From contig JAODBK010000072.1 in NCBI GenBank assembly GCA_025463925.1, positions 1-64,000 of the forward strand: a stretch of DNA of 64,000 nt, in the 5' to 3' direction. Each line of letters begins with the position of its first letter. Within the stretch, counting starts at the first letter, position 1. This DNA is from Acidimicrobiales bacterium (GTDB lineage: Bacteria; Actinomycetota; Acidimicrobiia; Acidimicrobiales; AC-14). Position numbers and translations under genes: made by a program. Under the pieces are notes generated by a model that was given only the letters and a program-made list of their open reading frames with translations, made no database searches and was not told where the DNA came from. Shown here in pieces: positions 1 to 64,000 of this stretch.

Positions 1-829
1 CGCGCGTCGCGCCGGCGAGCTGCCAGCGGCCGACCGCCAGGCCGGCGAGCCCGATCGGGATCGGGAGGGCGGCCCGCCGGAGCCGGGGCGCCAGGTCCTC
101 GAGCTCGGCCAGGCGGTCGCGGCAGTCCGAGCAGCCGGCGAGGTGCTGGTCGACCTTCGCGGTGTCCCGGGCCGCCAGCGCGCTGCCGGCGTACGCGCCG
201 AGGCGCTCGACGGTGAACACGCACTCGGGGCGGGCGTGATTGCGGACGTGGGCCTGCAGGTACCGCTCGCGCAGCCCGGCGCGGGCCCGCACCGCCAGCT
301 GGGCGGTGCCGTTGGCGGTGAGCCCGAGCATCGCGGCGGCGTCGCGGGCCGGCACGCCCTCGACCTCGGTGAGCCAGAGCACCGATCGCCACCGCTCGGG
401 CAGCTCGCGGAACGCCTGCACGACAACCTCGGAGTCGTGGGTCAGCTCGGCATGCTCCGCGGGCGTCGGCCTGGCCGCCGGGCGATCGAGCTCCTCGTCG
501 TCGGCGGGCCGCACCCGCCCGGACCGGCGGAGGATGTCGATGGCCGCGTTGCGCGTCGCCGCCAGCAGGTACGGGCGGAACGGCGCGCCCGCGGCCAGGC
601 GGCCGCCCGGCAGGCTGGCCAGCACCTTGGTGAAGGCCTCGGCCACCGCGTCGGCGGCGTCGTCGCTGTTGTGGGCCACCGCCTGGGCGACCCGCCACGC
701 GGCCTGGCTGTGCCGGCGGTAGAGCTCCTCGAAGGCGGCGACCTCGCCCCCCGCGGCCTTGGCCACGAGTGAGGCGTCGTCGTCGACGCTCAGGAAGTCG
801 CTCGCTCTGGGTGACGACATACGCGCCAT
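1..829 (-). CDS. ECF-type sigma factor with C-terminal zinc finger (partial at left edge)
   Basis: The reading frame is open through the window edge, so the C-terminus is missing; 276 codons are visible. Residues about 25-95 form sigma region 2 (ending in a TRNAAIDILRR-like helix) and about 130-190 form region 4. Downstream of these is a zf-HC2-like segment with His-x3-Cys-x2-Cys (HLAGCSDC), the kind of zinc-binding anti-sigma fold normally found in a separate protein. Two in-frame ATGs, at 829 and 820, sit behind a strong AAGGAGGTGA at 831-840; the upstream one is used here, but 820 is equally possible. It is divergent from the MFS gene. Sigma-70 family identity is clear; the promoter specificity cannot be read from sequence. 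Confidence 0.85.
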   Translation of the reverse strand, partial: MARMSSPRASDFLSVDDDASLVAKAAGGEVAAFEELYRRHSQAAWRVAQAVAHNSDDAADAVAEAFTKVLASLPGGRLAAGAPFRPYLLAATRNAAIDILRRSGRVRPADDEELDRPAARPTPAEHAELTHDSEVVVQAFRELPERWRSVLWLTEVEGVPARDAAAMLGLTANGTAQLAVRARAGLRERYLQAHVRNHARPECVFTVERLGAYAGSALAARDTAKVDQHLAGCSDCRDRLAELEDLAPRLRRAALPIPIGLAGLAVGRWQLAGATR

Positions 830-884
830 ATCACCTCCTTGTTTCAACGTGCTGTAGACGTTCTCCTTGCGGTTTGATGACGGG

Positions 885-2075
885 GTGAGCGCACGGAGGC
901 GGCCGCTGCCGCCGGGATTCGGGACGATCTGGACGAGCGTCGCCCTCGACCTGATCGGCTTCGGCATCGTGCTGCCGCTGCTCCCGCAGTACGCCGAGCG
1001 GTTCCACGCCTCGCCGGCGACGGTCGGCGCCCTCTTCGCGTCGTTCTCGGTGGCCCAGCTGGTGTTCGCGCCCGTGTGGGGCCGGCTGTCCGACCGCATC
1101 GGCCGCAAGCCGGTGCTGGTGCTGTCGTTGGCCGGCACCGCGATCGGCAGCCTGCTCACCGGCCTGGCCGGCTCGCTGCCGCTGCTGTTCGGCGGCCGCA
1201 TCGTCGACGGGATGTCCGGCGCCAGCGTGTCGGTGGCCCACGCCGCGGTGGCGGACCTGGCGCCACCGGGGGAGCGGGCCCGGTTGTTCGGCCTGCTCGG
1301 CGCGGCGTTCGGCCTCGGCTTCGTGGCCGGTCCGGCCATCGGCGCCCTGGCCGCGCTGGGCGACGCCCGCCTCCCGTTCCTGATCGCCGCGGGCATCGCC
1401 GGCGCCAACGCGGTCGTGGCGGTCCGCCGCCTCCCCGAGACCAACCCGACCCACACCCCGCCACCACCGTTCTTTTCCGGCGAAGAGGACCGGAACGGTC
1501 CCGTATCCGCGACGAGAACGCCGGGAAACGTGGTCGGGCTGCTCGTGATCGCCTTCTCGTCGCTGGTCGCGTTCAGCGCGTTCGAGGCGACGTTCGGGCT
1601 CTTCGGCGAGCGGCGGCTCGGGTTCCACCTGTCGTCGACCGGCGCGGTGTTCGCCGGCATCGGGCTCGTGCTGGCCCTCGTCCAGTCGACGCTCGTGCAC
1701 CCGGCGGTCGCGCGGCTCGGCGAGGCCGGGACCCTGCGGCTCGGCCTGGCGATCAACGCCGTCGGCCTGGCGTTGCTGGCGACGGTCCACTCGTACTGGA
1801 CGCTCGTGCCGGCGCTGTTGGCGCTGGTCGTCGGGCAGGGTCTGGCGGCGCCGTCGTTGACCGCGGCCTTCGCCGGTCGGGCGCGGGCCGAGCGCCGGGG
1901 GCGCGCGCTCGGCGTCCAGCAGTCGGCCAATGGCCTGGCCCGGGTCGTCGGCCCGATCGCCGGCGGGCTGCTCTTCCAACGGGTGGGCCAGCAGTCGCCC
2001 TACCTCGCCGGTGCCGTGGTGATGGCGCTGTGCGCGCTGGCCCTCCGGCCGGTCAGGGAGCCAGCAGAAGCTTGA
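885..2075 (+). CDS. MFS transporter, TetA/DHA1-like exporter
   Basis: Integral membrane protein of about 396 residues with roughly twelve hydrophobic segments. The MFS motif A (GRLSDRIGRKPVL) lies between helices 2 and 3, and LDLIGFGIVLPLLP at the start of helix 1 is typical of TetA-like drug:H+ antiporters. A long, poorly hydrophobic loop around residues 195-220 separates the two six-helix halves. The start was set at GTG 885; TTG 867 in the same frame would add six residues, and neither has a clear ribosome site. The last 23 bp overlap the convergent dehydrogenase gene. The substrate is unknown. Confidence 0.8.
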   Translation: MSARRRPLPPGFGTIWTSVALDLIGFGIVLPLLPQYAERFHASPATVGALFASFSVAQLVFAPVWGRLSDRIGRKPVLVLSLAGTAIGSLLTGLAGSLPLLFGGRIVDGMSGASVSVAHAAVADLAPPGERARLFGLLGAAFGLGFVAGPAIGALAALGDARLPFLIAAGIAGANAVVAVRRLPETNPTHTPPPPFFSGEEDRNGPVSATRTPGNVVGLLVIAFSSLVAFSAFEATFGLFGERRLGFHLSSTGAVFAGIGLVLALVQSTLVHPAVARLGEAGTLRLGLAINAVGLALLATVHSYWTLVPALLALVVGQGLAAPSLTAAFAGRARAERRGRALGVQQSANGLARVVGPIAGGLLFQRVGQQSPYLAGAVVMALCALALRPVREPAEA

Positions 2076-3072
2076 TCGGCCCGCCGGGCTCGAGCAGCTC
2101 GTCGAACGACGCGTCCGCGTCCTCGAGCGGCCGGACCTCGGAGACGACCAACGCCGGGTCGACCGCGCCGCCGGCGACCGCGATGACCGCGTCGGCGTAG
2201 TCGACGTCGTCGTACGCGAACGATCCCGCGATGTCGACCTCCTTGATGATCCAGAGGAAGCTGACCATCGTCAGCGGCTCGTCCGGGTTGGTGACGCCGA
2301 CGAGCACCACCTGCCCGCCCGGTCGCACCAGCTCGAGCGCGATCTGCGGCGTCTCCGGCACGCCGGCGCACTCGAACACCACGTCGAGGTCGTCACCGAT
2401 CGCGCTCGACAGTTGATGCGCGTCCGCCGCCACCGCGGACGCGCCCAGCGCGACCGCGAGCTCGGCGCGGGTGTCGCTGCGCTCGGCGACGACGATCGCC
2501 TCGACCCCGGCGGCCCGCAGCGCCGCGATCGTCATCAGCCCGATCGGCCCGGCGCCGATCACGCCGACCACCGATCCGGGCTCGACCCGGCTGCGGCGCA
2601 CGCCGTGCAGCGCGACGGCGTACGGCTCCACCAGCGCGCCCTGGTCGGCGGTCATGCCGGGCGGTACGGGATGGCAGCTGCGGCTCGACACGGTGACGTA
2701 CTCGGCGAACGCGCCGTCGAGGCCGCCGAGCCCGAGGCCGTGGGCCATGCCCTCGACGCACAGCGCGGTCCGGCCCTCGAGGCAGCGCGGGCATGCGCCG
2801 CAGCGGCGGAACGGAAGGACCGCGACGCGCTGCCCGACGAGACCGCGCCCGTCGTCGACGCCTTCACCTTCGCCGGCGCTGACCACCGTGCCGGCGAACT
2901 CGTGGCCCATGACCGCGCCCGGCCCCAACATGCCGGAGCGGCGGAGGTGGATGTCGCTCCCGCAGATGCCGCAGCGCTCGACCGCCACCACCGCCTGGCC
3001 CCGGCCGGCCACCGGGTCGGGCTTCTCGACGACGGCCAGCGTCCCATCGGCTTGGTACGCGACCGCTCGCAT
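2053..3072 (-). CDS. zinc-dependent medium-chain alcohol dehydrogenase
   Basis: Cytosolic NAD(P)-dependent oxidoreductase of 339 residues. Catalytic zinc ligands are Cys34 (RCGICGSD), His57 and Glu58 (GHEFAG). A structural zinc lobe has Cys91, 94, 97 and 105. The nucleotide-binding glycine motif GVIGAGPIGLM begins near residue 168. The family includes threonine, sorbitol and butanediol dehydrogenases, and the substrate is not decided by the sequence. It is divergent from an acyl-CoA dehydrogenase with a palindrome in the shared 82-bp promoter region, which suggests co-regulation. The ATG start has no strong ribosome site and may be leaderless. Confidence 0.85.
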   Translation of the reverse strand: MRAVAYQADGTLAVVEKPDPVAGRGQAVVAVERCGICGSDIHLRRSGMLGPGAVMGHEFAGTVVSAGEGEGVDDGRGLVGQRVAVLPFRRCGACPRCLEGRTALCVEGMAHGLGLGGLDGAFAEYVTVSSRSCHPVPPGMTADQGALVEPYAVALHGVRRSRVEPGSVVGVIGAGPIGLMTIAALRAAGVEAIVVAERSDTRAELAVALGASAVAADAHQLSSAIGDDLDVVFECAGVPETPQIALELVRPGGQVVLVGVTNPDEPLTMVSFLWIIKEVDIAGSFAYDDVDYADAVIAVAGGAVDPALVVSEVRPLEDADASFDELLEPGGPIKLLLAP

Positions 3073-3098
3073 CGGGGGTGACGTTAGGTTTTCCGTAT

Positions 3099-3114
3099 GT
3101 TACCGTCGGGTAAC
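3099..3114. promoter_or_regulatory. perfect inverted repeat GTTACC-N4-GGTAAC, candidate operator
   Basis: The 6-bp arms GTTACC and GGTAAC flank gtcg in the middle of the 82-bp region between the divergent dehydrogenase and acyl-CoA dehydrogenase genes. The size and symmetry suit a TetR-type repressor controlling both genes. One copy of the half-site GTTACC also lies at 27256-27261, just upstream of the TetR gene in this window, but that second half is poorly symmetric. Operator function is inferred. Confidence 0.5.
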
Positions 3115-3154
3115 TTCGGTTGGGTCGCGACCCTTCGTTCCGTGAGGTGCTGCC

Positions 3155-4369
3155 ATGTCTGATTTCTCCCTCGATCTCAACGAGGACCAGCTCCAGATCC
3201 AGAAGTGGGTCCACGACTTCGCCGAGAACGTGATGCGCCCGGCGGCCCACGAGTGGGACGAGCGGGAGGAGACTCCCTGGCCGATCATCGAGGAGGCCGC
3301 CAAGATCGGGCTCTACTCCCTGGACTTCGTCGCCAACGCCTTCTCCGATCCCACCGGCCTCGGGTTGCCGCTCGTGATGGAGGAGGTCGCGTGGGGCGAC
3401 GCCGGCATCGGCCTCGCCATCTTCGGGACGACCCTCGGTGTCGCCGGCCTCATGGGCAACGGCACGCCCGAGCAGATCGCCGAGTGGCTGCCGCAGTGCT
3501 TCGGCACTCCTGACAAGGTCGCGCTGGCGGCGTTCGGCGTCAGCGAGCCCGACGCCGGGTCCGACGTCTCGTCGCTGCGCAGCCGCGCGGTGTACGACGA
3601 AGCCAAGGACGAGTGGGTCCTGAACGGAACGAAGACGTGGATCACCAACGGCGGGATCGCCGACGTCCACGTGCTCGTGCTGTCGGTCGACCCCGAGCTC
3701 GGGTCGCGCGGCCACGCGAGCTTCATCATCGGGCCCGGAACCCCTGGGCTCCGCCAGGGCCAGAAGTTCAAGAAGATGGGCATCCGCGCCAGCCACACCG
3801 CGGAAGTGATCCTCGAGGACTGCCGCGTCCCGGGCAGCTGGCTCCTCGGCGGCAAGGAGAAGCTCGACGCGCGCTTGGCCCGGGCGCGCGAAGGCAAGCG
3901 CACCGGCACGCAGGCCGCGATGTCGACGTTCGAGGCGTCGCGTCCGGCGGTTGGCGCGCAGGCGGTGGGCATCGCCCGCGCCGCGTACGAGTACGCCCTC
4001 GACTACGCCAAGGAGCGCAAGCAGTTCAAGAAGGCGATCATCGAGAACCAGGCGATCGCGTTCAAGCTGGCCGACATGAAGACGCGTATCGACGCCGCCC
4101 GCCTGTTGGTGTGGCGCGCCGGGTGGATGGCCCACAGCGGCAAGACGTTCGAGAACGGCGAGGGCTCGATGTCCAAGCTGTTCGCCGGCGAGACCGCGGT
4201 GTGGGTCACCGAGGAGGCCATCCAGATCCTCGGCGGTTACGGCTACGTCCGTGAGTACCCGGTCGAGCGGTGGCACCGCGACTCGAAGATCTACACGATC
4301 TTCGAGGGGACGTCGGAGATCCAGCGGCTGATCATCAGCCGGGCGATCTCGGGCATCCACATCCAGTAG
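3155..4369 (+). CDS. acyl-CoA dehydrogenase
   Basis: FAD-dependent dehydrogenase of 404 residues, the usual family length, oxidising acyl-CoA to enoyl-CoA. The N-terminal helical domain is followed by the middle beta domain with FGVSEPDAGSD and WITNGG, then the C-terminal helical domain with RKQFKKAI and ILGGYGYVREYPVERWHRD. The catalytic base is Glu384 in IFEGTSEIQ, in the position used by short- and medium-chain enzymes. A GAGGT precedes the ATG. Chain-length preference is not readable. It is divergent from a zinc dehydrogenase across the GTTACC palindrome. Confidence 0.9.
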   Translation: MSDFSLDLNEDQLQIQKWVHDFAENVMRPAAHEWDEREETPWPIIEEAAKIGLYSLDFVANAFSDPTGLGLPLVMEEVAWGDAGIGLAIFGTTLGVAGLMGNGTPEQIAEWLPQCFGTPDKVALAAFGVSEPDAGSDVSSLRSRAVYDEAKDEWVLNGTKTWITNGGIADVHVLVLSVDPELGSRGHASFIIGPGTPGLRQGQKFKKMGIRASHTAEVILEDCRVPGSWLLGGKEKLDARLARAREGKRTGTQAAMSTFEASRPAVGAQAVGIARAAYEYALDYAKERKQFKKAIIENQAIAFKLADMKTRIDAARLLVWRAGWMAHSGKTFENGEGSMSKLFAGETAVWVTEEAIQILGGYGYVREYPVERWHRDSKIYTIFEGTSEIQRLIISRAISGIHIQ

Positions 4370-4418
4370 GGCGCCGCTGGGGGAGGTCTGGCCCGGCACT
4401 CCGGCGAATTGCCTCTCC

Positions 4419-6041
4419 ATGCGGTTGGGGGCGCGCGGCCGGGGGACGGGCCTGCTGGTGGTTGCGGCGGTCGGGGTGTTGCTCGCGGCGACGCGACCCG
4501 CGCTCGGTACCGGCGACGCCCGCGCCGGGTGCTCCCCGTCTCGCATCGCGACGGCTTACGACGGGCACGGCAACGTGCTGGCGCGCCAGCCGGGGGGCGC
4601 GCCGGTGCCGTGCATGACGTTCACCGGGTTCGCGACGCAGGAGACGCACGTCGTCGTCACCAAGGACGGCACCGTCGTGCACGAGCCGGCGGTGATCACG
4701 CCGGGACTCGCCGGCACCGCCTTCGTCCCGGGCGCGCCGGGTCCGCACCCGTGGCAGCCCACGAGCCCGGCAGGGATCGTGGTGTCGCGCACCGGTGGGA
4801 AGACGTGGGACTTCGTGAAGCCGGCCGGATCGCTCTGGACGGGTGCCGACGCCGCCCTCTACGCCGACCCGACGACCGGCCGGATCTTCGAGGAGACGCT
4901 GTCGCCGGGCGAGATCCCGTCGAACAGCCAGATCGCCCCGCAGGACCAGACACCAGGTGGCCACGCGTATCTGCTCGCCAGCCCGGACAGCGGCCGGAAC
5001 TGGAATGCCACCGCGCTGACCGGGTTCCTCTTCCAGGAGAATGCCCGCTTCACCTCGGCGCCGCCGGTCGCCGGGCAGTCGACCACCGCCGGCGGCTATC
5101 CCAACGTCACCTACTGGTGCGGCAACCGCGACGTCGGACTCCTCGAGCCGCTGATCCTCGAGCGCGAGTGCTACCGCTCACTCGACGGCGGGGTCACCTG
5201 GCAGATGCGGGCGATCCTCTTCACCAACCCGGTGCCCCAGCACGCCGAGTGCGGCGCCAACCGTGAGGACCTCAACTCGCTGGACGGCAACTATCCGCAG
5301 GGCGCCGCCGACGGGTCGCTGTACGTCATGGTGTCGTGCACGTCGGCCACGTCGCCGACCAGTCACAGCGGCAGCACCTACCTCGCCCGCAGCACCGATG
5401 AAGCCGGCACTTTCCCGATCCTCCACCGCGCCGGAACCGGCGCCGCGGTGAAGCTGCCGGTCCCGTCGGACGCCGATTGGCCTGAACTCCGGGTCGCCCG
5501 CGTGGGTGCCGCCGACGTGCTGTACCTCACCTATCAGGCCAACACGCCCAAGGGGCCGGCGATCCTGCTGCGGACCGCGACCGTGCCGCGGTACGTCAAC
5601 GGGGTCACCGTCGCCGCCGACTTCGTGTGGGGCCCGGTGGTGAACCTGACGCCGGCGGGTCTCTTGAGCATCGACCGCTGGGCCGTCAGCACGCGCGGCA
5701 GTGAGCTGGCGGTGTCGTACATCGCGCAGCCGACCAAGGGCGCGTACCACGGCTATGTCAGCGTCATGCGGAACGCGATGGCGACGTCGCCGGTGATCTG
5801 GACGGCCACCGTCAACGATCCGCACCGGCCGTTGATGAACGGCCCGCCGGTGAGTGCGAAGGACGACTTCATCGACGTCGCCATCGGGCCGGACGGCAGC
5901 CCGTGGGCGAGCTTCTTCTCGCCGTGCAGTGCCGAGCCCGCGCTCGACGCGCAGCGCGATCCCGCCTGCCGCGACACCAATGCCAACTTCGAAGGCGGCA
6001 ACGACCGCGGCGTCGTCGGCCGGCTGCTGCTCGCCAGCTGA
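4419..6041 (+). CDS. secreted Asp-box (BNR) beta-propeller protein
   Basis: A 540-residue protein with an N-terminal signal peptide: basic MRLGARGRG, then a hydrophobic stretch to about residue 27. It carries several Asp-box (S-x-D-x-G-x-T-W) motifs: SRTGGKTW, SPDSGRNW, SLDGGVTW and a degenerate STDEAGTF. These mark blades of a sialidase-like or photosystem-assembly-like propeller. I do not see a convincing sialidase active-site set (FRIP motif and catalytic Asp/Tyr/Glu), so an enzymatic function is not claimed. It ends before a strong bidirectional hairpin. Confidence 0.75.
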   Translation: MRLGARGRGTGLLVVAAVGVLLAATRPALGTGDARAGCSPSRIATAYDGHGNVLARQPGGAPVPCMTFTGFATQETHVVVTKDGTVVHEPAVITPGLAGTAFVPGAPGPHPWQPTSPAGIVVSRTGGKTWDFVKPAGSLWTGADAALYADPTTGRIFEETLSPGEIPSNSQIAPQDQTPGGHAYLLASPDSGRNWNATALTGFLFQENARFTSAPPVAGQSTTAGGYPNVTYWCGNRDVGLLEPLILERECYRSLDGGVTWQMRAILFTNPVPQHAECGANREDLNSLDGNYPQGAADGSLYVMVSCTSATSPTSHSGSTYLARSTDEAGTFPILHRAGTGAAVKLPVPSDADWPELRVARVGAADVLYLTYQANTPKGPAILLRTATVPRYVNGVTVAADFVWGPVVNLTPAGLLSIDRWAVSTRGSELAVSYIAQPTKGAYHGYVSVMRNAMATSPVIWTATVNDPHRPLMNGPPVSAKDDFIDVAIGPDGSPWASFFSPCSAEPALDAQRDPACRDTNANFEGGNDRGVVGRLLLAS

Positions 6042-6061
6042 AACCATCCGCTTTCTCCGCA

Positions 6062-6086
6062 GTTGGTGTCGCACAGCGACACCAAC
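6062..6086. terminator. bidirectional hairpin between convergent genes
   Basis: A perfect 11-bp stem (GTTGGTGTCGC and its complement) with a 3-nt loop lies in the 76-bp gap between two convergent genes. There is no long T-run on either side, as is common in high-GC actinobacteria, so termination is inferred from position and stem strength. Confidence 0.65.
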
Positions 6087-6117
6087 GATGTCCAGAACCG
6101 GGTGGATGTGGGCGCGG

Positions 6118-6813
6118 TCAGGAGGGGCGGGCGTCGGCGAGCGGCTTGTGGGCGTCGTAGCGGGCCGCGTTGGCGACCGCGTCGGGGTCCTCGCCCAGCA
6201 GGTCGACCGGCCGGCGCAGCTCGAGATGCCCGTTGCCGGCGACGAACCATTGCGCGATGTCCCACGCCGGCCACCGCTGCAATTCGCGGAGGACCAACGC
6301 CACGACCGGCAACGGCTTGCCGTCGGGCCCGAACTGGAAGGTCGGGTAGACCTCGGCGCCTTCGGCCGGCACCGAGAACACGAGCCCGTCGCGCTTCCAG
6401 CGGTGGGCGGTCGACGAGCGGTTGCCGGCGCTCGATCCGGCGAGGTCGGCCAGCTCGGGCCCGGTGAAGGCGCCGAAGTCCTGGAGGATGCGGGTGCGGC
6501 GGTGCGCCTCGCGGCGGGCCTCTTCGAGCAGCCTCGGCGTCGGGACCTCGACGGCCGGCATGATCGCGTTGACGAGGCGGTCGACGTGCAGCCGCTCGCC
6601 GGCGTTCACCGCTGCGACCAACGCGTCGAGGACCGCGAGGAGTTGGCGGCGCGCGTTGGTGGAGCCGGCGACGACGAACGCGGTGCCGTGGCCCTTGACC
6701 TCCGGGTACCGCCGCGAGAGGACACGCCGGTCGCGGGCGTCGAGCTCCACGAGCTCGACCTCGACGGTCTGGCGGCGCGACGTGGCCTTCGCCGGCGTCT
6801 CTCGATTTCGCAC
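6118..6813 (-). CDS. MbcA/ParS-like (DUF2384-type) domain protein with HTH
   Basis: A protein of 231 residues. The C-terminal third, from about residue 160, has the pattern F-x-F-x2-DGxPLP...VL...W-x2-A-x-WF...RPVDLL of the Xre/MbcA/ParS toxin-binding family. It is preceded near residues 135-165 by an HTH-like stretch (FTGPELADLAG...AHRWKRDGLV). The family usually acts as antitoxin to a RES-domain toxin, but no toxin is adjacent. Start GTG 6813 lies 20 bp downstream of the glnB stop, so it is probably co-transcribed behind amt-glnB. Its function in this context is unknown. Confidence 0.6.
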   Translation of the reverse strand: MRNRETPAKATSRRQTVEVELVELDARDRRVLSRRYPEVKGHGTAFVVAGSTNARRQLLAVLDALVAAVNAGERLHVDRLVNAIMPAVEVPTPRLLEEARREAHRRTRILQDFGAFTGPELADLAGSSAGNRSSTAHRWKRDGLVFSVPAEGAEVYPTFQFGPDGKPLPVVALVLRELQRWPAWDIAQWFVAGNGHLELRRPVDLLGEDPDAVANAARYDAHKPLADARPS

Positions 6814-6833
6814 GCCCGGCGCTCGAAGCTGAG

Positions 6834-7175
6834 CTAAACGGCTTCGTCGCCGAGTTCGCCCGTGCGGATGCGCATCACCCGGTCGAGGTCGTACGACCAG
6901 ATCTTCCCGTCGCCGATCTTGCCGGTCCGCGCCGACGCCGCGATGAGATCGATCACCTTGTCGACCTGGCCGGTCTCGACCAGCACCTGGATCTCGACCT
7001 TGGGGACGAACTCCATCTTGTACTCGGACCCACGGAACGTCTCGGTCTTGCCCCCCTGCCGCCCGTAGCCCTGGACCTCGTTGACGGTCAGCCCGACGAC
7101 TCCGGCGCCGCGCAGTGCCTCCTTCACCTCTTCCAGCTTGAACGGCTTGATGATGGCGGTGACGAGATGCGGCAT
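6834..7175 (-). CDS. glnB: PII nitrogen regulatory protein
   Basis: A 113-residue PII signal protein, the normal length, which senses 2-oxoglutarate and ATP/ADP and binds Amt. The T-loop RGSEYKMEFVPK carries Tyr52, equivalent to the modified Tyr51 of GlnB/GlnK. The B-loop TGKIGDGKIW and C-terminal RIRTGE are intact. It follows amt on the same strand after a strong hairpin. The modifying enzyme glnD is encoded just beyond amt on the other strand; in actinobacteria GlnD adenylylates PII. By context it is a GlnK-type partner of Amt. Confidence 0.93.
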   Translation of the reverse strand: MPHLVTAIIKPFKLEEVKEALRGAGVVGLTVNEVQGYGRQGGKTETFRGSEYKMEFVPKVEIQVLVETGQVDKVIDLIAASARTGKIGDGKIWSYDLDRVMRIRTGELGDEAV

Positions 7176-7224
7176 TTGACTCTTCCTCTCCTCGAATGGG
7201 TTCGCGGTGCCGGGGTGCGCAGCC

Positions 7225-7262
7225 GAGAGATGGCCGGGGCCCTTTCGCCCCGGCCATCTCTC
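7225..7262 (-). terminator. strong hairpin between amt and glnB
   Basis: A perfect 16-bp stem with loop CCTTTC lies seven bases beyond the amt stop codon and 49 bases before the glnB start. It lacks a T-run. It may act as a partial terminator or as a stabiliser of the 3' end of amt mRNA, setting the Amt to PII ratio. Confidence 0.6.
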
Positions 7263-7268
7263 ACGTCG

Positions 7269-8855
7269 CTACACGGGCGCGTCTGTCCTCGCCGTTGGGG
7301 CGGCCTCCCGCAGGGGCGGCGGTCCGCTCCCGGGCAGATTGGCCGGGGTCGAGTACGTCATGCCCTGACCGAACTCCATGTGGTACGCCGGCGTGCCGTG
7401 CTCGTGGATGTCGAGGCCCTCGAGCTCGCCGTCGGCCGAGACCCGGAGATTCCACGAGCCCCTGATCGACTTGATGGCGTACATGATCAGCAAGGTGACG
7501 CTGAGCACGACGACCACGCAGGTCGCGCTCCCAATGGCCTGGGCCCGCAACTGCGCGGTCCCGCCGCCGTAGAAGAGACCCTTGACGACGGTCGAGGTGT
7601 CGGCGCCGTCCGCCGTCGGGACGCCGTACTTCCCGGCGGCGAGCAAGCCGAGGCTCAACGTGCCCCAGATCCCGGCGAAGCCGTGGACCGCGACGGCACC
7701 GATCGGGTCGTCCCAGCGCCGCCACTCCATGAAGTCGATTCCGAGCGGCACCACCACACCGGCGACCGCGCCGATCACGATCGCACCCCACGGCGAGACC
7801 CAGTAGCACGGACAGGTGATGGCGACGAGCCCGCCGAGGAAGCCGTTGACCGATATGCCGAGGTCCCACTTCTTCAGTTTTCGATACACCCAGAACACCG
7901 ACACGAAGCCACCGGCGCAGGCCGCGAGCGTGGTGTTGGCCGCGACCCGACCGATGCCCTCCCAGTCCATGGCCGACAGCGTGGAGCCAGGGTTGAACCC
8001 GTACCAACCGAACCACAGGATCACGCCGCCGATGGCGCCGATGGTGAGGTCGTGCGGCGGCAATGGGCCGCCACCGTCCCGCTTGAACTTCCGTCCGAGA
8101 CGAGGACCGAGTGCGATGCAGCCGCCGAGGGCGATGAACCCGCCGACGGTGTGCACGACGGTCGAACCGGCGAAGTCGCGGAAGACCGTGCCGCCGGTCC
8201 AGCCGTGGAACCAGCCCATGGTGTTGCCGAGCCACCCGCCCGGGCCCCAGACCCAGTGGCCGAAGATCGGGTAGATGAAGCCTGAGACCATCGTGCTGTA
8301 GAGGATGTCGCCCTTGAACCCGGTCCGACCGACCATCGCGCCGGACGTCACGGTCGAGGCGGTGTCGGCGAAGGCGAACTGGAACAGGAAGAACGCGAGG
8401 AACGACACGCTGGTCGTGCCGTAGGCCGCCGTCATGCCGTGCAGGAAGAAGTACTGATGCCCGATGAGGCCGTTGCCGTTGCCGAACTGGAACGCGAATC
8501 CGATCGCCCAGTAGAGGAGCCCGCACAGGCAGGTGTCGAACACGCACTCCAGGAGCACATTCACGGTTTCTCGAGACCGGGCGAAGCCGGCCTCCAGTCC
8601 CATGAAGCCCGCCTGCATGAAGAACACGAGGAAGGCGGTGACGAGCACCCACACCGTGTTGATCGGGCTGACGAAGTCGTTCGCATTGTGCGCGACTGCG
8701 GCCATTGGTGTGGCGCCGGCCGGGGTCTCGAAGAGCACCGCGAAGATCTTCATGATCCCGAGCAGTGCAGCGATCCCGAGCATCTTGCCGCCCAGGATCG
8801 TTGCGACCATCCGGCGAGCATCCCGCTGGCGCAATCTGTGAAGTCTGGTTCGCAT
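7269..8855 (-). CDS. amt: ammonium transporter (Amt/Rh family)
   Basis: Membrane channel protein of 528 residues from the chosen ATG. The twin pore histidines are visible in AGSTVVHTVGG and VHGFAGIWGT, and FGWYGFNPGS and the eleven-helix pattern fit Amt. Shorter starts at ATG 8810 or 8783 would begin nearer the first helix and cannot be excluded. A C-terminal tail of about 60-70 residues follows the last helix and is longer than in AmtB. The order amt-glnB is the classical arrangement; under nitrogen sufficiency PII is expected to block the channel. Confidence 0.9.
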   Translation of the reverse strand: MRTRLHRLRQRDARRMVATILGGKMLGIAALLGIMKIFAVLFETPAGATPMAAVAHNANDFVSPINTVWVLVTAFLVFFMQAGFMGLEAGFARSRETVNVLLECVFDTCLCGLLYWAIGFAFQFGNGNGLIGHQYFFLHGMTAAYGTTSVSFLAFFLFQFAFADTASTVTSGAMVGRTGFKGDILYSTMVSGFIYPIFGHWVWGPGGWLGNTMGWFHGWTGGTVFRDFAGSTVVHTVGGFIALGGCIALGPRLGRKFKRDGGGPLPPHDLTIGAIGGVILWFGWYGFNPGSTLSAMDWEGIGRVAANTTLAACAGGFVSVFWVYRKLKKWDLGISVNGFLGGLVAITCPCYWVSPWGAIVIGAVAGVVVPLGIDFMEWRRWDDPIGAVAVHGFAGIWGTLSLGLLAAGKYGVPTADGADTSTVVKGLFYGGGTAQLRAQAIGSATCVVVVLSVTLLIMYAIKSIRGSWNLRVSADGELEGLDIHEHGTPAYHMEFGQGMTYSTPANLPGSGPPPLREAAPTARTDAPV

Positions 8856-8966
8856 GGTCGGACCATACGGAAGCCGCGTTACACAGCCATTTGCCGAACG
8901 TTTCGGCCGCGTGAACAACTTCGCCTCAAGGGCACTGTCGACGGCTTCGCCGCATAGCGTGACGCG

Positions 8967-11270
8967 ATGAGCCTCGAGCGCGGCCCGTTGCTCGCCGACG
9001 ACTCGCTCTCCGGCGCGGCGTGGTGCCGAGCGCACAGCCACCTCATCGACGAATGGCTCGCCGACCTGTTCGAGCGGGCGACCAGCCGCGAGATGGACGG
9101 ACTGGCGTTGGTGGCCATCGGCGGCTACGGCCGGTCGGAGCTGTGCCCGCAGAGTGACATCGACGTCATGCTCGTGCACTCCCGAAAGCGCGATGTCGCG
9201 ACCATCGCCGATCACGTCTGGTACCCGATCTGGGACGAAGGCCTGCATCTCGGGCACAGCGTGTGCACGGTGCGCGAGGCGCTGGGCCTGGCATCGGACG
9301 ATCTCGACACCGCGACCGCGCTCCTCAACTCGCGCCACGTCGCCGGCGACCCGGAGGTCACCGCTTCTCTCGCGTCCGGAGCCACCGGGCAATGGGAGAA
9401 GCGGTCGAAGAGCTGGCTCACCGAGTTGGGCGCGCGCGTCGAGCTGCGGCACGAGCGGGCGGGCGAGGTGGCCTTCCGACTCGAACCCGACCTGAAGGAG
9501 GGGCGCGGGGGATTGCGGGACGTCCACTCGTTGCGCTGGGCGCAGGCGGCGCGCCGCATCCTCCTCGACCACGACGAATCGAGCCTCGACGCGGCGTACG
9601 CGGTGCTGCTCGACGCTCGCGTCGAGCTCCAGCGTCACACCGGCCGCTCGTCCAACGTGCTCGTCCTCCAGGACCAGGACGCGGTCGCCGCCGCCTTGGG
9701 CGTGGCCAATGCCGACGTCTTGATGTCACAGGTCGCCGAAGCGGCGCGCGCCATCGCGTGGCGGAGTGACGACACCTGGCGCCGGATCCGCTCGGCGCTG
9801 CGGGGCCCGCTCGGGCGGGTGTCCCGCCACACCCGCAGCCTCGAGGGCGGCGTGCAGATGCGCGACGGAGAGGTGCATCTCGACAACGGCACCGATCCCG
9901 CGGCCGACGCCGCGCTCGTGCTCCGCACCGCGGCCGCGGCGGCGACCAACCGCACGGTCATCGACCGCCAGTCGCTCGAGCGCCTGGCGGCCAGCGCGCC
10001 GGCGTTGCCAGACCCATGGCCGCCCGGCGCCCGCGACGCGTTCGTGGAGCTGCTCCTCGCCGGCCCGCCCGCGGTCGCGGTGATCGAGGCGCTCGACCAG
10101 CGCGGTCTGTGGACACGCGTCCTGCCCGAGTGGCTGCCGGTGCGGGCCCGGCCGCAGCGCAACGCCTACCACCGCTACACCGTCGACCGGCACCTGCTGG
10201 AGACGACGGCGAACGCGGCTCGGCTGGCGAGCCGGGTCGGCCGCCCCGACCTGTTGGTCATCGCGTCCCTGCTGCACGACCTCGGCAAGGGATACGACGG
10301 CGACCACACCACGGCGGGCATGGGGCTGGCGGCACCGATCTGCGCGCGCATGGGCCTACCGGCCGACGACATCGCCACCGTCGTCGCGGTGATCGAGCAC
10401 CACCTCCTGCTGCCCGACGTCGCCACCCGCCGCGACCTCGACGACCCCACCACCATCGAACGGGTCGCAGCCGCGGTCGGCTCGGTCGAGCGGCTCGAGT
10501 TGCTGGCCGCGCTCACCGAGGCGGACTCGACCGCGACCGGCCCGACCGCGTGGGGTCCGTGGAAGGCCGGGCTGGTCGACCAGCTCGTCGAGCGGGTGAC
10601 GCAGGTGCTCGCCGGCGCCGACCCGCGGGGCGTGATCCGCGAGTCCTTCCCGTCGGCCGAGCAGCTGGCGCGGCTGGCCGCCGGTGGCCGGCGCTTCGAG
10701 ACGAACGCCGACTGCCTCACCGTGATGGCCGACGACCGACCGGGTCTGTTCAGCCGCGTCGCCGGCGTCCTCGCCCTGCACGGCCTCGATGTGCTGCGCG
10801 CCGCTGCCTATTCGACCGACGAGGGGCGCGCCCTCGAGGAGTTCCACGTCGTCGACCCGGTCCGCGACGAGGTCCCATGGGAGCGGATCAACGCGGACCT
10901 CGAGCGGGTGCTGCTCGGCCGCTTGGCGATCAACGCCCGGCTCGCCGAGCGAGCCCGCACCTACGACCGGACCCGGCCGCGGGCGCCCAGCATCACCCGC
11001 GGCACGGTCCACTTCGACAACGAGGCATCGGCGACCGCGACCGTGATCGATGTGCAGGCGACCGACGGGATCGGTGTGCTCTTCCGGATCACGCGCGCGC
11101 TGGCCGAGCTCGATCTCGACATCCGCTCGGCCAAGGTGCAGACGCTCGGCGAGCAGGTGGTCGACGCGTTCTACGTGCGCGACTCCTCGGGCGAGAAGAT
11201 CACCGACCCCCACCAGCTCGGGGAGATCGAGCGCGCCGTGCTGCACAGCCTCGCGACCGACGCGACCTGA
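8967..11270 (+). CDS. glnD: GlnD, bifunctional PII nucleotidyltransferase/removing enzyme
   Basis: A 767-residue protein with the expected order: nucleotidyltransferase domain with GGYGRSELCPQSDID (residues about 52-66), PII-uridylyltransferase linker, HD domain with LLHDLGKGYDGDHTT near residue 433, and two C-terminal ACT domains (about 575-650 and 695-767). It modifies and demodifies PII in response to nitrogen status. It is divergent from amt-glnB across a 111-bp promoter region, so the module is complete except for glutamine synthetase and GlnE. Confidence 0.93.
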   Translation: MSLERGPLLADDSLSGAAWCRAHSHLIDEWLADLFERATSREMDGLALVAIGGYGRSELCPQSDIDVMLVHSRKRDVATIADHVWYPIWDEGLHLGHSVCTVREALGLASDDLDTATALLNSRHVAGDPEVTASLASGATGQWEKRSKSWLTELGARVELRHERAGEVAFRLEPDLKEGRGGLRDVHSLRWAQAARRILLDHDESSLDAAYAVLLDARVELQRHTGRSSNVLVLQDQDAVAAALGVANADVLMSQVAEAARAIAWRSDDTWRRIRSALRGPLGRVSRHTRSLEGGVQMRDGEVHLDNGTDPAADAALVLRTAAAAATNRTVIDRQSLERLAASAPALPDPWPPGARDAFVELLLAGPPAVAVIEALDQRGLWTRVLPEWLPVRARPQRNAYHRYTVDRHLLETTANAARLASRVGRPDLLVIASLLHDLGKGYDGDHTTAGMGLAAPICARMGLPADDIATVVAVIEHHLLLPDVATRRDLDDPTTIERVAAAVGSVERLELLAALTEADSTATGPTAWGPWKAGLVDQLVERVTQVLAGADPRGVIRESFPSAEQLARLAAGGRRFETNADCLTVMADDRPGLFSRVAGVLALHGLDVLRAAAYSTDEGRALEEFHVVDPVRDEVPWERINADLERVLLGRLAINARLAERARTYDRTRPRAPSITRGTVHFDNEASATATVIDVQATDGIGVLFRITRALAELDLDIRSAKVQTLGEQVVDAFYVRDSSGEKITDPHQLGEIERAVLHSLATDAT

Positions 11271-11277
11271 CGACCGG

Positions 11278-11883
11278 GTGGACGACGATCGCTCGGTCCG
11301 AGCCGGGCTCGCGGTCTCGAACGTGTCGCTGGCGTGGACGGTCGCCAGCAGCACCGCGGCGATGGCGATCGGGTTGACGCGCCGGAGCCTCGTGCTGGTC
11401 GCGTTCGGTGCGATCGGCGTGCTCGACGCCGTCGGCTCGGCCGCGCTGGTCGTCCATTTCCGGCACGCCCTGCGCCACGAGGCGATGTCCGAACGCCGCG
11501 AGCGCGTCGCGCTGCACGTCATCACCATCGGCTTGATCGTCCTCGGGGTCGTGACGGCGGCCGAGAGCGTCCGGCGGCTCGTCAGCGACGCCCACGCCGA
11601 CCGCGCGCTCGAGGGCACCGCGCTGGCCGCGGCGTCGGCGGTGGTGCTCGCCGCTCTCGGCCGGCGGAAGCGGATCGTCGGCCGGCGGATCCCGAGTCAT
11701 GCGCTGGTGGCCGACGGGTGGGTTTCCACCACCGGCGCGCTGCTCGCGGCCGTGACCGTCATCGGCACCGCGATCAACGCCGCGTTCGGCTGGCGCTGGG
11801 TCGACGCCGCGGCCGCGCTGGCGGTTGCGATCGGCGCGGTCGTGATCGCTCTCCAACTCCGCGGTGAAACCCCCGTTCTTTGA
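11278..11883 (+). CDS. CDF-like membrane protein, transmembrane domain only
   Basis: A 201-residue protein with five to six hydrophobic segments resembling the membrane domain of cation diffusion facilitators. The helix-2 site appears as FGAIGVLDAVGSA, but the helix-5 site reads ALVADGWVSTTGALLA, where the usual His and second Asp are Trp and Thr. There is no cytosolic C-terminal domain. Metal transport is therefore doubtful; it may be a paralogue with another role. The GTG start lies 7 bp after the glnD stop. The 3' end forms one arm of an 18-bp inverted repeat. Confidence 0.55.
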   Translation: MDDDRSVRAGLAVSNVSLAWTVASSTAAMAIGLTRRSLVLVAFGAIGVLDAVGSAALVVHFRHALRHEAMSERRERVALHVITIGLIVLGVVTAAESVRRLVSDAHADRALEGTALAAASAVVLAALGRRKRIVGRRIPSHALVADGWVSTTGALLAAVTVIGTAINAAFGWRWVDAAAALAVAIGAVVIALQLRGETPVL

Positions 11884-11930
11884 ACCGCTGACCACCGCCG
11901 CGGTGGGCAAACGTTCAAAGAACGGGGGTT
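11868..11930. repeat. perfect 18-bp inverted repeat, probable bidirectional terminator
   Basis: The arms at 11868-11885 and 11913-11930 are exact reverse complements (left arm AACCCCCGTTCTTTGAAC). The 27-nt spacer itself contains a 6-bp hairpin (CCACCG/CGGTGG). The left arm includes the stop codon of the CDF-like gene, and the structure sits between convergent genes. It could be a terminator or a dispersed palindromic element; I saw no second copy in the window. Confidence 0.7.
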
Positions 11931-11978
11931 CGCCGTACGGTGAAGCGATGACCGCCTTCGGCGTCGTCGCACTCACGT

Positions 11979-13559
11979 TCATGATGACGATGGACGCGCT
12001 GGAGCGCCGGAGTCGGCATTTCGGGTGACTCGCCGGGCGCCCCAGGCCGCGGCCAGCGCCGCGATCCCGCCGGTCGGGGAGGACCACCAGTCTCCGCCGG
12101 TCGCAGGAAGTCGGCCGGCCGGGCCCGTGCCGCCGCTCGCGCCCGTCGCCCCCGCGGCCGCGCCCAGCGACTCGACCCTCGCGTGCGGATCGGCAGTCGA
12201 GCACGCGGCCAGCGCCGGGTTCGCGGCCGCCGCCAGTGCGGGTGGTTCGGCGAACGCCGGGCTGGTGAAGTCGAAGAAGTCGAGGAGATCGTCGGCGTTG
12301 GCGTCACGATAGGTGAGCGCCGGGAGGTTCCACTTGGTCTCGATCAGCTTGAGGATCGAGGTGTGGTCGTGCACCACCGGCGACACGTAGTTCCGGCGGG
12401 ACCACGGCGACACGATCGCGGCAGGCACGCGGATGCCGTAGATGTCGAAGCGCCCGGGGGTGTCGGCACGACCCAGCTTCGGCGCGATGGAGTCCGGTGG
12501 GATCGCGGCCGGCGGCGGTACGTGGTCGTAATAGCCGCCGTGCTCGTCGTAGACCCAGATGAGCGCAGTGCGGGCCCACTGCGGTGACCGCATGACCGCG
12601 TCGACGACGCCGGCGACGAACGCCTCACCGATCTGCACGTTCTGCGGGTTCTCCTCGTCGCCGCCCTGGGCGCGGAGCTCGGGTGGGGCCGCCTCTCCCG
12701 GAATGAACCCACCGGCGACGTCGGCCGCGCCGAAGTCCGGGTCGACGATCGACACCGCGGGCAGCAACCCGGCGGCCGCGTCGGTGAAGAACTGCGCGAT
12801 CGGTACGACGTGCTGGGCATTGTGCTCGAGCACCGAGGGGAACAGCGCGGTCTGCGGCAGGTCGGTGAAGTAGTTGCGCCAATTGAGGCCGTGGGCGTTG
12901 AGCCGATCGAAGATCGTTCCGTTCGGCGGCGGTGGGTCGGACGGCTGTGGCACCGGGTCGTCGATGAGGCCGAGCGCGGTCGCGGCCATGAGGAACCGCC
13001 GGTTCGGATAGGTCTGCGCGGTGCAGGAGGCGAACCACCGGTTCGCCAGTGGAAAGGTCGTCGCCAGCGAGTAGTAGAAGGGCAGATCGGTCTCGTCCCA
13101 GTACCCCATGGCGACGTCGCCGGACGCGGCCACGAAGCCGGACATCGCACCGCCGGCGATCGACGTCCGGGTGGCGGTCCAGGCCTGGCTGGGCTCGTGC
13201 TCCATCTGGCACTCGGTGGGCATGCGGAAGGCGCGGATCACGCCTCCGGGGGCCGGGTTGGCGTTGGTCGGCCGCCCCCCTGCGTCGAACGTGAAGCCGT
13301 CGGCCGCCGGGCGACCGCGCTTCGGCAACATGCCGAGGTAGTTGTCGAACGAGTGGTTCTCCATCATCACGACGACGACGTGATCGATCGGGATGCGGGG
13401 GTCGGGCTCGCCCGCGGGTCGCAAGGGATCCGGGAGCGACCCCGGCGGTCGCACCGCGCCGAGCGCCCACGCCGGCAGCGAGCGCAGACCCCGACGGGCC
13501 ACGACCAGTCCGGCGGCTCCGAGCTCCAGGAAGCGCCGACGGGTGAGCCCGGCCGACAT
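11979..13559 (-). CDS. Tat-exported phosphoesterase (phospholipase C/acid phosphatase family) with LPATG tail
   Basis: A 526-residue member of the phosphoesterase family that includes phospholipase C and AcpA-type acid phosphatases. Family signatures are DHVVVVMMENHSFDNYLG near residue 60, a YPNRRFLM segment, and YDEHGGYYDHVPPP near 335. The N-terminus TRRRFLELGAAGL is a Tat signal. The C-terminus carries LPATG (484-488), a short weakly hydrophobic stretch and Arg-Arg, a sortase sorting signal. A class E sortase gene is at 40985-41890. Its ATG overlaps the stop of the upstream phosphatase (TGATG), so the two are translationally coupled. It probably releases phosphate from lipids or phosphomonoesters at the cell surface. 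Confidence 0.85.
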   Translation of the reverse strand: MSAGLTRRRFLELGAAGLVVARRGLRSLPAWALGAVRPPGSLPDPLRPAGEPDPRIPIDHVVVVMMENHSFDNYLGMLPKRGRPAADGFTFDAGGRPTNANPAPGGVIRAFRMPTECQMEHEPSQAWTATRTSIAGGAMSGFVAASGDVAMGYWDETDLPFYYSLATTFPLANRWFASCTAQTYPNRRFLMAATALGLIDDPVPQPSDPPPPNGTIFDRLNAHGLNWRNYFTDLPQTALFPSVLEHNAQHVVPIAQFFTDAAAGLLPAVSIVDPDFGAADVAGGFIPGEAAPPELRAQGGDEENPQNVQIGEAFVAGVVDAVMRSPQWARTALIWVYDEHGGYYDHVPPPAAIPPDSIAPKLGRADTPGRFDIYGIRVPAAIVSPWSRRNYVSPVVHDHTSILKLIETKWNLPALTYRDANADDLLDFFDFTSPAFAEPPALAAAANPALAACSTADPHARVESLGAAAGATGASGGTGPAGRLPATGGDWWSSPTGGIAALAAAWGARRVTRNADSGAPARPSSS

Positions 13560-14338
13560 CAGTCGAGCAATGCCATCCGGAGACGGTCACCAGCCTGGGG
13601 CACGCCGAGCTCCTCGACCAGTCCGGCGAACCCGCCGTGCTCGTCCTCGACCGACCGGATGAACGCGGCCATCGTCTCGGGTGCCGCCGCGACCATCGCC
13701 GGGGCGTAGGTCTCGATCGCTTCTGCCCGCTCTGGGTCCTCGCGGTTCTCGCTGCGGAAGAACGCGACCATGCGCTCCATCGCGGCCGCGCTCAACGCGT
13801 AGTCGGCGACGATGACCTCGTCGGCGACGCCGACGAGGCCGAGGACAATGGCCGCGAGGATGCCGGTGCGGTCCTTGCCGGCCGAGCAGTGGAACACCGC
13901 CGGCAGGTTGCCGGGGTCGCCGAGCACGGTGAGCGCCTCGACCACGGCGGCGCGGCCGTTGCCGAGCATCTCGACGTACCGGTCGGCGACGATCGACGGA
14001 TCGACCCACCGGGGGAAGTCCTTCCGGTCGGGGAGCACGTCGATCATCGGCAGGTGGTGGTACGCCGGCGCAGAGCCGCCGGGCCCGGCGCCGACGAAGC
14101 GGCCGAACTCGTCGAGCTCGGCCGTCGTGCGCAGGTCGAGCACCGTCGCCAGGCCGAGCGGACCGAGCACCCCGAGGTCGTCCGGCGTCAGCCGGCTGAG
14201 TCCGTCGGCGCGGAACAGCCGCCGCCACTTCATCCGCCGGCCGTCCATGGTCTCGTAGCCGCCGAGGTCGCGGAAGTTGAAGCAACCGGTGAGCGCGATC
14301 GCCCGTTCGAACCCGTCCTCGAGCGTCACGGTCGGCAC
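13559..14338 (-). CDS. protein tyrosine/serine phosphatase (PtpB-like)
   Basis: A 259-residue phosphatase with the Cys-x5-Arg loop HCSAGKDRTG near residue 152 and the early NFRDLGGYETMDGRRM motif of the Y_phosphatase3 family (MPtpB-like). The KDR in the loop is typical of enzymes that also accept phosphoinositides. The start is GTG 14338, five bases after the arsR stop, and the stop overlaps the start of the exported phosphoesterase. This gives a minus-strand unit arsR-phosphatase-phosphoesterase. The target is unknown. Confidence 0.85.
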   Translation of the reverse strand: MPTVTLEDGFERAIALTGCFNFRDLGGYETMDGRRMKWRRLFRADGLSRLTPDDLGVLGPLGLATVLDLRTTAELDEFGRFVGAGPGGSAPAYHHLPMIDVLPDRKDFPRWVDPSIVADRYVEMLGNGRAAVVEALTVLGDPGNLPAVFHCSAGKDRTGILAAIVLGLVGVADEVIVADYALSAAAMERMVAFFRSENREDPERAEAIETYAPAMVAAAPETMAAFIRSVEDEHGGFAGLVEELGVPQAGDRLRMALLD

Positions 14339-14343
14339 GTTAC

Positions 14344-14685
14344 CTAAGGCGCGAGCGCACGCCGGAGTGTCGCCAGACGCTCGGGCACGGCGCGCCAGTA
14401 GACCCAGCGCCCGCGCTTCTCGCCGACGATGAGCCCGGCGTCGGCCAGTGCCTTGGTGTGGTGGCTGATCGTGGGTTGCGCCTTGCCGAGCGGTACCTGC
14501 AGATCACAGGAGCAGACCTCGTCGGCCGCCGCGACCATGCTGAGCAATCGGAGTCGCACCGGGTCGGCGAGCGCGGCGAAGACTCGGGCCAGTTGGTCGG
14601 CCTCGTCCTCGGCCAGCGGGGCGGCGAGCACCGACGCACAGCACTGGTCCTCGGCATCCAGCACGGCGACCGACTTCCTGGCCAT
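14344..14685 (-). CDS. arsR: ArsR family As(III)-responsive repressor
   Basis: A 113-residue winged-helix repressor. Cys15-Cys16 near the N-terminus, together with Cys58 and Cys60 in EVCSCDL, resemble the three-cysteine arsenite site of Corynebacterium CgArsR1 (Cys15, Cys16, Cys55) and the classical CxCDL motif. The recognition helix lies in QPTISHHTKAL. Start ATG 14685 is fixed by AGGAGG four bases upstream. It is divergent from the arsenic genes, with a perfect dyad in the shared promoter, so it most likely represses both units and itself. Confidence 0.88.
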   Translation of the reverse strand: MARKSVAVLDAEDQCCASVLAAPLAEDEADQLARVFAALADPVRLRLLSMVAAADEVCSCDLQVPLGKAQPTISHHTKALADAGLIVGEKRGRWVYWRAVPERLATLRRALAP

Positions 14686-14715
14686 GGAGCCTCCTGGGAC
14701 TTTCCCATTGACAAC

Positions 14716-14750
14716 CGTCGATGCATTTTGCAAGAGTCAATGCATCGACG
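14716..14750. promoter_or_regulatory. ArsR operator candidate: perfect 12-bp dyad
   Basis: The arms CGTCGATGCATT (14716-14727) and AATGCATCGACG (14739-14750) are exact reverse complements around an 11-nt spacer. They lie in the 91-bp region between arsR and the arsenic genes. A TTGACA at 14708-14713 could be the plus-strand -35 element; no clear -10 follows. Confidence 0.7.
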
Positions 14751-14776
14751 ATGACGAATGTACCAGGGAGGCCCCG

Positions 14777-15235
14777 ATGTCGCGAGTGCAGCTCGCACTG
14801 AACGTGTCCGATCTCGAAGAGGCCGTGGCCTTCTACTCGAAGCTCTTCGCGACCGAGCCGGCAAAGGTGCGGCCGGGCTATGCCAACTTCGCGATCGCCG
14901 AGCCCCCGCTGAAGCTCGTGCTCATCGAGGGCGTGGGCGAGCCCGGTTCGTTGAACCACCTGGGTGTCGAGGTCGAGTCGGCCGGCGCCGTGGCCGCGGC
15001 CAACACCCGCCTCGCGAGTGAAGGCCTCGCCCGCGTCACCGAGGACGGGGTGGCGTGTTGCTACGCGGTGCAGGACAAGGTGTGGGTCGACGCGCCTGAC
15101 GGCGAGCCGTGGGAGATCTACACCGTGCTCTCCGACGTCGAGATGCCAAGTGGTCAGCTCCGCACGGTCGACCCCGACGGCGACGCGCGGTGCTGCGCGA
15201 CGGCGCCCGAATCCGCAGCCCGCTGCTGCGGTTGA
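14777..15235 (+). CDS. arsI: ArsI/CadI family metalloprotein, glyoxalase fold
   Basis: A 152-residue vicinal-oxygen-chelate protein. His61, the Glu in GEPWEIYTVL and the vicinal Cys94-Cys95 in ACCYAVQDKVWVDAPDG match the ArsI/CadI family: ArsI is a C-As lyase that demethylates trivalent methylarsenicals, and CadI is a cadmium-induced protein. Unusually, the C-terminal tail has two more Cys-Cys pairs (DARCC and AARCCG), possibly extra metal ligands. GGGAGG precedes the ATG. It is first in a three-gene arsenic unit. Confidence 0.85.
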   Translation: MSRVQLALNVSDLEEAVAFYSKLFATEPAKVRPGYANFAIAEPPLKLVLIEGVGEPGSLNHLGVEVESAGAVAAANTRLASEGLARVTEDGVACCYAVQDKVWVDAPDGEPWEIYTVLSDVEMPSGQLRTVDPDGDARCCATAPESAARCCG

Positions 15236-15951
15236 CGCGGTTGGACCGCGATCTTGCTCGGCGGGCGACCGCCGAGGCCGTCGGCACCGCGCTGCTCGTC
15301 GCCATCGTCGTGGGCTCGGGCATCTACGCCCAGCGGCTCTCGCCGGGCGACATCGGGCTGCAGCTGCTGGAGAACTCGATCGCCACCGGCGCCGGGCTCA
15401 TCGCGCTGATCCTCGCGTTCGGGTCCGTCTCGGGCGCGCACCTCAACCCGGTGGTCAGCCTGGCCGACCGGCTGCTCGGCGGGATCACCAACCGTGCCCT
15501 GGGCGCGTACGTCGTCGCTCAGGTGGTCGGCGCGTGCGCCGGCGCCGTCGTGGCAAACCTCATGTTCGACCTCGATCCCGTCACCTGGTCCACGCACCGC
15601 CGTTCATCAGGTGGGATGTGGCTCGGTGAGGTCGTGGCCACGTTCGGTCTGCTCATCGTGATCCTCGGCGTGGTCCGGTCGGGCAGGAGCGCATCGGCGC
15701 CGTTCGCGGTCGGCGGTTACATCGCGGCGGCGTACTGGTTCACCAGCTCCACGTCGTTCGCCAATCCGGCGGTCACCGTCGGCCGCATGCTCAGCGACAC
15801 GTTCGCCGGCATCGAGCCGTCGTCGGCACCGGCCTTCGTCGTGGCGCAGGTCGGTGGTGGCATCCTCGCCGTGCTCCTGGCGCGGTTCCTGTATCCCGAC
15901 CTCCCAGCCGACCGGTTGGTCGTCCCGCACGACCGGTCGGCCGCCGCGTGA
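15232..15951 (+). CDS. aquaporin/MIP family channel (AqpS-like)
   Basis: A protein of about 239 residues with six hydrophobic segments and both pore motifs: GAHLNPVVSL in the first half and SFANPAVTVGRM in the second. Next to arsC it resembles the AqpS arrangement of Sinorhizobium, where an aquaglyceroporin conducts arsenite outward after arsenate reduction. TTG 15232 overlaps the upstream stop (TTGA); GTG 15190 is an alternative start. No ArsB or Acr3 pump is encoded nearby, which supports a channel-based efflux role. Confidence 0.82.
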   Translation: MTRLDRDLARRATAEAVGTALLVAIVVGSGIYAQRLSPGDIGLQLLENSIATGAGLIALILAFGSVSGAHLNPVVSLADRLLGGITNRALGAYVVAQVVGACAGAVVANLMFDLDPVTWSTHRRSSGGMWLGEVVATFGLLIVILGVVRSGRSASAPFAVGGYIAAAYWFTSSTSFANPAVTVGRMLSDTFAGIEPSSAPAFVVAQVGGGILAVLLARFLYPDLPADRLVVPHDRSAAA

Positions 15952-16367
15952 GCCCCGAGGCCGCCGGGCCGGCAGTGCTGTTCCTCTGTGTCCACAACGC
16001 CGGGCGCTCCCAGATGGCGCTCGGCTGGTTCACCCATCTCGCCGGCGACCGGGCGCTCGCCTGGTCCGGCGGCAGTGAGCCGGCCGACGAGATCAACCCG
16101 TCGGCGGTCGCGGCGATGGCCGAGGTCGGCATCGACATCACCGGCGAGTTCCCGAAGCCCTGGACCGACGAGATCGTGCGGGCTGCCGACGTCGTCATCA
16201 CCATGGGCTGCGGCGACGCCTGCCCGTTCTACCCGGGCACGCGGTACGAGGATTGGGAGCTCGACGACCCTGCCGGCCAGGGCCTCGACGCGGTCCGCCC
16301 GATCCGGGACGAGATCGAGCGTCGGGTGCGGGTACTGCTGGCCAGTCTGGACGTGTCCCTCGGGTAG
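15948..16367 (+). CDS. arsC: arsenate reductase, low-molecular-weight phosphatase type
   Basis: A 139-residue LMW-PTP-fold reductase converting arsenate to arsenite. The P-loop CVHNAGRS has nucleophile Cys14; Cys88 and Cys92 in MGCGDACPFYPG are the relay cysteines of the thioredoxin-linked class; the DP dipeptide near residue 107 supplies the catalytic Asp. GTG 15948 overlaps the aquaporin stop (GTGA). Whether it uses thioredoxin or mycothiol cannot be read directly; the Cys triad favours thioredoxin. Confidence 0.92.
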   Translation: MSPEAAGPAVLFLCVHNAGRSQMALGWFTHLAGDRALAWSGGSEPADEINPSAVAAMAEVGIDITGEFPKPWTDEIVRAADVVITMGCGDACPFYPGTRYEDWELDDPAGQGLDAVRPIRDEIERRVRVLLASLDVSLG

Positions 16368-16373
16368 CCGGTC

Positions 16374-16390
16374 GGTGAACGCTGGGTGAC
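16374..16390 (-). promoter_or_regulatory. PHO-box-like direct repeat (two 11-nt units)
   Basis: On the minus strand two units, GTCACCC and GTTCACC, align with an 11-nt period, as in actinomycete PhoP boxes. They lie just after arsC and about 90 bp before the PhoU-like gene. Two units and one imperfect core make this weaker than the site at 17283. Confidence 0.35.
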
Positions 16391-16475
16391 GGCCGTCAAT
16401 CCACATGTTGCCCTCTTGTTGTGCACAGGCCGTCCACGAAATGGTGGATCGCGAAAACCGCGATCGGAGGACAAC

Positions 16476-16801
16476 ATGGCGTGGGGTCGGCGACAGGTGG
16501 TGATCGAACCCCTCCGGGCGGTGCCCGAGCCCGAGCCGGGCCTCGATTCCCTCGACATCTCGGTGGTCCATCTGTTCGCCCTGGTGAGCGAAGGCATCGT
16601 GGCCTGCACGAGCACGTTCCTCGCCGCGGGGACGACGAGCTCGACGATCTGCACGTCGTCTTGACGGCGGAGCTGGCGACCGCGAACCTGCCCCTGGCGG
16701 CGGCCATCGAGATGGGCCTCGTGGCCCGATTCTTCGAACGGCTGGGCGACCATGCAGTCAACGTCGCTCGACAGCTCGACGTCCTCTGGGAGGTTGTGTG
16801 A
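16476..16801 (+). pseudogene. PhoU-like single-domain protein, frameshifted
   Basis: The frame from ATG 16476 (GGAGG at 16466-16470) encodes about 52 residues. It then loses register at a GGGG run (16628-16631). One extra G would restore it and join DDELDDLHVVLTAEL... through GLVARFFERLGDHAVNVARQL to the TGA at 16799-16801. The joined 108-residue product matches one PhoU repeat, and the DHAVNV motif also appears in the two full PhoU proteins of the window. The stop overlaps the GTG of the next gene (GTGA), which is typical of a working operon. It may be a sequencing error, a recent mutation or programmed slippage. Confidence 0.65.
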
Positions 16802-17163
16802 ACGGGCAGGCGCTGCTGGACCAACCGGTGCCGGCGATGGTGTCGCGCGAGCTCCTGATCGTGAAGCACGACGCCGAACGGGTGCACGACCTCGTGCGCT
16901 CGCCGGACGGGCGCGGCGTCGACGAAGCGTGCACGTTGCTCGAGTCGGCCGGCGCGCGCATGGCCGAGGCGGCGTCCCATCCCGGTGTGCCGGCGACGAC
17001 CGCGCGCCAGTTGCTGCGCGCCCGCGACACCGTCGACGCCCATCTGCTGGCCGCGGGGAGCCTCAACGAACTGGCGATGGTCGACGACGCCCGCCGCCTC
17101 CTGCTGCGGGCCGCCAACGTCATCATCTCGTCGTTCGATTCCGACGCCGCGGCAACCGGCTGA
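16798..17163 (+). CDS. hypothetical helical protein, 121 aa
   Basis: I do not recognise this 121-residue protein. It is predicted to be mostly helical, soluble and without a signal peptide (for example VSRELLIVKHDAERVHDLV and DDARRLLLRAANVIISSF). Its GTG overlaps the stop of the frameshifted PhoU-like gene, so the two form a coupled pair between the arsenic and phosphate clusters. It may work with the PhoU-like partner; that is only context. Confidence 0.55.
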   Translation: MNGQALLDQPVPAMVSRELLIVKHDAERVHDLVRSPDGRGVDEACTLLESAGARMAEAASHPGVPATTARQLLRARDTVDAHLLAAGSLNELAMVDDARRLLLRAANVIISSFDSDAAATG

Positions 17164-17237
17164 GTTGCCACCTCAGCGATGGTGTACATCTCGCTGCTCG
17201 GGCTGTAGTACGGCAGACTTGACCCACACGATGTAGC

Positions 17238-17257
17238 CCACGGCGCCGGCGCCGTGG
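17238..17257. terminator. 20-nt perfect palindrome upstream of the PHO box
   Basis: CCACGGCGCC followed directly by its reverse complement lies 75 bp after the 121-aa gene and 26 bp before the PHO box. It may end the upstream transcript or be a protein-binding site. There is no loop, so a hairpin would have to open two or more central pairs. Confidence 0.4.
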
Positions 17258-17282
17258 ATCGCCGGCCGTGCGGCCGTCCACG

Positions 17283-17310
17283 GTTCAGCCCGTGTTCACC
17301 CTGCGTTCGT
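17283..17310 (+). promoter_or_regulatory. PHO box: three GTTC repeats with exact 11-nt period
   Basis: GTTCAGC at 17283, GTTCACC at 17294 and GTTCGTT at 17305 start exactly 11 nt apart, matching direct-repeat-unit PHO boxes bound by PhoP in Streptomyces. The array ends 67 bp before the pstS start. It predicts phosphate-starvation induction of pstS and the downstream overlapping genes. Confidence 0.7.
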
Positions 17311-17377
17311 TCCGAGGCCACGAGTTCGTTCATCGGTCCTCTTACCGTCATCAACGTGACGACCTCAGGAGGACAGT

Positions 17378-18448
17378 GTGATCCGACGTAGTTCGCTCGT
17401 GGCGGCCCTCGTGCTGACGCTCGCGCTCGTGGCGGGGGCCTGCAGCTCCAGCAAGTCGAAGACGAGTACCAGCAGCGGCGGTACCACCGCCACCACCGTG
17501 GCCGGGGCCAACGACACCGCTTCGCTCTCCGGCGCCGGCTCGACGTTCGTCAACACGATTCTTCAGGAGTGGGTGAAGGGCTACAAGGCGGTGGCCCCGC
17601 ACGTGGCGATCAACTATCAGAGCGTCGGCTCGGGCGCCGGCATCCAGCAGCTGATCGCCAAGACCGTCGACTTCGCCGGATCGGACGTGGCGCTCAAGGC
17701 GGACGAGGCCACGAAGGTCGGCGACCCGGTCCAGATCCCCTGGGTCGCGGGCGGCATCGCCGTCGAGTACAACCTCTCCGGGGTCACCGACCTCAAGCTG
17801 TCGGGTCCGACGCTCGCCGGCATCTTCGCCGGGAAGATCAAGAAGTGGGACGACGCCGCGATCAAGGCCGACAACAGCGGCACCACGCTGCCGAGCACGG
17901 CCATCCAGGTCGTCCACCGCTCGGACGGGTCGGGCACGACGTCGGTGTTCACCTCCTACCTCTCCGCGGTGGCGCCCACCACGTGGACCTACGGCGCCGC
18001 GAAGGACGTGCCCTGGCCGACCGGCACCGGGGCCAAGGGCTCCGACGGCGTCAACGGCGCGGTGAAGGCCAGCACGGGAGCGATCGGCTACGCCGAGGTC
18101 AGCTATCCGAAGAACACGCCGGGCCTCGGGATCGCGTTGATCAAGAACGCGAGCGGTCAGTTCGTCGGCCCGACCACCGCCGCGGTCACCGCGGCGCTGG
18201 CCTCGGCCACGCCCAATGCCGACGGCACGCTCAAGATCAACTACCAGCCGGCCGACGCCGCGGCCTACCCGATCAGCACGACGACCTACGTGATCTACGC
18301 GAAGTCGCTGGCCGCCGACAAGCTGACGGCGCTCAAGCACTGGATCGCCTGGGTGCTGACCGACGGTCAGACATCCGCCGCCGGCTTGGACTACGCACCG
18401 CTGCCGCAGTCGATCCTCGACAAGGCACTCCAAGCAGTCAACGCCTGA
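17378..18448 (+). CDS. pstS: phosphate ABC transporter substrate-binding lipoprotein
   Basis: A 356-residue lipoprotein: the signal peptide ends in the lipobox LVAGAC with the lipidated Cys near residue 23. Phosphate-binding segments LSGAGSTF and HRSDGSGTTSVF are characteristic of PstS. Start GTG 17378 is set by AGGAGG five bases upstream. It stands alone: no pstC, pstA or pstB follow, so the rest of the transporter must be encoded elsewhere. A response regulator starts 3 bp after its stop. Confidence 0.93.
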   Translation: MIRRSSLVAALVLTLALVAGACSSSKSKTSTSSGGTTATTVAGANDTASLSGAGSTFVNTILQEWVKGYKAVAPHVAINYQSVGSGAGIQQLIAKTVDFAGSDVALKADEATKVGDPVQIPWVAGGIAVEYNLSGVTDLKLSGPTLAGIFAGKIKKWDDAAIKADNSGTTLPSTAIQVVHRSDGSGTTSVFTSYLSAVAPTTWTYGAAKDVPWPTGTGAKGSDGVNGAVKASTGAIGYAEVSYPKNTPGLGIALIKNASGQFVGPTTAAVTAALASATPNADGTLKINYQPADAAAYPISTTTYVIYAKSLAADKLTALKHWIAWVLTDGQTSAAGLDYAPLPQSILDKALQAVNA

Positions 18449-18451
18449 CGG

Positions 18452-19156
18452 GTGGCCGCGCCCGAGACGACCGTGCTCGTCGTGGAGGACGAGGAGTCGT
18501 TCGTCGAAGCGCTCATCGTCGGGCTGAAGCGGGAGGGGTTCCGGGTCAAGGCGGCCCGGGATGGCGAGGAGGCGCTGGCGTTGTTCGACAGCGTCCAGCC
18601 CGACCTCGTCCTCCTCGACATCATGCTGCCCCGGATGTCGGGCCTGGATGTCTGCCGCGAGATCCGGACCCGCTCCCGCGTACCGATCATCATCGTCTCC
18701 GCCAAGACCGCCGAGATCGACACCGTCGTCGGTCTCGAGGTCGGGGCGGACGACTACGTCACCAAGCCGTACCGCCTCCGGGAGCTCGTCGCCCGGATGC
18801 GGGCGGCGCTCCGCCGGGTGCCGCCGAGCCTGGACGAGGACGACGGTGGCGTCGACGCGATCGAGGTCGGCGACGTGCGCCTGGATGCCGGCAAGCACGA
18901 GGTGCACGTGCGGGGCCGCCGGGTCGACCTCCCGCTGAAGGAGTTCGACGTCCTCGAGGTGCTCCTGGTCAACGCCGGCCGCGTCGTGACCCGCGACATG
19001 CTGATCGACCGGGTGTGGGGCGCGAACTACGTCGGCGACACCAAGACGCTCGACGTCCACATCAAGCGGTTGCGGGCGAAGGTGGAGGACGACCCGTCCA
19101 TTCCGCAGCGCATCGTGACGATTCGAGGATTGGGATATAAGTTCGAGTCTTCCTGA
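18452..19156 (+). CDS. regX3: OmpR-family response regulator (PhoP/RegX3-like)
   Basis: A 234-residue regulator with a receiver domain (acidic pair Glu12-Asp13, phosphoacceptor Asp56 in LLDIMLP, Lys in VTKPYR) and a C-terminal winged helix ending in TIRGLGYKFESS. The closest functional class is PhoP/RegX3, phosphate regulators. No histidine kinase is adjacent. Lying 3 bp after pstS and overlapping phoU (TGATG), it probably activates its own operon through the PHO box. Confidence 0.88.
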   Translation: MAAPETTVLVVEDEESFVEALIVGLKREGFRVKAARDGEEALALFDSVQPDLVLLDIMLPRMSGLDVCREIRTRSRVPIIIVSAKTAEIDTVVGLEVGADDYVTKPYRLRELVARMRAALRRVPPSLDEDDGGVDAIEVGDVRLDAGKHEVHVRGRRVDLPLKEFDVLEVLLVNAGRVVTRDMLIDRVWGANYVGDTKTLDVHIKRLRAKVEDDPSIPQRIVTIRGLGYKFESS

Positions 19157-19839
19157 TGCAAACGCGCCACGGGTTCGACGAGCAGCTCCGTGAGGTGCGG
19201 ACGAACGTGCTGCGCCTGGCGGCGCTGGCCCGCGAGGCCGTCACCGCCGCCACCGAGGCGCTGCTCGCAGGCGAGGCCGGGACGGTCGAGGCGGTCCTGC
19301 GGGTCGACGAGGAGATCGACGACCTGGTCGCCCACCTGGAGAACCAGTGCTTCGAGATGATGGCCCGGCAGCAGCCGATGGCCTCGGATCTCCGCACCCT
19401 GGTCGCGGTGCTCCGGGTGATCCACGAGCTCGAGCTGACCGGCGACCTGATGACGTCGGTGGCCAGTGCCAGCGGCCGGCTCCGGGTCATGACGCTGAAT
19501 CCCCGCCTTCGTGGGATCCTCGCCCGCATGGGGGCCCAGGTCGGCGAGCAGCTCGACCTGGCCGCCAAGGCCTTCGACGAGTGCGACATCGGCGCGGTCG
19601 ATCAGCTGGAGCAGATGGACGACGGGATGTCCGAGATGTCCCGCGAGCTGTTCGCGGTGCTGTTCGACCTCGGCACCGGCGAGGCCGACGCGCTGCGCCG
19701 GGCGGTCGACCTGGCCCTCGTCGCCCGGTTCTTCCAGCGGGCGGCCGACCACGCCGTCAACGTGGGCGCACGCGTCCGCTACATGGTCGTGGGCGAGATG
19801 CCCGCGCCGCATCCGGTGCGCGACGTGGTGGGGCCATGA
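19156..19839 (+). CDS. phoU: phosphate signalling protein PhoU
   Basis: A 227-residue PhoU of normal length with two three-helix repeats, each containing the E/D-x3-D metal-binding pattern, and a C-terminal LVARFFQRAADHAVNVG signature. PhoU represses the Pho response when phosphate is plentiful by linking the Pst transporter with the sensor kinase. ATG overlaps the regulator stop and its own stop overlaps the ppk1 start (ATGA), so translation is coupled. Confidence 0.92.
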   Translation: MQTRHGFDEQLREVRTNVLRLAALAREAVTAATEALLAGEAGTVEAVLRVDEEIDDLVAHLENQCFEMMARQQPMASDLRTLVAVLRVIHELELTGDLMTSVASASGRLRVMTLNPRLRGILARMGAQVGEQLDLAAKAFDECDIGAVDQLEQMDDGMSEMSRELFAVLFDLGTGEADALRRAVDLALVARFFQRAADHAVNVGARVRYMVVGEMPAPHPVRDVVGP

Positions 19840-21974
19840 CGGAGCCGGTCGCGCCGCTGGCGGAACGGATGCCGCAGAGCCCGCCGGGGAACGAGGTCGC
19901 GTACCTCAACCGCGAGCTCTCGTGGCTCGACTTCAACGCCCGCGTGCTGGCGTTGGCGTGCGATCCCGCGGTGCCACTGCTCGAGCGCGTGAAGTTCCTC
20001 GCCATCTACAGCGAGAACCTCGACGAGTTCTTCCAGGTCCGCGTGTCGGGGATCAAGGACCAGCAGGCCGCCGGCCTCCGGGCGATCTCGCCCGACGGGC
20101 TGACGCCGACGCAGCAGTTGAAGGAGATCCGCGCCCGGGTCGCCGATCAGGTCGAGACGCAGATCTCGACGTTCCTGAACGACGTCGTTCCAGCCCTCGC
20201 ACGGTCGGGCATCGTGCTGTCGGACTGGGCCACCCTCGACGACGACGATCGCGAGCACATGGATCGCGTGTTCGCCGACCGCATCTTCCCCGTCCTGACG
20301 CCGCTCGCGGTCGACCCGGGCCACCCGTTCCCCTACATCTCCTCGATGTCGCTGAACCTGGCTGTCAGTCTCCGCAACCCGGCATCGGGCGACCGGCGGT
20401 TCGCGCGGGTGAAGGTGCCGCCGATCCTGCCGCGGTTCGTCGTGATGCCGGACGGCGAGCGCTTCGTCCCGCTCGAGCAGGTGATCGCGGCGCATCTCGA
20501 CGTGCTCTTCCCGGGCATCGACGTCGAGTCGAGCTGGGCGTTCCGGGTCACCCGCAACGCCGACCTGGCGCTCGAGGAAGAGGAGGCCGATGACCTCCTG
20601 CTCGCGGTGGAGCTGGAGTTGCGCCGCCGGCGCTTCGGCCGGGCCGTCCGGCTGGAGGTCGAAGCCGGCATGCCGATCGAGGTGGAGGAGCTCCTGACGC
20701 GCGAGCTCGAGCTCGGCGCCGACGACGTGTACCGCAGCCCGGGCCCCCTCGAGCTGGCCGGCCTGTGGGCGGTGTACGAGGTCGACCTCCCGGAGCTGAA
20801 GGAAGAGCCCTGGATACCCGTGACGCAGCCGGCGCTGGCCGGCGTGGAGGAGCCACTCGATCTGTTCGCGATCCTCCGCGAGCGCGACATCCTCGTGCAC
20901 CACCCGTACGACTCGTTCACGACCTCGGTCGAGGCCTTCGTCCAGCAGGCGGCCACCGACCCGCGCGTGCTCGCGATCAAGATGACGCTGTACCGCACGT
21001 CGGGCGACAGCCCGATCGTCAAGGCGCTGATCGAGGCGGCCGAGCGCGGCAAGCAGGTCGTGGCGCTGGTGGAGGTGAAGGCCCGGTTCGACGAGCAGGC
21101 CAACATCGCATGGGCCCGCGCCCTCGAGGAGGCGGGCGTCCACGTCGTCTACGGGCTGCTCGGCCTGAAGACCCACACCAAGACCTGTCTGGTCGTGCGC
21201 GACGAGGGTGACGGCATGCGGCGCTATTGCCACGTGGGCACCGGCAACTACAACAGCAAAACGGCCCGCATCTACGAGGATGTCGGGCTGCTGACGGCCG
21301 ATCCCGACATCGGCGCCGACCTCAGCGACCTGTTCAACTACCTCACCGGCTACAGCCGCCTGGTGCGGTACCGCAAGCTCCTCGTGGCGCCGATCACGCT
21401 CCGCGACGCGATGCTCGAGCTGATCCGCGAGCAACGGACGGCGCCGGACGGCACCGGTCGCATCGTGATGAAGATGAACAGCCTCGTCGACCACATCATG
21501 ATCGACGCGCTGTACGACGCATCGCGCGCCGGAGTGCAGGTCGACCTGATCGTGCGCGGCATCTGCTGCCTGCGGCCCGGCGTCCCGGGTCTCTCGGACA
21601 ACATCCGCGTCCGCTCACTGGTCGGCCGGTACCTGGAGCACTCGCGCATCTTCGCGTTCGGCCCGCGTGGCGACCGGCGCTACTACATCGGCTCGGCCGA
21701 CCTCATGCCCCGCAACCTCGACCGGCGAATCGAGGCGGTCGCTCCGGTGCAGGACCCGGAGCTGCAGGCGCGGTTGCAGGAGGTGCTCGACGTCAACCTG
21801 GCCGACGACACGCTGGCGTGGGAGCTCGGTCCCGACGGCGCGTGGCAGAAGGTGAAGAGCGCCGAGCACATGAGCACGCAGGAGGCGCTGCAGCGGCGGG
21901 CGACCGAACGAGCCCGGCGGGGCCGCGAGCCGGCCCGCCTGCGCCGCGTCGAGAACCCGCCCGAGCCGGCGTGA
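19836..21974 (+). CDS. ppk1: polyphosphate kinase 1
   Basis: A 712-residue enzyme, full family length, which polymerises the gamma phosphate of ATP into polyphosphate. The N-terminal domain begins YLNRELSWLDFNARVL. The catalytic core contains MTLYRTSGDSPIV and RYCHVGTGNYN with the phosphorylated His466, followed by the second conserved domain with IYEDVGLLTADP. Start ATG 19836 overlaps the phoU stop. Its placement in a phosphate-controlled operon with ppx and CHAD links uptake to polyphosphate storage. Confidence 0.95.
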   Translation: MTEPVAPLAERMPQSPPGNEVAYLNRELSWLDFNARVLALACDPAVPLLERVKFLAIYSENLDEFFQVRVSGIKDQQAAGLRAISPDGLTPTQQLKEIRARVADQVETQISTFLNDVVPALARSGIVLSDWATLDDDDREHMDRVFADRIFPVLTPLAVDPGHPFPYISSMSLNLAVSLRNPASGDRRFARVKVPPILPRFVVMPDGERFVPLEQVIAAHLDVLFPGIDVESSWAFRVTRNADLALEEEEADDLLLAVELELRRRRFGRAVRLEVEAGMPIEVEELLTRELELGADDVYRSPGPLELAGLWAVYEVDLPELKEEPWIPVTQPALAGVEEPLDLFAILRERDILVHHPYDSFTTSVEAFVQQAATDPRVLAIKMTLYRTSGDSPIVKALIEAAERGKQVVALVEVKARFDEQANIAWARALEEAGVHVVYGLLGLKTHTKTCLVVRDEGDGMRRYCHVGTGNYNSKTARIYEDVGLLTADPDIGADLSDLFNYLTGYSRLVRYRKLLVAPITLRDAMLELIREQRTAPDGTGRIVMKMNSLVDHIMIDALYDASRAGVQVDLIVRGICCLRPGVPGLSDNIRVRSLVGRYLEHSRIFAFGPRGDRRYYIGSADLMPRNLDRRIEAVAPVQDPELQARLQEVLDVNLADDTLAWELGPDGAWQKVKSAEHMSTQEALQRRATERARRGREPARLRRVENPPEPA

Positions 21975-23476
21975 GCAACAACCGCGAGACCGAGGCGAAG
22001 CTCGTCGCGCACGCGGGCTTCCACATGCCCGACCTCGACGGCGTCGTCGAGGGCGTGACCGCAGAGGCGCTCACGCCGGAGCGGCTCGACGCGACCTACT
22101 ACGACACCGACGATCTGCGCCTCGCCCGGGCCGGCGTGACCGTGCGCTACCGGACCGCCGGTGGCGTCGGCACCTGGACGGTGAAGCTGCCCGACGGCGA
22201 GGAGGGCCCGGCCCTCGTGCGGCGAGAGCTCAACTTCGACGGGTCGCCCGGCGCGGCGCCGCAACCCGTGAGCGACCTCGTCCTCGCATTGATGCGGTCC
22301 CGTCGGCTGGCGCCGGTCGCCCGGTTGAAGACGGCGCGCTCGGGAGTCTCGTTGCGCGACGCCGAGAGCTCGCGATTGGCCGACGTGGTGGACGACGAGG
22401 TGTCCGTCTACGAGGGCCGCCGCGTCGCGGCACGGTTCCGCGAGGTCGAGGTCGAGTTGTTCGTCGAAGGCCGGGCCGGGCACGCGCTGCTGGAGGCGGT
22501 CACGGCGCGCCTGGTCGAAGCCGGGTGCCGAGCCGAGCCGGCGGTTCCGAAGGTGATCCGCGCCCTCGGCCACCGCGCCCTGGAGCCGCCCGACGTCGTC
22601 GTCGCCGACCTCGACGACCGCACGACCGCGGCCGAGTTCGTCCGCAGTGCGCTGGCCGCGTCGGTCGAGCGCTTGTTGCGGCACGACCCCGGTGTGCGGA
22701 TCGGCGACGACGCCGAGGACGTCCACCAGGCGCGGGTCGCGACGCGCCGGTTGCGCTCGGACCTCCGCACGTTGGCGTCGCTGCTCGACACCGATTGGGC
22801 CGCCGCGCTCACCGACGAGCTCCGCTGGCTGGGCGGCACCCTCGGCGCGGTGCGCGACGCCGACGTGCTGGGCGAGCGGCTCCGCCGGCAGGCCGGCCTC
22901 CTGCCGGAGCGCGACGCCGCCGGTTTGAGTGGTTTGTTCCGGCGGTTGGCCCGCCAGCGCGACGAGGGCCGGGCCGCCCTGCTCGCGGCGATGGCCAGCC
23001 CGCGCTACGTGGCGCTGCTCGACCTCCTGGTCGGCGCCGCGCAGGCGCCGGTGCTGTCGCCCGAGGCCGACGCCAAGGCGATCGAGGTCGCGCCCGACCT
23101 GGTGGCCCGGCGGTGGCGCCACCTCGCGCGGGCCGTCGACGCCCTCGGCGACGATCCGCCGGACGCGGACCTGCACCAGGTGCGCATCCTCGCCAAGCGG
23201 TGCCGGTACGCGTCCGAGGCGGTGGCGCCGGTCGTCGGCAAGGTGGCCCGGCGGTTCGCCACCGGGGTGGCGGAGCTGCAGTCGGTCCTCGGTGACCACC
23301 AGGACGCGGTTGTCGCGGAAGGGTGGCTGCGCGAGGCCGCGGCGGCGATCCCCAATGCCGCGCTCGTGTGTGGCGAGCTCATCGCGTTGAACCGAGAAGA
23401 GGCGCGGCGGCACCGCGACGACTGGCAGCACGCGTGGAAGGCGGCTTCGGCCAAGAAGCTGCGGTCGTGGCTGTAG
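21971..23476 (+). CDS. CYTH-CHAD domain protein
   Basis: A 501-residue protein. The N-terminal CYTH domain (about 1-200; RETEAKL at the start, RYRTAGG and WTVKLP in the tunnel) belongs to the triphosphate tunnel metalloenzymes. The C-terminal CHAD domain (about 215-501) has the conserved histidines in VHQARVATRRLRSDLR and LHQVRILAKRCRYASE. CHAD domains bind polyphosphate granules, and CYTH domains hydrolyse triphosphates. GTG overlaps the ppk1 stop. It is probably a polyphosphate-associated triphosphatase. Confidence 0.9.
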   Translation: MSNNRETEAKLVAHAGFHMPDLDGVVEGVTAEALTPERLDATYYDTDDLRLARAGVTVRYRTAGGVGTWTVKLPDGEEGPALVRRELNFDGSPGAAPQPVSDLVLALMRSRRLAPVARLKTARSGVSLRDAESSRLADVVDDEVSVYEGRRVAARFREVEVELFVEGRAGHALLEAVTARLVEAGCRAEPAVPKVIRALGHRALEPPDVVVADLDDRTTAAEFVRSALAASVERLLRHDPGVRIGDDAEDVHQARVATRRLRSDLRTLASLLDTDWAAALTDELRWLGGTLGAVRDADVLGERLRRQAGLLPERDAAGLSGLFRRLARQRDEGRAALLAAMASPRYVALLDLLVGAAQAPVLSPEADAKAIEVAPDLVARRWRHLARAVDALGDDPPDADLHQVRILAKRCRYASEAVAPVVGKVARRFATGVAELQSVLGDHQDAVVAEGWLREAAAAIPNAALVCGELIALNREEARRHRDDWQHAWKAASAKKLRSWL

Positions 23477-23874
23477 AAGCAGACACGGTGCGCGCCGCGG
23501 GCGGCGTGGTGTGGCGCGAGGGCCCAGCGGGGAACGAGGTCCTGCTCGTCCATCGCCCGAAGTACGACGACTGGTCCCTGCCGAAAGGCAAGCTCGAGCC
23601 CGGGGAGACCGACGAGGAAGCCGCGGTTCGGGAGGTCGCCGAGGAGACCGGCCTGCAGTGCCGGCTCGGCGACGAGATCGGGTCGGTGAGCTACACCGAT
23701 CGCCGTGGGCGCCCGAAGGTGGTCCGCTACTGGTCGATGGCGGCCGGCGAGGGCGAGTTCGTCCCACAGGACGAGGTCGACGCCGTGCAGTGGGTCGGCC
23801 TCGACGAGGCGCGGCGCGTGCTCTCGTACGACACCGACCGGCGCGTGCTGGACCAGTTCACGCGACGGCGATGA
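23467..23874 (+). CDS. NUDIX hydrolase (MutT1 N-domain-like)
   Basis: A 135-residue NUDIX enzyme with the box GKLEPGETDEEAAVREVAEE. The sequence AAGGVVWREG...LVHRPKYDDWSLPKGK is that of the N-terminal half of mycobacterial MutT1, which hydrolyses 8-oxo-GTP or diadenosine polyphosphates. GTG 23467 overlaps the CHAD gene by 10 bp; GTG 23488 is an alternative start. Its stop overlaps the next ATG (ATGA), and that gene encodes the other half of MutT1. Confidence 0.85.
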   Translation: MAVEADTVRAAGGVVWREGPAGNEVLLVHRPKYDDWSLPKGKLEPGETDEEAAVREVAEETGLQCRLGDEIGSVSYTDRRGRPKVVRYWSMAAGEGEFVPQDEVDAVQWVGLDEARRVLSYDTDRRVLDQFTRRR

Positions 23875-24308
23875 TCCTGCTCGTGCGCCACGCCAAGGCC
23901 GGGAGCCGGCACCACTGGGACGGCCCCGACCGGCGCCGGCCGCTGTCGAAGGCCGGCTTCCGCCAGGCGGCGGACCTCGTCGACCTGCTGCTGCCGTACC
24001 AGCCGACGCGGGTCGTCTCGAGCCCGTACTTGCGCTGCGTCCAGACGGTCGAGCCACTCGCCGAGAAGATCGGCGCCGAGGTCACGACGGCGGCGCCGCT
24101 CGCCGAGGGCGCGTCGGTGAGCGCCCTCATGCAGCTCATCACGCAGGCCGACCAGGAGGTGTCGGTGCTCTGCAGTCACGGCGACATGATCCCGGCCGCG
24201 CTCGAGACGCTCGGCGTGCGGTGGCGGGATCGCTGTACGAAGGGCTCGACGTGGGTACTGTCGCTGGCATCCGTTTCGGACGCCCGTTACCTGCCGCCAC
24301 CGAGTTGA
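23871..24308 (+). CDS. SixA-like histidine phosphatase (MutT1 C-domain-like)
   Basis: A 145-residue histidine phosphatase superfamily protein with the RHG motif as LLVRHAKAG, the second arginine in SSPYLRCVQT, and the second catalytic His in VLCSHGDMI. It corresponds to the C-terminal domain of mycobacterial MutT1, here a separate protein coupled by ATGA to the NUDIX gene. Targets could be phosphohistidine or nucleotide products of its partner. Confidence 0.83.
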   Translation: MILLVRHAKAGSRHHWDGPDRRRPLSKAGFRQAADLVDLLLPYQPTRVVSSPYLRCVQTVEPLAEKIGAEVTTAAPLAEGASVSALMQLITQADQEVSVLCSHGDMIPAALETLGVRWRDRCTKGSTWVLSLASVSDARYLPPPS

Positions 24309-24324
24309 GAGCGCGCCACTAGCC

Positions 24325-25860
24325 GTGCGCATCGCGGCGGTCGATGCCGGAACCAACAGCTTCCACCTCCTCGTCGTCGACGCGCACCGCGATGGCACCT
24401 TCGTCCCGCTCCTCCGTGAGAAGGACATGTTGCGGCTGGGCGACGAGGTCGGGCGCGACGGGCGGGTGAGCGATGCCACGTCGGAGCGGGCGGTCGAGAC
24501 GATCCGCCGATTCCGCGCCATGGCCGACTCACTCGGCGTGGATGAGTTCGTGGCGTGCGGGACGAGCGCGCTGCGCGAGGCGGAGAACGGCAGCGCGCTG
24601 GCCGACCGCATTCATGCCGAGACCGGCGTGAAGATCCGCGTCATCAGCGGCCGGGAGGAGGCCCGCCTGATCTTCGGCGCGATCCGCACCAGCGTGGTCA
24701 TCGATCCGGCGCCGGCGCTCTGCTTCGACCTCGGCGGTGGGAGCCTCGAAGTGATGGTGGGCGACGGCGGCGGCCTGCTGTGGTCCGGCAGCGTGAAGCT
24801 CGGCGTCGCCCGGATGACGTCGGAGCTGGTCGAGTCGGACCCGCCGTCGGCTCCCGACCTCCGCCGGCTCCGCGACCGGCTGAGCGCCGGCCTCGCCCCG
24901 ATCGCCGAGGCGGTGGCCGACCTCGAGCCGGCGATGGCCATCGGCTCCAGCGGCACGCTGTGCAGCTTGGCCGGGATGGTCGCGGCGCGCGCCGGGGGCT
25001 CGGTCCCGCTCTCGGTCAACCAGCTGTCGTTCAAGCGCGACGACTTCCTCGCGGTGCACGACGAGCTGCTGTCCTCGACGTCGGCCGAGCGGGCGCGCAT
25101 GCCGGGCGGTGACAGCCGGCGCGCCGACCTGTTGCCCGCCGGCGCGGTGTTCCTCGCCACCGCGATGGACCTGTTCGGCTTCGAGGATCTGACGGTGAGC
25201 GAGTGGGCGTTGCGCGAGGGCATCGTGCTCGACGCCATCGGCCACCACGACCCCGTCGACTGGAGCGAGGACCGCGGCGACATCCGCCGGGCCTCGGTGC
25301 TCAACCTCTGCCGCCGCAGCAATTGGGACGAGGCCCACGGCCGCCAGGTCTCGCGGCTCGCGGTCGAGCTGTTCGACCACGCGCTGCCGCTCCACCGGCT
25401 CGGCCCCGATGACCGCGAGCTCCTGGAGTACGCCGGGCTGGTGCACGACATCGGGCAGCACGTCGCCATCGAGTCGCACCACAAGCACACGTCGTACCTG
25501 GTGCAGCACGGCAGCCTGCGCGGCTTCGCCCCCGGCGAGGTCGATGCCCTCGCGGCGCTGGCGCGGTACCACCGGCGCTCGAACCCGAAGCCCGGGCACG
25601 AGCCCTACAACGCGCTCGACTCGGCGATCCAGGAGCGCGTGACCAAGCTCTCCGCCCTCTTGCGCATCGCCGACGGTCTCGACCGGGGCCACACGGGGGT
25701 GGTCGACAGCGTCGACGTCGAGATCGACCGCGACCGCGCCCGGCTGACCGTCCACGCGGCCGCCGACTGCGAGCTCGAGCTGTGGGGCGCGCGCCGCAAG
25801 CGCGACCTGTTCGAACGGCTCTTCGGCGTCACGCTCGACGTGGTGGCCGCCGGGCGCTGA
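24325..25860 (+). CDS. ppx: exopolyphosphatase/guanosine pentaphosphate phosphatase
   Basis: A 511-residue protein with the ASKHA-fold Ppx/GppA domain: IAAVDAGTNSFHLLVV at the N-terminus, GTSALREAENG, and the ATP-loop FDLGGGSLEVMV near residue 134. A C-terminal HD-like domain has YAGLVHDIGQHVAIESHHKHT near residue 373. This two-domain length matches E. coli Ppx rather than the short actinobacterial Ppx. It removes phosphate from polyphosphate or pppGpp. It starts 16 bp after the SixA-like gene. Confidence 0.92.
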   Translation: MRIAAVDAGTNSFHLLVVDAHRDGTFVPLLREKDMLRLGDEVGRDGRVSDATSERAVETIRRFRAMADSLGVDEFVACGTSALREAENGSALADRIHAETGVKIRVISGREEARLIFGAIRTSVVIDPAPALCFDLGGGSLEVMVGDGGGLLWSGSVKLGVARMTSELVESDPPSAPDLRRLRDRLSAGLAPIAEAVADLEPAMAIGSSGTLCSLAGMVAARAGGSVPLSVNQLSFKRDDFLAVHDELLSSTSAERARMPGGDSRRADLLPAGAVFLATAMDLFGFEDLTVSEWALREGIVLDAIGHHDPVDWSEDRGDIRRASVLNLCRRSNWDEAHGRQVSRLAVELFDHALPLHRLGPDDRELLEYAGLVHDIGQHVAIESHHKHTSYLVQHGSLRGFAPGEVDALAALARYHRRSNPKPGHEPYNALDSAIQERVTKLSALLRIADGLDRGHTGVVDSVDVEIDRDRARLTVHAAADCELELWGARRKRDLFERLFGVTLDVVAAGR

Positions 25861-25869
25861 GCCCGGTAT

Positions 25870-25890
25870 GCCCGGATCCTCGGGCGTTTT
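25870..25890 (+). terminator. short hairpin with T-run after ppx
   Basis: GCCCG and CGGGC pair around GATCCT and are followed by GTTTT, 9 bp after the ppx stop and before the second phoU. The stem is only 5 bp, so this is a weak intrinsic terminator candidate. Confidence 0.4.
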
Positions 25891-25908
25891 GCGGGACAAT
25901 GACCGCTC

Positions 25909-26580
25909 GTGAGTGAGACCCGGCGCGCCTTTCACGAGGACCTGCAAGAGCTGTGTGCCGATGTGCTGCATCTCGCGGCGCTCGCGGGCGAAGCCATCCA
26001 GGGTGGGACTGCGGCGTTGCTCGAGGCGGACATCGACACCGCGCTCGAGCTGGTCGAGCGCGATCAGGAGATGGACGACCTGACCCACGGCATCGAGCAG
26101 CGGGCCTGTGCGCTGCTGGCCCGGCAGCAGCCGATGGCCGTCGACCTGCGGCTGATCGTCACCGTGCTGCGCGTGATCCACGAGCTCGAGCGCATGGGCG
26201 ACCTCATGGTGAACGTCGACAAGACGATCCGGCGTCTGGGCTCGGCCGAGTTCGGGCCCAAGGTACGCGGCATCCTCGAGGCGATGGGCCGGCAGGCGAC
26301 CGCGCAGGTCCAGGCGGCGAGCGACGCGTTCGCCCATCGCGACGTCGACCTCGCCCGGAAGCTCCGGCAGATGGACGACGTCATGGACGACTTGCAGCGC
26401 GATCTCTTTCGGGCGATCTTCGCCGGGCCGGAAGCCGACGAGGCCACCGTGCAGCGCGCCGTGCAGATCGCGCTGGTCGGTCGCTACTTCGAGCGGATCG
26501 CCGACCACGCGGTCAACGTCGGCGAGCGGGTGGAGTTCATGGTGACCGGCAGCTTCCCCGACGAGGTCCCCGCGCCCTAG
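25909..26580 (+). CDS. phoU: PhoU-like protein, second full copy
   Basis: A 223-residue protein with two PhoU repeats, similar in layout to the copy at 19156 (MARQQPMA versus LARQQPMA; RFFQRAADHAVNVG versus RYFERIADHAVNVG). It has its own upstream region of 48 bp after a possible terminator, so it may be expressed separately from the pst-ppk unit. Two full copies plus a half-size frameshifted one suggest duplication within this cluster. Confidence 0.9.
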   Translation: MSETRRAFHEDLQELCADVLHLAALAGEAIQGGTAALLEADIDTALELVERDQEMDDLTHGIEQRACALLARQQPMAVDLRLIVTVLRVIHELERMGDLMVNVDKTIRRLGSAEFGPKVRGILEAMGRQATAQVQAASDAFAHRDVDLARKLRQMDDVMDDLQRDLFRAIFAGPEADEATVQRAVQIALVGRYFERIADHAVNVGERVEFMVTGSFPDEVPAP

Positions 26581-26621
26581 CCGCTCGGCCAGGCCTCGAA
26601 TGGCGTCGTTGGCGCGCCGCG

Positions 26622-27251
26622 CTATCGATGCACGCTGCGGAGACCGGCCCACGCGAGGTCGGCGAGGCGGCGGCCGAGGAGGTCGGGGTCGCCCCCCTCG
26701 GCAGTGCGGACCCAGTGGCGGCTGGTGCCCTCGGCCAGCCCGACGAGACCGTGGGCCAGCAGCCGGCGGTGGTCCTCGTCGATGTCGGCGTCGATCAGGA
26801 CCGCGATGGCTTCCGCGATCGCGTCCTCGACCTTGCGGACCGCGGCGGCGAAGTCGCGGTCGCCCTCGGAGCTGTCGGCGCCCCGCAGGCGCGTGCCGTC
26901 GGGCTTCGGTGACCGGCCGGTGCCGCCGAACAGCAGCCGGAAGGCCGCCGGCTGATTGGTGACGAACCGGAAGTAGGCCGCGAATCCCGCTTCCACCTGT
27001 TGGCGCGGGCCGCCGGCCGACGCGGTCGCCTTGGTGATCTCGTCCATGAGCCGGTCGCCGACGTCGTCGAGCAGCTCGAGGTAGAGGTCGCGCTTCGAGC
27101 CGAAGTGCTGGTAGAGCACCGGTTTGGTGACCCCGGCGGCCTCGGCCAGCTCGCTCATCGACACGCCGTAGAAGCCCCGCTCGGCGAACACGTCGAGCGC
27201 GACGTCGAGCAGTTGCCGGCGTCGGCGGACGGCGGGGAGCCGGGCGACCAT
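26622..27251 (-). CDS. TetR family transcriptional regulator
   Basis: A 209-residue regulator. The N-terminal TetR HTH is clear (LLDVALDVFAERGFYGVSMSELAEAAGVTKPVLYQHFGSKRDLY, about residues 14-58). The ligand-binding half is not diagnostic. The ATG at 27251 is followed upstream by GTTACC (27256-27261), the half-site of the palindrome at 3099-3114, which is a weak hint of the regulon. It lies downstream of a zinc dehydrogenase on the same strand. Confidence 0.88.
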   Translation of the reverse strand: MVARLPAVRRRRQLLDVALDVFAERGFYGVSMSELAEAAGVTKPVLYQHFGSKRDLYLELLDDVGDRLMDEITKATASAGGPRQQVEAGFAAYFRFVTNQPAAFRLLFGGTGRSPKPDGTRLRGADSSEGDRDFAAAVRKVEDAIAEAIAVLIDADIDEDHRRLLAHGLVGLAEGTSRHWVRTAEGGDPDLLGRRLADLAWAGLRSVHR

Positions 27252-27316
27252 GGTGGTTACCCTACGGGACGGCCCAGGCAGCAGGGATCGCCGCGCTCGG
27301 TGGCGAACAACTGGCC

Positions 27317-27469
27317 ATGCGCCCCCCGCGCACGTTCCCCGATCCCGGTGCCCGCCGACCCCCCGAGCCCCGACGGCCGTCGCCCGCCCGCAAGGTGACG
27401 CCGGGCCTGCTCGCGGCCCGGGTCCGCCGCAACCGCTACCGGCTGCGCCCTCCCGACATCCGCTTGTAA
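27317..27469 (+). CDS. possible small basic protein, 50 aa
   Basis: An ATG-to-TAA frame of 50 residues, rich in Pro and Arg, ends in LLAARVRRNRYRLRPPDIRL. It occupies the only sizeable gap between the TetR and dehydrogenase genes and is followed by a small hairpin (27478-27492). There is no clear ribosome site. I do not recognise it; it could be chance coding in GC-rich DNA. Confidence 0.3.
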   Translation: MRPPRTFPDPGARRPPEPRRPSPARKVTPGLLAARVRRNRYRLRPPDIRL

Positions 27470-27477
27470 GTCGAGTC

Positions 27478-27492
27478 CCACCCCGAGGGTGG
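27478..27492. terminator. short hairpin before dehydrogenase 3' end
   Basis: CCACCC and GGGTGG pair around CGA between the end of the possible 50-aa frame and the convergent dehydrogenase stop at 27495. It has no T-run. Confidence 0.35.
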
Positions 27493-27494
27493 CG

Positions 27495-28601
27495 CTAGTA
27501 GACGATGACCGAGCGGGCGATCTCGCCGGTCTTCATGGCGTCGAACGCCTCGTTGACCTCGTCGAGGCTGATCTCGCGGCTGATCAGCTCGTCGAGCTTG
27601 AGCTCGCCCTTCTTGTACAGGTCGATCAGCTTGGTGACGTCGGTGTGGACGTTCGAGGAGCCGTACCAGCACCCCTTCACCGTCTTCTCCTGCAGCACCA
27701 GGCCCATGAACGCCGGCAGCTGCACCATGACGTCCATCCGCGGCACACCGACGAGGATGGCCTGGCCGCCGCGACGGGTCATCGTGATCACGTCGTCGAT
27801 CGTCTGCTGGAGGCCGATGACCTCGAAGGCGACGTCGGCGCCCCGCTGCTCGGTCATCTCCATCACCTGTGAGACCGCGTTGACCTGCGACGCGTTGACC
27901 GTGTCGGTGGCGCCGAACTGCTTCGCCATCGCCAGCTTGGTCTCGTTCTGGTCGATGGCGATGATGCGATCGGCGCCGGCGATGCGCGCTCCCTGGATGA
28001 CGTTCAGCCCGACGCCGCCGCACCCGACGACCGCGACGGTGTCGCCCTTCGCGATGTCGGCGGTGTTGAGCGCGGCGCCCACGCCGGTGAGGACGCCGCA
28101 CCCGATGAGCGCCGCGACCGGCATCGGCACGTCGTCGGGGATCTTCACCGCGCCCGATGCCGGGATGATCGAGTACTGCGAGAACGTGCCGGACGCGGCC
28201 ATCTGGGCCAGCGGCGCGCCGTCGAGATCGAACCGGTAGGTGCCGTCGAGCAGCCCGCCGGTGGCCATCGCGGTGTTGGCCCGCTCGCACAGCTCACCCT
28301 GGTTGCGTGTGCAGAAGTAGCACTCACCGCACTGCGGCACCCACGACACCACCACGTGGTCGCCCGGCTTGACGTGGGTGACGCCCTCGCCGACCTTCTC
28401 CACGACGCCGGCGCCCTCGTGGCCGAGGACGACCGGGAATGCGCTCATCAGGGTGCCGTTCTGGACGGACAGGTCGGAGTGGCAGACGCCGGACGCGCCC
28501 ATCTTGATGCGGACTTCCCCGGCGTGCGGCTCGTCGATCCCGATGTCGAGGATCTCGAGTGGCTGGTCGAGCCCGGTGGCGACGGCGGCCTTGTGTGTCA
28601 T
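27495..28601 (-). CDS. zinc-dependent alcohol dehydrogenase, class III-like
   Basis: A 368-residue dehydrogenase with catalytic zinc ligands Cys40 (GVCHSDL) and His61-Glu62 (GHEGAG), structural zinc Cys91, 94, 97 and 105, and the NAD motif VGCGGVGLNVIQGARIAGA. The long insert and ordering match the class III/mycothiol-dependent formaldehyde dehydrogenase branch, but the thiol cofactor cannot be proved. ATG 28601 has GGAAGGA eight bases upstream. It may oxidise primary alcohols or thiol adducts of aldehydes. Confidence 0.85.
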   Translation of the reverse strand: MTHKAAVATGLDQPLEILDIGIDEPHAGEVRIKMGASGVCHSDLSVQNGTLMSAFPVVLGHEGAGVVEKVGEGVTHVKPGDHVVVSWVPQCGECYFCTRNQGELCERANTAMATGGLLDGTYRFDLDGAPLAQMAASGTFSQYSIIPASGAVKIPDDVPMPVAALIGCGVLTGVGAALNTADIAKGDTVAVVGCGGVGLNVIQGARIAGADRIIAIDQNETKLAMAKQFGATDTVNASQVNAVSQVMEMTEQRGADVAFEVIGLQQTIDDVITMTRRGGQAILVGVPRMDVMVQLPAFMGLVLQEKTVKGCWYGSSNVHTDVTKLIDLYKKGELKLDELISREISLDEVNEAFDAMKTGEIARSVIVY

Positions 28602-28647
28602 GGCGAATCCTTCCGGCACGTGCAGGGGGGCGTGCGTTCCACCTGCA

Positions 28648-28899
28648 TTATCGACCGCTTTCGCGGTCTTCGCGCTCGGCCGCCTTGACGGCGTACCCGA
28701 ACACGATCGCCGGCGCCAAGGTGAGCGATCCCGCGGCCAGCGCGCCGACGATGACGACGGTGATGGCACCACCGAAGCCGCTGGCGAAGCCGACCACGAA
28801 GGCGGCGATCGCGATCCCGAAGCACGCGTACCCGACCCGCTGCCCGACCTCGGTCAGCCGGGCGATGCGGGCCCGGCGGGCGCGGACGGGATCGGTCAC
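28648..28899 (-). CDS. small two-helix membrane protein
   Basis: An 83-residue protein with a basic N-terminus (VRARRARIARLTEVGQRVG), two hydrophobic segments (about 25-45 and 50-70) and a charged tail. GTG 28899 overlaps the stop of the glycosyltransferase (GTGA), making it the last member of a three-gene minus-strand unit. No known family is recognised; a membrane partner role is possible. Confidence 0.65.
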   Translation of the reverse strand: MTDPVRARRARIARLTEVGQRVGYACFGIAIAAFVVGFASGFGGAITVVIVGALAAGSLTLAPAIVFGYAVKAAEREDRESGR

Positions 28900-29948
28900 G
28901 ACGGCAAGCCGCGGCGGCGATCGAGCAGCTCGGCCAGCGAGCGGTCGAGGGTGGCGAGCGAGAAATGGCGACGGGCCACGTCCCGATTGTGGTCGAGCAG
29001 GGCCTCGTCCGGCTGCTCGAGGAACGCCGCCAGCGGGGCGGGGTCGTCGCTCGGGAACCACTGGAAGCCGAGTGCCCGCAGCTCCTCGGCCACCGGGTAG
29101 GGGCCGATCGCGAGCGGCCGGTGATGAATCGCCGACTCGACCGTCGGGTTGCCGAACCCTTCCCACGACGACGGGAACGCGACCGCGTCGCTGGCGGCGT
29201 ACGCGTCCGCCATCGACAGCCCGGCGGGCAGGTGGCGCAGCACCCGCAGGCGGCGCCGCGGGGCATCGGCCAGCAACCGGTCGAGCTCGGGGCCGTAGCC
29301 GTCCTCGGCCGGACCGAGCAGCCAGTAGGTCGCGCCCAACGCCGCCGCCAGCGCGATCCCCGCCGGTACGCCCTTGCGGGCGATGGCGCGCGTCGGCTGC
29401 AGCAGCAGGCGCTCGCGCGCATCGACACCGAGCGCGGCCCTCGACCGATCACGGTCACCGCGCGGCGCGTCGATGTCGAACGCGTTGCGGATGGTGGTCG
29501 CGTCGATGCCCCGCCGCTGGCGCAACTCGGCGCGCGACCGGTCGTTGATGGTGACGTGGGCCCACATCGGATCGTCCGGTGGCACGTCGACGATGGACGC
29601 GAACCGCTCGCGCTGCCACGGAAGGTCGTGGTGATGGAGCAGTGCCGGCCGGTCGGCGAGGGCATCGGCGACGACATCGAGCGCCGGCCGGTTGAGCGGC
29701 AGCGAGCACAGGTTCTCGACGACGGTCAGATCGATGCCGGTCAGCGCACCCATGACGTCGTCGGGGTCGGGGCCGGTGTGCTCGTCGATGCCGAGGCCCG
29801 GGACGATGATGTCGGCGCGGCCCTCTCCGGCGATGGTGACGACGTTGAAGCCCAGCCGCGCCAACGAACCGCGCCACTTCTCGGCCTCGACGGACACGCC
29901 GTCGGGCCCGCCGAGGCGGAACGAGACGACGGCGGCGGTCGGGTTCAG
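28896..29948 (-). CDS. glycosyltransferase, GT4-like
   Basis: A protein of about 350 residues with a GT-B layout. The N-terminus VVSFRLGGPDGVSVEAEKW is typical of GT4 enzymes, and the C-terminal nucleotide-sugar site contains ASDAVAFPSSWEGFGNPTVESA with the conserved E-x7-E pattern. The only start near the beginning of the homologous region is CTG 29948, overlapping the upstream stop (CTGA); a farther upstream start would overlap the upstream gene extensively. The sugar donor and acceptor are unknown. Confidence 0.75.
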   Translation of the reverse strand: MNPTAAVVSFRLGGPDGVSVEAEKWRGSLARLGFNVVTIAGEGRADIIVPGLGIDEHTGPDPDDVMGALTGIDLTVVENLCSLPLNRPALDVVADALADRPALLHHHDLPWQRERFASIVDVPPDDPMWAHVTINDRSRAELRQRRGIDATTIRNAFDIDAPRGDRDRSRAALGVDARERLLLQPTRAIARKGVPAGIALAAALGATYWLLGPAEDGYGPELDRLLADAPRRRLRVLRHLPAGLSMADAYAASDAVAFPSSWEGFGNPTVESAIHHRPLAIGPYPVAEELRALGFQWFPSDDPAPLAAFLEQPDEALLDHNRDVARRHFSLATLDRSLAELLDRRRGLPS

Positions 29949-30616
29949 GTGGCGAGCTGCACGAGGCGGCGGTTCGTCGCGTCGAGCACCGCTCGCGCCA
30001 CCGCGTCCGGCTCGTTGTTGAGTCGCACGACGGCCGACCCGGAGACGATCTCCTCGTGCGGCGGCACCACGAACACCACGCACGCCACCGCGACGTCGCG
30101 CGTGCCGACGCGCTGCACGATCGCCATCTCGATGTCGGCGCAGTCCGCCACCGGCACGATCTGCCGCAACGCTTCGAGCGTCGCCTGCGCGACGAGCCGG
30201 TGGCGCGACGACGACGCCACCGAGCCTTCGGCGACGCCCTCGCTCTTGTCGTCCTCCCGCTCGAGCGCAACGCGGATGACCTGGCGCAGCCCGCTCTGCT
30301 CCGACGTGATGGTGCCGACGATGACGCGACCGCCCCGCATCGGCGTCCCGATCACGGTCTCGTCGCGCTGACCGCCGTCCAGCTGCACGACCGAGATGAT
30401 GCGCCGGTCGAGCTCGAGGCCGAAGGTCGCCATGGCGACCGACTGGATGTCTCGCGCGACCTGTTTGGCGTGCTTGCCCGACGTCGCGAGGATGTGGATC
30501 TCGGTCGGGCGCCCGATCTCGTCGATCACGATGCGGGCGGCGTTGACCTCGGGCAGGCGACAAAGCTCACGCTCGATCTCTGTCACATCGAGATCAGCCG
30601 GCTCCATCGGCTCCAC
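29945..30616 (-). CDS. hypothetical protein, 223 aa
   Basis: No function is recognised. Residues about 10-85 form an alpha-beta domain (EIERELCRLPEVNAARIVIDEIG...ILATSGKHAKQVARDIQSVA) ending in RRIISVVQLDGG. A second region from about 130 has alternating strands (AIVQRVGTRDVAVACVVFVVP). The protein is soluble with no signal. Its stop overlaps the glycosyltransferase start, so the three genes to 28648 probably act together. Confidence 0.7.
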   Translation of the reverse strand: MEPMEPADLDVTEIERELCRLPEVNAARIVIDEIGRPTEIHILATSGKHAKQVARDIQSVAMATFGLELDRRIISVVQLDGGQRDETVIGTPMRGGRVIVGTITSEQSGLRQVIRVALEREDDKSEGVAEGSVASSSRHRLVAQATLEALRQIVPVADCADIEMAIVQRVGTRDVAVACVVFVVPPHEEIVSGSAVVRLNNEPDAVARAVLDATNRRLVQLAT

Positions 30617-30678
30617 GGGCTCACCGTAGCGATCGCTGCCAGCGGTGGTGCGGATGCCCGGCCACCAGGAACTTCACG

Positions 30679-30696
30679 AATCACAGCCCTGTGATT
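30679..30696. promoter_or_regulatory. perfect palindrome AATCACAG-CC-CTGTGATT
   Basis: Two 8-bp arms around CC lie in the 228-bp region between the hypothetical gene (divergent) and bldC. The TCACA and TGTGA half-sites are in the everted order relative to a CRP site, so a different dimeric regulator is more likely. It is AT-richer than its surroundings and is followed by TTGACT at 30705. Confidence 0.5.
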
Positions 30697-30844
30697 ATGG
30701 CCAATTGACTAGGCCGAAAATGACTCCACCTGCCTATTGGCCGATTCGAGCGCTTCTTGCACACTGTCGACGACCCAGAAAGCGGACACACCGGCCGCAA
30801 CAGCCGGAACGTCCGCATGATGCATAAGGGAAGGGAGGTGACAC

Positions 30845-31036
30845 ATGGCCGGGATCTCCACGCAGGCGGAGTACCTGAAGGCGGGGGAGGCGGCGGTCCT
30901 CCTCCACGTGTCGCCCAAGACCATTTCCCGGTGGGCCAAGGAGGGGAAGATCCCGCACATCGTCACCCTCGGCGGACATCGGCGGTTCCCACGTCGCGAC
31001 ATCGAAGCGCTGGTGGACCGATTGGCTGAGCGATAG
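30845..31036 (+). CDS. bldC: BldC-type MerR-like DNA-binding protein
   Basis: A 63-residue protein consisting of a single MerR-like winged helix: YLKAGEAAVLLHVSPKTISRWAKEGKIPHIVTLGGHRRFPRRDIEAL. The LGGHRRF segment and the absence of a dimerisation helix match BldC, which binds direct repeats cooperatively and controls development in Streptomyces. The ribosome site AAGGGAGGTGA is excellent. The gene is flanked by long non-coding stretches, suggesting complex control. Confidence 0.85.
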   Translation: MAGISTQAEYLKAGEAAVLLHVSPKTISRWAKEGKIPHIVTLGGHRRFPRRDIEALVDRLAER

Positions 31037-31204
31037 ACCAGCGGCACCCCCCGGCGGCTGCGGGCCGCCGACAGCACCTTGACAACTGAATCAGGAGAGA
31101 GTCAGCAGGGGCCACGCGCGCCCCGAACGGCACCTTGAGCGGAGCGGCGCCACTTCGTCCCTAGCGCATGCGAAGGAGGCAACAAACTCAAGGAGTTGCC
31201 CAAA
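31037..31204 (+). other. non-coding leader region with hairpins
   Basis: The stretch after bldC holds a 7-bp hairpin (CGGCGGC/GCCGCCG, 31052-31070), a TTGACA at 31079-31084 and two ribosome-site-like motifs (31173-31179 and 31190-31195). The second lies in a foldable segment, AACTC-AAG-GAGTT at 31185-31197, that could hide it. No known riboswitch class is recognised. It is followed by the 29-aa peptide gene and an 87-bp gap before the HD gene. Confidence 0.45.
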
Positions 31205-31294
31205 ATGAAGAAGACGTATGTTCGTGTCCTCGCGATCGCGTCGAGCCTGGCGGCCGTGGTTCTGGCCGGCGGCGCTCAGCTCAGCGGCCGATAG
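31205..31294 (+). CDS. 29-aa leader-like or truncated secreted peptide
   Basis: An ATG frame behind AAGGAG encodes a textbook signal peptide: MKKTYVRV, then a hydrophobic run (LAIASSLAAVVLAGGAQL), then SGR and TAG. Nothing follows a would-be cleavage site, so this is either a short membrane peptide or the remnant of a secreted protein whose body was lost. The next gene starts 87 bp downstream in another frame. Confidence 0.45.
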   Translation: MKKTYVRVLAIASSLAAVVLAGGAQLSGR

Positions 31295-31381
31295 ACAGTT
31301 CAGATCAACTCACTTGTGCGTCGCCCCTGCCGACTCTTTCCTGGTGCAGTTGTTGATCCTCGAGTATCGGAACCCCCCACG

Positions 31382-32725
31382 ATGGATGAGCCCAAAAAGC
31401 GCATAGTCGTGTTGCCGGGCTGGCGATTCGAGCTTGCCGTGACCCTGGCTGCCTTCGGTGTGCTCGGTGCCATCGTGTACCGCGGAACGCCACAGCCGGC
31501 ATGGGGCGCGGTCGCGGTGCTCGCCGGGCTCCTGCTCTTGGCCGAGAACACGAGCATCGTGCTGCCCTCGGCGGCGAACGTGAGCCCCGGGTTCATGATC
31601 GTGATGGCGGCCATCGCCGGGTTCGGCCGCGGTGGCGGCGTCCTGGGGGCGGCGCTCGTCGAGCTCGTCGGTGCCGTGGGGATCGGCCTCGTGCGACAGC
31701 GCCGCTACACGACCGTCCTGTTCAACTGCGCCGACAGCATGCTCGCGGCCGCGGCCGCGGCCGCGGTGTACATCGCGCTCGGCGGAGGTGTGCGGCCTCA
31801 GGCGTTCTTCCTGTCGGTCGCGACGTTCGCGGTCGTCAACGTCGGCCTGGTCCTCGTGCAGATCGTCCTGAACTACAAGGAGCGACCGGCCGCCGTCTGG
31901 GCCGACATCCGGCCGGTGCTGCCGAACTACCTCGTGTTCGGCCTCCTCGGACTCGTCGTCGGCTCGATCTACCGGTCGCTCGGACCGTTGACGCTTCCGC
32001 TGCTGGTCGTGCCCGGCGCCATCGCTCGCAAGGCCTTCACCACGTTCATGGAGCTCCGCGACGCGCAAGAAGCGACGGTGCGGGTGTTCATCCGGGCCAT
32101 CGAGGCCAAGGATCCCTACACCGCCGGCCATGCCGAGCGGGTCGCCAAGTACGCGCAGTACATGGGCGAGGAGATGGGCTTCACGCCGGCCCGCCAGGAG
32201 CACCTCCGCTACGCGGCGCTGATGCACGACATCGGAAAGCTCGCGGTTCCGGGCCACCTGCTCAACAAGCCCGGCAGGCTCACGCCGGAGGAGTACGCGA
32301 TCGTCCAGCGCCACAACCACGTGTGCGTCGACATCCTCACCAAGGTCGACTTCATGGCGTCGATGGTCGACGTGGCGTCGGACAAGCACGCCCACTACGA
32401 CGGGGACCACAGCCGAACCGACGATCGGGCGATGGAGGCGTACATCATCACCGTCGCCGACGCGTTCGACGCCATGACCTCGACCAGGTCGTACCGCAAG
32501 GCCTTGTCCATGGAGGTGGCGTTCACCGAGCTCACCGAGAAGTCGGGTTCGCAGTTCCACCCGGAGTGCGCGGCCGCGCTCATCAAGGCGATCGAGCGCC
32601 GGGACGAGCACTACGGGCTCGGCTTCGAGGTCGACGCCCACGAGTTCGCGGTGGCGCCGCCCGAAGCGGGAGTGGGGTCCGCCGGCTTGGGCGACTTCGA
32701 GTCGTCGGAGTCGATGCCGGCATGA
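31382..32725 (+). CDS. membrane-anchored HD-GYP-like phosphodiesterase
   Basis: A 447-residue protein. The N-terminal half (to about 220) is a multi-helix membrane sensor; the C-terminal HD domain has GHAERVAKYA, MHDIGKLAVPGHLLNKPG (His282-Asp283), RHNHV and a late VADAFDAMTSTRSYRKAL. This follows HD-GYP proteins that degrade cyclic di-GMP, but the GYP loop reads SDKHAHYDGDHSR, so the GYP tripeptide itself is absent. It is coupled to a second HD protein by ATGA. Activity is likely but its substrate is uncertain. Confidence 0.8.
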   Translation: MDEPKKRIVVLPGWRFELAVTLAAFGVLGAIVYRGTPQPAWGAVAVLAGLLLLAENTSIVLPSAANVSPGFMIVMAAIAGFGRGGGVLGAALVELVGAVGIGLVRQRRYTTVLFNCADSMLAAAAAAAVYIALGGGVRPQAFFLSVATFAVVNVGLVLVQIVLNYKERPAAVWADIRPVLPNYLVFGLLGLVVGSIYRSLGPLTLPLLVVPGAIARKAFTTFMELRDAQEATVRVFIRAIEAKDPYTAGHAERVAKYAQYMGEEMGFTPARQEHLRYAALMHDIGKLAVPGHLLNKPGRLTPEEYAIVQRHNHVCVDILTKVDFMASMVDVASDKHAHYDGDHSRTDDRAMEAYIITVADAFDAMTSTRSYRKALSMEVAFTELTEKSGSQFHPECAAALIKAIERRDEHYGLGFEVDAHEFAVAPPEAGVGSAGLGDFESSESMPA

Positions 32726-33861
32726 TCGCTGAGGTCGCCGGTTCGATCTGCGTCGCCGCCGCGCTGCTCGTGGTGGTCAAGCTGCCGTGGGGGGGCACCG
32801 CCCCGCTCGGCTACGCGATCGTCATCGCGCTCACGATCATCGTCGGACCGTCGACGTTCGCAGTCATCACCGGCATGGCGTTGCTGTGGACGGTGCCGGT
32901 GCTGATCATCAGTCGCGGTGTCGGCGACGCGGCGCGGTCGCTCGGAGTGTGGACGCTCGGCACCGCGGCCGCGCTCGGGACGGATGTGATCGCTCGTCAC
33001 GGTGTGCCGCTCGGGTCCAAGGACTCCACGCGCGCGCTGATGATCCTGCTTGCGGCCGGACTGGCGTTCCTGTCGGTGGACCTGTTCCTCCGGCGGACCG
33101 GCCTCCTCGGTCGCAACGAGCTGGTCGACGCACGGGCCGCCGGCCCGCTGTACGTCTCGTTGCTGTGTGGCGCGGCGCTGCTCGGCCTGGCGTATCGGCA
33201 GGGTGGATGGTGGATGGCCGCGGCCGCGCTCGGCCCGCTCCTCCTGACCCGGTTCTCCTTCGAGCGGTACGCCGCGGCCCGCCAGACCTACCGCCAGACG
33301 ATTCAGGCGCTGTCGATCGTCCCTGAAGTGGCCGAGGTGTCGCCCCTGGGCCACGCCGAGCGGACGGCCAGCTACGCGCGCGCGCTGGCGGTCGAGCTGA
33401 ACCTGGGGCCCGAGGCCAGCGAACGAGTGGTCACCGCGGCTCGCCTGCACCACATCGGCGCGCTGTCGCTCGACGAAGCCGGGGCATCGGGACCCGAGGC
33501 GATCGCGAGTCTCGGTGCCGCGCTGATCGGGGAGATCGGCTTCCTCGCCGGCGTGGCCGAGGTCGTCGCCGGTTCGGCGGAGGCGGGCGAACAGGATTCG
33601 ATCGACGCCGCGATCGTGCGGATCGCCAGCCGATTCGACGACTTCGTCGGGGATGACGCCGGCCGGGCCCGCGACGCGTTGAAGCTCGTCACGTTCGAGG
33701 CGAAGGACAAGCACGGGCACCAGGTGGTGGCCGCGCTCCGCAAGCTGGTGCTCGCGCGCCCGCGGCTCGCCGTCGAAGCCATCGCGGCCGCGTCCCCGGT
33801 CAAGAGCGCCGCCGGAGTCGTGAGCATGGGCTCGGCCGTCGAGCTGCAGTACCAGAGCTGA
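32722..33861 (+). CDS. membrane HD-domain protein with degenerate active site
   Basis: A 379-residue protein with an N-terminal membrane region of about six helices (to about 190) and an HD-like domain. GHAERTASYARALAVEL aligns with the first HD helix of the upstream protein, but the metal motif reads RLHHIGAL (His243-His244) in place of HDIG, and the later loop motifs are lost. It looks like a catalytically dead partner of the upstream enzyme, from which it probably arose by duplication. ATG overlaps the upstream stop. Confidence 0.7.
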   Translation: MIAEVAGSICVAAALLVVVKLPWGGTAPLGYAIVIALTIIVGPSTFAVITGMALLWTVPVLIISRGVGDAARSLGVWTLGTAAALGTDVIARHGVPLGSKDSTRALMILLAAGLAFLSVDLFLRRTGLLGRNELVDARAAGPLYVSLLCGAALLGLAYRQGGWWMAAAALGPLLLTRFSFERYAAARQTYRQTIQALSIVPEVAEVSPLGHAERTASYARALAVELNLGPEASERVVTAARLHHIGALSLDEAGASGPEAIASLGAALIGEIGFLAGVAEVVAGSAEAGEQDSIDAAIVRIASRFDDFVGDDAGRARDALKLVTFEAKDKHGHQVVAALRKLVLARPRLAVEAIAAASPVKSAAGVVSMGSAVELQYQS

Positions 33862-33862
33862 C

Positions 33863-35155
33863 GTGACCGCGACCGAGCTCTACGGGCAATCCGCCAGTGT
33901 CGACGCGGTCGAAGACGGTCCCGGCCCGGTCACCGATCCGGACTTCCGATGGTTCTGGGGAGCCCAGACGGTCTCGACGTTCGGCGACAACGTCTCGATG
34001 ATCGCGATGCCGCTCGCGGTGTACGGCCGGACCGGCAACCCGCTCGCCGTCGGCGTGGCGGCCGCCATGGAAGGGCTCACCGCGTTGGTCTTCGGCATGA
34101 TCGCCGGTGTCATCGCCGACCGGTTCGATCACCGGCCGCTCCTCGTCACGACCGACGTCGTCCGCTTCGGCCTGCTCGGGGGCATCGCCATCATGATCGC
34201 CGCCTGGTCGAGCTTCCCGGTCGCGATCCTCTTCGCGGCGGCGTTCTTCATGGGTGCGTTGCGGGTCGTGCACGATGCCGCCGCCGGCGCCGCCCTACCG
34301 CGGCTGGTCCGCCCAACCGATCTCCTTCGCGCCAACGGCCGGATCAACGGCTCCGAGTCAGCCGGCAATGCGGTGGGCCCGGCATTGGCTGGTGGCCTCA
34401 TGGCCGCGGGCGGCGCCGCCCTCGCCTTTGCCGCGGACGCGGCGTCGTTCCTGGCCGCGGCGCTCGGCATCCGGCGCGTGCGGGGCCTGCGCGAGCGGCA
34501 CCGCACCGGCGTGATCGAGCCGCTGTCGATCGCGGCCGTCAGGGAAGACGTGGCCGAGGGGCTGCGAGCGCTGGTCGGCGATCGCGACGTGATGAAGGCG
34601 ATGACATTGATCGCCGGCATGAACCTCGTCGCGGTGGCGGTGGAGGCCCAGTTCATCCCGTATGCCGACCAGCTGCTGCACCTCAACGGCGCCGCGATCG
34701 GCGGCTACTTCGCCCTCGCCGGTGTCGCCGGCGTGCTGGCGGCGATGTACATCGGCCGGAGCGAGGCGACACGGGGTGACGCGATGATCGGCGGTGTCGC
34801 CCTGTTTGCCGCGGGTGTGCTGCTCGCCGGGTTGATGCCGTCACGGTTGACGGCCGCGGTCGCGTTCGTCGCCGCCGGCGTCGGCAGCGCCATGGCGCTC
34901 TCGCATTGGTCGTCACTCCGGCAGCGGCGTTTCCCGGTCCGGCTCCTCGGGCGGGTGGGTATGGCATCGCGCACCGTGCTGGTCGGCACGCTCGCCGTCG
35001 GCTTTCTCGCGGGTGGCTGGTTGGCGCGCTCGGCCGGGCCCGACGTGCTCTACGTCATGAGTGGCGCGGTGGGTCTCGCGACCGCGGCCTGGGCGGCGCT
35101 CAGCGGCCTGGGTCGCGTCCGCGTGATCGATCTCACCGCGCAGGAAGCGGACTAG
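33863..35155 (+). CDS. MFS transporter, DHA3/EntS-like
   Basis: A 430-residue membrane protein with about twelve helices. The N-terminal FRWFWGAQTVSTFGDNVSMIAMPLAVY and IAGVIADRFDHRPLLV (motif A) are typical of the DHA3 family, which includes the enterobactin exporter EntS and macrolide pumps. GTG 33863 starts 1 bp after the HD-like gene. The substrate is unknown. The 3' end overlaps the convergent DUF5317 gene by 4 bp. Confidence 0.8.
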   Translation: MTATELYGQSASVDAVEDGPGPVTDPDFRWFWGAQTVSTFGDNVSMIAMPLAVYGRTGNPLAVGVAAAMEGLTALVFGMIAGVIADRFDHRPLLVTTDVVRFGLLGGIAIMIAAWSSFPVAILFAAAFFMGALRVVHDAAAGAALPRLVRPTDLLRANGRINGSESAGNAVGPALAGGLMAAGGAALAFAADAASFLAAALGIRRVRGLRERHRTGVIEPLSIAAVREDVAEGLRALVGDRDVMKAMTLIAGMNLVAVAVEAQFIPYADQLLHLNGAAIGGYFALAGVAGVLAAMYIGRSEATRGDAMIGGVALFAAGVLLAGLMPSRLTAAVAFVAAGVGSAMALSHWSSLRQRRFPVRLLGRVGMASRTVLVGTLAVGFLAGGWLARSAGPDVLYVMSGAVGLATAAWAALSGLGRVRVIDLTAQEAD

Positions 35156-35775
35156 CTCCACTCGCCTTGCGGCAACAGGCGGTCGAGGTCGAAGGGGTCG
35201 CCCTCGTCGGCCGGCTCCGGATCTGGCTCGACGGGTTCGTCGGTCGGGTCGGTCGCGTCGATGGCGTGCTCGCCGCGGGTCGGCCGCATCACGTTGTAGA
35301 GCAGGTTCATCACGCCGACGGCGAGGATCATGTCGCCGAACGACAGGATCGTGTCGAGCGGCGGGACCGGGATGATGTCGCCGAGCACGGTGAGCGTGTC
35401 GCTCGGCTTCTGCCGGTGCCGCTTGACCTCGTGGATCTCGCCACGGAACTTGATCGCCGTCAGCGCCGACTGCCGTACCGGCATGCCGTGGTTGGCGGTG
35501 ATGACGACCCCGTTCAGCATGAACCCGAGCACCACCATCCACATGCCACGGTGCCGGAGGTTCGCCAGCCCGAACACCAGCAGGAGCACGTACGAGACGA
35601 CCAGCAGGGCGAACGGCGCCGGCACGCCGTCGCTCTCGAGCCCGAACTGGAGCACGATCGCCAACGGGAGCAGCAGCCACAAGCGGAAGTTGCGCCCAGC
35701 CAGATGATGGAAGCGTCCGCCGGTGGCGAGCGCGATGGCGACGCCGAGGCCGAGGGCGAGCAGGGTGAACAGCAT
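35152..35775 (-). CDS. DUF5317-like membrane protein
   Basis: A 207-residue protein from ATG 35775 with about five hydrophobic segments and an acidic C-terminal tail. The conserved middle (NHGMPVRQSALTAI, then GDIIPVPP and LSFGDMILAVGVMNLLY) matches the DUF5317 family of unknown function. An upstream ATG at 35817 would overlap the divergent crotonase gene and was not used. Confidence 0.7.
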   Translation of the reverse strand: MLFTLLALGLGVAIALATGGRFHHLAGRNFRLWLLLPLAIVLQFGLESDGVPAPFALLVVSYVLLLVFGLANLRHRGMWMVVLGFMLNGVVITANHGMPVRQSALTAIKFRGEIHEVKRHRQKPSDTLTVLGDIIPVPPLDTILSFGDMILAVGVMNLLYNVMRPTRGEHAIDATDPTDEPVEPDPEPADEGDPFDLDRLLPQGEWS

Positions 35776-35801
35776 CGCCCGCCAAAGTACCGTGCCGACC
35801 C

Positions 35802-36584
35802 ATGGCCTTTGAGGCATTGCAGTACGAGGTCGCCGAAGGCGTGGCGACGATCACGATCGACCGGCCCGACCGCCACAACGCCCTCTCGTGGGCCGCGATC
35901 ACCGAGTTGCGCCGGGCGATCGCGGACGCGCGGGCCGACGATGACGTCCGTGCGGTCGTCCTCACCGGCGCGGGGGAGCGGGCATTCTGCACGGGCGCGG
36001 ACCTGTCCGGCATGGCGAGCGACACCGCGTTGGCCGAGGTCCACGACGCCCGGGGCGAGATGGCCCGACTGTTCGGCGACCTCTGGGCGCTCGGCAAGCC
36101 CACGATCGCCCGGGTCCGCGGGTACGCGCTGGCCGGCGGGTTCGGGCTCGCGTTGGCGTGCGACGTCGTCGTCGCCGCGGACGACGCCACCTTTGGCGTC
36201 CCGGAGATCGACCGCGGCCTGTGGCCCTACATGATCACGGTGCCCTTGGTGCGGTCGATGCCGCCGAAGCGGGCCCTCGAGCTGATGATGACGGGCCGGC
36301 GGGTCGACGCCGCCGAGGCCGAGCGGATCGGGTTCGTCACCCAGGTCGTGCCGGTCGACCAGCTCGATGCCGCGGTCGCCGAGCTGGCCGCCACCCTCGC
36401 GTCGAAGTCGCCGGTCGCGATGAAGCTCGGGCGCGACTCGTTCTACGCGGTCATCGACCAGTCGGCGGCCGACGCGCTGCCGCTCCTCCAGTCGTTGCTG
36501 ACGATCACGACGATGACCGAGGACGCGCGCGAGGGCATCACCGCGTTCGCCGAGAAGCGCCCGCCGGTCTGGAAGGGCCGCTGA
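35802..36584 (+). CDS. enoyl-CoA hydratase/isomerase family protein
   Basis: A 260-residue crotonase-fold protein. The oxyanion-hole region RAFCTGADLSGM and RGYALAGGFGLALACD are intact. Of the two hydratase glutamates, the first is Gly (GGFGLA rather than GGCEL) and the second is kept (FGVPEIDRGLWPYM), so isomerase or another acyl-CoA activity is as likely as hydration. It ends 1 bp before the carboxyltransferase gene and is probably in its operon. Confidence 0.82.
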   Translation: MAFEALQYEVAEGVATITIDRPDRHNALSWAAITELRRAIADARADDDVRAVVLTGAGERAFCTGADLSGMASDTALAEVHDARGEMARLFGDLWALGKPTIARVRGYALAGGFGLALACDVVVAADDATFGVPEIDRGLWPYMITVPLVRSMPPKRALELMMTGRRVDAAEAERIGFVTQVVPVDQLDAAVAELAATLASKSPVAMKLGRDSFYAVIDQSAADALPLLQSLLTITTMTEDAREGITAFAEKRPPVWKGR

Positions 36585-36585
36585 C

Positions 36586-38163
36586 GTGCCCGCGGATCCT
36601 GAGCTGCACGACTGGGCGCCGCTGGTCGACGACCTGCGGGGCCGCCGGGAAAAGGCGCTCGGCATGGGTGGCCCCGACCGCGTGGCCCGCCAACGCGACC
36701 TGGGCAAGCTCCCGGTCCGCGAGCGGCTCGACCTGCTCCTCGACCCGGGCACGTTCGTCGAGTACGGCCAGCTCGCCGACTCGATGGATCCCGGCCTGGC
36801 CGACAAGGGCTACCTCGCGGCCGACGGGATGGTGTCGGGCATCGGTGAGATCGACGGCCGCCGCGTCGCCGTCTGCGCGTACGACTTCACCGTCATGGCC
36901 GGGTCGATGGGCGCGATCGGCGAGGACAAGACGTCGCGCATGCGCCAGCTCGCCGTGCGCCAGCGCATTCCCATGATCTGGTTGCTCGACTCGGCCGGCG
37001 CCCGCATCCAGTCGGCCGTCGGATCGACGTTCGCCGGCGCCGGTGCGCTGTTCCGCGAGCAGGTCGCGATGAGCGGCGTCGTGCCGATGGTGGCGGCGAT
37101 GCTCGGGCACTGCGCCGCCGGCACCGCGTACATCCCGGCGTTGGCGGACTTCGTGCCGATGGTGAAGGGCACGTCCTCGATGGCACTCGGCGGCCGGCAT
37201 CTCGTGAAGGCGGCGACGGGGGAGGATGTGAGCGAGGAGGAGATGGGCGGGTCGGCGGTCCACACCAAGATCTCCGGCTGCGCCGATCTCGAGGTGGCCG
37301 ACGACGCCGACTGCCTCCGCACCGTGCGCACGTACCTCTCCTTCTTCCCGTCGAACAATCTCGACCCGCCGCCGGTGCGCCCGACCCGCGACCCGGTCGA
37401 TCGGCGGGTGGAGGAGCTGTACGACATCGTGCCGACCGCGCCCCGCCGGGCCTACGACGTGCGCAAGGTGATCCACGCGGTGGTCGACGACGGCGAGTTC
37501 TTCCCCATCAAGCCGGAGTGGGCCAGGAACGTCGTCACCGGCCTGGCGCGGGTCGGCGGTCAGCCGGTCGGCATCGTCGCCAACCAACCGATGGTGCTGG
37601 GCGGTGCGCTCGACGTGAACTCGGCCGACAAGGCGGCGCGGTTCGTCTGGCTCTGCGACGCGTTCGGCATCCCGCTGGTGTTCCTGCAGGACGTGCCGGG
37701 GTTCATCGTCGGCTCGGCCGTCGAGAAGCAGGGCATCATTCGCCACGGCGCCAAGATGCTGTTCGCGGTGTCGGAGGCGACCGTCCCCAAGGTGACGATC
37801 GTGCTGCGCAAGGCATACGGCGCCGGGTACTTCGTGATGAACGGCACGGCCTACGAAGCCGACTACATCGCCGCCTGGCCGACCGCCGAGATCTCGGTGA
37901 TGGGGCCGGACGGCGCGGTGAACATCATCTTCCGGCGCCAGCTCGAGGAGGTCCCCGAGGGCGAGGCGCGTACCGCCGAGCGCCTCCGCCTGGCCGAGGA
38001 GATCCGCGCCACCATCGACCCGTACATCGCCGCCGGCTACGCCCGGGTCGACGACGTCATCGACCCGGCCGAGACGCGGCACGCGATCTGGCGCGGCCTG
38101 CAGGTGTCGAAGGACAAGACGATCGACCGGCCGTGGCGCAAGCACGGCGTGCTGCCGGTCTGA
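36586..38163 (+). CDS. acyl-CoA carboxylase beta (carboxyltransferase) subunit
   Basis: A 525-residue carboxyltransferase of the PccB/AccD type, which moves CO2 from carboxybiotin to an acyl-CoA. The N-domain has AYDFTVMAGSMGAIGEDKTSR and LLDSAGARIQ; the C-domain has VGIVANQPMVLGGALDVNSADKAARF and LQDVPGFIVG. GTG start. No biotin carboxylase subunit is nearby, but a lone biotinyl carrier lies at 39252. The acyl chain preference is not decided. Confidence 0.9.
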   Translation: MPADPELHDWAPLVDDLRGRREKALGMGGPDRVARQRDLGKLPVRERLDLLLDPGTFVEYGQLADSMDPGLADKGYLAADGMVSGIGEIDGRRVAVCAYDFTVMAGSMGAIGEDKTSRMRQLAVRQRIPMIWLLDSAGARIQSAVGSTFAGAGALFREQVAMSGVVPMVAAMLGHCAAGTAYIPALADFVPMVKGTSSMALGGRHLVKAATGEDVSEEEMGGSAVHTKISGCADLEVADDADCLRTVRTYLSFFPSNNLDPPPVRPTRDPVDRRVEELYDIVPTAPRRAYDVRKVIHAVVDDGEFFPIKPEWARNVVTGLARVGGQPVGIVANQPMVLGGALDVNSADKAARFVWLCDAFGIPLVFLQDVPGFIVGSAVEKQGIIRHGAKMLFAVSEATVPKVTIVLRKAYGAGYFVMNGTAYEADYIAAWPTAEISVMGPDGAVNIIFRRQLEEVPEGEARTAERLRLAEEIRATIDPYIAAGYARVDDVIDPAETRHAIWRGLQVSKDKTIDRPWRKHGVLPV

Positions 38164-38919
38164 TCATGCGGCGTGGGGCGGCTTCTCCTCGCACGCGCCG
38201 TCGTTGATCGTCGGCGGCGCCGGGTTCATCGTGCCGAGGATCTGCGCGGTTCGCGTCGCGGTCGCCGCCGGGACACCGGTCGCCCGCAGCCCGGCGGCCA
38301 ACGGCGAGCTGCCGCCGGCCGCAGTCGCGATCGTGACGACCACGAAGGGCGTGATCGCGCCGTTGGCGTACGCCCACTCGTCGACCGCGCGCGCCGCGCC
38401 GTGGCGCTGCGTCTCGATCGCGAGGTACGGCAGGCTCGCGTGCCAAAACGTCGTGCGGCTCTCCCACAACGCGTGCACATTGCCCCAGACCTTGTGGGCG
38501 ACCACCGACTCCGGCGACTTCCCGTGCATGGCGCCCTGGGTGACCTGGACGGGCAACGTGGCGAAGTCGGCGACCAGATGGCTGAGGCCCTTCACGGTGC
38601 CGGTCACGCCGAGCGCGACCCCCTTGCCGAAGGAGAAGAACGGGTTCGACCCATGCCGCCGCGGCGGGCCGAAGCACGCGAACGGCCGGACCTTCTGGTG
38701 CTCGACGTGGTCGGCGGCCCGGCGCAGGTCGTCGGCCGACGCGTGCAGGCGGTCGGCCAGGCCGGCGAGGGCATGGAGCTCGGCGGGCGCCGGCCAACCT
38801 GCTCCGGCCAGCTCGTGGGCCGCGGCGCGCCGCTCGTGCTCGATCCGTTCGGCCGCCTGTTCGAGATGACGGGCCAGGCGGCGGGCCTGCGTGGGGCTGA
38901 TGCCCCGGTCGGCGGCCAT
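38164..38919 (-). CDS. hypothetical protein with helical N-terminus, 251 aa
   Basis: Not recognised. Residues 1-75 are helical and heptad-like (ARRLARHLEQAAERIEHERRAAAHEL), resembling WXG100-type or polymorphic-toxin N-terminal regions. Residues about 95-215 contain glycine-rich, moderately hydrophobic stretches (FFSFGKGVALGVTGTVKGLSHL). The tail is short and has one Cys. It abuts the carboxyltransferase stop with no gap. A secretion-linked or toxin-like role is conceivable, but no partner is seen. Confidence 0.6.
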   Translation of the reverse strand: MAADRGISPTQARRLARHLEQAAERIEHERRAAAHELAGAGWPAPAELHALAGLADRLHASADDLRRAADHVEHQKVRPFACFGPPRRHGSNPFFSFGKGVALGVTGTVKGLSHLVADFATLPVQVTQGAMHGKSPESVVAHKVWGNVHALWESRTTFWHASLPYLAIETQRHGAARAVDEWAYANGAITPFVVVTIATAAGGSSPLAAGLRATGVPAATATRTAQILGTMNPAPPTINDGACEEKPPHAA

Positions 38920-38937
38920 CGGCCGGCAGGCTAGGTC

Positions 38938-38959
38938 CGTTGCAGATGGAAATGCAACG
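38938..38959. terminator. 7-bp hairpin between two minus-strand genes
   Basis: CGTTGCA and TGCAACG pair around an 8-nt loop, 15 bp after the GlsB/YeaQ-like stop and 18 bp before the start of the 251-aa gene on the same strand. It could be a terminator or a regulatory dyad; no T-run follows on the minus strand. Confidence 0.4.
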
Positions 38960-38974
38960 AAAAACTGTGAGTCA

Positions 38975-39232
38975 CTACGGCAGCGAGCGGCGATCGCGGG
39001 TCTTGCCGACGACCCAGACGACGAGGGCCGCGCCCAGGATCGACGCGATGATTCCCGGCACGTAGGAACTGCCGAAGATCAGGCGGCCGACGATGCCGGC
39101 GATGAACGATCCGGCCAGCCCGGCCAGGATCGTCCCGATGCAGCCCATCGGTTGGCGACCCGGGATGGCGAGCCGCCCGAGCGCGCCGATGATGAGGCCG
39201 CTGAACGCCAGGCTGATGATGAACGAGATCAC
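38975..39232 (-). CDS. GlsB/YeaQ/YmgE family small membrane protein
   Basis: An 85-residue protein with three glycine-rich hydrophobic segments (IISLAFSGLIIGALGRLAIP, GTILAGLAGSFIAGIVGR, IIASILGAALVVWVVG). This is the transglycosylase-associated/GlsB pattern, small stress-linked membrane proteins of unclear function. GTG 39232. It is divergent from the biotinyl carrier with a 19-bp gap. Confidence 0.85.
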   Translation of the reverse strand: MISFIISLAFSGLIIGALGRLAIPGRQPMGCIGTILAGLAGSFIAGIVGRLIFGSSYVPGIIASILGAALVVWVVGKTRDRRSLP

Positions 39233-39251
39233 GCAGGTAGTCTGCCTCGCC

Positions 39252-39470
39252 GTGGTCGATGTCCCCGCAGAGATCGCCGCCAATGTGTGGCAGGTGCCGG
39301 CCACCGTCGGCCAGGCCGTCGCCGCCGGGGACACGCTCGCGATCCTCGAGTCGATGAAGATGGAGATCCCGGTCGAGGCGCCGGTGGCCGGCACCGTCGC
39401 CGAGGTGCGGGTGGCACCGAACGACCAGGTCAACGAAGGCGACATCATCGCCGTCATCGACGAGCACTAG
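39252..39470 (+). CDS. biotinyl carrier protein (TB7.3-like)
   Basis: A 72-residue single biotin/lipoyl domain. The biotinylation motif is ESMKMEIPV with target Lys36; Ser replaces the more common Ala, exactly as in mycobacterial TB7.3. It is too short to be a full AccB. It probably carries CO2 for a carboxylase such as the carboxyltransferase at 36586, although the two are separated by two minus-strand genes. GTG start; a crotonase follows 8 bp downstream. Confidence 0.88.
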   Translation: MVDVPAEIAANVWQVPATVGQAVAAGDTLAILESMKMEIPVEAPVAGTVAEVRVAPNDQVNEGDIIAVIDEH

Positions 39471-39478
39471 AAGGTCGC

Positions 39479-40210
39479 GTGGCCATCACGGCCGAACGCC
39501 GCGGTGCCGTCGCGGTCATCACCATCGACCGGCAGGAGCGTCGCAACGCGCTCGACGTCGAGGCCGCGACCGCGCTGGCCGACGAGGTCGGTCGCGCCGT
39601 CGACGACGGTTGCCGGGTCGCAGTGATCACCGGCGCCGGCGGGCACTTCTGTGCCGGCGCCGACCTCACCGGAGTCGAGGACGCGTCGTTCCTCACCGCG
39701 CTGCGCCGGCTGCTGCGCGGCGTGCGCGACGCGCCGTTGCCGGTGATCGCGGCAGTCGAGGGGGCGGCGCTGGGCGCCGGCACGCAGGTCGCGATCGCGT
39801 GCGATCTCCGCGTGGCCGCGCCCGACGCCACGTTCGGCATCCCGGCGGCGAAGCTGGGCCTCATGGTCGACCAGTGGACGGTGGCGCGGCTGGCCGCGCT
39901 GGCCGGGACGGGCCCGGCGAGCGCGATGCTGCTGGCGGCCGAGGTGGTGTCGGGCGCGGATGCCGTCCGGCTCGGGTTGGCGCAGCGGTCCGGCCGGCTC
40001 GACGACGCGCTGGCGTGGGCCGACGACATCGCCGCGCTGGCGCCGCTGACGATCGCCGGCCACAAGCTCGCGCTCAACCGCAACGAGCCGCAGTCGCCGG
40101 AGGATCCCGACGTGGCGGCGGCGTTCGGCGCCGCGTGGTCGAGCGCGGATCTGGCCGAGGGCATGGCCGCGTTCCGCGAGCGTCGACCACCGCAGTTCGA
40201 GGGCCGGTGA
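39479..40210 (+). CDS. crotonase-fold protein lacking both catalytic glutamates
   Basis: A 243-residue enoyl-CoA hydratase-family protein. The CoA and oxyanion-hole signatures GHFCAGADLTGV and GAALGAGTQVAIACDLRVA are present, but the hydratase glutamates are replaced (GAGTQV and FGIPAAKLGLM, the second Glu being Ala). It therefore cannot hydrate by the classical mechanism and may bind acyl-CoA or catalyse another reaction, as the EchA6-type proteins do. GTG 39479 has AAGGT close upstream. The stop overlaps the ccdA-like start. Confidence 0.82.
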   Translation: MAITAERRGAVAVITIDRQERRNALDVEAATALADEVGRAVDDGCRVAVITGAGGHFCAGADLTGVEDASFLTALRRLLRGVRDAPLPVIAAVEGAALGAGTQVAIACDLRVAAPDATFGIPAAKLGLMVDQWTVARLAALAGTGPASAMLLAAEVVSGADAVRLGLAQRSGRLDDALAWADDIAALAPLTIAGHKLALNRNEPQSPEDPDVAAAFGAAWSSADLAEGMAAFRERRPPQFEGR

Positions 40211-40971
40211 TCGGCCTCACCCTGCCGAGCGCTCTCGGGCCGGCGCTCTTCGTCGCCTTCGTCGCCGGGATGATCTCGTTCCTCTCGCCGTGCGTGCTGC
40301 CGCTCGTCCCGGGCTACATCGCCATGATCTCCGGCGTGAATGTGGCCGAGCTGGCCGACGGCGAGCCGGCCGACGTCAGCCGCGTCGTGCGCTCGACGTT
40401 GCTCTTCGTCGCCGGCTTCACCGTCGTCTTCGTCGCGTTGGGCGCGACCGCCAGCGGCCTCGGCCGGGCGCTGCAGGACCACCAGCGGGGGTTCGACCAG
40501 GTGAGCGGCGTCGTCATCATCGTGATGGGTCTGTTCCTCGCCGGCGCGGTCTCGCCGCGGCTGCTGATGGTCGAGCGCCGCTTCCACGTCACGCCGGGCC
40601 GGCTCGGGCCGTGGGCGACACCACTGCTGGGCATGGCGTTCGCGTTCGGGTGGACGCCGTGCATCGGCCCGGTGCTCGGTGGCGTGTTCACGCTGGCCGA
40701 GCGATCCGACCAGTTGAGTCGCGGCGTCGCGCTGCTCTTCTCGTATTCACTCGGGCTCGGCGTGCCGTTCGTGCTCACCGGGCTGGCCTTCGGTCGGATG
40801 ACGACGGTGTTCGCGTGGGTCAAGCGGCACTACCGCGCGATCAACCTCGTGTCCGGTCTGGCGCTGGCCGGCTTCGGCGTGCTGCTGCTGACCCACCGCG
40901 TCCACTGGATCTCCAACCGCATCCTCGACGCGATGGACGCGCTGCATCTCACCTGGCTGGCGCGGAGCTGA
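40207..40971 (+). CDS. ccdA: CcdA-type thiol:disulfide membrane transporter
   Basis: A 254-residue membrane protein with six helices and the two redox cysteines in SFLSPCVLPLVPGY and GWTPCIGPVLGG, the CcdA/DsbD transmembrane domain. It passes electrons from cytosolic thioredoxin to exported CcmG/CcmH-type proteins that keep apocytochrome c reduced, which fits the ccm cluster beginning 990 bp downstream. GTG overlaps the crotonase stop (GTGA). Confidence 0.9.
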   Translation: MIGLTLPSALGPALFVAFVAGMISFLSPCVLPLVPGYIAMISGVNVAELADGEPADVSRVVRSTLLFVAGFTVVFVALGATASGLGRALQDHQRGFDQVSGVVIIVMGLFLAGAVSPRLLMVERRFHVTPGRLGPWATPLLGMAFAFGWTPCIGPVLGGVFTLAERSDQLSRGVALLFSYSLGLGVPFVLTGLAFGRMTTVFAWVKRHYRAINLVSGLALAGFGVLLLTHRVHWISNRILDAMDALHLTWLARS

Positions 40972-40988
40972 CCCCGCGGCGGGGTCAG
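40968..40988. terminator. bidirectional hairpin spanning two stop codons
   Basis: A 9-bp perfect stem CTGACCCCG/CGGGGTCAG with a 3-nt loop lies between the convergent ccdA and sortase genes. Each arm contains the stop codon of one gene. No T-run; termination is inferred from position. Confidence 0.6.
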
Positions 40989-41890
40989 ACGTTGCCCGGG
41001 AGCAGGCGGCTGAAGTTCTCGAAGAACACGAACAGCACGAGCAGGAACACCGGTGTGCCGACGAGCCACGCCGGCCAGAACCGCCAGCGCCGACCGAGCT
41101 GCCAAATGCCGAGGCCGACCAGCGCGGTGAGCAGGCCCCACAACAGTGCCGGGGTGCGCGCCGTGCTGTCGCCGGAGAGACCGGCTTGGTCGTCGGCCGG
41201 CGTGGTGCCGCCCGCCGTCGTCACCGGTGCCTGGGCGGGCACCACGTCCGTCGGCTTCGCCTGGCCGACCAGCTCGGCCACCACGATGAGCCGGTGCGAG
41301 GCGCTGAACTTGGGCGTGCACGTCGTCAGGGTCAGCCGGGCGTCGAGCGTCGGGTCGAGCACCTCGAGCTGATTCGGGTTCACCGACTTCAGCGACGCGA
41401 CCCGGTAGATGTAGGGCTGTTCGCCCGAATCGCGTGTGGTGATGCGGATCTCGTCACCCGCGTTCAGCTCGTCGAGTCGCCCGAACGGCGCGCCGTACGT
41501 CGTGCGGTGACCGGCGATGGCGGCGTTGCCCTGATGGCCTGGCATGGGCGTCTTGGGATAGTGGCCCGGGCCCTTCTTCAGGTCGCCCACGCCGACGCCC
41601 TGCACGACGAACTGGTCGACGCCGATCTTGGGGATGCGGATCTCGGCGACCGCCTCGCCCGCCGGGACGGGCTGCGGGCCGGTGGTCGGGGGTGCGGTTT
41701 GTCCCGGCGTGGTCGGTACCGTCGTCGTCGGCGCGAGCAGTTGCGACCGGAACGCGTGCTTCAGCGACTTCTGGCTCCGGGCCTGCGCGATGTTGGTGCC
41801 CCACAGCTGGTACACGACGAAGAGCAGCACCAGCACGCCGAACGTGATGAGCCCGCGCCCGATGCCACCCACGACGCGGCGCAGCTCCAC
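40985..41890 (-). CDS. srtE: class E sortase
   Basis: A 301-residue membrane transpeptidase. Helix 1 (about 14-28) anchors the N-terminus; a Pro/Thr linker precedes the catalytic domain with His128 (AGHRTTYG), Cys191 (TLTTC) and Arg200 (SASHR). C-terminal hydrophobic segments (about 248-268 and 275-295) are an extra membrane hairpin. TLTTC and an N-terminal anchor are typical of class E housekeeping sortases in high-GC actinobacteria. Two proteins with LPATG tails are encoded in this window (11979 and 60212) and are plausible substrates. Confidence 0.88.
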   Translation of the reverse strand: MELRRVVGGIGRGLITFGVLVLLFVVYQLWGTNIAQARSQKSLKHAFRSQLLAPTTTVPTTPGQTAPPTTGPQPVPAGEAVAEIRIPKIGVDQFVVQGVGVGDLKKGPGHYPKTPMPGHQGNAAIAGHRTTYGAPFGRLDELNAGDEIRITTRDSGEQPYIYRVASLKSVNPNQLEVLDPTLDARLTLTTCTPKFSASHRLIVVAELVGQAKPTDVVPAQAPVTTAGGTTPADDQAGLSGDSTARTPALLWGLLTALVGLGIWQLGRRWRFWPAWLVGTPVFLLVLFVFFENFSRLLPGNV

Positions 41891-41960
41891 GGGCGCTGAG
41901 GGTACCGGTCCTGCTTGGATTGTTGTTTCGGGTCACCAGTAGCGTGGAGCCGGTTTTCGC

Positions 41961-42653
41961 ATGCCTCTCGCCGTCCGTTTCCGCGCCGCGGTCTCCCTGT
42001 TGGGCCGGTTTCCCGCCCTCGCCGGCGTCGATCTCGACGTCGGGATGGGCGAGGTCGTGCTCGTCCAGGGACCGAACGGCGCCGGCAAGACCACGCTGTT
42101 GCGGGCCTGTGCCGGGCTGGTCGCAGTCGCGTCGGGTGAAGCCTCGGTGCTCGGGCACGACCTGACGCGCGACCGGCGCGCCGTCCGGCGCCGGATCGGC
42201 CTGCTGGGTCACGCCACGTTCCTCTACGACGACCTCACCGTCGCCGACAACGTCCGGTTCGCCGTCCGAGCGGCCGGTGGATCGGCGTCGGGGCCCGAGC
42301 TCGACGCCGCGCTGGCCCGGCTCCAGCTCGACGGTCGGCTGCGCGATGTCGTGGTGGCCCGCCTGTCGGCCGGGCAGCGCCGACGGGTCGCGGTCGCGGC
42401 GCTGGTGGCGCGCCGCCCCGAGCTGTGGCTGCTCGACGAGCCCCACGCCGGGCTCGACGCCGACGGCCGCAACCTGCTCGACGCGCTCGTCGTCGCGGCC
42501 GCCGCCGACGGGGCCGCGGTCGTCGTGGCGTCGCACGAGGTGGAGCGGGCCGGCGCGATCGCCCACCGCGCGGTCACGATGGCCGGCGGCCAGATCCACG
42601 CCGCGTCGCCGGGACCGCCGGCCGCGGCACGGGAGCCGGCCAGTGTTTCGTGA
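41961..42653 (+). CDS. ccmA: heme exporter ATPase CcmA
   Basis: A 230-residue ABC ATPase. Walker A GPNGAGKTT near residue 37, signature LSAGQRRRVA near 137, Walker B LWLLDEP and the switch His in VASHE are intact. With CcmB and CcmC it drives release of holo-CcmE. It is the first gene of a plus-strand run of overlapping ccm genes to 48340, divergent from the sortase gene. Confidence 0.9.
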   Translation: MPLAVRFRAAVSLLGRFPALAGVDLDVGMGEVVLVQGPNGAGKTTLLRACAGLVAVASGEASVLGHDLTRDRRAVRRRIGLLGHATFLYDDLTVADNVRFAVRAAGGSASGPELDAALARLQLDGRLRDVVVARLSAGQRRRVAVAALVARRPELWLLDEPHAGLDADGRNLLDALVVAAAADGAAVVVASHEVERAGAIAHRAVTMAGGQIHAASPGPPAAAREPASVS

Positions 42654-43311
42654 CGCCGCACTCGTCGCCGGGAAGGACCTGCGCATCGAAGCCCGGTCGC
42701 GCGTCGCCATGAACCAGGTCGCGCCGTTCGCGGTGCTGGTGCTCATCCTGTTCGCGTTCGCGCTCGACCCCGACCACGGCGTGCTGGTGAAGGCGGCGGC
42801 CGGCCTGTACTGGGTCGCGGTGCTGTTCTCGTCGCTGCTCGCGGTGCAGCGCAGCTTCGCGGTGGAGGCGGCCGACTCGGCGCGCGACGGCCTGCGATTG
42901 TCGGGGCTCGATCCGGCCGGCATCTTCCTCGGCAAGGCCGGCGCGGTCGCGGCGCAGCTGCTGGCGCTCGAGGTCCTCCTCGGCGTGGGGATCGTCGCCT
43001 TCTACGACACCCGTCTGCACGGCGCCGCGCTGCTGATCGCAACCGCGATCGTGGCGACGATCGGTCTGGCCGCGGCCGGCACGGTGTACGGGATTCTCGC
43101 CGCCGGCCTCCGGGTGCGCGAGACGCTGCTGCCGTTGCTCGTCCTCCCCGCCGTCGCGCCGGTGCTGCTCGCGGCCACGCGCGCGTGGGAGGTGGCCCTC
43201 GGCCAGAGCGCCGACAACGGCTGGCGTTGGGTGCAGCTGCTCGGCGTGTTCGCGGTGGTCTACGTGGCCTTCGGTGTGCTGGCGTTCGGCCCGCTCATGG
43301 AGGAGTCATGA
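42643..43311 (+). CDS. ccmB: heme exporter membrane subunit CcmB
   Basis: A 222-residue protein with six hydrophobic helices. The N-terminal LVAGKDLRIEARSR and the central RDGLRLSGLDPAGIFLGKAG follow the CcmB pattern. GTG 42643 overlaps ccmA by 11 bp, and the stop overlaps ccmC (ATGA). Confidence 0.88.
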   Translation: MFRDAALVAGKDLRIEARSRVAMNQVAPFAVLVLILFAFALDPDHGVLVKAAAGLYWVAVLFSSLLAVQRSFAVEAADSARDGLRLSGLDPAGIFLGKAGAVAAQLLALEVLLGVGIVAFYDTRLHGAALLIATAIVATIGLAAAGTVYGILAAGLRVRETLLPLLVLPAVAPVLLAATRAWEVALGQSADNGWRWVQLLGVFAVVYVAFGVLAFGPLMEES

Positions 43312-44039
43312 CCCGGCGGGCGACGAACATCCTCGGGCTCGTCGCGCTCGCGCTGGTCGGTACGACGATCGGCATGGGCCTGGCACTGCCCCGCACCGTC
43401 GAGCAGCACGAGTACTCGCGGATGATCGCGATCCACCCGCCGCTGGCGTGGGCCTCGTACGTCAGCTTCGGCGTGACCGCACTGGCCAGCGCGCTCTATC
43501 TGTGGCCGCGCACGCGGTCGCGCTTCTGGGATCTGGTCGCGGGTGCGTCGGCCGAGATCAGCGCGGTGTTCACCGCGCTCACGCTGGTCACCGGCTCGAT
43601 CTGGGGCCGGCCGACGTGGGGGGTGTGGTGGGTGTGGGACGCCCGACTGACCCTCACCGCGCTCATGCTGGCGCTGCTGCTGGGCTACCTCGCGTTGCGC
43701 CGGGTGCCGGGCGACATCGGCGCGCGCGGAAAGCGGTCGGCCGTGGTCGCGCTGGCGTCGGCGTTGGTGATCCCGATCGACCACTTCGCGGTCGACTGGT
43801 GGACGACGTTGCACCAGGACAGCTCGATCGAGCGGGCCAAGGACACGCTCGGCGGCCCGTTCGTCGCCGCCATGCTGGTCGGCTTCGTGGCGTTCACCGT
43901 GCTGTACGCGTGGTTGCTCGTGCTCCGCTTCCGCGTCGAGCAGTTGGAGGACCGGTACGAGGTGGAGGGCCTCGACGTGGCGCTGGCGGCCCGTCGCGCC
44001 GAGGCACTTCCGCTCCGCGAGCCCGAGGTGGTGGCCTGA
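43308..44039 (+). CDS. ccmC: heme-handling membrane protein CcmC
   Basis: A 243-residue protein with six helices, the tryptophan-rich WWD segment as WGVWWVWDARLT, and flanking heme-ligand histidines in IHPPLAW and IDHFAVDWWTTLHQ. It loads heme onto CcmE. ATG overlaps the ccmB stop, and its stop overlaps ccmD (TGATG). Confidence 0.92.
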   Translation: MTRRATNILGLVALALVGTTIGMGLALPRTVEQHEYSRMIAIHPPLAWASYVSFGVTALASALYLWPRTRSRFWDLVAGASAEISAVFTALTLVTGSIWGRPTWGVWWVWDARLTLTALMLALLLGYLALRRVPGDIGARGKRSAVVALASALVIPIDHFAVDWWTTLHQDSSIERAKDTLGGPFVAAMLVGFVAFTVLYAWLLVLRFRVEQLEDRYEVEGLDVALAARRAEALPLREPEVVA

Positions 44040-44149
44040 TGGGCTACGTCGCCGCCGGCTACTCCATCACGATCGTCGCGCTCGGCGGGTACGCCCTTCG
44101 CACGGTCATGCGGGCCCGGGCGCTGCGCCGGCGGTTCCCCGACTCGTGA
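44039..44149 (+). CDS. ccmD: CcmD-like small membrane protein
   Basis: A 36-residue single-helix protein (GYSITIVALGGYALRTVM followed by basic RARALRRR) in exactly the ccmD position between ccmC and ccmE, overlapping both. CcmD links CcmE to the CcmABC complex. The sequence is too short for firm identification without context. Confidence 0.8.
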   Translation: MGYVAAGYSITIVALGGYALRTVMRARALRRRFPDS

Positions 44150-44547
44150 ACACCCGCGTCGTCGTGGCTCTGGCCGCCATCGCGGCCGCGCTGATCATCC
44201 TGTTCGTGAACCTCGGCCAGGCGACCCAGTTCTTCCGGACGGCGGATCAGGCGGTGGCCCAGCGCGCCAAGCTCGGGCATCGGCGCTTCCGCATCGAGGG
44301 AACGGTCGTCGACGGCTCGGTGCACACCGCCGGCCAGCAGGTCGCGTTCGTGATCGAGAGCAAGGGCGCGCGCGTGGACGTGCTGCACACCGGCGATCCG
44401 CCGCAGCTGTTCAAGCCCGGCATCCCGGTCGTGCTCGAGGGCCGTTTCGAGGGGCAGCACTTCGCCAGCGACCGCATCCTCGTGAAGCACACGGAGTCCT
44501 ACAAGGTGCAGCACCCCGACCGCGTGTCCACGACGGTCGCGGGCTGA
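44146..44547 (+). CDS. ccmE: heme chaperone CcmE
   Basis: A 133-residue protein with an N-terminal membrane anchor (about 5-24) and an OB-fold periplasmic domain. The covalent heme-binding His115 sits in LVKHTESYK with Tyr119 four residues later, as in the His-x3-Tyr class. It carries heme from CcmC to CcmF. GTG overlaps the ccmD stop. Confidence 0.93.
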   Translation: MNTRVVVALAAIAAALIILFVNLGQATQFFRTADQAVAQRAKLGHRRFRIEGTVVDGSVHTAGQQVAFVIESKGARVDVLHTGDPPQLFKPGIPVVLEGRFEGQHFASDRILVKHTESYKVQHPDRVSTTVAG

Positions 44548-44560
44548 GGGCCGGCTTCCG

Positions 44561-46528
44561 ATGAGTGCGGTCCTCGGCAGCGGCGCGGTCGTGCTGGGTC
44601 TCGTCGCGTCGCTGCTCGGCATCGTCACCATCGGCGTGGGATTGCGCCGACGCGACCCCCGCCTGCTCGCCGCCGGCCGCTCCTACGCGTGGGTGATCCT
44701 CAGCGCCGCGGTCATGGCGACGTTCGCGATGGAGCTGGCGTTGGTGCGCCACGACTTCAGTCTCAGGTACGTCGCCGCGAACGGCAGTCGCACGACGCCA
44801 CTGCTGTTCACCATCACCGGCATGTGGTCGGCCCTCGAGGGCTCGATCCTGCTGTGGTCGCTCGTGCTGGCCGGCTACCTCGCGCTCATGGTGCGGCACT
44901 TCCGCGACCGGGTGGCCGACCCACTCGTCGGATGGGCGACGCTCACCGTCTTCGTGGTCACCGCGTTCTTCTTCGGCCTGATGACCGGGCCGGCGAACCC
45001 GTTCCGGCTGGTGAGCGGGGCCACGCCACTCGACGGCCCGGGCCCGAACCCGCTCCTGCAGAACCATCCGCTCGTCGCGTTCCACCCGCCGCTGCTCTAC
45101 CTCGGCTACGTCGGCTTCACCATCCCGTTCGCGTTCGCGGTCGCGGCGCTCGTCACCGGCCGCCTGGGTGAGGGCTGGCTCGTCGAGACCAGGCGCTGGA
45201 CCCTCTTCGCTTGGGGCTTCCTCACCATCGGGATCGTCCTCGGCGCGTGGTGGAGCTACGAGGTGCTCGGCTGGGGCGGGTACTGGGCGTGGGACCCGGT
45301 CGAGAACGCGTCGTTCATCCCGTGGTTGACGGCGACCGCGTACGTGCACTCGGTGATGGTGCAGGAGCGCCGCGGCATGCTGCGCATCTGGAACCTGTCG
45401 CTGCTGCTGGCGACGTTCAGCCTGACGATCCTCGGCACGTTCCTCACGCGCTCGGGCGTGCTCGACTCGGTGCACGCGTTCAGTGAGTCTTCCATCGGCC
45501 CGCTGATCCTCGGGTTCTTCGCGTTGATCGTCGCCGTCTCGGTCGTGCTGATCGGCTGGCGCGGCGATCGGCTGCGGTCGCCCGGCACCATCGACTCGCC
45601 GGTGTCGCGCGAAGGCGCGTTCCTGGCCAACAACGTGCTGTTCGCGGCGTTCGCGTTCGTGGTGCTCCTCGGGACGGTGTTCCCGCTCCTGGCCGAGGCC
45701 ATGAACGGCGACCGCATCTCGGTCGGCGGCCCGTACTTCAACCGCATGACCGGGCCGGTCGGCTTCACCTTGCTGTTCCTGATGGCGATCGCGCCGGCGT
45801 TGCCATGGCGCAAGGCATCGGGCGAGCTGCTCTCGAAGCGGTTGCTCTGGCCGGCGTGGAGCGCCGCCGCGGTGGTCGCGGTGTGCGTGGTCGGCGGGCT
45901 GCGCGGTTTCACGCCGCTGCTGGCGTTCGCGCTCGGCGGTTTCGCGGGCGGCGCCGCGGTCCGCCAGCTGGTGCTGTCGGCCCGCCGGCAGGGCCGGCGC
46001 GGGCTGATCGGCCGGGCCAACGGCGGCATGGTGGTGCATCTCGGCGTGGTGCTGATCGCGGTCGCGTTCGCGGCGAGCCACGCGTACTCGCACAGCCACG
46101 AGTTCACGCTGAAGCCGGGCCAGTCGGCCGAGCTGGCCGGCCACCACGTCACCTACCTCGGGACGAACACCGAGACGCACGGGAACAAGACGAGCATCTC
46201 GGCGCGCGTGCGCATCGACGGCGGCAAGGTCTACGCGCCGGCACTCCAACGCTTTCCGTTCGCGACGCAGGCGATCGGCTCGCCGTCGGTCAAGACCGGT
46301 TGGCGGGACGACGTCTACCTCACGTTGGTGAGCCCGCCCGACACGTCGGCGGCCGAGCCCGACGCCGCGGTGGTGGGCGTGCTCATCGAGCCGATGATGA
46401 TGTGGCTCTGGATCGGTGGCGGGCTGATGGGCATCGGCACCTTCCTGGCGGCGTGGCCCGGGCGGCGCCGGCGGCTGCCCACCGCGCCGGTCTCGGAGCC
46501 GCTCCCCGAGCTGGCCGGGGTCGGATGA
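44561..46528 (+). CDS. ccmF: cytochrome c heme lyase subunit CcmF
   Basis: A 655-residue protein with about 14-15 helices. The WWD heme-handling segment GWGGYWAWDPVENASF, the HPPLLYLGY histidine and LGTFLTRSGVLDSVHAF are diagnostic. The C-terminal exported domain (about 515-620) precedes the last helix. It ligates heme to apocytochrome c with CcmH. ATG 44561 lies 13 bp after ccmE. Confidence 0.95.
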   Translation: MSAVLGSGAVVLGLVASLLGIVTIGVGLRRRDPRLLAAGRSYAWVILSAAVMATFAMELALVRHDFSLRYVAANGSRTTPLLFTITGMWSALEGSILLWSLVLAGYLALMVRHFRDRVADPLVGWATLTVFVVTAFFFGLMTGPANPFRLVSGATPLDGPGPNPLLQNHPLVAFHPPLLYLGYVGFTIPFAFAVAALVTGRLGEGWLVETRRWTLFAWGFLTIGIVLGAWWSYEVLGWGGYWAWDPVENASFIPWLTATAYVHSVMVQERRGMLRIWNLSLLLATFSLTILGTFLTRSGVLDSVHAFSESSIGPLILGFFALIVAVSVVLIGWRGDRLRSPGTIDSPVSREGAFLANNVLFAAFAFVVLLGTVFPLLAEAMNGDRISVGGPYFNRMTGPVGFTLLFLMAIAPALPWRKASGELLSKRLLWPAWSAAAVVAVCVVGGLRGFTPLLAFALGGFAGGAAVRQLVLSARRQGRRGLIGRANGGMVVHLGVVLIAVAFAASHAYSHSHEFTLKPGQSAELAGHHVTYLGTNTETHGNKTSISARVRIDGGKVYAPALQRFPFATQAIGSPSVKTGWRDDVYLTLVSPPDTSAAEPDAAVVGVLIEPMMMWLWIGGGLMGIGTFLAAWPGRRRRLPTAPVSEPLPELAGVG

Positions 46529-47100
46529 CGGTGCCGATCGACGAGCGCGATCGGCCGACGACCCGCCGCACCGGGTTGTGGGTCGCGATCGTGATCGCCA
46601 CCGTGATGGTCGTGTTCGTGGCCGTGCTGGCGACCCGTCCGTCGGCGGCCGATCGCCAGGCGCTGAGCCCGCTGCTCGGCAAGCCGGCGCCCGCGGTGTC
46701 CGGCACCGCGGTCGACGGGACCAGGGTCGACGCCAGCGCGCTGCGGGGCAAGTTCGTGCTGGTGAACTTCTTCGCGTCCTGGTGCGCGTCGTGCGTGCAG
46801 GAGCACCCCGAGCTCGTGCGGTTCTCGCAGCGTCACCAGGTGACCGGCGACGCCGCGGTCGTCAGCGTGATCTTCAGCGACGACGTGGCCAGCGTGCGCC
46901 GCTTCGTCGCCGACAAGGGGGCCACCTGGCCGATCATCCCCGACCCCGGCGGGCACATCGCGTACGACTTCGGCGTCCGCGGACCGCCCGAGTCGTTCCT
47001 GATCGACCGGAGCGGCAACGTCGTGTCGAAGATCATCGGCACCGTGCGGGCCGACTCGCTCGACCGCCTCCTCAGCGAAGCGAGGGCCCGGGGGTTGTGA
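46525..47100 (+). CDS. ccmG: thioredoxin-like CcmG/DsbE
   Basis: A 191-residue membrane-anchored thioredoxin-fold protein. Helix about 17-37, then the TlpA/ResA-type fold with NFFASWCASC (Cys87, Cys90) and the cis-Pro segment GPPESFLID. It reduces apocytochrome c cysteines using electrons from CcdA. ATGA overlap with ccmF. Confidence 0.92.
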   Translation: MTVPIDERDRPTTRRTGLWVAIVIATVMVVFVAVLATRPSAADRQALSPLLGKPAPAVSGTAVDGTRVDASALRGKFVLVNFFASWCASCVQEHPELVRFSQRHQVTGDAAVVSVIFSDDVASVRRFVADKGATWPIIPDPGGHIAYDFGVRGPPESFLIDRSGNVVSKIIGTVRADSLDRLLSEARARGL

Positions 47101-47546
47101 GCCGCCATCGGCTGTCGTGGGTCGGGGCGATCGCGGTGCTGGCGGTCGCGCTGCTCGTCGGCGCGCAGGGCTCGGGCCAGCCCGAGACGCCGGCCCGGCG
47201 GGCGCTCCGGCTCGCCGGCGACTTCCGCTGCCCGTCGTGCCGTGACCTGTCGGCCGCGCAGTCCGACGCGCCGACCGCGCAGACGTTGCGCGACGAGATC
47301 CTGAAGCTGGTCGAGGCGGGTCGGACCGACGGTGAGATCCGGGCCGAGGTCGTCAACCGGTTCGGGTCCGACATCCTGCTCAAGCCGCCGGCCACCGGGG
47401 TCGCCGGGCTGGTGTGGGTCCTGCCGGTCGTCGCCTTCGTGGCCGCGGTCGCCGGGCTGGGCTTCGCCTTCCGGCGCTGGCGAGCCCGCGCGCTCGGGGG
47501 CCCCAGCGAGGAGGACCGCCGCGTCGTCGAGGAGGCGCTGCGGTGA
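47097..47546 (+). CDS. ccmH: cytochrome c maturation protein CcmH
   Basis: A 149-residue protein: signal/anchor helix (about 7-23), then FRCPSCRDLSAAQSDA with Cys45 and Cys48, the three-helix bundle, and a second helix (about 102-122). It is the short CcmH form, with a CcmI-like partner in the next gene. GTG overlaps the ccmG stop. Confidence 0.92.
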   Translation: MSRHRLSWVGAIAVLAVALLVGAQGSGQPETPARRALRLAGDFRCPSCRDLSAAQSDAPTAQTLRDEILKLVEAGRTDGEIRAEVVNRFGSDILLKPPATGVAGLVWVLPVVAFVAAVAGLGFAFRRWRARALGGPSEEDRRVVEEALR

Positions 47547-48340
47547 CGGCGACGGAATCGCGCGTCGACCTCGACGCGCTGGCCCACCTCGAGGAGCAGC
47601 GCGACTTCCTCTTGCGATCGTTGCAGGACCTCGAGCGGGAGCACGCCGCCGGCGACATCGACGAAGCCGACTACGTCACCCTGAAGGACGACTACACCGC
47701 TCGGGCCGCGGCGGTGATCCGCGCCATCGACGAGGGCCAGGCCGCGCTCGTCGCCGCCCGGCCGCAGCGGGGCTCGTCGGCGGCCCGGCGCCGGACGCGG
47801 GCCATCGCCGTCGCCACCATCGCCGTCGTCGCGCTGGGTGTGCTCGCCGGCGTGCTGGTGGCCGGCTCCTCGGGGCAGCGGGTCGCCGGCCAGCAAGTGT
47901 CGGGCTCGATCGGCGGTTCGGGCAACAGCGACCTCACGCGGGCCCACCTCCTCGATCAGCAGGGCCAAGCACTCGAGGCCTTGCAGGCCTACGACCAGGT
48001 GCTGAAGCCGGACCCGAAGAACGTCGAGGCGCTGACGTACCGCGGCTGGCTCCTGGCCCGTACCAGCGCGTCGGCGGGTGCGGCCGCCGAGTCGTTGTTG
48101 CAGCGGGCCGAGCAGTCGCTCGAGCAGGCCATCGCGATCGACCCGTCGTACCCGGAGGCTCACGTCTTCCGCGGCATCGTGCTCTTCCGGTACCGGGGTC
48201 AGCCGGCGCAGGCCGTCATCGAGTTCCAGCTGGTGCTGTCGGGCAACCCGCCGGCCGACGTCCGCCAGCTCGTCCAGGGCGAGCTGCAACAGGCGCTCGA
48301 CGCGACGAAGGCGGGAACAACCACCACGACGACTGGTTGA
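47543..48340 (+). CDS. ccmI: CcmI-like TPR membrane protein
   Basis: A 265-residue protein. The N-terminal helical region (RDFLLRSLQDLEREHAAGDIDEADY) and a membrane helix (about 92-110) resemble CcmI. The C-terminal half has TPR-like repeats (AHLLDQQGQALEALQAYDQVLKPDPKN; LEQAIAIDPSYPEAHVFRG), expected to hold apocytochrome c. It ends in a Thr-rich tail. GTG overlaps ccmH. It is shorter than proteobacterial CcmI and has one helix rather than two. Confidence 0.83.
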   Translation: MTATESRVDLDALAHLEEQRDFLLRSLQDLEREHAAGDIDEADYVTLKDDYTARAAAVIRAIDEGQAALVAARPQRGSSAARRRTRAIAVATIAVVALGVLAGVLVAGSSGQRVAGQQVSGSIGGSGNSDLTRAHLLDQQGQALEALQAYDQVLKPDPKNVEALTYRGWLLARTSASAGAAAESLLQRAEQSLEQAIAIDPSYPEAHVFRGIVLFRYRGQPAQAVIEFQLVLSGNPPADVRQLVQGELQQALDATKAGTTTTTTG

Positions 48341-48347
48341 CTGGCCC

Positions 48348-48965
48348 GTGGGGTTCTTCGAGCGCAACCGGGCCGAGCTGGCGGAGCGGGGCATCGATCC
48401 GGCCCGCCTGCCGCCCGGCCAGTACTTCACCGACCGCTTCCCGGTGCTCCACGCCGGGCCGGTGCCGGACTATCCCGACCTGTCGACATGGTCGCTGCGC
48501 CTGTTCGGCCTCGTCGCCGCCGAGAAGGTGCTGTCGTGGGACGACGTGCTCGCGCTGCCGGCCACCGAGGTGACGGTCGACATCCACTGCGTCACCAAGT
48601 GGTCGAAGTTCGACACCGTCTGGAAGGGCGTGGCGTTCACCGACCTCATGGCGCTGGTCGACGTCGACCCGAGCGCGACCCACGTCATGGCCCACGCCGA
48701 GCACGGCTTCACCGCCAACATCCCGCTGGCGGATCTCACCGGCGACAACGTCGCGATGGCGGTGTACCTCTACAACGGCGCGCCGCTCGAGCCCGACCAC
48801 GGCTACCCGCTGCGCCTGTTCGTGCCACACCTCTACTTCTGGAAGTCGGCCAAGTGGCTGCGCGGCATCGAGTTCATGGCCGGCGACCAACCCGGGTTCT
48901 GGGAGCAGAACGGCTACCACCTCTACGGCGACCCCTTCCGCGAGCAGCGCTACTGGGGCGACTGA
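48348..48965 (+). CDS. cytosolic molybdopterin-dependent oxidoreductase (sulfite oxidase fold)
   Basis: A 205-residue Oxidored_molyb domain protein. The molybdenum ligand is Cys81 in VDIHCVTKWS, and VPHLYFWKSAKWLRGIEF is the typical C-terminal motif of MsrP/YedY-like enzymes. It has no signal peptide, unlike the homologue at 52070. GTG 48348 lies 7 bp after ccmI, so it is the tail of the ccm operon. The substrate is unknown. Confidence 0.85.
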   Translation: MGFFERNRAELAERGIDPARLPPGQYFTDRFPVLHAGPVPDYPDLSTWSLRLFGLVAAEKVLSWDDVLALPATEVTVDIHCVTKWSKFDTVWKGVAFTDLMALVDVDPSATHVMAHAEHGFTANIPLADLTGDNVAMAVYLYNGAPLEPDHGYPLRLFVPHLYFWKSAKWLRGIEFMAGDQPGFWEQNGYHLYGDPFREQRYWGD

Positions 48966-48967
48966 GG

Positions 48968-50062
48968 TCAGGCGCGGAGGGCGCGCAAACGCGCCACGAC
49001 ATCCGCGAAGACACGGGTGAAGGCGTCGATGTCGGCGTCGGTGGTGCTCCAGCCGACCGACAGGCGGAGGCTGCGTTCGGCGTCGACACCCATCGCGGCG
49101 AGCACCGGCGACGGCTCGAGGGATTCCGATGAGCAGGCGCTGCCGGAGTGGGCGGCGACACCGGCCTGGTCGAGCCCCAACAGCACTGCCTCGGCTTCCA
49201 CGCCGTCGACGCCGACGCACACGATGTGCGGCACGCGCGCGACGGTGTCGCCGTACGCGGTCACGCCGTCGACCGCCAGCGCGGCCGCGAGCAGGGCGTC
49301 GGTGTGCCGGCGGGCCCGCGCCGCCTCCCCGGCCACGTCGACCGCGTCCGCGGCCGCGCCCAGGCCGACGATGCCGGCGACGTTCTCGAGGCCGCCGCGC
49401 CGGGCCCGTTCCTGCTCGCCCCCGACGACGAACGGCGCCAGTCGCAGCCCGCGGCGCACCACCAACGCGCCGGTGCCCTGCGGCCCGCCGAACTTGTGGC
49501 CCGACAGTGACAGCAGGTCGATCGGCAGGTCGGCGAACGCCACCGGCTCGTGCCCGAGCGCGGCGGCGGCGTCGACATGGACGAGAGCGCCGGCGGCGCG
49601 TGCCGCGTGCGCCACCTCGGCGACCGGCTGCCGCGTCGCCACCTCGTGGTTGGCCCACTGGCAGTGCACGACGCCGACACCGGAGAGGTCGGCGCCGCCG
49701 ATGCCCACCCGCCCGACGCGATCGACGGCCAGCGGGACGACGTCGCCGGCCCGGGCCGCGGCGTCCCGGACGGCCGAGTGCTCGACCGCGGCCAACGCCT
49801 GCGGACCGCGGTCGGCACACCCGAACGCCGCGGCGTTGATCGCCTCGGTGGCACCGCTGGTGAACACGACCTCGCGCGGCCGCGCGCCGACCAATGCCGC
49901 GACCTGCTCGCGCGCCGACTCGACCGCGCCCCGGGCCAGGTGTCCCTCGGTGTGGACGCGCCCGGGGTCGGCGGCCAGGCCGGAGAGCCACGGCAGCATG
50001 GCGTCGAGCGCCTCCGGGCGCAGCGGCGACGTCGACGCGTGGTCGAGGTACGCGCGCGCCAC
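48968..50062 (-). CDS. cysteine desulfurase (NifS/IscS-like)
   Basis: A 364-residue PLP enzyme. The PLP lysine is Lys190 in SLSGHKFGGPQGTG; the loop cysteine Cys310 in AHSGSACSSESLEPSPVL and the N-terminal YLDHASTSPLRPEAL are typical. It supplies sulfur for Fe-S clusters or tRNA thiolation. It is the second gene of a minus-strand unit behind the SufR-like regulator and near the Mrp Fe-S carrier, which supports an Fe-S role. Confidence 0.9.
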   Translation of the reverse strand: MARAYLDHASTSPLRPEALDAMLPWLSGLAADPGRVHTEGHLARGAVESAREQVAALVGARPREVVFTSGATEAINAAAFGCADRGPQALAAVEHSAVRDAAARAGDVVPLAVDRVGRVGIGGADLSGVGVVHCQWANHEVATRQPVAEVAHAARAAGALVHVDAAAALGHEPVAFADLPIDLLSLSGHKFGGPQGTGALVVRRGLRLAPFVVGGEQERARRGGLENVAGIVGLGAAADAVDVAGEAARARRHTDALLAAALAVDGVTAYGDTVARVPHIVCVGVDGVEAEAVLLGLDQAGVAAHSGSACSSESLEPSPVLAAMGVDAERSLRLSVGWSTTDADIDAFTRVFADVVARLRALRA

Positions 50063-50081
50063 GGCGTCGGTCCCGCCCGAC

Positions 50082-50792
50082 CTAGACGACCGTGACGCAG
50101 ACGTCGTCGCCCTGCGGGCGCGACGCCTCGGTGGCCGGCACCGTGTCGCCGTAGAGGCCGGCGAGCATGCCGCGCACCATCCCGCGGTCGACCGCGCAGA
50201 CGACCGGATGGGACGTCGCGGTCGCGCCGAACGGGCACTGCTCCGAGATGATCGCCAGCGACCCGCCGCGGGCCTCGGCGTGGGCCGCGAAGCCGTGCGC
50301 GGTCAGCGCGTCGGCCACCGCGTGCAACGCGTGCTGGAACGACCGGTGCGCGGTGTCGCCCGGCGCCATCTGCTCGGCGAGGGAACGGCCGTACGAGAAC
50401 CCCACCTCTTCGGCCATCTCGGCCGCCTGGCCTTCGGTGAGGAGCGACAGCGCGCGGCCGAGCAACGTGACGAGCAGGTCGTCGCGCCGGGCGCCGAAGT
50501 CGAGGCCGGTGTCCTTGGCCGAGGCCTTGTAGCGCTTCGACGGGCGCCCGGCGCCGGGGTGGTCGCGCGGCACGGTGACCTCGAGGTACCCGCCGGCGGC
50601 CAGCTTGTCGAGGTGGTGCCGGGCGACGTTGGGGTGCAGGTCGAACCGCTCGGCCGCCTCGGTGGCGGTGACGCCGGCGTCCTCTTCTCGCGCCATGAGG
50701 TAGATCGCCCGGCGGGTGGGATCGCCGAAGGCGTTGGTGACCGCGGAGATCGCGGCCGAGAACTGTCCAGGCGTCAGGTGTTCCGACGGCAC
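50082..50792 (-). CDS. SufR-like winged-helix regulator with cysteines
   Basis: A 236-residue regulator. The N-terminal winged helix (DPTRRAIYLMAREE...TATEAAERFDLHPNVARHHLDKL) and a basic GAGRPSKRYKAS wing are like DeoR/ArsR-type SufR proteins. Cys186 and Cys199 have the C-x12-C spacing of the SufR 4Fe-4S site; the third Cys is at 232 rather than close by. Context with a desulfurase and an Mrp protein supports an Fe-S sensor. GTG 50792 is preceded by TAGAAT, a good -10 for a leaderless transcript. Confidence 0.8.
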   Translation of the reverse strand: MPSEHLTPGQFSAAISAVTNAFGDPTRRAIYLMAREEDAGVTATEAAERFDLHPNVARHHLDKLAAGGYLEVTVPRDHPGAGRPSKRYKASAKDTGLDFGARRDDLLVTLLGRALSLLTEGQAAEMAEEVGFSYGRSLAEQMAPGDTAHRSFQHALHAVADALTAHGFAAHAEARGGSLAIISEQCPFGATATSHPVVCAVDRGMVRGMLAGLYGDTVPATEASRPQGDDVCVTVV

Positions 50793-50804
50793 CCGAGTAT
50801 TCTA

Positions 50805-50818
50805 CCTACGCGCATAGG
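50805..50818. promoter_or_regulatory. candidate SufR-type operator CCTA-N6-TAGG
   Basis: A dyad of two 4-bp half-sites six bases apart lies in the 57-bp region between the SufR-like gene and mrp, overlapping the TAGAAT -10 of the former. The 4-N6-4 geometry is that of cyanobacterial SufR sites (CAAC-N6-GTTG), with different bases. Confidence 0.45.
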
Positions 50819-50849
50819 AGAAATCCCCCGTCCGCCATCGGAGAGCACC

Positions 50850-51998
50850 TTGCCCGTCACTGAAGCCCAGGTCGTCGACGCGCTGCGGCCGGTCCAGGAC
50901 CCGGAGCTGCACACCAGCATCGTCGACCTCGGAATGGTGAAGCGCGTGGCCGTCGACGGCGCCGCGGTCACCGTGCTGGTCGCCCTCACGGTCCCCGGGT
51001 GCCCCCTCAAGGCCGAGATCGAGCGGCGCGTCACCGACGCGCTCATGCCCCTCGACGGTGTCGACCGCGTCGCCGTCGACCTCACGGTGATGACCGACGA
51101 CGAGCGCGCCTCGGTGCGCGAGCGGCTCCAGGGTCATGGCGCTCACGAGAACGCCGGGCAACAGGGCCACGGCCACGCCCACGGGCCCGAGCGCGAGCTG
51201 CCGTTCGCGGCGCCGGGTGCCAAGACGCGCGTGCTCGGGATCTCGTCCGGCAAGGGCGGCGTCGGCAAGTCGTCGGTGACGGTCAACCTGGCCATCGCGC
51301 TCGCCCATCGCGGGCTCGACGTCGCCGTCATCGACGCCGACGTCTACGGATTCTCGGTGCCGAAGATGCTCGGCATCGACCAGACGCCCGTCGTGATCGA
51401 CCAGATGATCGTGCCGCCCACCGCGCACGGCGTGCAGTGCATCTCGATGGGGTTCTTCGCGGGGGAGGACCAGCCGGTGATCTGGCGCGGGCCGATGCTG
51501 CACAAGGCGCTCGAGCAGTTCCTCACCGACGTGTACTGGGGCGAGCCCGACTTCCTGCTGGTCGACATGCCGCCGGGGACGGGCGATGTCGCGCTGTCGG
51601 TCGCGCAGTTCATGCCGCGCTCGGAGGTCTTCGTGGTGACGACGCCGCAGCCGGCGGCCCAGCGGGTCGCCCAGCGCAGCGCCCTCATGGCCCGCAAGGT
51701 CAACCTCGCGGTGGCCGGCGTCGTCGAGAACATGAGCTGGTTCACCGGCGACGACGGCACGCGCTACGAGATCTTCGGCAACGGCGGCGGCCAGGCACTG
51801 TCCGAGCAGCTCGGCGTCCCGCTGCTCGGCCGGATCCCGCTCGTCACCGCGTTGCGGGAAGGCGGGGACGACGGCCGACCGGTCACGGTCACCGATCCGG
51901 ACGGCGAGGCCGGTCAGGCCTTCCGCTCGCTGGCCGAGAAGGTCGTGGTCGACCTCGCGCCCACGCGGATCTACCGCAAGGAGCTCACGATCCACTGA
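50850..51998 (+). CDS. mrp: Mrp/NBP35-type Fe-S carrier ATPase
   Basis: A 382-residue protein. The N-terminal MIP18/DUF59 domain (about 1-95; DPELHTSIVDLGMV) is joined by a His-rich linker (GHGHAHG near 112) to the P-loop domain with the deviant Walker A ISSGKGGVGKSS and VDMPPGTGDV. It lacks the C-terminal CxxC of some Mrp proteins; Cys residues near VQCISMGF remain. It delivers Fe-S clusters. TTG 50850 is placed by GGAGAG six bases upstream. It is divergent from the SufR-like gene. Confidence 0.9.
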   Translation: MPVTEAQVVDALRPVQDPELHTSIVDLGMVKRVAVDGAAVTVLVALTVPGCPLKAEIERRVTDALMPLDGVDRVAVDLTVMTDDERASVRERLQGHGAHENAGQQGHGHAHGPERELPFAAPGAKTRVLGISSGKGGVGKSSVTVNLAIALAHRGLDVAVIDADVYGFSVPKMLGIDQTPVVIDQMIVPPTAHGVQCISMGFFAGEDQPVIWRGPMLHKALEQFLTDVYWGEPDFLLVDMPPGTGDVALSVAQFMPRSEVFVVTTPQPAAQRVAQRSALMARKVNLAVAGVVENMSWFTGDDGTRYEIFGNGGGQALSEQLGVPLLGRIPLVTALREGGDDGRPVTVTDPDGEAGQAFRSLAEKVVVDLAPTRIYRKELTIH

Positions 51999-52069
51999 CC
52001 CTGAGGCACAACCGGAAGGGCGCGGTCCCGTACCCGGCCGTGGTGCCGTACCGTCGTGAGGTGGGAGAC

Positions 52070-52783
52070 GTGCCGATCGAGCGGTCGTCGCCGGTCGGCC
52101 GGCGAGTGTTCCTCGGCATGCTCGGCCTGGGTGCCGCCGGGATCGTGTGGGGCAGCAAGGCGCAGGACGCGATGGAGAAGCTGTTCGCGCCGATCACCGC
52201 CAAGGACGGCACGGGGCTCTCGTCGCTGCTGCCGGTCGGGCGCTTCCGGATCTACTCCGTCACCGGTGATCTGCCGTCGCGCTCGACCACCGCGTACTCG
52301 CTGAAGGTCGGCGGCCACGTCGACTCGCCGTACACGCTGTCATTCGCCGAGCTCACCGCGATGCCGTCGCTCCAGCTGACCAAGGACTTCCAGTGCGTCA
52401 CCGGTTGGCGCGTCCATGACGTCAAGTGGACCGGTGTGCGGCTCGGCGACCTGCTCGACAAGGCGGGCACGAAGCCCGGCGCGCGCGGCGTCGTGTTCAC
52501 CAGCTTCGACGGCGAGTACACCGAGAGCCTGACACTCGAGCAGGCCCGCCGGTCCGACGTGATCGTCGCGTACGACATGGAGGGCCACGTCATCAGCAGC
52601 GATCACGGCGGGCCGGTCCGGCTCTACGTCGCGCCGATGTACGGCTACAAGTCGTGCAAGTGGCTCGACAGCATCCAGGTCACCGACACCCCACCGCCGT
52701 CGGGCTACTGGGAGGTCCGGGGCTACGACGCCGACGCGTGGGTCGGGAAGTCGAATGGCCGAGACGACACGCCCACGGCCTGA
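52070..52783 (+). CDS. Tat-exported molybdopterin-dependent oxidoreductase
   Basis: A 237-residue sulfite-oxidase-fold protein. The N-terminus SSPVGRRVFLGMLGLGAAG is a Tat signal, consistent with export of a cofactor-loaded enzyme. The molybdenum ligand is Cys109 in DFQCVTGWRVHDVKW, with the C-terminal SDHGGPVRLYVAPMYGYKSCKWL motif. GTG 52070 has GAGGT upstream; GTG 52061 is an alternative. The gene overlaps the cytochrome b gene by 29 bp, so the two probably form an extracytoplasmic redox complex. Confidence 0.87.
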   Translation: MPIERSSPVGRRVFLGMLGLGAAGIVWGSKAQDAMEKLFAPITAKDGTGLSSLLPVGRFRIYSVTGDLPSRSTTAYSLKVGGHVDSPYTLSFAELTAMPSLQLTKDFQCVTGWRVHDVKWTGVRLGDLLDKAGTKPGARGVVFTSFDGEYTESLTLEQARRSDVIVAYDMEGHVISSDHGGPVRLYVAPMYGYKSCKWLDSIQVTDTPPPSGYWEVRGYDADAWVGKSNGRDDTPTA

Positions 52784-53444
52784 CGGGCCCGCGCCTGACG
52801 CGCGTGGCGCGCCGGCCCGGCTCGAACGGTTCGCGCCGGTCGAGCGTTGGCTGCACTGGGCGAACGCGACACTGATCGCGGTCGTCGTGGCGACCGCGGC
52901 GATCCTCTACGTCGGCCCGCTGTCCGTCGCGGTCGGGCGTCGCGCGCTGGTGCGCACCATCCACGTCTACGTCGGTCTCACCTTGCCGCTGCCGTGGCTC
53001 ATCGGCTTCCTCGGCCGGTGGCGCGGACCGTTGCTGGACGACGCCCGCCGCATCAACCGTTGGTCGGCCGACGACAAGCGGTGGTTCCTGACCCGCGGCC
53101 GCGGCCGTGGTGTCCGGCTCGGCAAGTTCAACCCGGGGCAGAAGCTGAACGCCGCGTTCACCGTCGGGGCCATCGTCGTCATGCTGGCGACCGGTTCGAT
53201 CATGCACTGGTTCAAGCCGTTCCCGGTCGACTGGCGAACCGGCGCCACCTTCGTCCACGACTGGACGGCGATCTTCCTGTTCGTCGCCATCACGGGCCAC
53301 GTCGGGATCGCCTTGTCCGACCCGGAGGCGCTGCGGGCGATGCTGCGGGGCTCGGTGTCCGCCGAATGGGCCCGGCGCCACCGTCCGCGGTGGCACGACG
53401 AGGTCGTCGGCGCCGATCTGCCACACGAGGTCGGACGCGGGTAG
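52755..53444 (+). CDS. cytochrome b561-type membrane subunit
   Basis: A 229-residue protein with four helices. Histidines in VERWLHWANA, RTIHVYVGL, MHWFKPF and FVHDWTAIFLFVAITGHVG are placed as b-heme ligands in the FdnI/b561 family. It should pass electrons between the exported molybdenum protein and the quinone pool. The start ATG lies inside the upstream gene. Confidence 0.85.
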   Translation: MAETTRPRPDGPAPDARGAPARLERFAPVERWLHWANATLIAVVVATAAILYVGPLSVAVGRRALVRTIHVYVGLTLPLPWLIGFLGRWRGPLLDDARRINRWSADDKRWFLTRGRGRGVRLGKFNPGQKLNAAFTVGAIVVMLATGSIMHWFKPFPVDWRTGATFVHDWTAIFLFVAITGHVGIALSDPEALRAMLRGSVSAEWARRHRPRWHDEVVGADLPHEVGRG

Positions 53445-53454
53445 AACGGGGACC

Positions 53455-54324
53455 GTGCTCGCACTGCTCGGGTCGATCTCCTATCACCCGATCGTCAAGA
53501 TCCACATCGGCCCGTTCTCGATCTCGCCCCACGGCATCGGGATCGCGGTCGGGTTCCTCCTCGGCGCGCGCCTCATGCTCCCCGAGTCCCGGCGCAAGGG
53601 CATCGACGACGAGCTCGTCTACGCGCTGCTGACGCGGGCCGCGATCGGCGCCATCGTCGGCGCCCGCCTGGCCTACGTCGTGAACCACCTGGGCGACTAC
53701 ACCTCACACCCGATCGAGATCTTCAAGATCTACAACGGCGGGATCTCGCTGCTGGGCGGTTTCCTCGGGGCCATCCTGCTGGCACTGCCGAAGATCAAGG
53801 CGGCGCGGGTCTCGTTCTGGAAGGTGATGGACGCGGCCGCGCCCGGCATGGCGCTCGGCGTGATCATCGGGCGGATCGGCGACCTGATCGTCGGCGACCA
53901 CCTCGGCAAGTCCACCCGGTTCTTCCTGGGCTACAAGTGCCCGACGATCCACGGCGCCATCGACCCCAACGCCACCGCATCGCCGTGCCTCGCCCCCATC
54001 GTCCACCAGACTGCGTTGTACGACTTCATCTCGGCCATCGTCCTGCTCGGCGTGCTGCTCTGGCTCCGGCGACGGGCACGCTACGACGGCTTCCTCATCA
54101 TGTTCTTCGCCGCGTGGTATGGGTCCATGCGCATCGTCGAGGACTTCCTCCGCGAAGATGTCCGCCACTTCGGTCTCACCGGGAGCCAGTGGACGTCGGT
54201 CGTCACGGTGGCCGTGTGCCTGGCGGCGTTGGTGTTCGTTCGTCGCACGCCGAAGTGGGGACACTGGGACGAGGGCCCACCCCCAGCTGAGCCCGTGCCC
54301 GTCAGCCAAGAGGAGTACGAGTAA
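53455..54324 (+). CDS. lgt: prolipoprotein diacylglyceryl transferase
   Basis: A 289-residue seven-helix enzyme that lipidates the lipobox cysteine of exported lipoproteins such as the PstS above. Characteristic segments are ISPHGIGIAVGFLLGARL, NGGISLLGGFLGA and GRIGDLIVGDHLGK. GTG start, 10 bp after the cytochrome b gene. The family match is clear, although GRIGD differs from the GRLGNF of proteobacteria. Confidence 0.92.
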   Translation: MLALLGSISYHPIVKIHIGPFSISPHGIGIAVGFLLGARLMLPESRRKGIDDELVYALLTRAAIGAIVGARLAYVVNHLGDYTSHPIEIFKIYNGGISLLGGFLGAILLALPKIKAARVSFWKVMDAAAPGMALGVIIGRIGDLIVGDHLGKSTRFFLGYKCPTIHGAIDPNATASPCLAPIVHQTALYDFISAIVLLGVLLWLRRRARYDGFLIMFFAAWYGSMRIVEDFLREDVRHFGLTGSQWTSVVTVAVCLAALVFVRRTPKWGHWDEGPPPAEPVPVSQEEYE

Positions 54325-54561
54325 GTGGAGATCCGAATCGGCGTCATCTACACCGCCAAGGAGATCGAGGTCGATCTTGGTGAGGAGGCAGATCGCGACA
54401 AGGTCATCGCCGACATCGAGACTGCCGTCGCCAGCGACGACAAGGTGCTCTGGCTGACCGACAAGAAGGGCCGCCGGGTCGGCGTGCCCGCGGCCAAGAT
54501 CGCCTACCTCGAGATCGACGTCGCCGCCGACGGCCGCCGGGTCGGGTTCAGCGCGATCTGA
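54325..54561 (+). CDS. DUF3107 family protein
   Basis: A 78-residue acidic protein (VIYTAKEIEVDLGEEADRDKVIADIE...KKGRRVGVPAAKIAYLEID). It matches DUF3107, an actinobacterial family of unknown function often encoded near Get3-like ATPases and WhiB genes. The GTG starts directly after the lgt stop with no gap, and the first Get3-like ATPase follows 4 bp downstream. Confidence 0.88.
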   Translation: MEIRIGVIYTAKEIEVDLGEEADRDKVIADIETAVASDDKVLWLTDKKGRRVGVPAAKIAYLEIDVAADGRRVGFSAI

Positions 54562-54565
54562 CTCC

Positions 54566-55519
54566 GTGGCCGCCGTCGACCTCCTCGACCGCAAGCTGCT
54601 GTTCGTCAGCGGCAAGGGGGGCGTCGGCAAGACCACCATCGCGGCCGCGCTCGGGCTGCTGGCCGCGCAACGCGGCAAGCGGACGCTGGTGTGCGAGCTC
54701 GACGCCAAGGGCAACCTGGCCGACTTCTTCGAGGCCGGCCGCACGACGTTCAAGCCGCGCGAGCTGCAACCCGGCCTCTTCGCGATGTCGATGGACGCCG
54801 AGGAGTCGCTGGCCGAGTACCTCAAGCTCCAGCTCAAGCTCCCGGTCGTGGCGCGCATCGGGCCGCTGGCGCGGGCCTTCGAGTTCGTGGCCACCGCGGC
54901 GCCGGGCGTGAAGGAGATCCTCACCGTCGGCAAGCCGGTGTACGAGACCCACCAGCGCAACTGGGACCTGGTGGTGGTCGACGCGTCCGCGACCGGGCAC
55001 ATCATCGGCCAGCTGTCGGCGCCACAGGCGATCAACGACCTGGTGAAGGTCGGGCTGGTCCGCAACCAGACCGGTTGGATGATGGAGATCCTCGGTGACC
55101 CGGTGGTGACCGGGCTCGTCATCGTCACCACGCCGGAGGAGATGCCGGTCAACGAGACGATCGAGCTGTCGCACCGGGTGAAGGCCGAGACCACGGTCGA
55201 CCTGGCCGCGATCGTCGTCAACCGGGTGCTGCCGGAGCTCTTCGGCCATCGCGAGGAGGAGCTGTTCGAGCGCGTGCGCGAACCGGCGATGGTGGCCACC
55301 CTCGCCGATGCCGCCGGGGGCAACGTCGAGCCGGTGCTCGAGGCGGCCCGGCTGGCCGTCACCCTTCGCCGCACCCGCGCCGCGCACCTCGAGCACCTGC
55401 TCGAGTCCATCGACCCTTCGGTGCCGCTGTTGTACGTGCCGTACCTGTTCGTGCGCTCGCACGGCCGGCGGGCCACCGGCCAGGTCGCCGAGGCGCTGGG
55501 CGCCGAGCTGGGGTTCTGA
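54566..55519 (+). CDS. ArsA/Get3-like ATPase, first of a pair
   Basis: A 317-residue deviant Walker A ATPase: FVSGKGGVGKTTIAAALG with the signature lysine, switch-like VVVDASATGHIIGQL and a later VVNRVLPELF. It lacks the cysteines used by ArsA for arsenite. It is the counterpart of mycobacterial Rv3679. The stop codon overlaps the next ATG (TGATG), and the pair probably forms a heterodimer. Confidence 0.87.
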   Translation: MAAVDLLDRKLLFVSGKGGVGKTTIAAALGLLAAQRGKRTLVCELDAKGNLADFFEAGRTTFKPRELQPGLFAMSMDAEESLAEYLKLQLKLPVVARIGPLARAFEFVATAAPGVKEILTVGKPVYETHQRNWDLVVVDASATGHIIGQLSAPQAINDLVKVGLVRNQTGWMMEILGDPVVTGLVIVTTPEEMPVNETIELSHRVKAETTVDLAAIVVNRVLPELFGHREEELFERVREPAMVATLADAAGGNVEPVLEAARLAVTLRRTRAAHLEHLLESIDPSVPLLYVPYLFVRSHGRRATGQVAEALGAELGF

Positions 55520-56697
55520 TGCCGCCGCCGCAGATGGACCGCCGCCGCAAGGCCACGTCGATCGAGCAACTCGTCGCCGCCAAGGAGATCATCATCTGCT
55601 GCGGCTCGGGCGGCGTGGGCAAGACCACCAGTGCGGCGGCGGCGGCGGCGATGGCCGCCGCCAATCACGGCGGCAAGGTGCTGGTGCTCACCGTTGACCC
55701 GGCCAAGCGGCTGGCCAACGCCCTCGGCCTGGAGGGGTTCGGCAACGTCGAGAAGCCAGTGCCGGCCGACGCGTTCAAGGCCGCCGGCGTCGAGCCACGC
55801 GGCGAGCTGTGGGCCGCCATGCTCGACACCAAGCAGAGTTGGGACGACCTCGTGCTCCGCCACGCGCCCGACGAGGCGACCGCCTACAAGATCCTCGAGA
55901 ACCCGCTCTACCAGAACGTCTCCGGTCGGTTCGTGCAGAGCCACGAGTACATCGCCATGGAGCGGCTGTTCGACCTGCACTCCGGCGGCCGGTACGACCT
56001 GATCGTCGTCGACACGCCGCCGACTCGCAACGCCATCGACTTCTTGCGGGCTCCCGAGCGCATGGCGGACTTCTTCTCGTCGCGGCTCCTCCGCTGGCTC
56101 ACCGTCCCGGCGCGCAGCCGCGTCATGAACTTCGCGACGCGGCCCTTCTACCAGGTCGCCGACCGGATCCTCGGCTCGCAGTTCCTCGAGGACATCGCCG
56201 AGTTCTTCCTGCTGTTCCAGACGATGTACCCGGGGTTCGTCGAGCGGGCGAACGCGGTGACGCACCTCTTGCACGACCGGCGCACGACGTTCGTCGTGGT
56301 GACGACGCTCGAGTCGGCGCCTTTGCGCGAGGCCGAGTTCTTCGTCGACGCGCTGCGCGAGGACGATCTGCACATCGGCGCGATGGTGCTGAACAAGGTG
56401 CTGCCGGCGTACCTCCTCGACCCCGCGGCGGCCCGGATCGCCGAGAAGCTCGGCAGCGACGCGCCGAAGATCGCCGCGGCCATGCCGCGCGAGGTCGGCG
56501 ACCCGCCGGCGATCGCGCGGGTGTTGAAGGAGATCGGTGAGAGCTTCCTCAACTTTGCCGTGGTGGCCAAGCGGGAATCGGAGCAACGGGCCGAGCTGGC
56601 CCGCGCGCCCGACGTCGTCGCGACGGTGCCGTACTTCGAGACCGACGTCTACGACCTGGCCGGGCTCCTCCGCCTCGGCGCCACCTTCTGGGGCTGA
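55519..56697 (+). CDS. ArsA/Get3-like ATPase, second of a pair
   Basis: A 392-residue partner ATPase (Rv3680-like). P-loop CCGSGGVGKTTSAAAAAA: Gly replaces the usual Lys at the signature position (GSGGVGKT versus GKGGVGKT), so this subunit may depend on its partner. Switch 2 is VVDTPPTRNAIDFL; VVTTLESAPLREAEFF follows. It also contains the AMERLFDLH segment. It is translationally coupled to the first ATPase. The role in mycobacteria is linked to stress and metabolite tolerance; the substrate is unknown. Confidence 0.87.
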   Translation: MPPPQMDRRRKATSIEQLVAAKEIIICCGSGGVGKTTSAAAAAAMAAANHGGKVLVLTVDPAKRLANALGLEGFGNVEKPVPADAFKAAGVEPRGELWAAMLDTKQSWDDLVLRHAPDEATAYKILENPLYQNVSGRFVQSHEYIAMERLFDLHSGGRYDLIVVDTPPTRNAIDFLRAPERMADFFSSRLLRWLTVPARSRVMNFATRPFYQVADRILGSQFLEDIAEFFLLFQTMYPGFVERANAVTHLLHDRRTTFVVVTTLESAPLREAEFFVDALREDDLHIGAMVLNKVLPAYLLDPAAARIAEKLGSDAPKIAAAMPREVGDPPAIARVLKEIGESFLNFAVVAKRESEQRAELARAPDVVATVPYFETDVYDLAGLLRLGATFWG

Positions 56698-56718
56698 CGC
56701 CGCCGGCGCCGGCGTCGG

Positions 56719-56985
56719 TCAGTCGGCGGCGGCACCCTCGCTGTCGAGGTAGGTCTTGACCGCCTCGATGGTGCGCCAGCCGTGGCCGCCGTCGGCGAGG
56801 AACTGGTCGACGTCCACCGGGTACGGCAACTCGTCACGGGCGGCGCGGACGAGATCGACGACGTCACGCAGGGTCAGCTCGGGGTTCTCGATGAGCGGGT
56901 TGGCGAGCAGCCGAGTGTTCCGGCGCTCCCGTTGCCGCGCCACCTCGTCGATCGGAATGGTCGAAGGGTGATCGGCGATGGGCAT
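56719..56985 (-). CDS. small acidic hypothetical protein, 88 aa
   Basis: An 88-residue soluble protein (ARQRERRNTRLLANPLIENPELTLRDVVDLVRAARDELPYPVDVDQFL...GWRTIEAVKTYLDSEG). ATG 56985 is fixed by AGAGGAGG four bases upstream; a longer frame to 57135 lacks support. No family is recognised. It is convergent with the Get3-like pair and divergent from hemolysin III. Confidence 0.75.
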   Translation of the reverse strand: MPIADHPSTIPIDEVARQRERRNTRLLANPLIENPELTLRDVVDLVRAARDELPYPVDVDQFLADGGHGWRTIEAVKTYLDSEGAAAD

Positions 56986-57110
56986 GGTGCCTCCTCTGGG
57001 TCTCAGAAGAGGCCGTTCAACGGCCGTTGACTGGTCGTCGCTCCCAAGATCGCTCCAATCACGGTACACCGCATACCCGTCGTGCCCGTCGGGCGGTACC
57101 GTCGGAGGCG

Positions 57111-57761
57111 ATGGACCGTTGCCCCGATCCGGCACCGCCGTTGTTGCGCGGGTGGTTCCACACCGGCGCGTTCGTGATCTCGATTCCGGCCGGGCTGTTG
57201 CTGGTGCTCGGCGCGGGAGGCGCGCGGGCGCGGCTCGCCACGGCCGTCTACGCGGTCGGCGTGACCGCCTTGTTCGGGGTGAGCGCCGCCTACCACCGCG
57301 GCAAATGGTCGGACGCGGCCCGCACGCGGATGCGCCGCCTCGACCACGGGACGATCTTCTTCATGATCGCCGCGACCTACACGCCGGTCGCGCTGCTCGC
57401 ACTCACCGGCGCGACCGCGACGGCGATCCTCATCGGCGCGTGGGTCGGCGCCGGCGTGGGCGTGGTGTTCGCGGCGACCGGTGTCGCCGAGAAGCGCATC
57501 TTCGGTCTCGTGTCCTACATCGTCCTCGGCTGGATGGCGGTGCTGGCGATGCCGCAGCTGGCGCGCCACCTCGGCGGCGGTGACGTCGCCCTGCTCGTCG
57601 TGGGCGGTGTCCTCTACACGATCGGCGCCATCGTGCTGGGCGTGCGATGGCCGAACCCGAGCCCCCGGGTGTTCGGCTACCACGAGGTGTGGCACGTCAT
57701 GGTGATCGTCGCCTGTGTCTGCCACTTCATCGTCGTGGCATCGGTCGCCGGCCGCGCCTGA
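57111..57761 (+). CDS. hemolysin III/YqfA family membrane protein
   Basis: A 216-residue protein with seven hydrophobic helices. Family-conserved residues are seen in SAAYHRGKW, RRLDHGTIFFMIAATYTP and GYHEVWHVMVIVACVCHF, whose His and Asp form the zinc site of the PAQR/YqfA superfamily. ATG 57111 is behind GGAGG at a short spacing. The function in bacteria is unclear. Confidence 0.87.
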   Translation: MDRCPDPAPPLLRGWFHTGAFVISIPAGLLLVLGAGGARARLATAVYAVGVTALFGVSAAYHRGKWSDAARTRMRRLDHGTIFFMIAATYTPVALLALTGATATAILIGAWVGAGVGVVFAATGVAEKRIFGLVSYIVLGWMAVLAMPQLARHLGGGDVALLVVGGVLYTIGAIVLGVRWPNPSPRVFGYHEVWHVMVIVACVCHFIVVASVAGRA

Positions 57762-57785
57762 CGCGCCCCGTACCATCGCTTCGCC

Positions 57786-58655
57786 GTGCTCGACTACCAC
57801 ACGCACCTCTGGCCGCACGGAGGGCCCCCGAGCATCGACGCGACGGTCGAGGCGCTGGCCGGGTACTGCGAGCAGGCTGCGGCCAACGGCGTGACCGAGA
57901 TCGCGATCACCGAGCACCTCTACCGCTTCCGCGGCCCGGCCGAGGCGCTCGCCGGTCACTGGGACGACGACCCCCACCCGCAACTGCGGGACCAGCTCCG
58001 CGACTACTGGTGGAGCGAGACCGGCGCCGACCTCGACCGCTTCGTCGAGGTCGTGCTGGCGGCCAAGTCGGCCGGGTTGCCGGTGCTGCTCGGCATGGAG
58101 GTCGACCACTACGCCGGGCGCATGGACCGCGTCGCCGACCTGTTGCGCGGCTACCCGTTCGACGTGCTGCTCGGCTCCGTGCACTGGATCGGCGCGTGGG
58201 GCTTCGACATCCTCGGCGATCCGGTCGTCGACGCCGAGTGGGACAACCGGGCCATCGAGGCGGTGTGGGACGGCTACACCCGCGGCCTCGAAGAGCTGGC
58301 CGCGTCGCGCGTGTGCGACGTCCTGGCCCATCCCGACCTGTGCAAGATCACCGGTCGCCGGCCCGCGGTGCCCGACGAGTGGTACGACCGCATGGCCGAA
58401 GCCGCCGCCGCCAGCGGCATGGCGGCCGAGGTCAGCTCGGCCGGCATCCGCAAGCCGGTCGGCGAGGCCTATCCGGCACCGCCGCTGCTGACGCGCTTCC
58501 GCCGGCGCGGCGTGCCGGTCACCACCGCGTCGGACGCGCACGACCGCTCGACCGTCGCCGACCACCGCCCGGAGCTGCGGGCCCTGCTCGACTCGGCCGG
58601 GTACACGTCCATCGCCGGGTACCGATCGCGCCAAAGGTACGACGTGGCGCTCTAG
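57786..58655 (+). CDS. PHP-domain phosphatase (histidinol-phosphatase-like)
   Basis: A 289-residue PHP metalloenzyme. Metal ligands appear in order: DYHTHLWP, ITEHLYRF, GMEVDHY, LGSVHWIG, LAHPDL and ASDAHDRS. Length and order match class III histidinol-phosphatase/HisK-like proteins, but there is no his gene nearby, so the substrate stays open. GTG start. Confidence 0.85.
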   Translation: MLDYHTHLWPHGGPPSIDATVEALAGYCEQAAANGVTEIAITEHLYRFRGPAEALAGHWDDDPHPQLRDQLRDYWWSETGADLDRFVEVVLAAKSAGLPVLLGMEVDHYAGRMDRVADLLRGYPFDVLLGSVHWIGAWGFDILGDPVVDAEWDNRAIEAVWDGYTRGLEELAASRVCDVLAHPDLCKITGRRPAVPDEWYDRMAEAAAASGMAAEVSSAGIRKPVGEAYPAPPLLTRFRRRGVPVTTASDAHDRSTVADHRPELRALLDSAGYTSIAGYRSRQRYDVAL

Positions 58656-58679
58656 CGCCGCCTGTACCTTCACTGAGAC

Positions 58680-60167
58680 ATGGCTTCGTTCGACGAGCTG
58701 GCCCGCTCGCACACGCGGTTGGAGGGCTCGGCGCTCGGGCACCTGCGGCGGCTGGTCGCGTCGTGGGGCCTGCTCGCCGACTTCTGCTTCGCCGACCTGC
58801 TGCTCTACGCGCCGGTCGCCGGCGGTGACGGGGCGAAGTTCGTCGTGCTCGGTCAGATCCGCCCGACGACGAGCCAGACGCTCTACCGCGAGGACCAGCT
58901 CGGTCGGGTGATGGACGAGGTCGAGCGACCGTTGGTCGCGCGCGCGTGGCGGCTCGGCCAGCTGATCGACGGCGAGATCAACCTGCCGGCCAGGGGCGAG
59001 CGGGCCCGCATCCAGTGCATCCCGGTCCGCTGGAAGGGCGCCCTCCTGGGCGTGCTGACGCGGGAGTCGGCATTGCTGGTCGGCCGCCGCCCGGGCGAGC
59101 TCGAGCGGGTCTACGTCGAGGTGTTCGACCGCTTCGCCCGCATGATCACGACCGGCGAGTTCCCATACGGCGCCGTCGACACCGAGACCGAGGAGGCCCC
59201 GCGCGTCGGCGACGGCGTGGCCCTGCTCGACGCCGCCGGGCGGGTCACGTACGTCTCGCCGAACGTCGTCTCGGCGTTCCACCGGCTGGGCATCCACGCC
59301 AACGCGGTCGGCGCGCGGCTGGGCGAGCTGGGCATGGAGGACTCCACCGTGCGGGCGGCGTTCGCGATGGGCCTCCCGTTCACCGAGGAGATCGAGAAGG
59401 GCAGCGTCACCGCGCTGGTGCGCGCCATCCCGCTGCTGGAGAACGGCCGGGTCGACGGCGCGGTGGTGCTGCTGCGCGATGTCACCGACCTCCGCCGCCG
59501 CGACCGCGAGCTCATCTCGAAGGACGCCACGATTCGCGAGATCCACCACCGCGTGAAGAACAACCTGCAGACCATCTCGTCACTCCTGCGGCTGCAGGGC
59601 CGCCGCCTCGAGTCCCCGGAGGCGCGGGTCGCCATCGAGGAGTCGGTGCGCCGCATCCGGTCGATCGCGCTGGTGCACGAGTTGTTGTCGAAGGCCGCGG
59701 GGGAGCAGATCCCGTTCAACGAGATCGTGCGCGAGCTGGGCCGCATGGTGGAGGAGGGGTTGTCTTCACCCGATCGCACCATCCGCTTCCGCGTCGAGGG
59801 CGACGCCGGAGAGCTGCGCGCCGAGGTGGCGACCCCGCTGGCGGTCGTCATGACCGAGCTGCTCCAGAACGCGGTCGAGCACGGGTTCCCGCACGACCGC
59901 GAATGGCTCGACGGTGAAGTCGTGATCAGCCTCCACAACGACGGCACCGAGCTGGTCGCGCTGGTTGCCGACAACGGCGCCGGCCTGCCGCCGGGCTTCT
60001 CGCTCGAGCGGGCGGCCAGCCTCGGCCTCACGATCGTGCGCACCCTCGTGACGAGCGAGTTGGCCGGCACCATCCGATTGCACCCCGGCACCGGACCGCC
60101 CGACCACGAGGGCACGATCGTCGAACTGCGGATGCCCGCGTCCCCTTTGCCCCGGATCGAGCGATAG
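58680..60167 (+). CDS. pdtaS: sensor histidine kinase, PdtaS-like
   Basis: A 495-residue cytosolic kinase with no membrane helix. An N-terminal GAF-like domain (about 5-150) is followed by a PAS domain (about 175-275), then the HisKA_2 domain with IREIHHRVKNNLQTISSLL (His289/His290) and an HATPase domain (VVMTELLQNAVEHGFP; DNGAGLPPGF; LGLTIVRTLV). This is the PdtaS/Rv3220c layout, which phosphorylates an ANTAR antiterminator regulator. The neighbouring WhiB1-type gene mirrors the Rv3219-Rv3220c arrangement. Confidence 0.9.
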   Translation: MASFDELARSHTRLEGSALGHLRRLVASWGLLADFCFADLLLYAPVAGGDGAKFVVLGQIRPTTSQTLYREDQLGRVMDEVERPLVARAWRLGQLIDGEINLPARGERARIQCIPVRWKGALLGVLTRESALLVGRRPGELERVYVEVFDRFARMITTGEFPYGAVDTETEEAPRVGDGVALLDAAGRVTYVSPNVVSAFHRLGIHANAVGARLGELGMEDSTVRAAFAMGLPFTEEIEKGSVTALVRAIPLLENGRVDGAVVLLRDVTDLRRRDRELISKDATIREIHHRVKNNLQTISSLLRLQGRRLESPEARVAIEESVRRIRSIALVHELLSKAAGEQIPFNEIVRELGRMVEEGLSSPDRTIRFRVEGDAGELRAEVATPLAVVMTELLQNAVEHGFPHDREWLDGEVVISLHNDGTELVALVADNGAGLPPGFSLERAASLGLTIVRTLVTSELAGTIRLHPGTGPPDHEGTIVELRMPASPLPRIER

Positions 60168-60211
60168 GGGCGAGAGAAGGCGGTTCGGCGCGGTCCGTCG
60201 AACTGACACGG

Positions 60212-62566
60212 GTGTTCCGCCGCCTGGCCTGCTGCGCCGCGCTGTTGGTCGCGGTCGGGTCCCTCGTGCCGGCGGCATCCGCATCAGGTGGCGTGTCCGT
60301 CCTGCACGGCGGCACCTACCGCACCCGCATCTTCCCGGACGACTCCTTCACCGTGCCCGATGCCGGCATGCTCACCGGGCGTCGCGTCAACCTGCGCCAG
60401 GGGATCGACTATCCGGCCTGCGACAGCACCACCTATTCGACGTGCGACGGTTTCCGGATGCTCGACCAGCTCGACGGCTTCGACCTCCAACCCCGCGTCA
60501 CCATTCCGTTCTCCGGGCCGATCGACGTGCGATCGGTCAACGCCGACACCGTGTTCGTGCAGGGCCTCGGCGGCCGGACCGAACTCGTGCAGGTCGTCTG
60601 GGACCCCGCGACCAACACGCTCGCCGGCATCACCAACGCGTTGCTCGGCGAGGGCAGCCGGTACGACATCGTCGTCACCTCCGGGGTCAAGGACACCGCC
60701 GGCAACCCGATCGACGCGTGCGGCGGGCCGGCGTGCGTCGCGAGCTTCACGACCCGGACCGCCACTGCGGTGCTCGACCATGTTCGCCGCGCCCTGGACG
60801 ACGGTTCGGCCTACGACGCCGCCGGCATCGCCAACCGGAAGCTCGGGTTCGTGCAGAACGGCACGCCGGACGTGTTCCACGCGGCCAGCGTGGCGCCGTC
60901 GCTGGCGGATCCGCTGAACGGCATGGTTCGGCTCGACCAGACCACCACCGATCCCGCCAAGCTCGAGGGCAGCGCCGTCCCGAACCTCATCCCACCGGGC
61001 GAGGCCGGGTGGTTCGCGTTCGGCAGCTTCGAGTCGCCGCGCTACCAGTACACGTCGGGCGACGGTCACCACGACGACCCGGTCGGCAACACCGACGGCG
61101 TCATCCCCGCGGTGCCGACCAAGCAGAGCGTCCAGCCCTTCGGCAAGGACCGGCTCGCCGCGATCCTGGTGCTGCCGAGCGGCACCCCGCCGGCCGGCGG
61201 CTGGCCGGTTGCGATCTACGGGCCCGGTTTCACCCGGAGCGCGTACGACATCTTCGTCAGCGCCGACCACAACGCCGCCGCCGGCATCGCCACCATCGCG
61301 ACCGACCCGGCGGGCCACGCGTTCGGGCCCAACAGCAAGACGCAGGTCACCGCGGCGGGCGTCACGACGACCTTCATGCGGTACGGGCGGGGGCGTGACC
61401 TCGACGGCGACGGGTTCATTGCCGACGGGCTCGCCGACGGTGTCGGTCCCACCGACCACAAGACCGTCGACAAGCCCGGTGACCCGAAGCAGAAGGTCCT
61501 CGCCGACCTTCCGTCGCACAAACCGGTCGACGGCCTGCAGTCCGGGTTGATCCAGACGGTGGTGGACGACATGGCGCTGGCCCGAGCCATCCGGGCCGGC
61601 GTGGACGTGCCCGGCGTCGGCACGGACCTCCTGAGCCACACCAACATCTCGTACTTCGGCATCAGCTTCGGTGGCATCTACGGCACGATGCTGATGGGCG
61701 TCGACCCGGCGTTCAAGGCCGGTCTGCTCAACGTCCCGGGTGGGCCGATCGTCGACATCGCCCGCACGTCAGGGTTCCGGCACGACCTGCGCAACACGCT
61801 CGCGGTCAGCCGGCCCAACCCGCTCAACGGCGGTCCGGGTCTCGACGGGTTCACCGAATCGATCCCGCGGCGCGGCGCGCCGCCGATCACCGATCCCTAT
61901 CCCGGCGCCATCCAACTGCAGGAGTCCTTCGCGGCCGCCAACTGGTACGACCGCAGTGGGAGTCCGGAGAGCTTCACGCCACTCCTTCGCCTTCGCCCAC
62001 TCGCCGGCGTGCCGCCGAAGAAGCTGCTGTTCCAGACGGCCTTCGGCGACCAGACCGTTCCGAACCCGACCGCCGGGACGATCTACCGCGCCGGTCAGAT
62101 CTTCGATCTGGTGACGTACTACCGCAACGACCGGACACCGACGTACGCGTCGGACCCCCACGGGTGGCTCGCCGACCCGACGAAGGCGGGGAGGACGTTC
62201 GGTCAGGTGCAACTGGCGACGTTCCTGTCGACGGGCAACGTCGTCAATCCGAACCCGGCCTGGTTCGAGGTGCCGATCGCCGAGATCAGCAACCTCAGCT
62301 GCCTGCACTACCCGGAGCCCCAGACCGGCGCGCCACCGAATCCGATGTTGGACGCTCCGGGCCAGGGCGACTGCCCGCATCTCGCCATCGACGAGCACGG
62401 GGGATGGCTCCCGGACGCGGCCATCCCGATCACGGGCCGGACCGGCAGTCCGGCCGCCATCGGAGGTCGGCTACCGGCGACAGGGGACGAGCGGTTGCCG
62501 CTCGTGGCGCTGGTGATGGTGTTGCTCGTCGCCGGCCGGCTCCTGCGGCCGGCCCGACGGCGCTGA
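60212..62566 (+). CDS. cell-wall-anchored alpha/beta hydrolase with LPATG sorting signal
   Basis: A 784-residue surface protein. Signal peptide to about residue 25; an Ig-like domain near residues 75-175 (TIPFSGPIDVRSVNADTVFV); an alpha/beta-hydrolase domain with the nucleophile motif GISFGG (Ser485); then LPATG (754-758), a hydrophobic stretch and RPARRR, a complete sortase signal. The combination resembles surface lipases/esterases with an N-terminal Ig-like domain. GTG start. The sortase at 40985 is the likely anchoring enzyme. Confidence 0.85.
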   Translation: MFRRLACCAALLVAVGSLVPAASASGGVSVLHGGTYRTRIFPDDSFTVPDAGMLTGRRVNLRQGIDYPACDSTTYSTCDGFRMLDQLDGFDLQPRVTIPFSGPIDVRSVNADTVFVQGLGGRTELVQVVWDPATNTLAGITNALLGEGSRYDIVVTSGVKDTAGNPIDACGGPACVASFTTRTATAVLDHVRRALDDGSAYDAAGIANRKLGFVQNGTPDVFHAASVAPSLADPLNGMVRLDQTTTDPAKLEGSAVPNLIPPGEAGWFAFGSFESPRYQYTSGDGHHDDPVGNTDGVIPAVPTKQSVQPFGKDRLAAILVLPSGTPPAGGWPVAIYGPGFTRSAYDIFVSADHNAAAGIATIATDPAGHAFGPNSKTQVTAAGVTTTFMRYGRGRDLDGDGFIADGLADGVGPTDHKTVDKPGDPKQKVLADLPSHKPVDGLQSGLIQTVVDDMALARAIRAGVDVPGVGTDLLSHTNISYFGISFGGIYGTMLMGVDPAFKAGLLNVPGGPIVDIARTSGFRHDLRNTLAVSRPNPLNGGPGLDGFTESIPRRGAPPITDPYPGAIQLQESFAAANWYDRSGSPESFTPLLRLRPLAGVPPKKLLFQTAFGDQTVPNPTAGTIYRAGQIFDLVTYYRNDRTPTYASDPHGWLADPTKAGRTFGQVQLATFLSTGNVVNPNPAWFEVPIAEISNLSCLHYPEPQTGAPPNPMLDAPGQGDCPHLAIDEHGGWLPDAAIPITGRTGSPAAIGGRLPATGDERLPLVALVMVLLVAGRLLRPARRR

Positions 62567-62585
62567 CGTCGTTCGGGGGCCCCGA

Positions 62586-62885
62586 CTACGAGGCGACGGC
62601 GGCGCGGCGCTGGCGGGCGAGCCAGGCCTTGCGCAGCTTGCGGCGCTCCTCCTCGGAGGTGCCACCCCAGACGCCGGCTTCCTGGTTGGTCGCCAGGGCG
62701 AACTCCAGGCAGGCGGGCTGGGCTTCACAGCCGTGGCAGACCGCCTTGGCCGCGTCGATCTGCTCGATCGCCGGGCCCGTGGTCCCGACGGGGAAGAAGA
62801 GGTCGGGATCGGTGTCCTGGCAGGCCGCGACGCGACGCCAGTCGTCGGTGTCCCACTCGTAGGTTCTGCTCCAGGTCAGGGCCAC
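62586..62885 (-). CDS. whiB1: WhiB1-like iron-sulfur regulator
   Basis: A 99-residue WhiB protein. The cluster ligands are Cys22, Cys50, Cys53 and Cys59 (C-x27-C-x2-C-x5-C), and the GVWGG turn is at 71-75, followed by a basic C-terminal tail. LFFPVG and EEERR are typical of WhiB1, the NO-sensitive partner of the primary sigma factor. GTG 62885 is placed by GGGAGG four bases upstream; a TTG at 62900 is unlikely. A CRP-like site lies 14 bp upstream. Confidence 0.93.
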   Translation of the reverse strand: MALTWSRTYEWDTDDWRRVAACQDTDPDLFFPVGTTGPAIEQIDAAKAVCHGCEAQPACLEFALATNQEAGVWGGTSEEERRKLRKAWLARQRRAAVAS

Positions 62886-62899
62886 ATTGCCTCCCGGCA

Positions 62900-62915
62900 A
62901 GTGATCGCATTCACA
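62900..62915. promoter_or_regulatory. CRP-like site AGTGA-N6-TCACA upstream of whiB1
   Basis: AGTGATCGCATTCACA matches the CRP consensus TGTGA-N6-TCACA at nine of ten half-site bases. It lies 14 bp before the whiB1 GTG. Mycobacterial whiB1 is controlled by the CRP Rv3676, so the same link is likely here. The position, close to the start codon, would suit repression if the leader is short. Confidence 0.6.
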
Positions 62916-63042
62916 AAGCGTGATGCAGGGGTTCGCTCGTGAAAAGGAGATTCGACCCGTCCGACCCTACTCCTGCCTGCTTTCTCCAGCAAGCGTTTGT
63001 TCCAGATGTCACAAGCCGCGAAACCGGCCAATTCCGCCCCGT

Positions 63043-63969
63043 TCAGGAGCTCTCGTTGGGCATCACGACGAGGAGCCGGTCGGGCTCGTGGCGGAACTCG
63101 AGACGGTCGGCCTCGCCGAGGTGGTCGCCGTCGACCTGGTACGGGAAGGGGCCGAATCCCTCGACGACCAGGCCGTCGAGGTCACTGCGGTAGTCGATCT
63201 TGCGGTCCCGGCGCAGCCGGCTCCCCCGGCCGAGGGCCGACGCGATCGCGGCCATCATCGTGCGGAACGCCATCGTGCGGAACGTCACCGTCGACAGGCC
63301 GTGGTCGAGATCGGCTTCGGGGGCCAGGTTCAACGGCCGGCTCCCGAGATACGTGTAGGGGTTGGTGTTGAGGCAGATGCACAGGTACCCGTCGTCGACG
63401 GTCGAGCCGTCCTTGAAGTGGACCGCGAACCGCGGCCGGCTGCGGTCGTAATGACGGAACCAGGTGTCGAAGCCGGCATAGACGAACAACGGATGGCCGG
63501 CGTACCGCTTGAGCCCGGCGCGACGCTCGACCTGCGCGACGACCGCGGCGTCGAAGCCGCACCCGACGTGGAAGAGGAAGTAGCGGCCGTTGACGGAACC
63601 GAGGCCGATGCGGCGGATCGCGCCGCGGCCCAGCGCGGCGAGCAACTGGCCGGTCGCCTCGATCGGATCGTCGACGACGCCGATGGTGCGGGCGAACACG
63701 TTGGTGGACCCGCCCGGAAGGGTGGCCAATGCGGTGTCGCTGCCGGCCAGCCCGTTGGCGGTCTCGTTCAGCGTCCCGTCGCCGCCGAGCACGACGACGA
63801 CATCGGTGCCGACGGCGGCGGCGTCGAGCGCGAGCCGCGTGGCGTGGCCCCGGCGCCCGGTCTCGACCATGGTGACGTCATGGTCGGCCGACAGCGCCTT
63901 GCGGATGACGACGCGCGCCCGCGCCGTCACCGCGCTGGCCGACGTGTTGACGATGAGGAGGACCTTCAC
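63043..63969 (-). CDS. diacylglycerol/lipid kinase family protein
   Basis: A 308-residue lipid kinase. The ATP loop GGDGTLNE is at 62-69 (Gly62-Thr66), with LPGGSTNVFAR near 84 and the C-terminal beta domain VDGDHLGEA near 283. The family phosphorylates diacylglycerol or related lipids (LcsC/DgkB/YegS type). GTG 63969 overlaps the stop of an upstream minus-strand gene (GTGA). Its 3' end faces whiB1 upstream sequence. Confidence 0.88.
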   Translation of the reverse strand: MKVLLIVNTSASAVTARARVVIRKALSADHDVTMVETGRRGHATRLALDAAAVGTDVVVVLGGDGTLNETANGLAGSDTALATLPGGSTNVFARTIGVVDDPIEATGQLLAALGRGAIRRIGLGSVNGRYFLFHVGCGFDAAVVAQVERRAGLKRYAGHPLFVYAGFDTWFRHYDRSRPRFAVHFKDGSTVDDGYLCICLNTNPYTYLGSRPLNLAPEADLDHGLSTVTFRTMAFRTMMAAIASALGRGSRLRRDRKIDYRSDLDGLVVEGFGPFPYQVDGDHLGEADRLEFRHEPDRLLVVMPNESS

Positions 63970-64000
63970 GACGCGGTGTCGTCGTCGGCCTGCTCACGGA
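63966..64000 (-). CDS. 3' end of an upstream gene (partial)
   Basis: The last ten residues read REQADDDTAS followed by TGA, which overlaps the GTG of the lipid kinase by four bases (GTGA). Only the acidic tail is visible, so no product can be named. The overlap itself supports a real gene. Confidence 0.5.
   Translation of the reverse strand, partial: REQADDDTAS

Follow-up and report, generated by a model that had tools for sequence, protein, structure and literature searches.

The intergenic region between arsR and arsI in an Acidimicrobiales bacterium contains a perfect 12-bp inverted repeat, and the question is what such a repeat does in a divergent promoter. The DNA analysed, here termed the window, is a 64,000-nucleotide (64 kb) stretch of this genome. 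The dyad sits in the 91-bp gap, 14686-14776, that separates arsR on the minus strand from arsI on the plus strand, and consists of CGTCGATGCATT and its exact reverse complement AATGCATCGACG with a loop of 11 nt (Table 1). An earlier note on this DNA had placed the repeat correctly in the divergent promoter and had taken it for a single ArsR operator with long arms. That interpretation gives way here to another, as the arms coincide with the inner 12-nt halves of two predicted 12-2-12 sites. Very probably the locus is a divergent arsR/arsI promoter with two tandem predicted ArsR-dimer operators of the SmtB/ArsR 12-2-12 type, and the dyad is a by-product.

The dyad and its gene neighbourhood

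At the local level the repeat is unusual. Dinucleotide shuffling of the 91-bp gap, repeated 20,000 times, never produced a perfect inverted repeat of 12 bp, loops of up to 40 nt being allowed. Across the 64 kb there are 13 raw matches of this kind, compared with 1, 0, 1, 4 and 9 in five shuffles, and the 13 form three nests, at 7225-7262, at 11868-11930 and at the arsR/arsI dyad. Such repeats are therefore not rare window-wide, and the significance of the dyad is a local one. Of 165 loci scanned for the exact dyad (loop 5-30 nt), 163 lack it and the remaining two (L001 and L072) are the window itself; a scan of viral contigs gave no match. Conservation of the half-sites, described below, is stronger evidence than the inverted repeat itself.

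Table 1. Features of the arsR/arsI region of the window
Feature	Position	Strand	Remarks
PF04185 phosphoesterase	11979..13559	-	start overlaps phosphatase stop by 1 nt
Y_phosphatase3-family phosphatase	13559..14338	-	PF13350; 5 nt after arsR
arsR, ArsR/SmtB repressor	14344..14685	-	ATG at 14685; Cys15-Cys16 and Cys58-x-Cys60
Predicted operator O1, 12-2-12 register	14702..14727		core ATTGAC-AACC-GTCGAT, 14707-14722; 27.4 bits, best in window
Proposed arsI -35, TTGACA	14708..14713	+	inside outer half of O1
Dyad left arm, CGTCGATGCATT	14716..14727	+	right (inner) 12-nt half of O1
Proposed weak arsI -10, AAGAGT	14732..14737	+	in dyad loop; 18-bp spacer; placed from relatives
Dyad right arm, AATGCATCGACG	14739..14750	+	left (inner) 12-nt half of O2
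Predicted operator O2, 12-2-12 register	14739..14764		core ATCGAC-GATG-ACGAAT, 14744-14759; 13.2 bits, second-best
arsI/cadI, ArsI/CadI-family VOC metalloenzyme	14777..15235	+	ATG at 14777; NF041414, 192.6 bits (cut-off 116)
MIP-family aquaporin	15190..15951	+	PF00230; start codon uncertain
Low-molecular-weight-phosphatase-type arsenate reductase, ArsC-like	15948..16367	+	PF01451

The arsR product has an ArsR-type helix-turn-helix domain (PF01022, 38.5 bits, cut-off 22; NF033788, 84.2 bits, cut-off 55). With NF041413, the model of the Rv2640c family, it scores 87.8 bits, below the curated cut-off of 155. Arsenate-reductase models match the ArsC-like protein below their cut-offs. Further downstream, at 16476-16801, there is a piece of a PhoU C-terminal domain (PF01895, 24.3 bits) in a frame that differs from that of the upstream open reading frame 16476-16664. 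Possibly this is a frameshifted phoU-like gene between arsC and a PstS-like gene. Phosphate-type genes follow the arsenic genes at 17378-19839. They encode a binding protein of the PBP family, which by eye resembles PstS, together with an OmpR-type response regulator and a PhoU protein.

The earlier note also proposed joint control of the arsenic genes with arsR and the phosphatase and phosphoesterase genes behind it. The 5-nt gap and the 1-nt overlap indicate that these three genes are likely co-transcribed in the window. The arrangement is nearly private to this genome. Among the loci compared by tblastn, some of which end soon after arsR, the window is the sole case in which the phosphatase adjoins arsR, and in one other locus arsR has a phosphoesterase relative beside it. 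The latter locus is from an Acidimicrobiaceae MAG (L087:1501-3080); the relative has 48% identity, overlaps the stop codon of arsR with its start, and follows the same paired sites. Of 99 genomes, counting that of the window, 43 have the phosphatase and 48 have the phosphoesterase. When their places were compared by eye with those of arsI, none adjoined arsR outside the window (for the phosphoesterase, among the matches listed). Thus, the left-hand arsR operon is not a conserved arsenic module. Joint control of the arsR and arsI sides is well supported as a prediction because the divergent pair is common, and control extended by read-through to the phosphatase and phosphoesterase is plausible.

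A conserved motif in related promoters

Counting the genome of the window, 67 of the 99 genomes have arsI. The gene occurs at 76 places in total, and 70 of these were taken as loci. By tblastn, a divergent arsR lies next to arsI in 57 of the 70, again with the window included. The dyad was thus correctly assigned to a divergent arsR/arsI promoter, and the region appears to be ArsR operator DNA. The 13 loci without a divergent arsR were left out of matrix scoring; three of them (L022, L036, L045) carry exact core matches. The arsR starts were set by a heuristic and are apparently wrong in a few loci (L016, L021, L051, L053).

The arsR/arsI promoters of the 56 relatives share a conserved unit, ATYGAC-N4-GTCRAT. 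When inward-facing half-sites with at most one mismatch each are paired, a gap of 4 occurs 99 times, other gaps between 0 and 40 occur at most 14 times, and the shuffled mean is 0.34 per gap. A gap of 4 corresponds to a 7-2-7 arrangement when the base next to the centre is included. This is the 12-2-12 type of repeat, with an imperfect extension to 12 nt in the window. A matrix was built from 77 sites in the regions of 48 of the 56 relatives, with the window held out. Sites of at least 7 bits number two or three in 50 of the 57 regions (that of the window among them); five regions have a single one and two have none. The count is partly circular, the matrix having been derived from these same relatives. 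Centres of neighbouring sites are 15-44 bp apart (17 cases at 18 bp, three at 15 and the others at 27-44). Spacing between sites therefore varies, while the gap within each site is fixed at 4. Upstream of arsI in L003, L012, L020, L023, L027 and L031, three operator-like sites occur at 18-bp steps, the middle one falling in the -10 region.

The presence of sites follows the type of ArsR. Cys58 and Cys60 are present in 55 of the 57 ArsRs, window included, and Cys15 and Cys16 in 54. The promoters without sites are L034 and L061, and the adjoining ArsRs are the only two without Cys58 and Cys60. The two or three ArsRs that lack Cys15/Cys16 (L019, and L051, whose start may be wrong) keep their sites.

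A second set of 80 loci was collected by ArsR similarity, as the best 80 of 559 confirmed. The nearest named loci in these best 80 are mostly Acidimicrobiia MAGs. Scanning the 300 bp upstream of the match gave one or more sites scoring at least 10 bits in 74 of the 80 loci, and two or more such sites in 62. Control stretches of 330 nt starting 30 nt into the match gave 0/80, and shuffles 0/400. Six of the 80 loci are the same DNA as in the first set; without them the figures are 68/74 and 56/74. Twenty-four loci are labelled by title as outside Acidimicrobiia (Streptomyces, Actinomadura, Nocardia and others), and all of these are distinct from the first set. A site is present in 21 of the 24, and 15 carry two. 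The two-site layout thus recurs in other Acidimicrobiia and in Streptomyces. Six of the 80 loci, including all three of Actinomadura, have no site in the scanned stretch, and in one locus scored as site-free (L149) the core is matched exactly, more than once, at approximately 800 bp upstream.

In the window, O1 and O2 rank first and second in the entire 64 kb with the matrix built without it, and the third site scores 5.6 bits. Both dyad arms match 12-nt half-operators base for base. Each arm is a complete 12-nt half-site, which explains its apparent length for an ArsR operator; the two belong to different predicted operators. Several observations speak against the tandem reading, among them the second-set loci without a site and the ArsRs that lack Cys15/Cys16 and still have theirs. 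In the window, the right half of O2 is degenerate (ACGAAT compared with GTCRAT), and symmetry is 6/12 between the halves of O1 and 4/12 between those of O2, compared with 12/12 between the facing inner halves. A middle site at 14726-14741 (TTTTGC-AAGA-GTCAAT), considered in view of the 18-bp packing in relatives, scores only -0.2 bits in the window and was rejected; in L023 the corresponding place does hold a site, of 9 bits.

Elsewhere in the same genome the exact core is found once more, inside an open reading frame (C63:24765), so that it occurs at two places in all. Allowing one mismatch raises the number to 17, compared with 1 in the control. Fifteen of the 17 were scored, and the best outside the window, at 15.8 bits, is also inside an open reading frame. 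An 11.3-bit operator-like site lies at the end of an open reading frame in L083:1501-1516 (C94:43378-43393 of the same genome). By eye, this frame resembles a Y-family polymerase, and a VOC/glyoxalase-like reading frame lies downstream of the site. A second ArsR target here is a weak lead.

Promoter elements and alternative readings

The outer half of O1 carries TTGACA, a proposed -35 box. Followed outwards from the centre, this half is TGTCAAT in 39 of the 45 relatives compared. In relatives a -10-like hexamer is phased to the box. One with A2 and T6 is found at a spacer of 17 bp downstream of the O1 TTGAC in 23 of the 41 relatives considered, whereas the other spacers between 12 and 25 give 0-8. 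A hexamer with at least three matches at 16-19 bp is present in 35 of the 41 (shuffles: mean 7.8, largest 17). Fifteen of the 56 relatives are outside the TTGAC-anchored pattern and were excluded from these counts. In the window, TTGACA lies in O1 within the 91-bp divergent gap, its own -10 is weak, and the phased -10 comes from the relatives. AAGAGT has only 3/6 matches to TATAAT, and its 18-bp spacer fits A2/T6 in only 4 of the 41 relatives, which also counts against the tandem reading. A strict sigma-70 scan for a promoter in the window found nothing, and an arsR promoter was looked for but not located. O2 would lie just past the weak -10, around the predicted arsI transcript start at approximately 14743.

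These positions suggest a mode of control. Without inducer, ArsR dimers on O1, which holds the proposed TTGACA -35 of the arsI promoter, and on O2, just beyond the proposed weak -10 and near the predicted transcript start, would keep RNA polymerase from transcribing either way. Arsenite, or perhaps another thiophilic metalloid or metal, would be bound by Cys15-Cys16 and Cys58-x-Cys60 and would free the operators. Release would turn on arsI-aquaporin-arsC rightward, and arsR with the two genes downstream of it leftward. The perfect dyad would arise from two inner half-operators that face each other across the -10.

A different reading, which we consider improbable, is that the dyad itself is the operator, a single dimer of ArsR (or a dimer of dimers) recognising CGTCGATGCATT-N11-AATGCATCGACG as one long-armed site. 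The perfect 12/12 pairing of the inner halves favours it. Comparison was made with the 45 relatives that have a site pair 26-45 bp apart, the 11 of 56 without such a pair being excluded. In these the inner halves agree at a mean of 7.9 of 12 positions with a maximum of 10, and the identity in the window is exceptional. The earlier note had suggested a search for the dyad near arsR in related genomes. It is the sites that are conserved there and not the perfect dyad, as 0/45 relatives reach even 11/12. The distance from site to site, 15-44 bp, varies with a constant inner gap of 4, and the outer halves, which are no part of the dyad, are also conserved, that of O1 most strongly; both properties argue against a single long-armed site.

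Inner halves do agree better within a genome than when re-paired between genomes (7.93/12 vs 7.15), a difference reached in 0/2000 permutations, and this again favours the single dyad. Excess over re-pairing in the spacer and core bases is reached in 8/1000 re-pairings for the inner halves, and in 467/1000 for the halves of O1 and 357/1000 for those of O2. In the flank bases a within-genome excess is seen between the halves of O1 (3/1000) and of O2 (0/1000) as well. We read the flank excess, which counts against the single dyad, as a probable lineage-specific flank preference of each ArsR. The core excess of the inner halves may possibly arise because promoter boxes constrain the outer halves. 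It nevertheless leaves some room for the single-dyad explanation and slightly lowers confidence in tandem operators.

The repeat might also act in RNA, as a leader structure or terminator hairpin in the 5′ leader of arsR or arsI. The stem does fold (z -2.9 on the plus strand, -3.4 on the minus strand), as is inevitable for a perfect repeat. An intrinsic-terminator scan found none, however, and an Rfam search gave no match. In addition, the proposed arsI start would leave the left arm untranscribed, and neither spacing nor complementarity of the arms is kept in relatives. An RNA hairpin is therefore very improbable. To a functionless chance repeat we give next to no credence: perfect 12-bp repeats with loops of up to 40 nt do occur elsewhere in the window and in shuffles, but the local shuffles yielded none, and the half-sites fit a motif conserved in the same promoter of relatives.

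Two tandem operators remain the preferred explanation. A more elaborate form of it, a conserved actinobacterial O1/-10/O2 design with the O1 outer half as -35, cooperative packing of ArsR, inner halves driven to identity and a switch-like response, is a speculation that we think doubtful. If true, one promoter would carry two or three dimers of ArsR, spaced by 18 bp in some relatives, e.g., L012, L003 and L020, and the inner halves in the lineage of the window would have been driven identical, giving both dimers matched affinity. A switch-like arsenic response would then also drive the phosphate-releasing phosphatase and phosphoesterase from the arsR side.

Significance and comparison with known systems

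The motif provides a concrete predicted operator for an actinobacterial ArsR type; the literature search, with partial coverage, listed none for that type. ATYGAC-N4-GTCRAT was not found as an ArsR operator in the passages of the literature that were covered. The motif may be usable for mapping arsenic regulons in Acidimicrobiia and Streptomyces. More generally, a striking repeat can represent the facing halves of two neighbouring sites and not one site.

The Cys-Cys and Cys-x-Cys set of the window ArsR may resemble the alpha-3N site of CadC. Its best solved relative is CgArsR of Corynebacterium glutamicum (PDB 6j0e, E 9.2e-17), with which it shares the N-terminal Cys15-Cys16 pair. There are no cysteines in 6j0e at the place aligned with Cys58-x-Cys60, and the third ligand of the type 3 site, Cys55, is not at the same position, the window protein having Cys58 and Cys60 in its stead. 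The type 3 arsenite site of CgArsR is Cys15/16/55, and the type 1 R773 protein has its cysteines in the DNA-binding domain, according to the passages covered of PMC11868830; the window set thus resembles parts of the types known from that source. At the gene level, the arsR-arsC2-cadI-aqpS neighbourhoods of Frankia, also an actinobacterium, have the same gene set, and the passages covered of PMC4531530 do not describe their operator.

In the covered parts of PMC8790569, PMC5658604 and PMC7994332, the targets of SmtB/ArsR regulators are 12-2-12 repeats; a promoter has one or two of them, close to the -35, the -10 or the start, or overlapping it. In Thermus thermophilus the TtSmtB operator is a 6-2-6 palindrome whose footprint overlaps the -35 box (PMC5658604, in part). 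The 2-nt centre and the -35 overlap are likenesses, predicted from sequence in the present case, but TtSmtB has one 28-bp protected region with a different sequence, TTGCTCAA. In Pseudomonas putida, ArsR footprints extend from -39 to +14 at Pars1 and from -36 to +23 at Pars2 (PMC7994332, in part). These are likewise partly palindromic sites over a promoter, a placement that is a prediction for the window; they differ in sequence, and the operons are not arsI-aquaporin-arsC.

The closest likeness of layout is to the smt, zia and nmtA operators as given in the passages covered of PMC8790569, which have 12-nt halves with a 2-nt centre and a repeat, single or double, close to the start site or across it. 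There, the nmtA repeat overlaps a predicted -35, and ziaR is divergently transcribed. The half-site differs, being ATYGACA/TGTCRAT here and, for example, CTGAACA/TGTTCAA in one repeat there. Unlike those operators, the two predicted sites of the window bracket the proposed -10.
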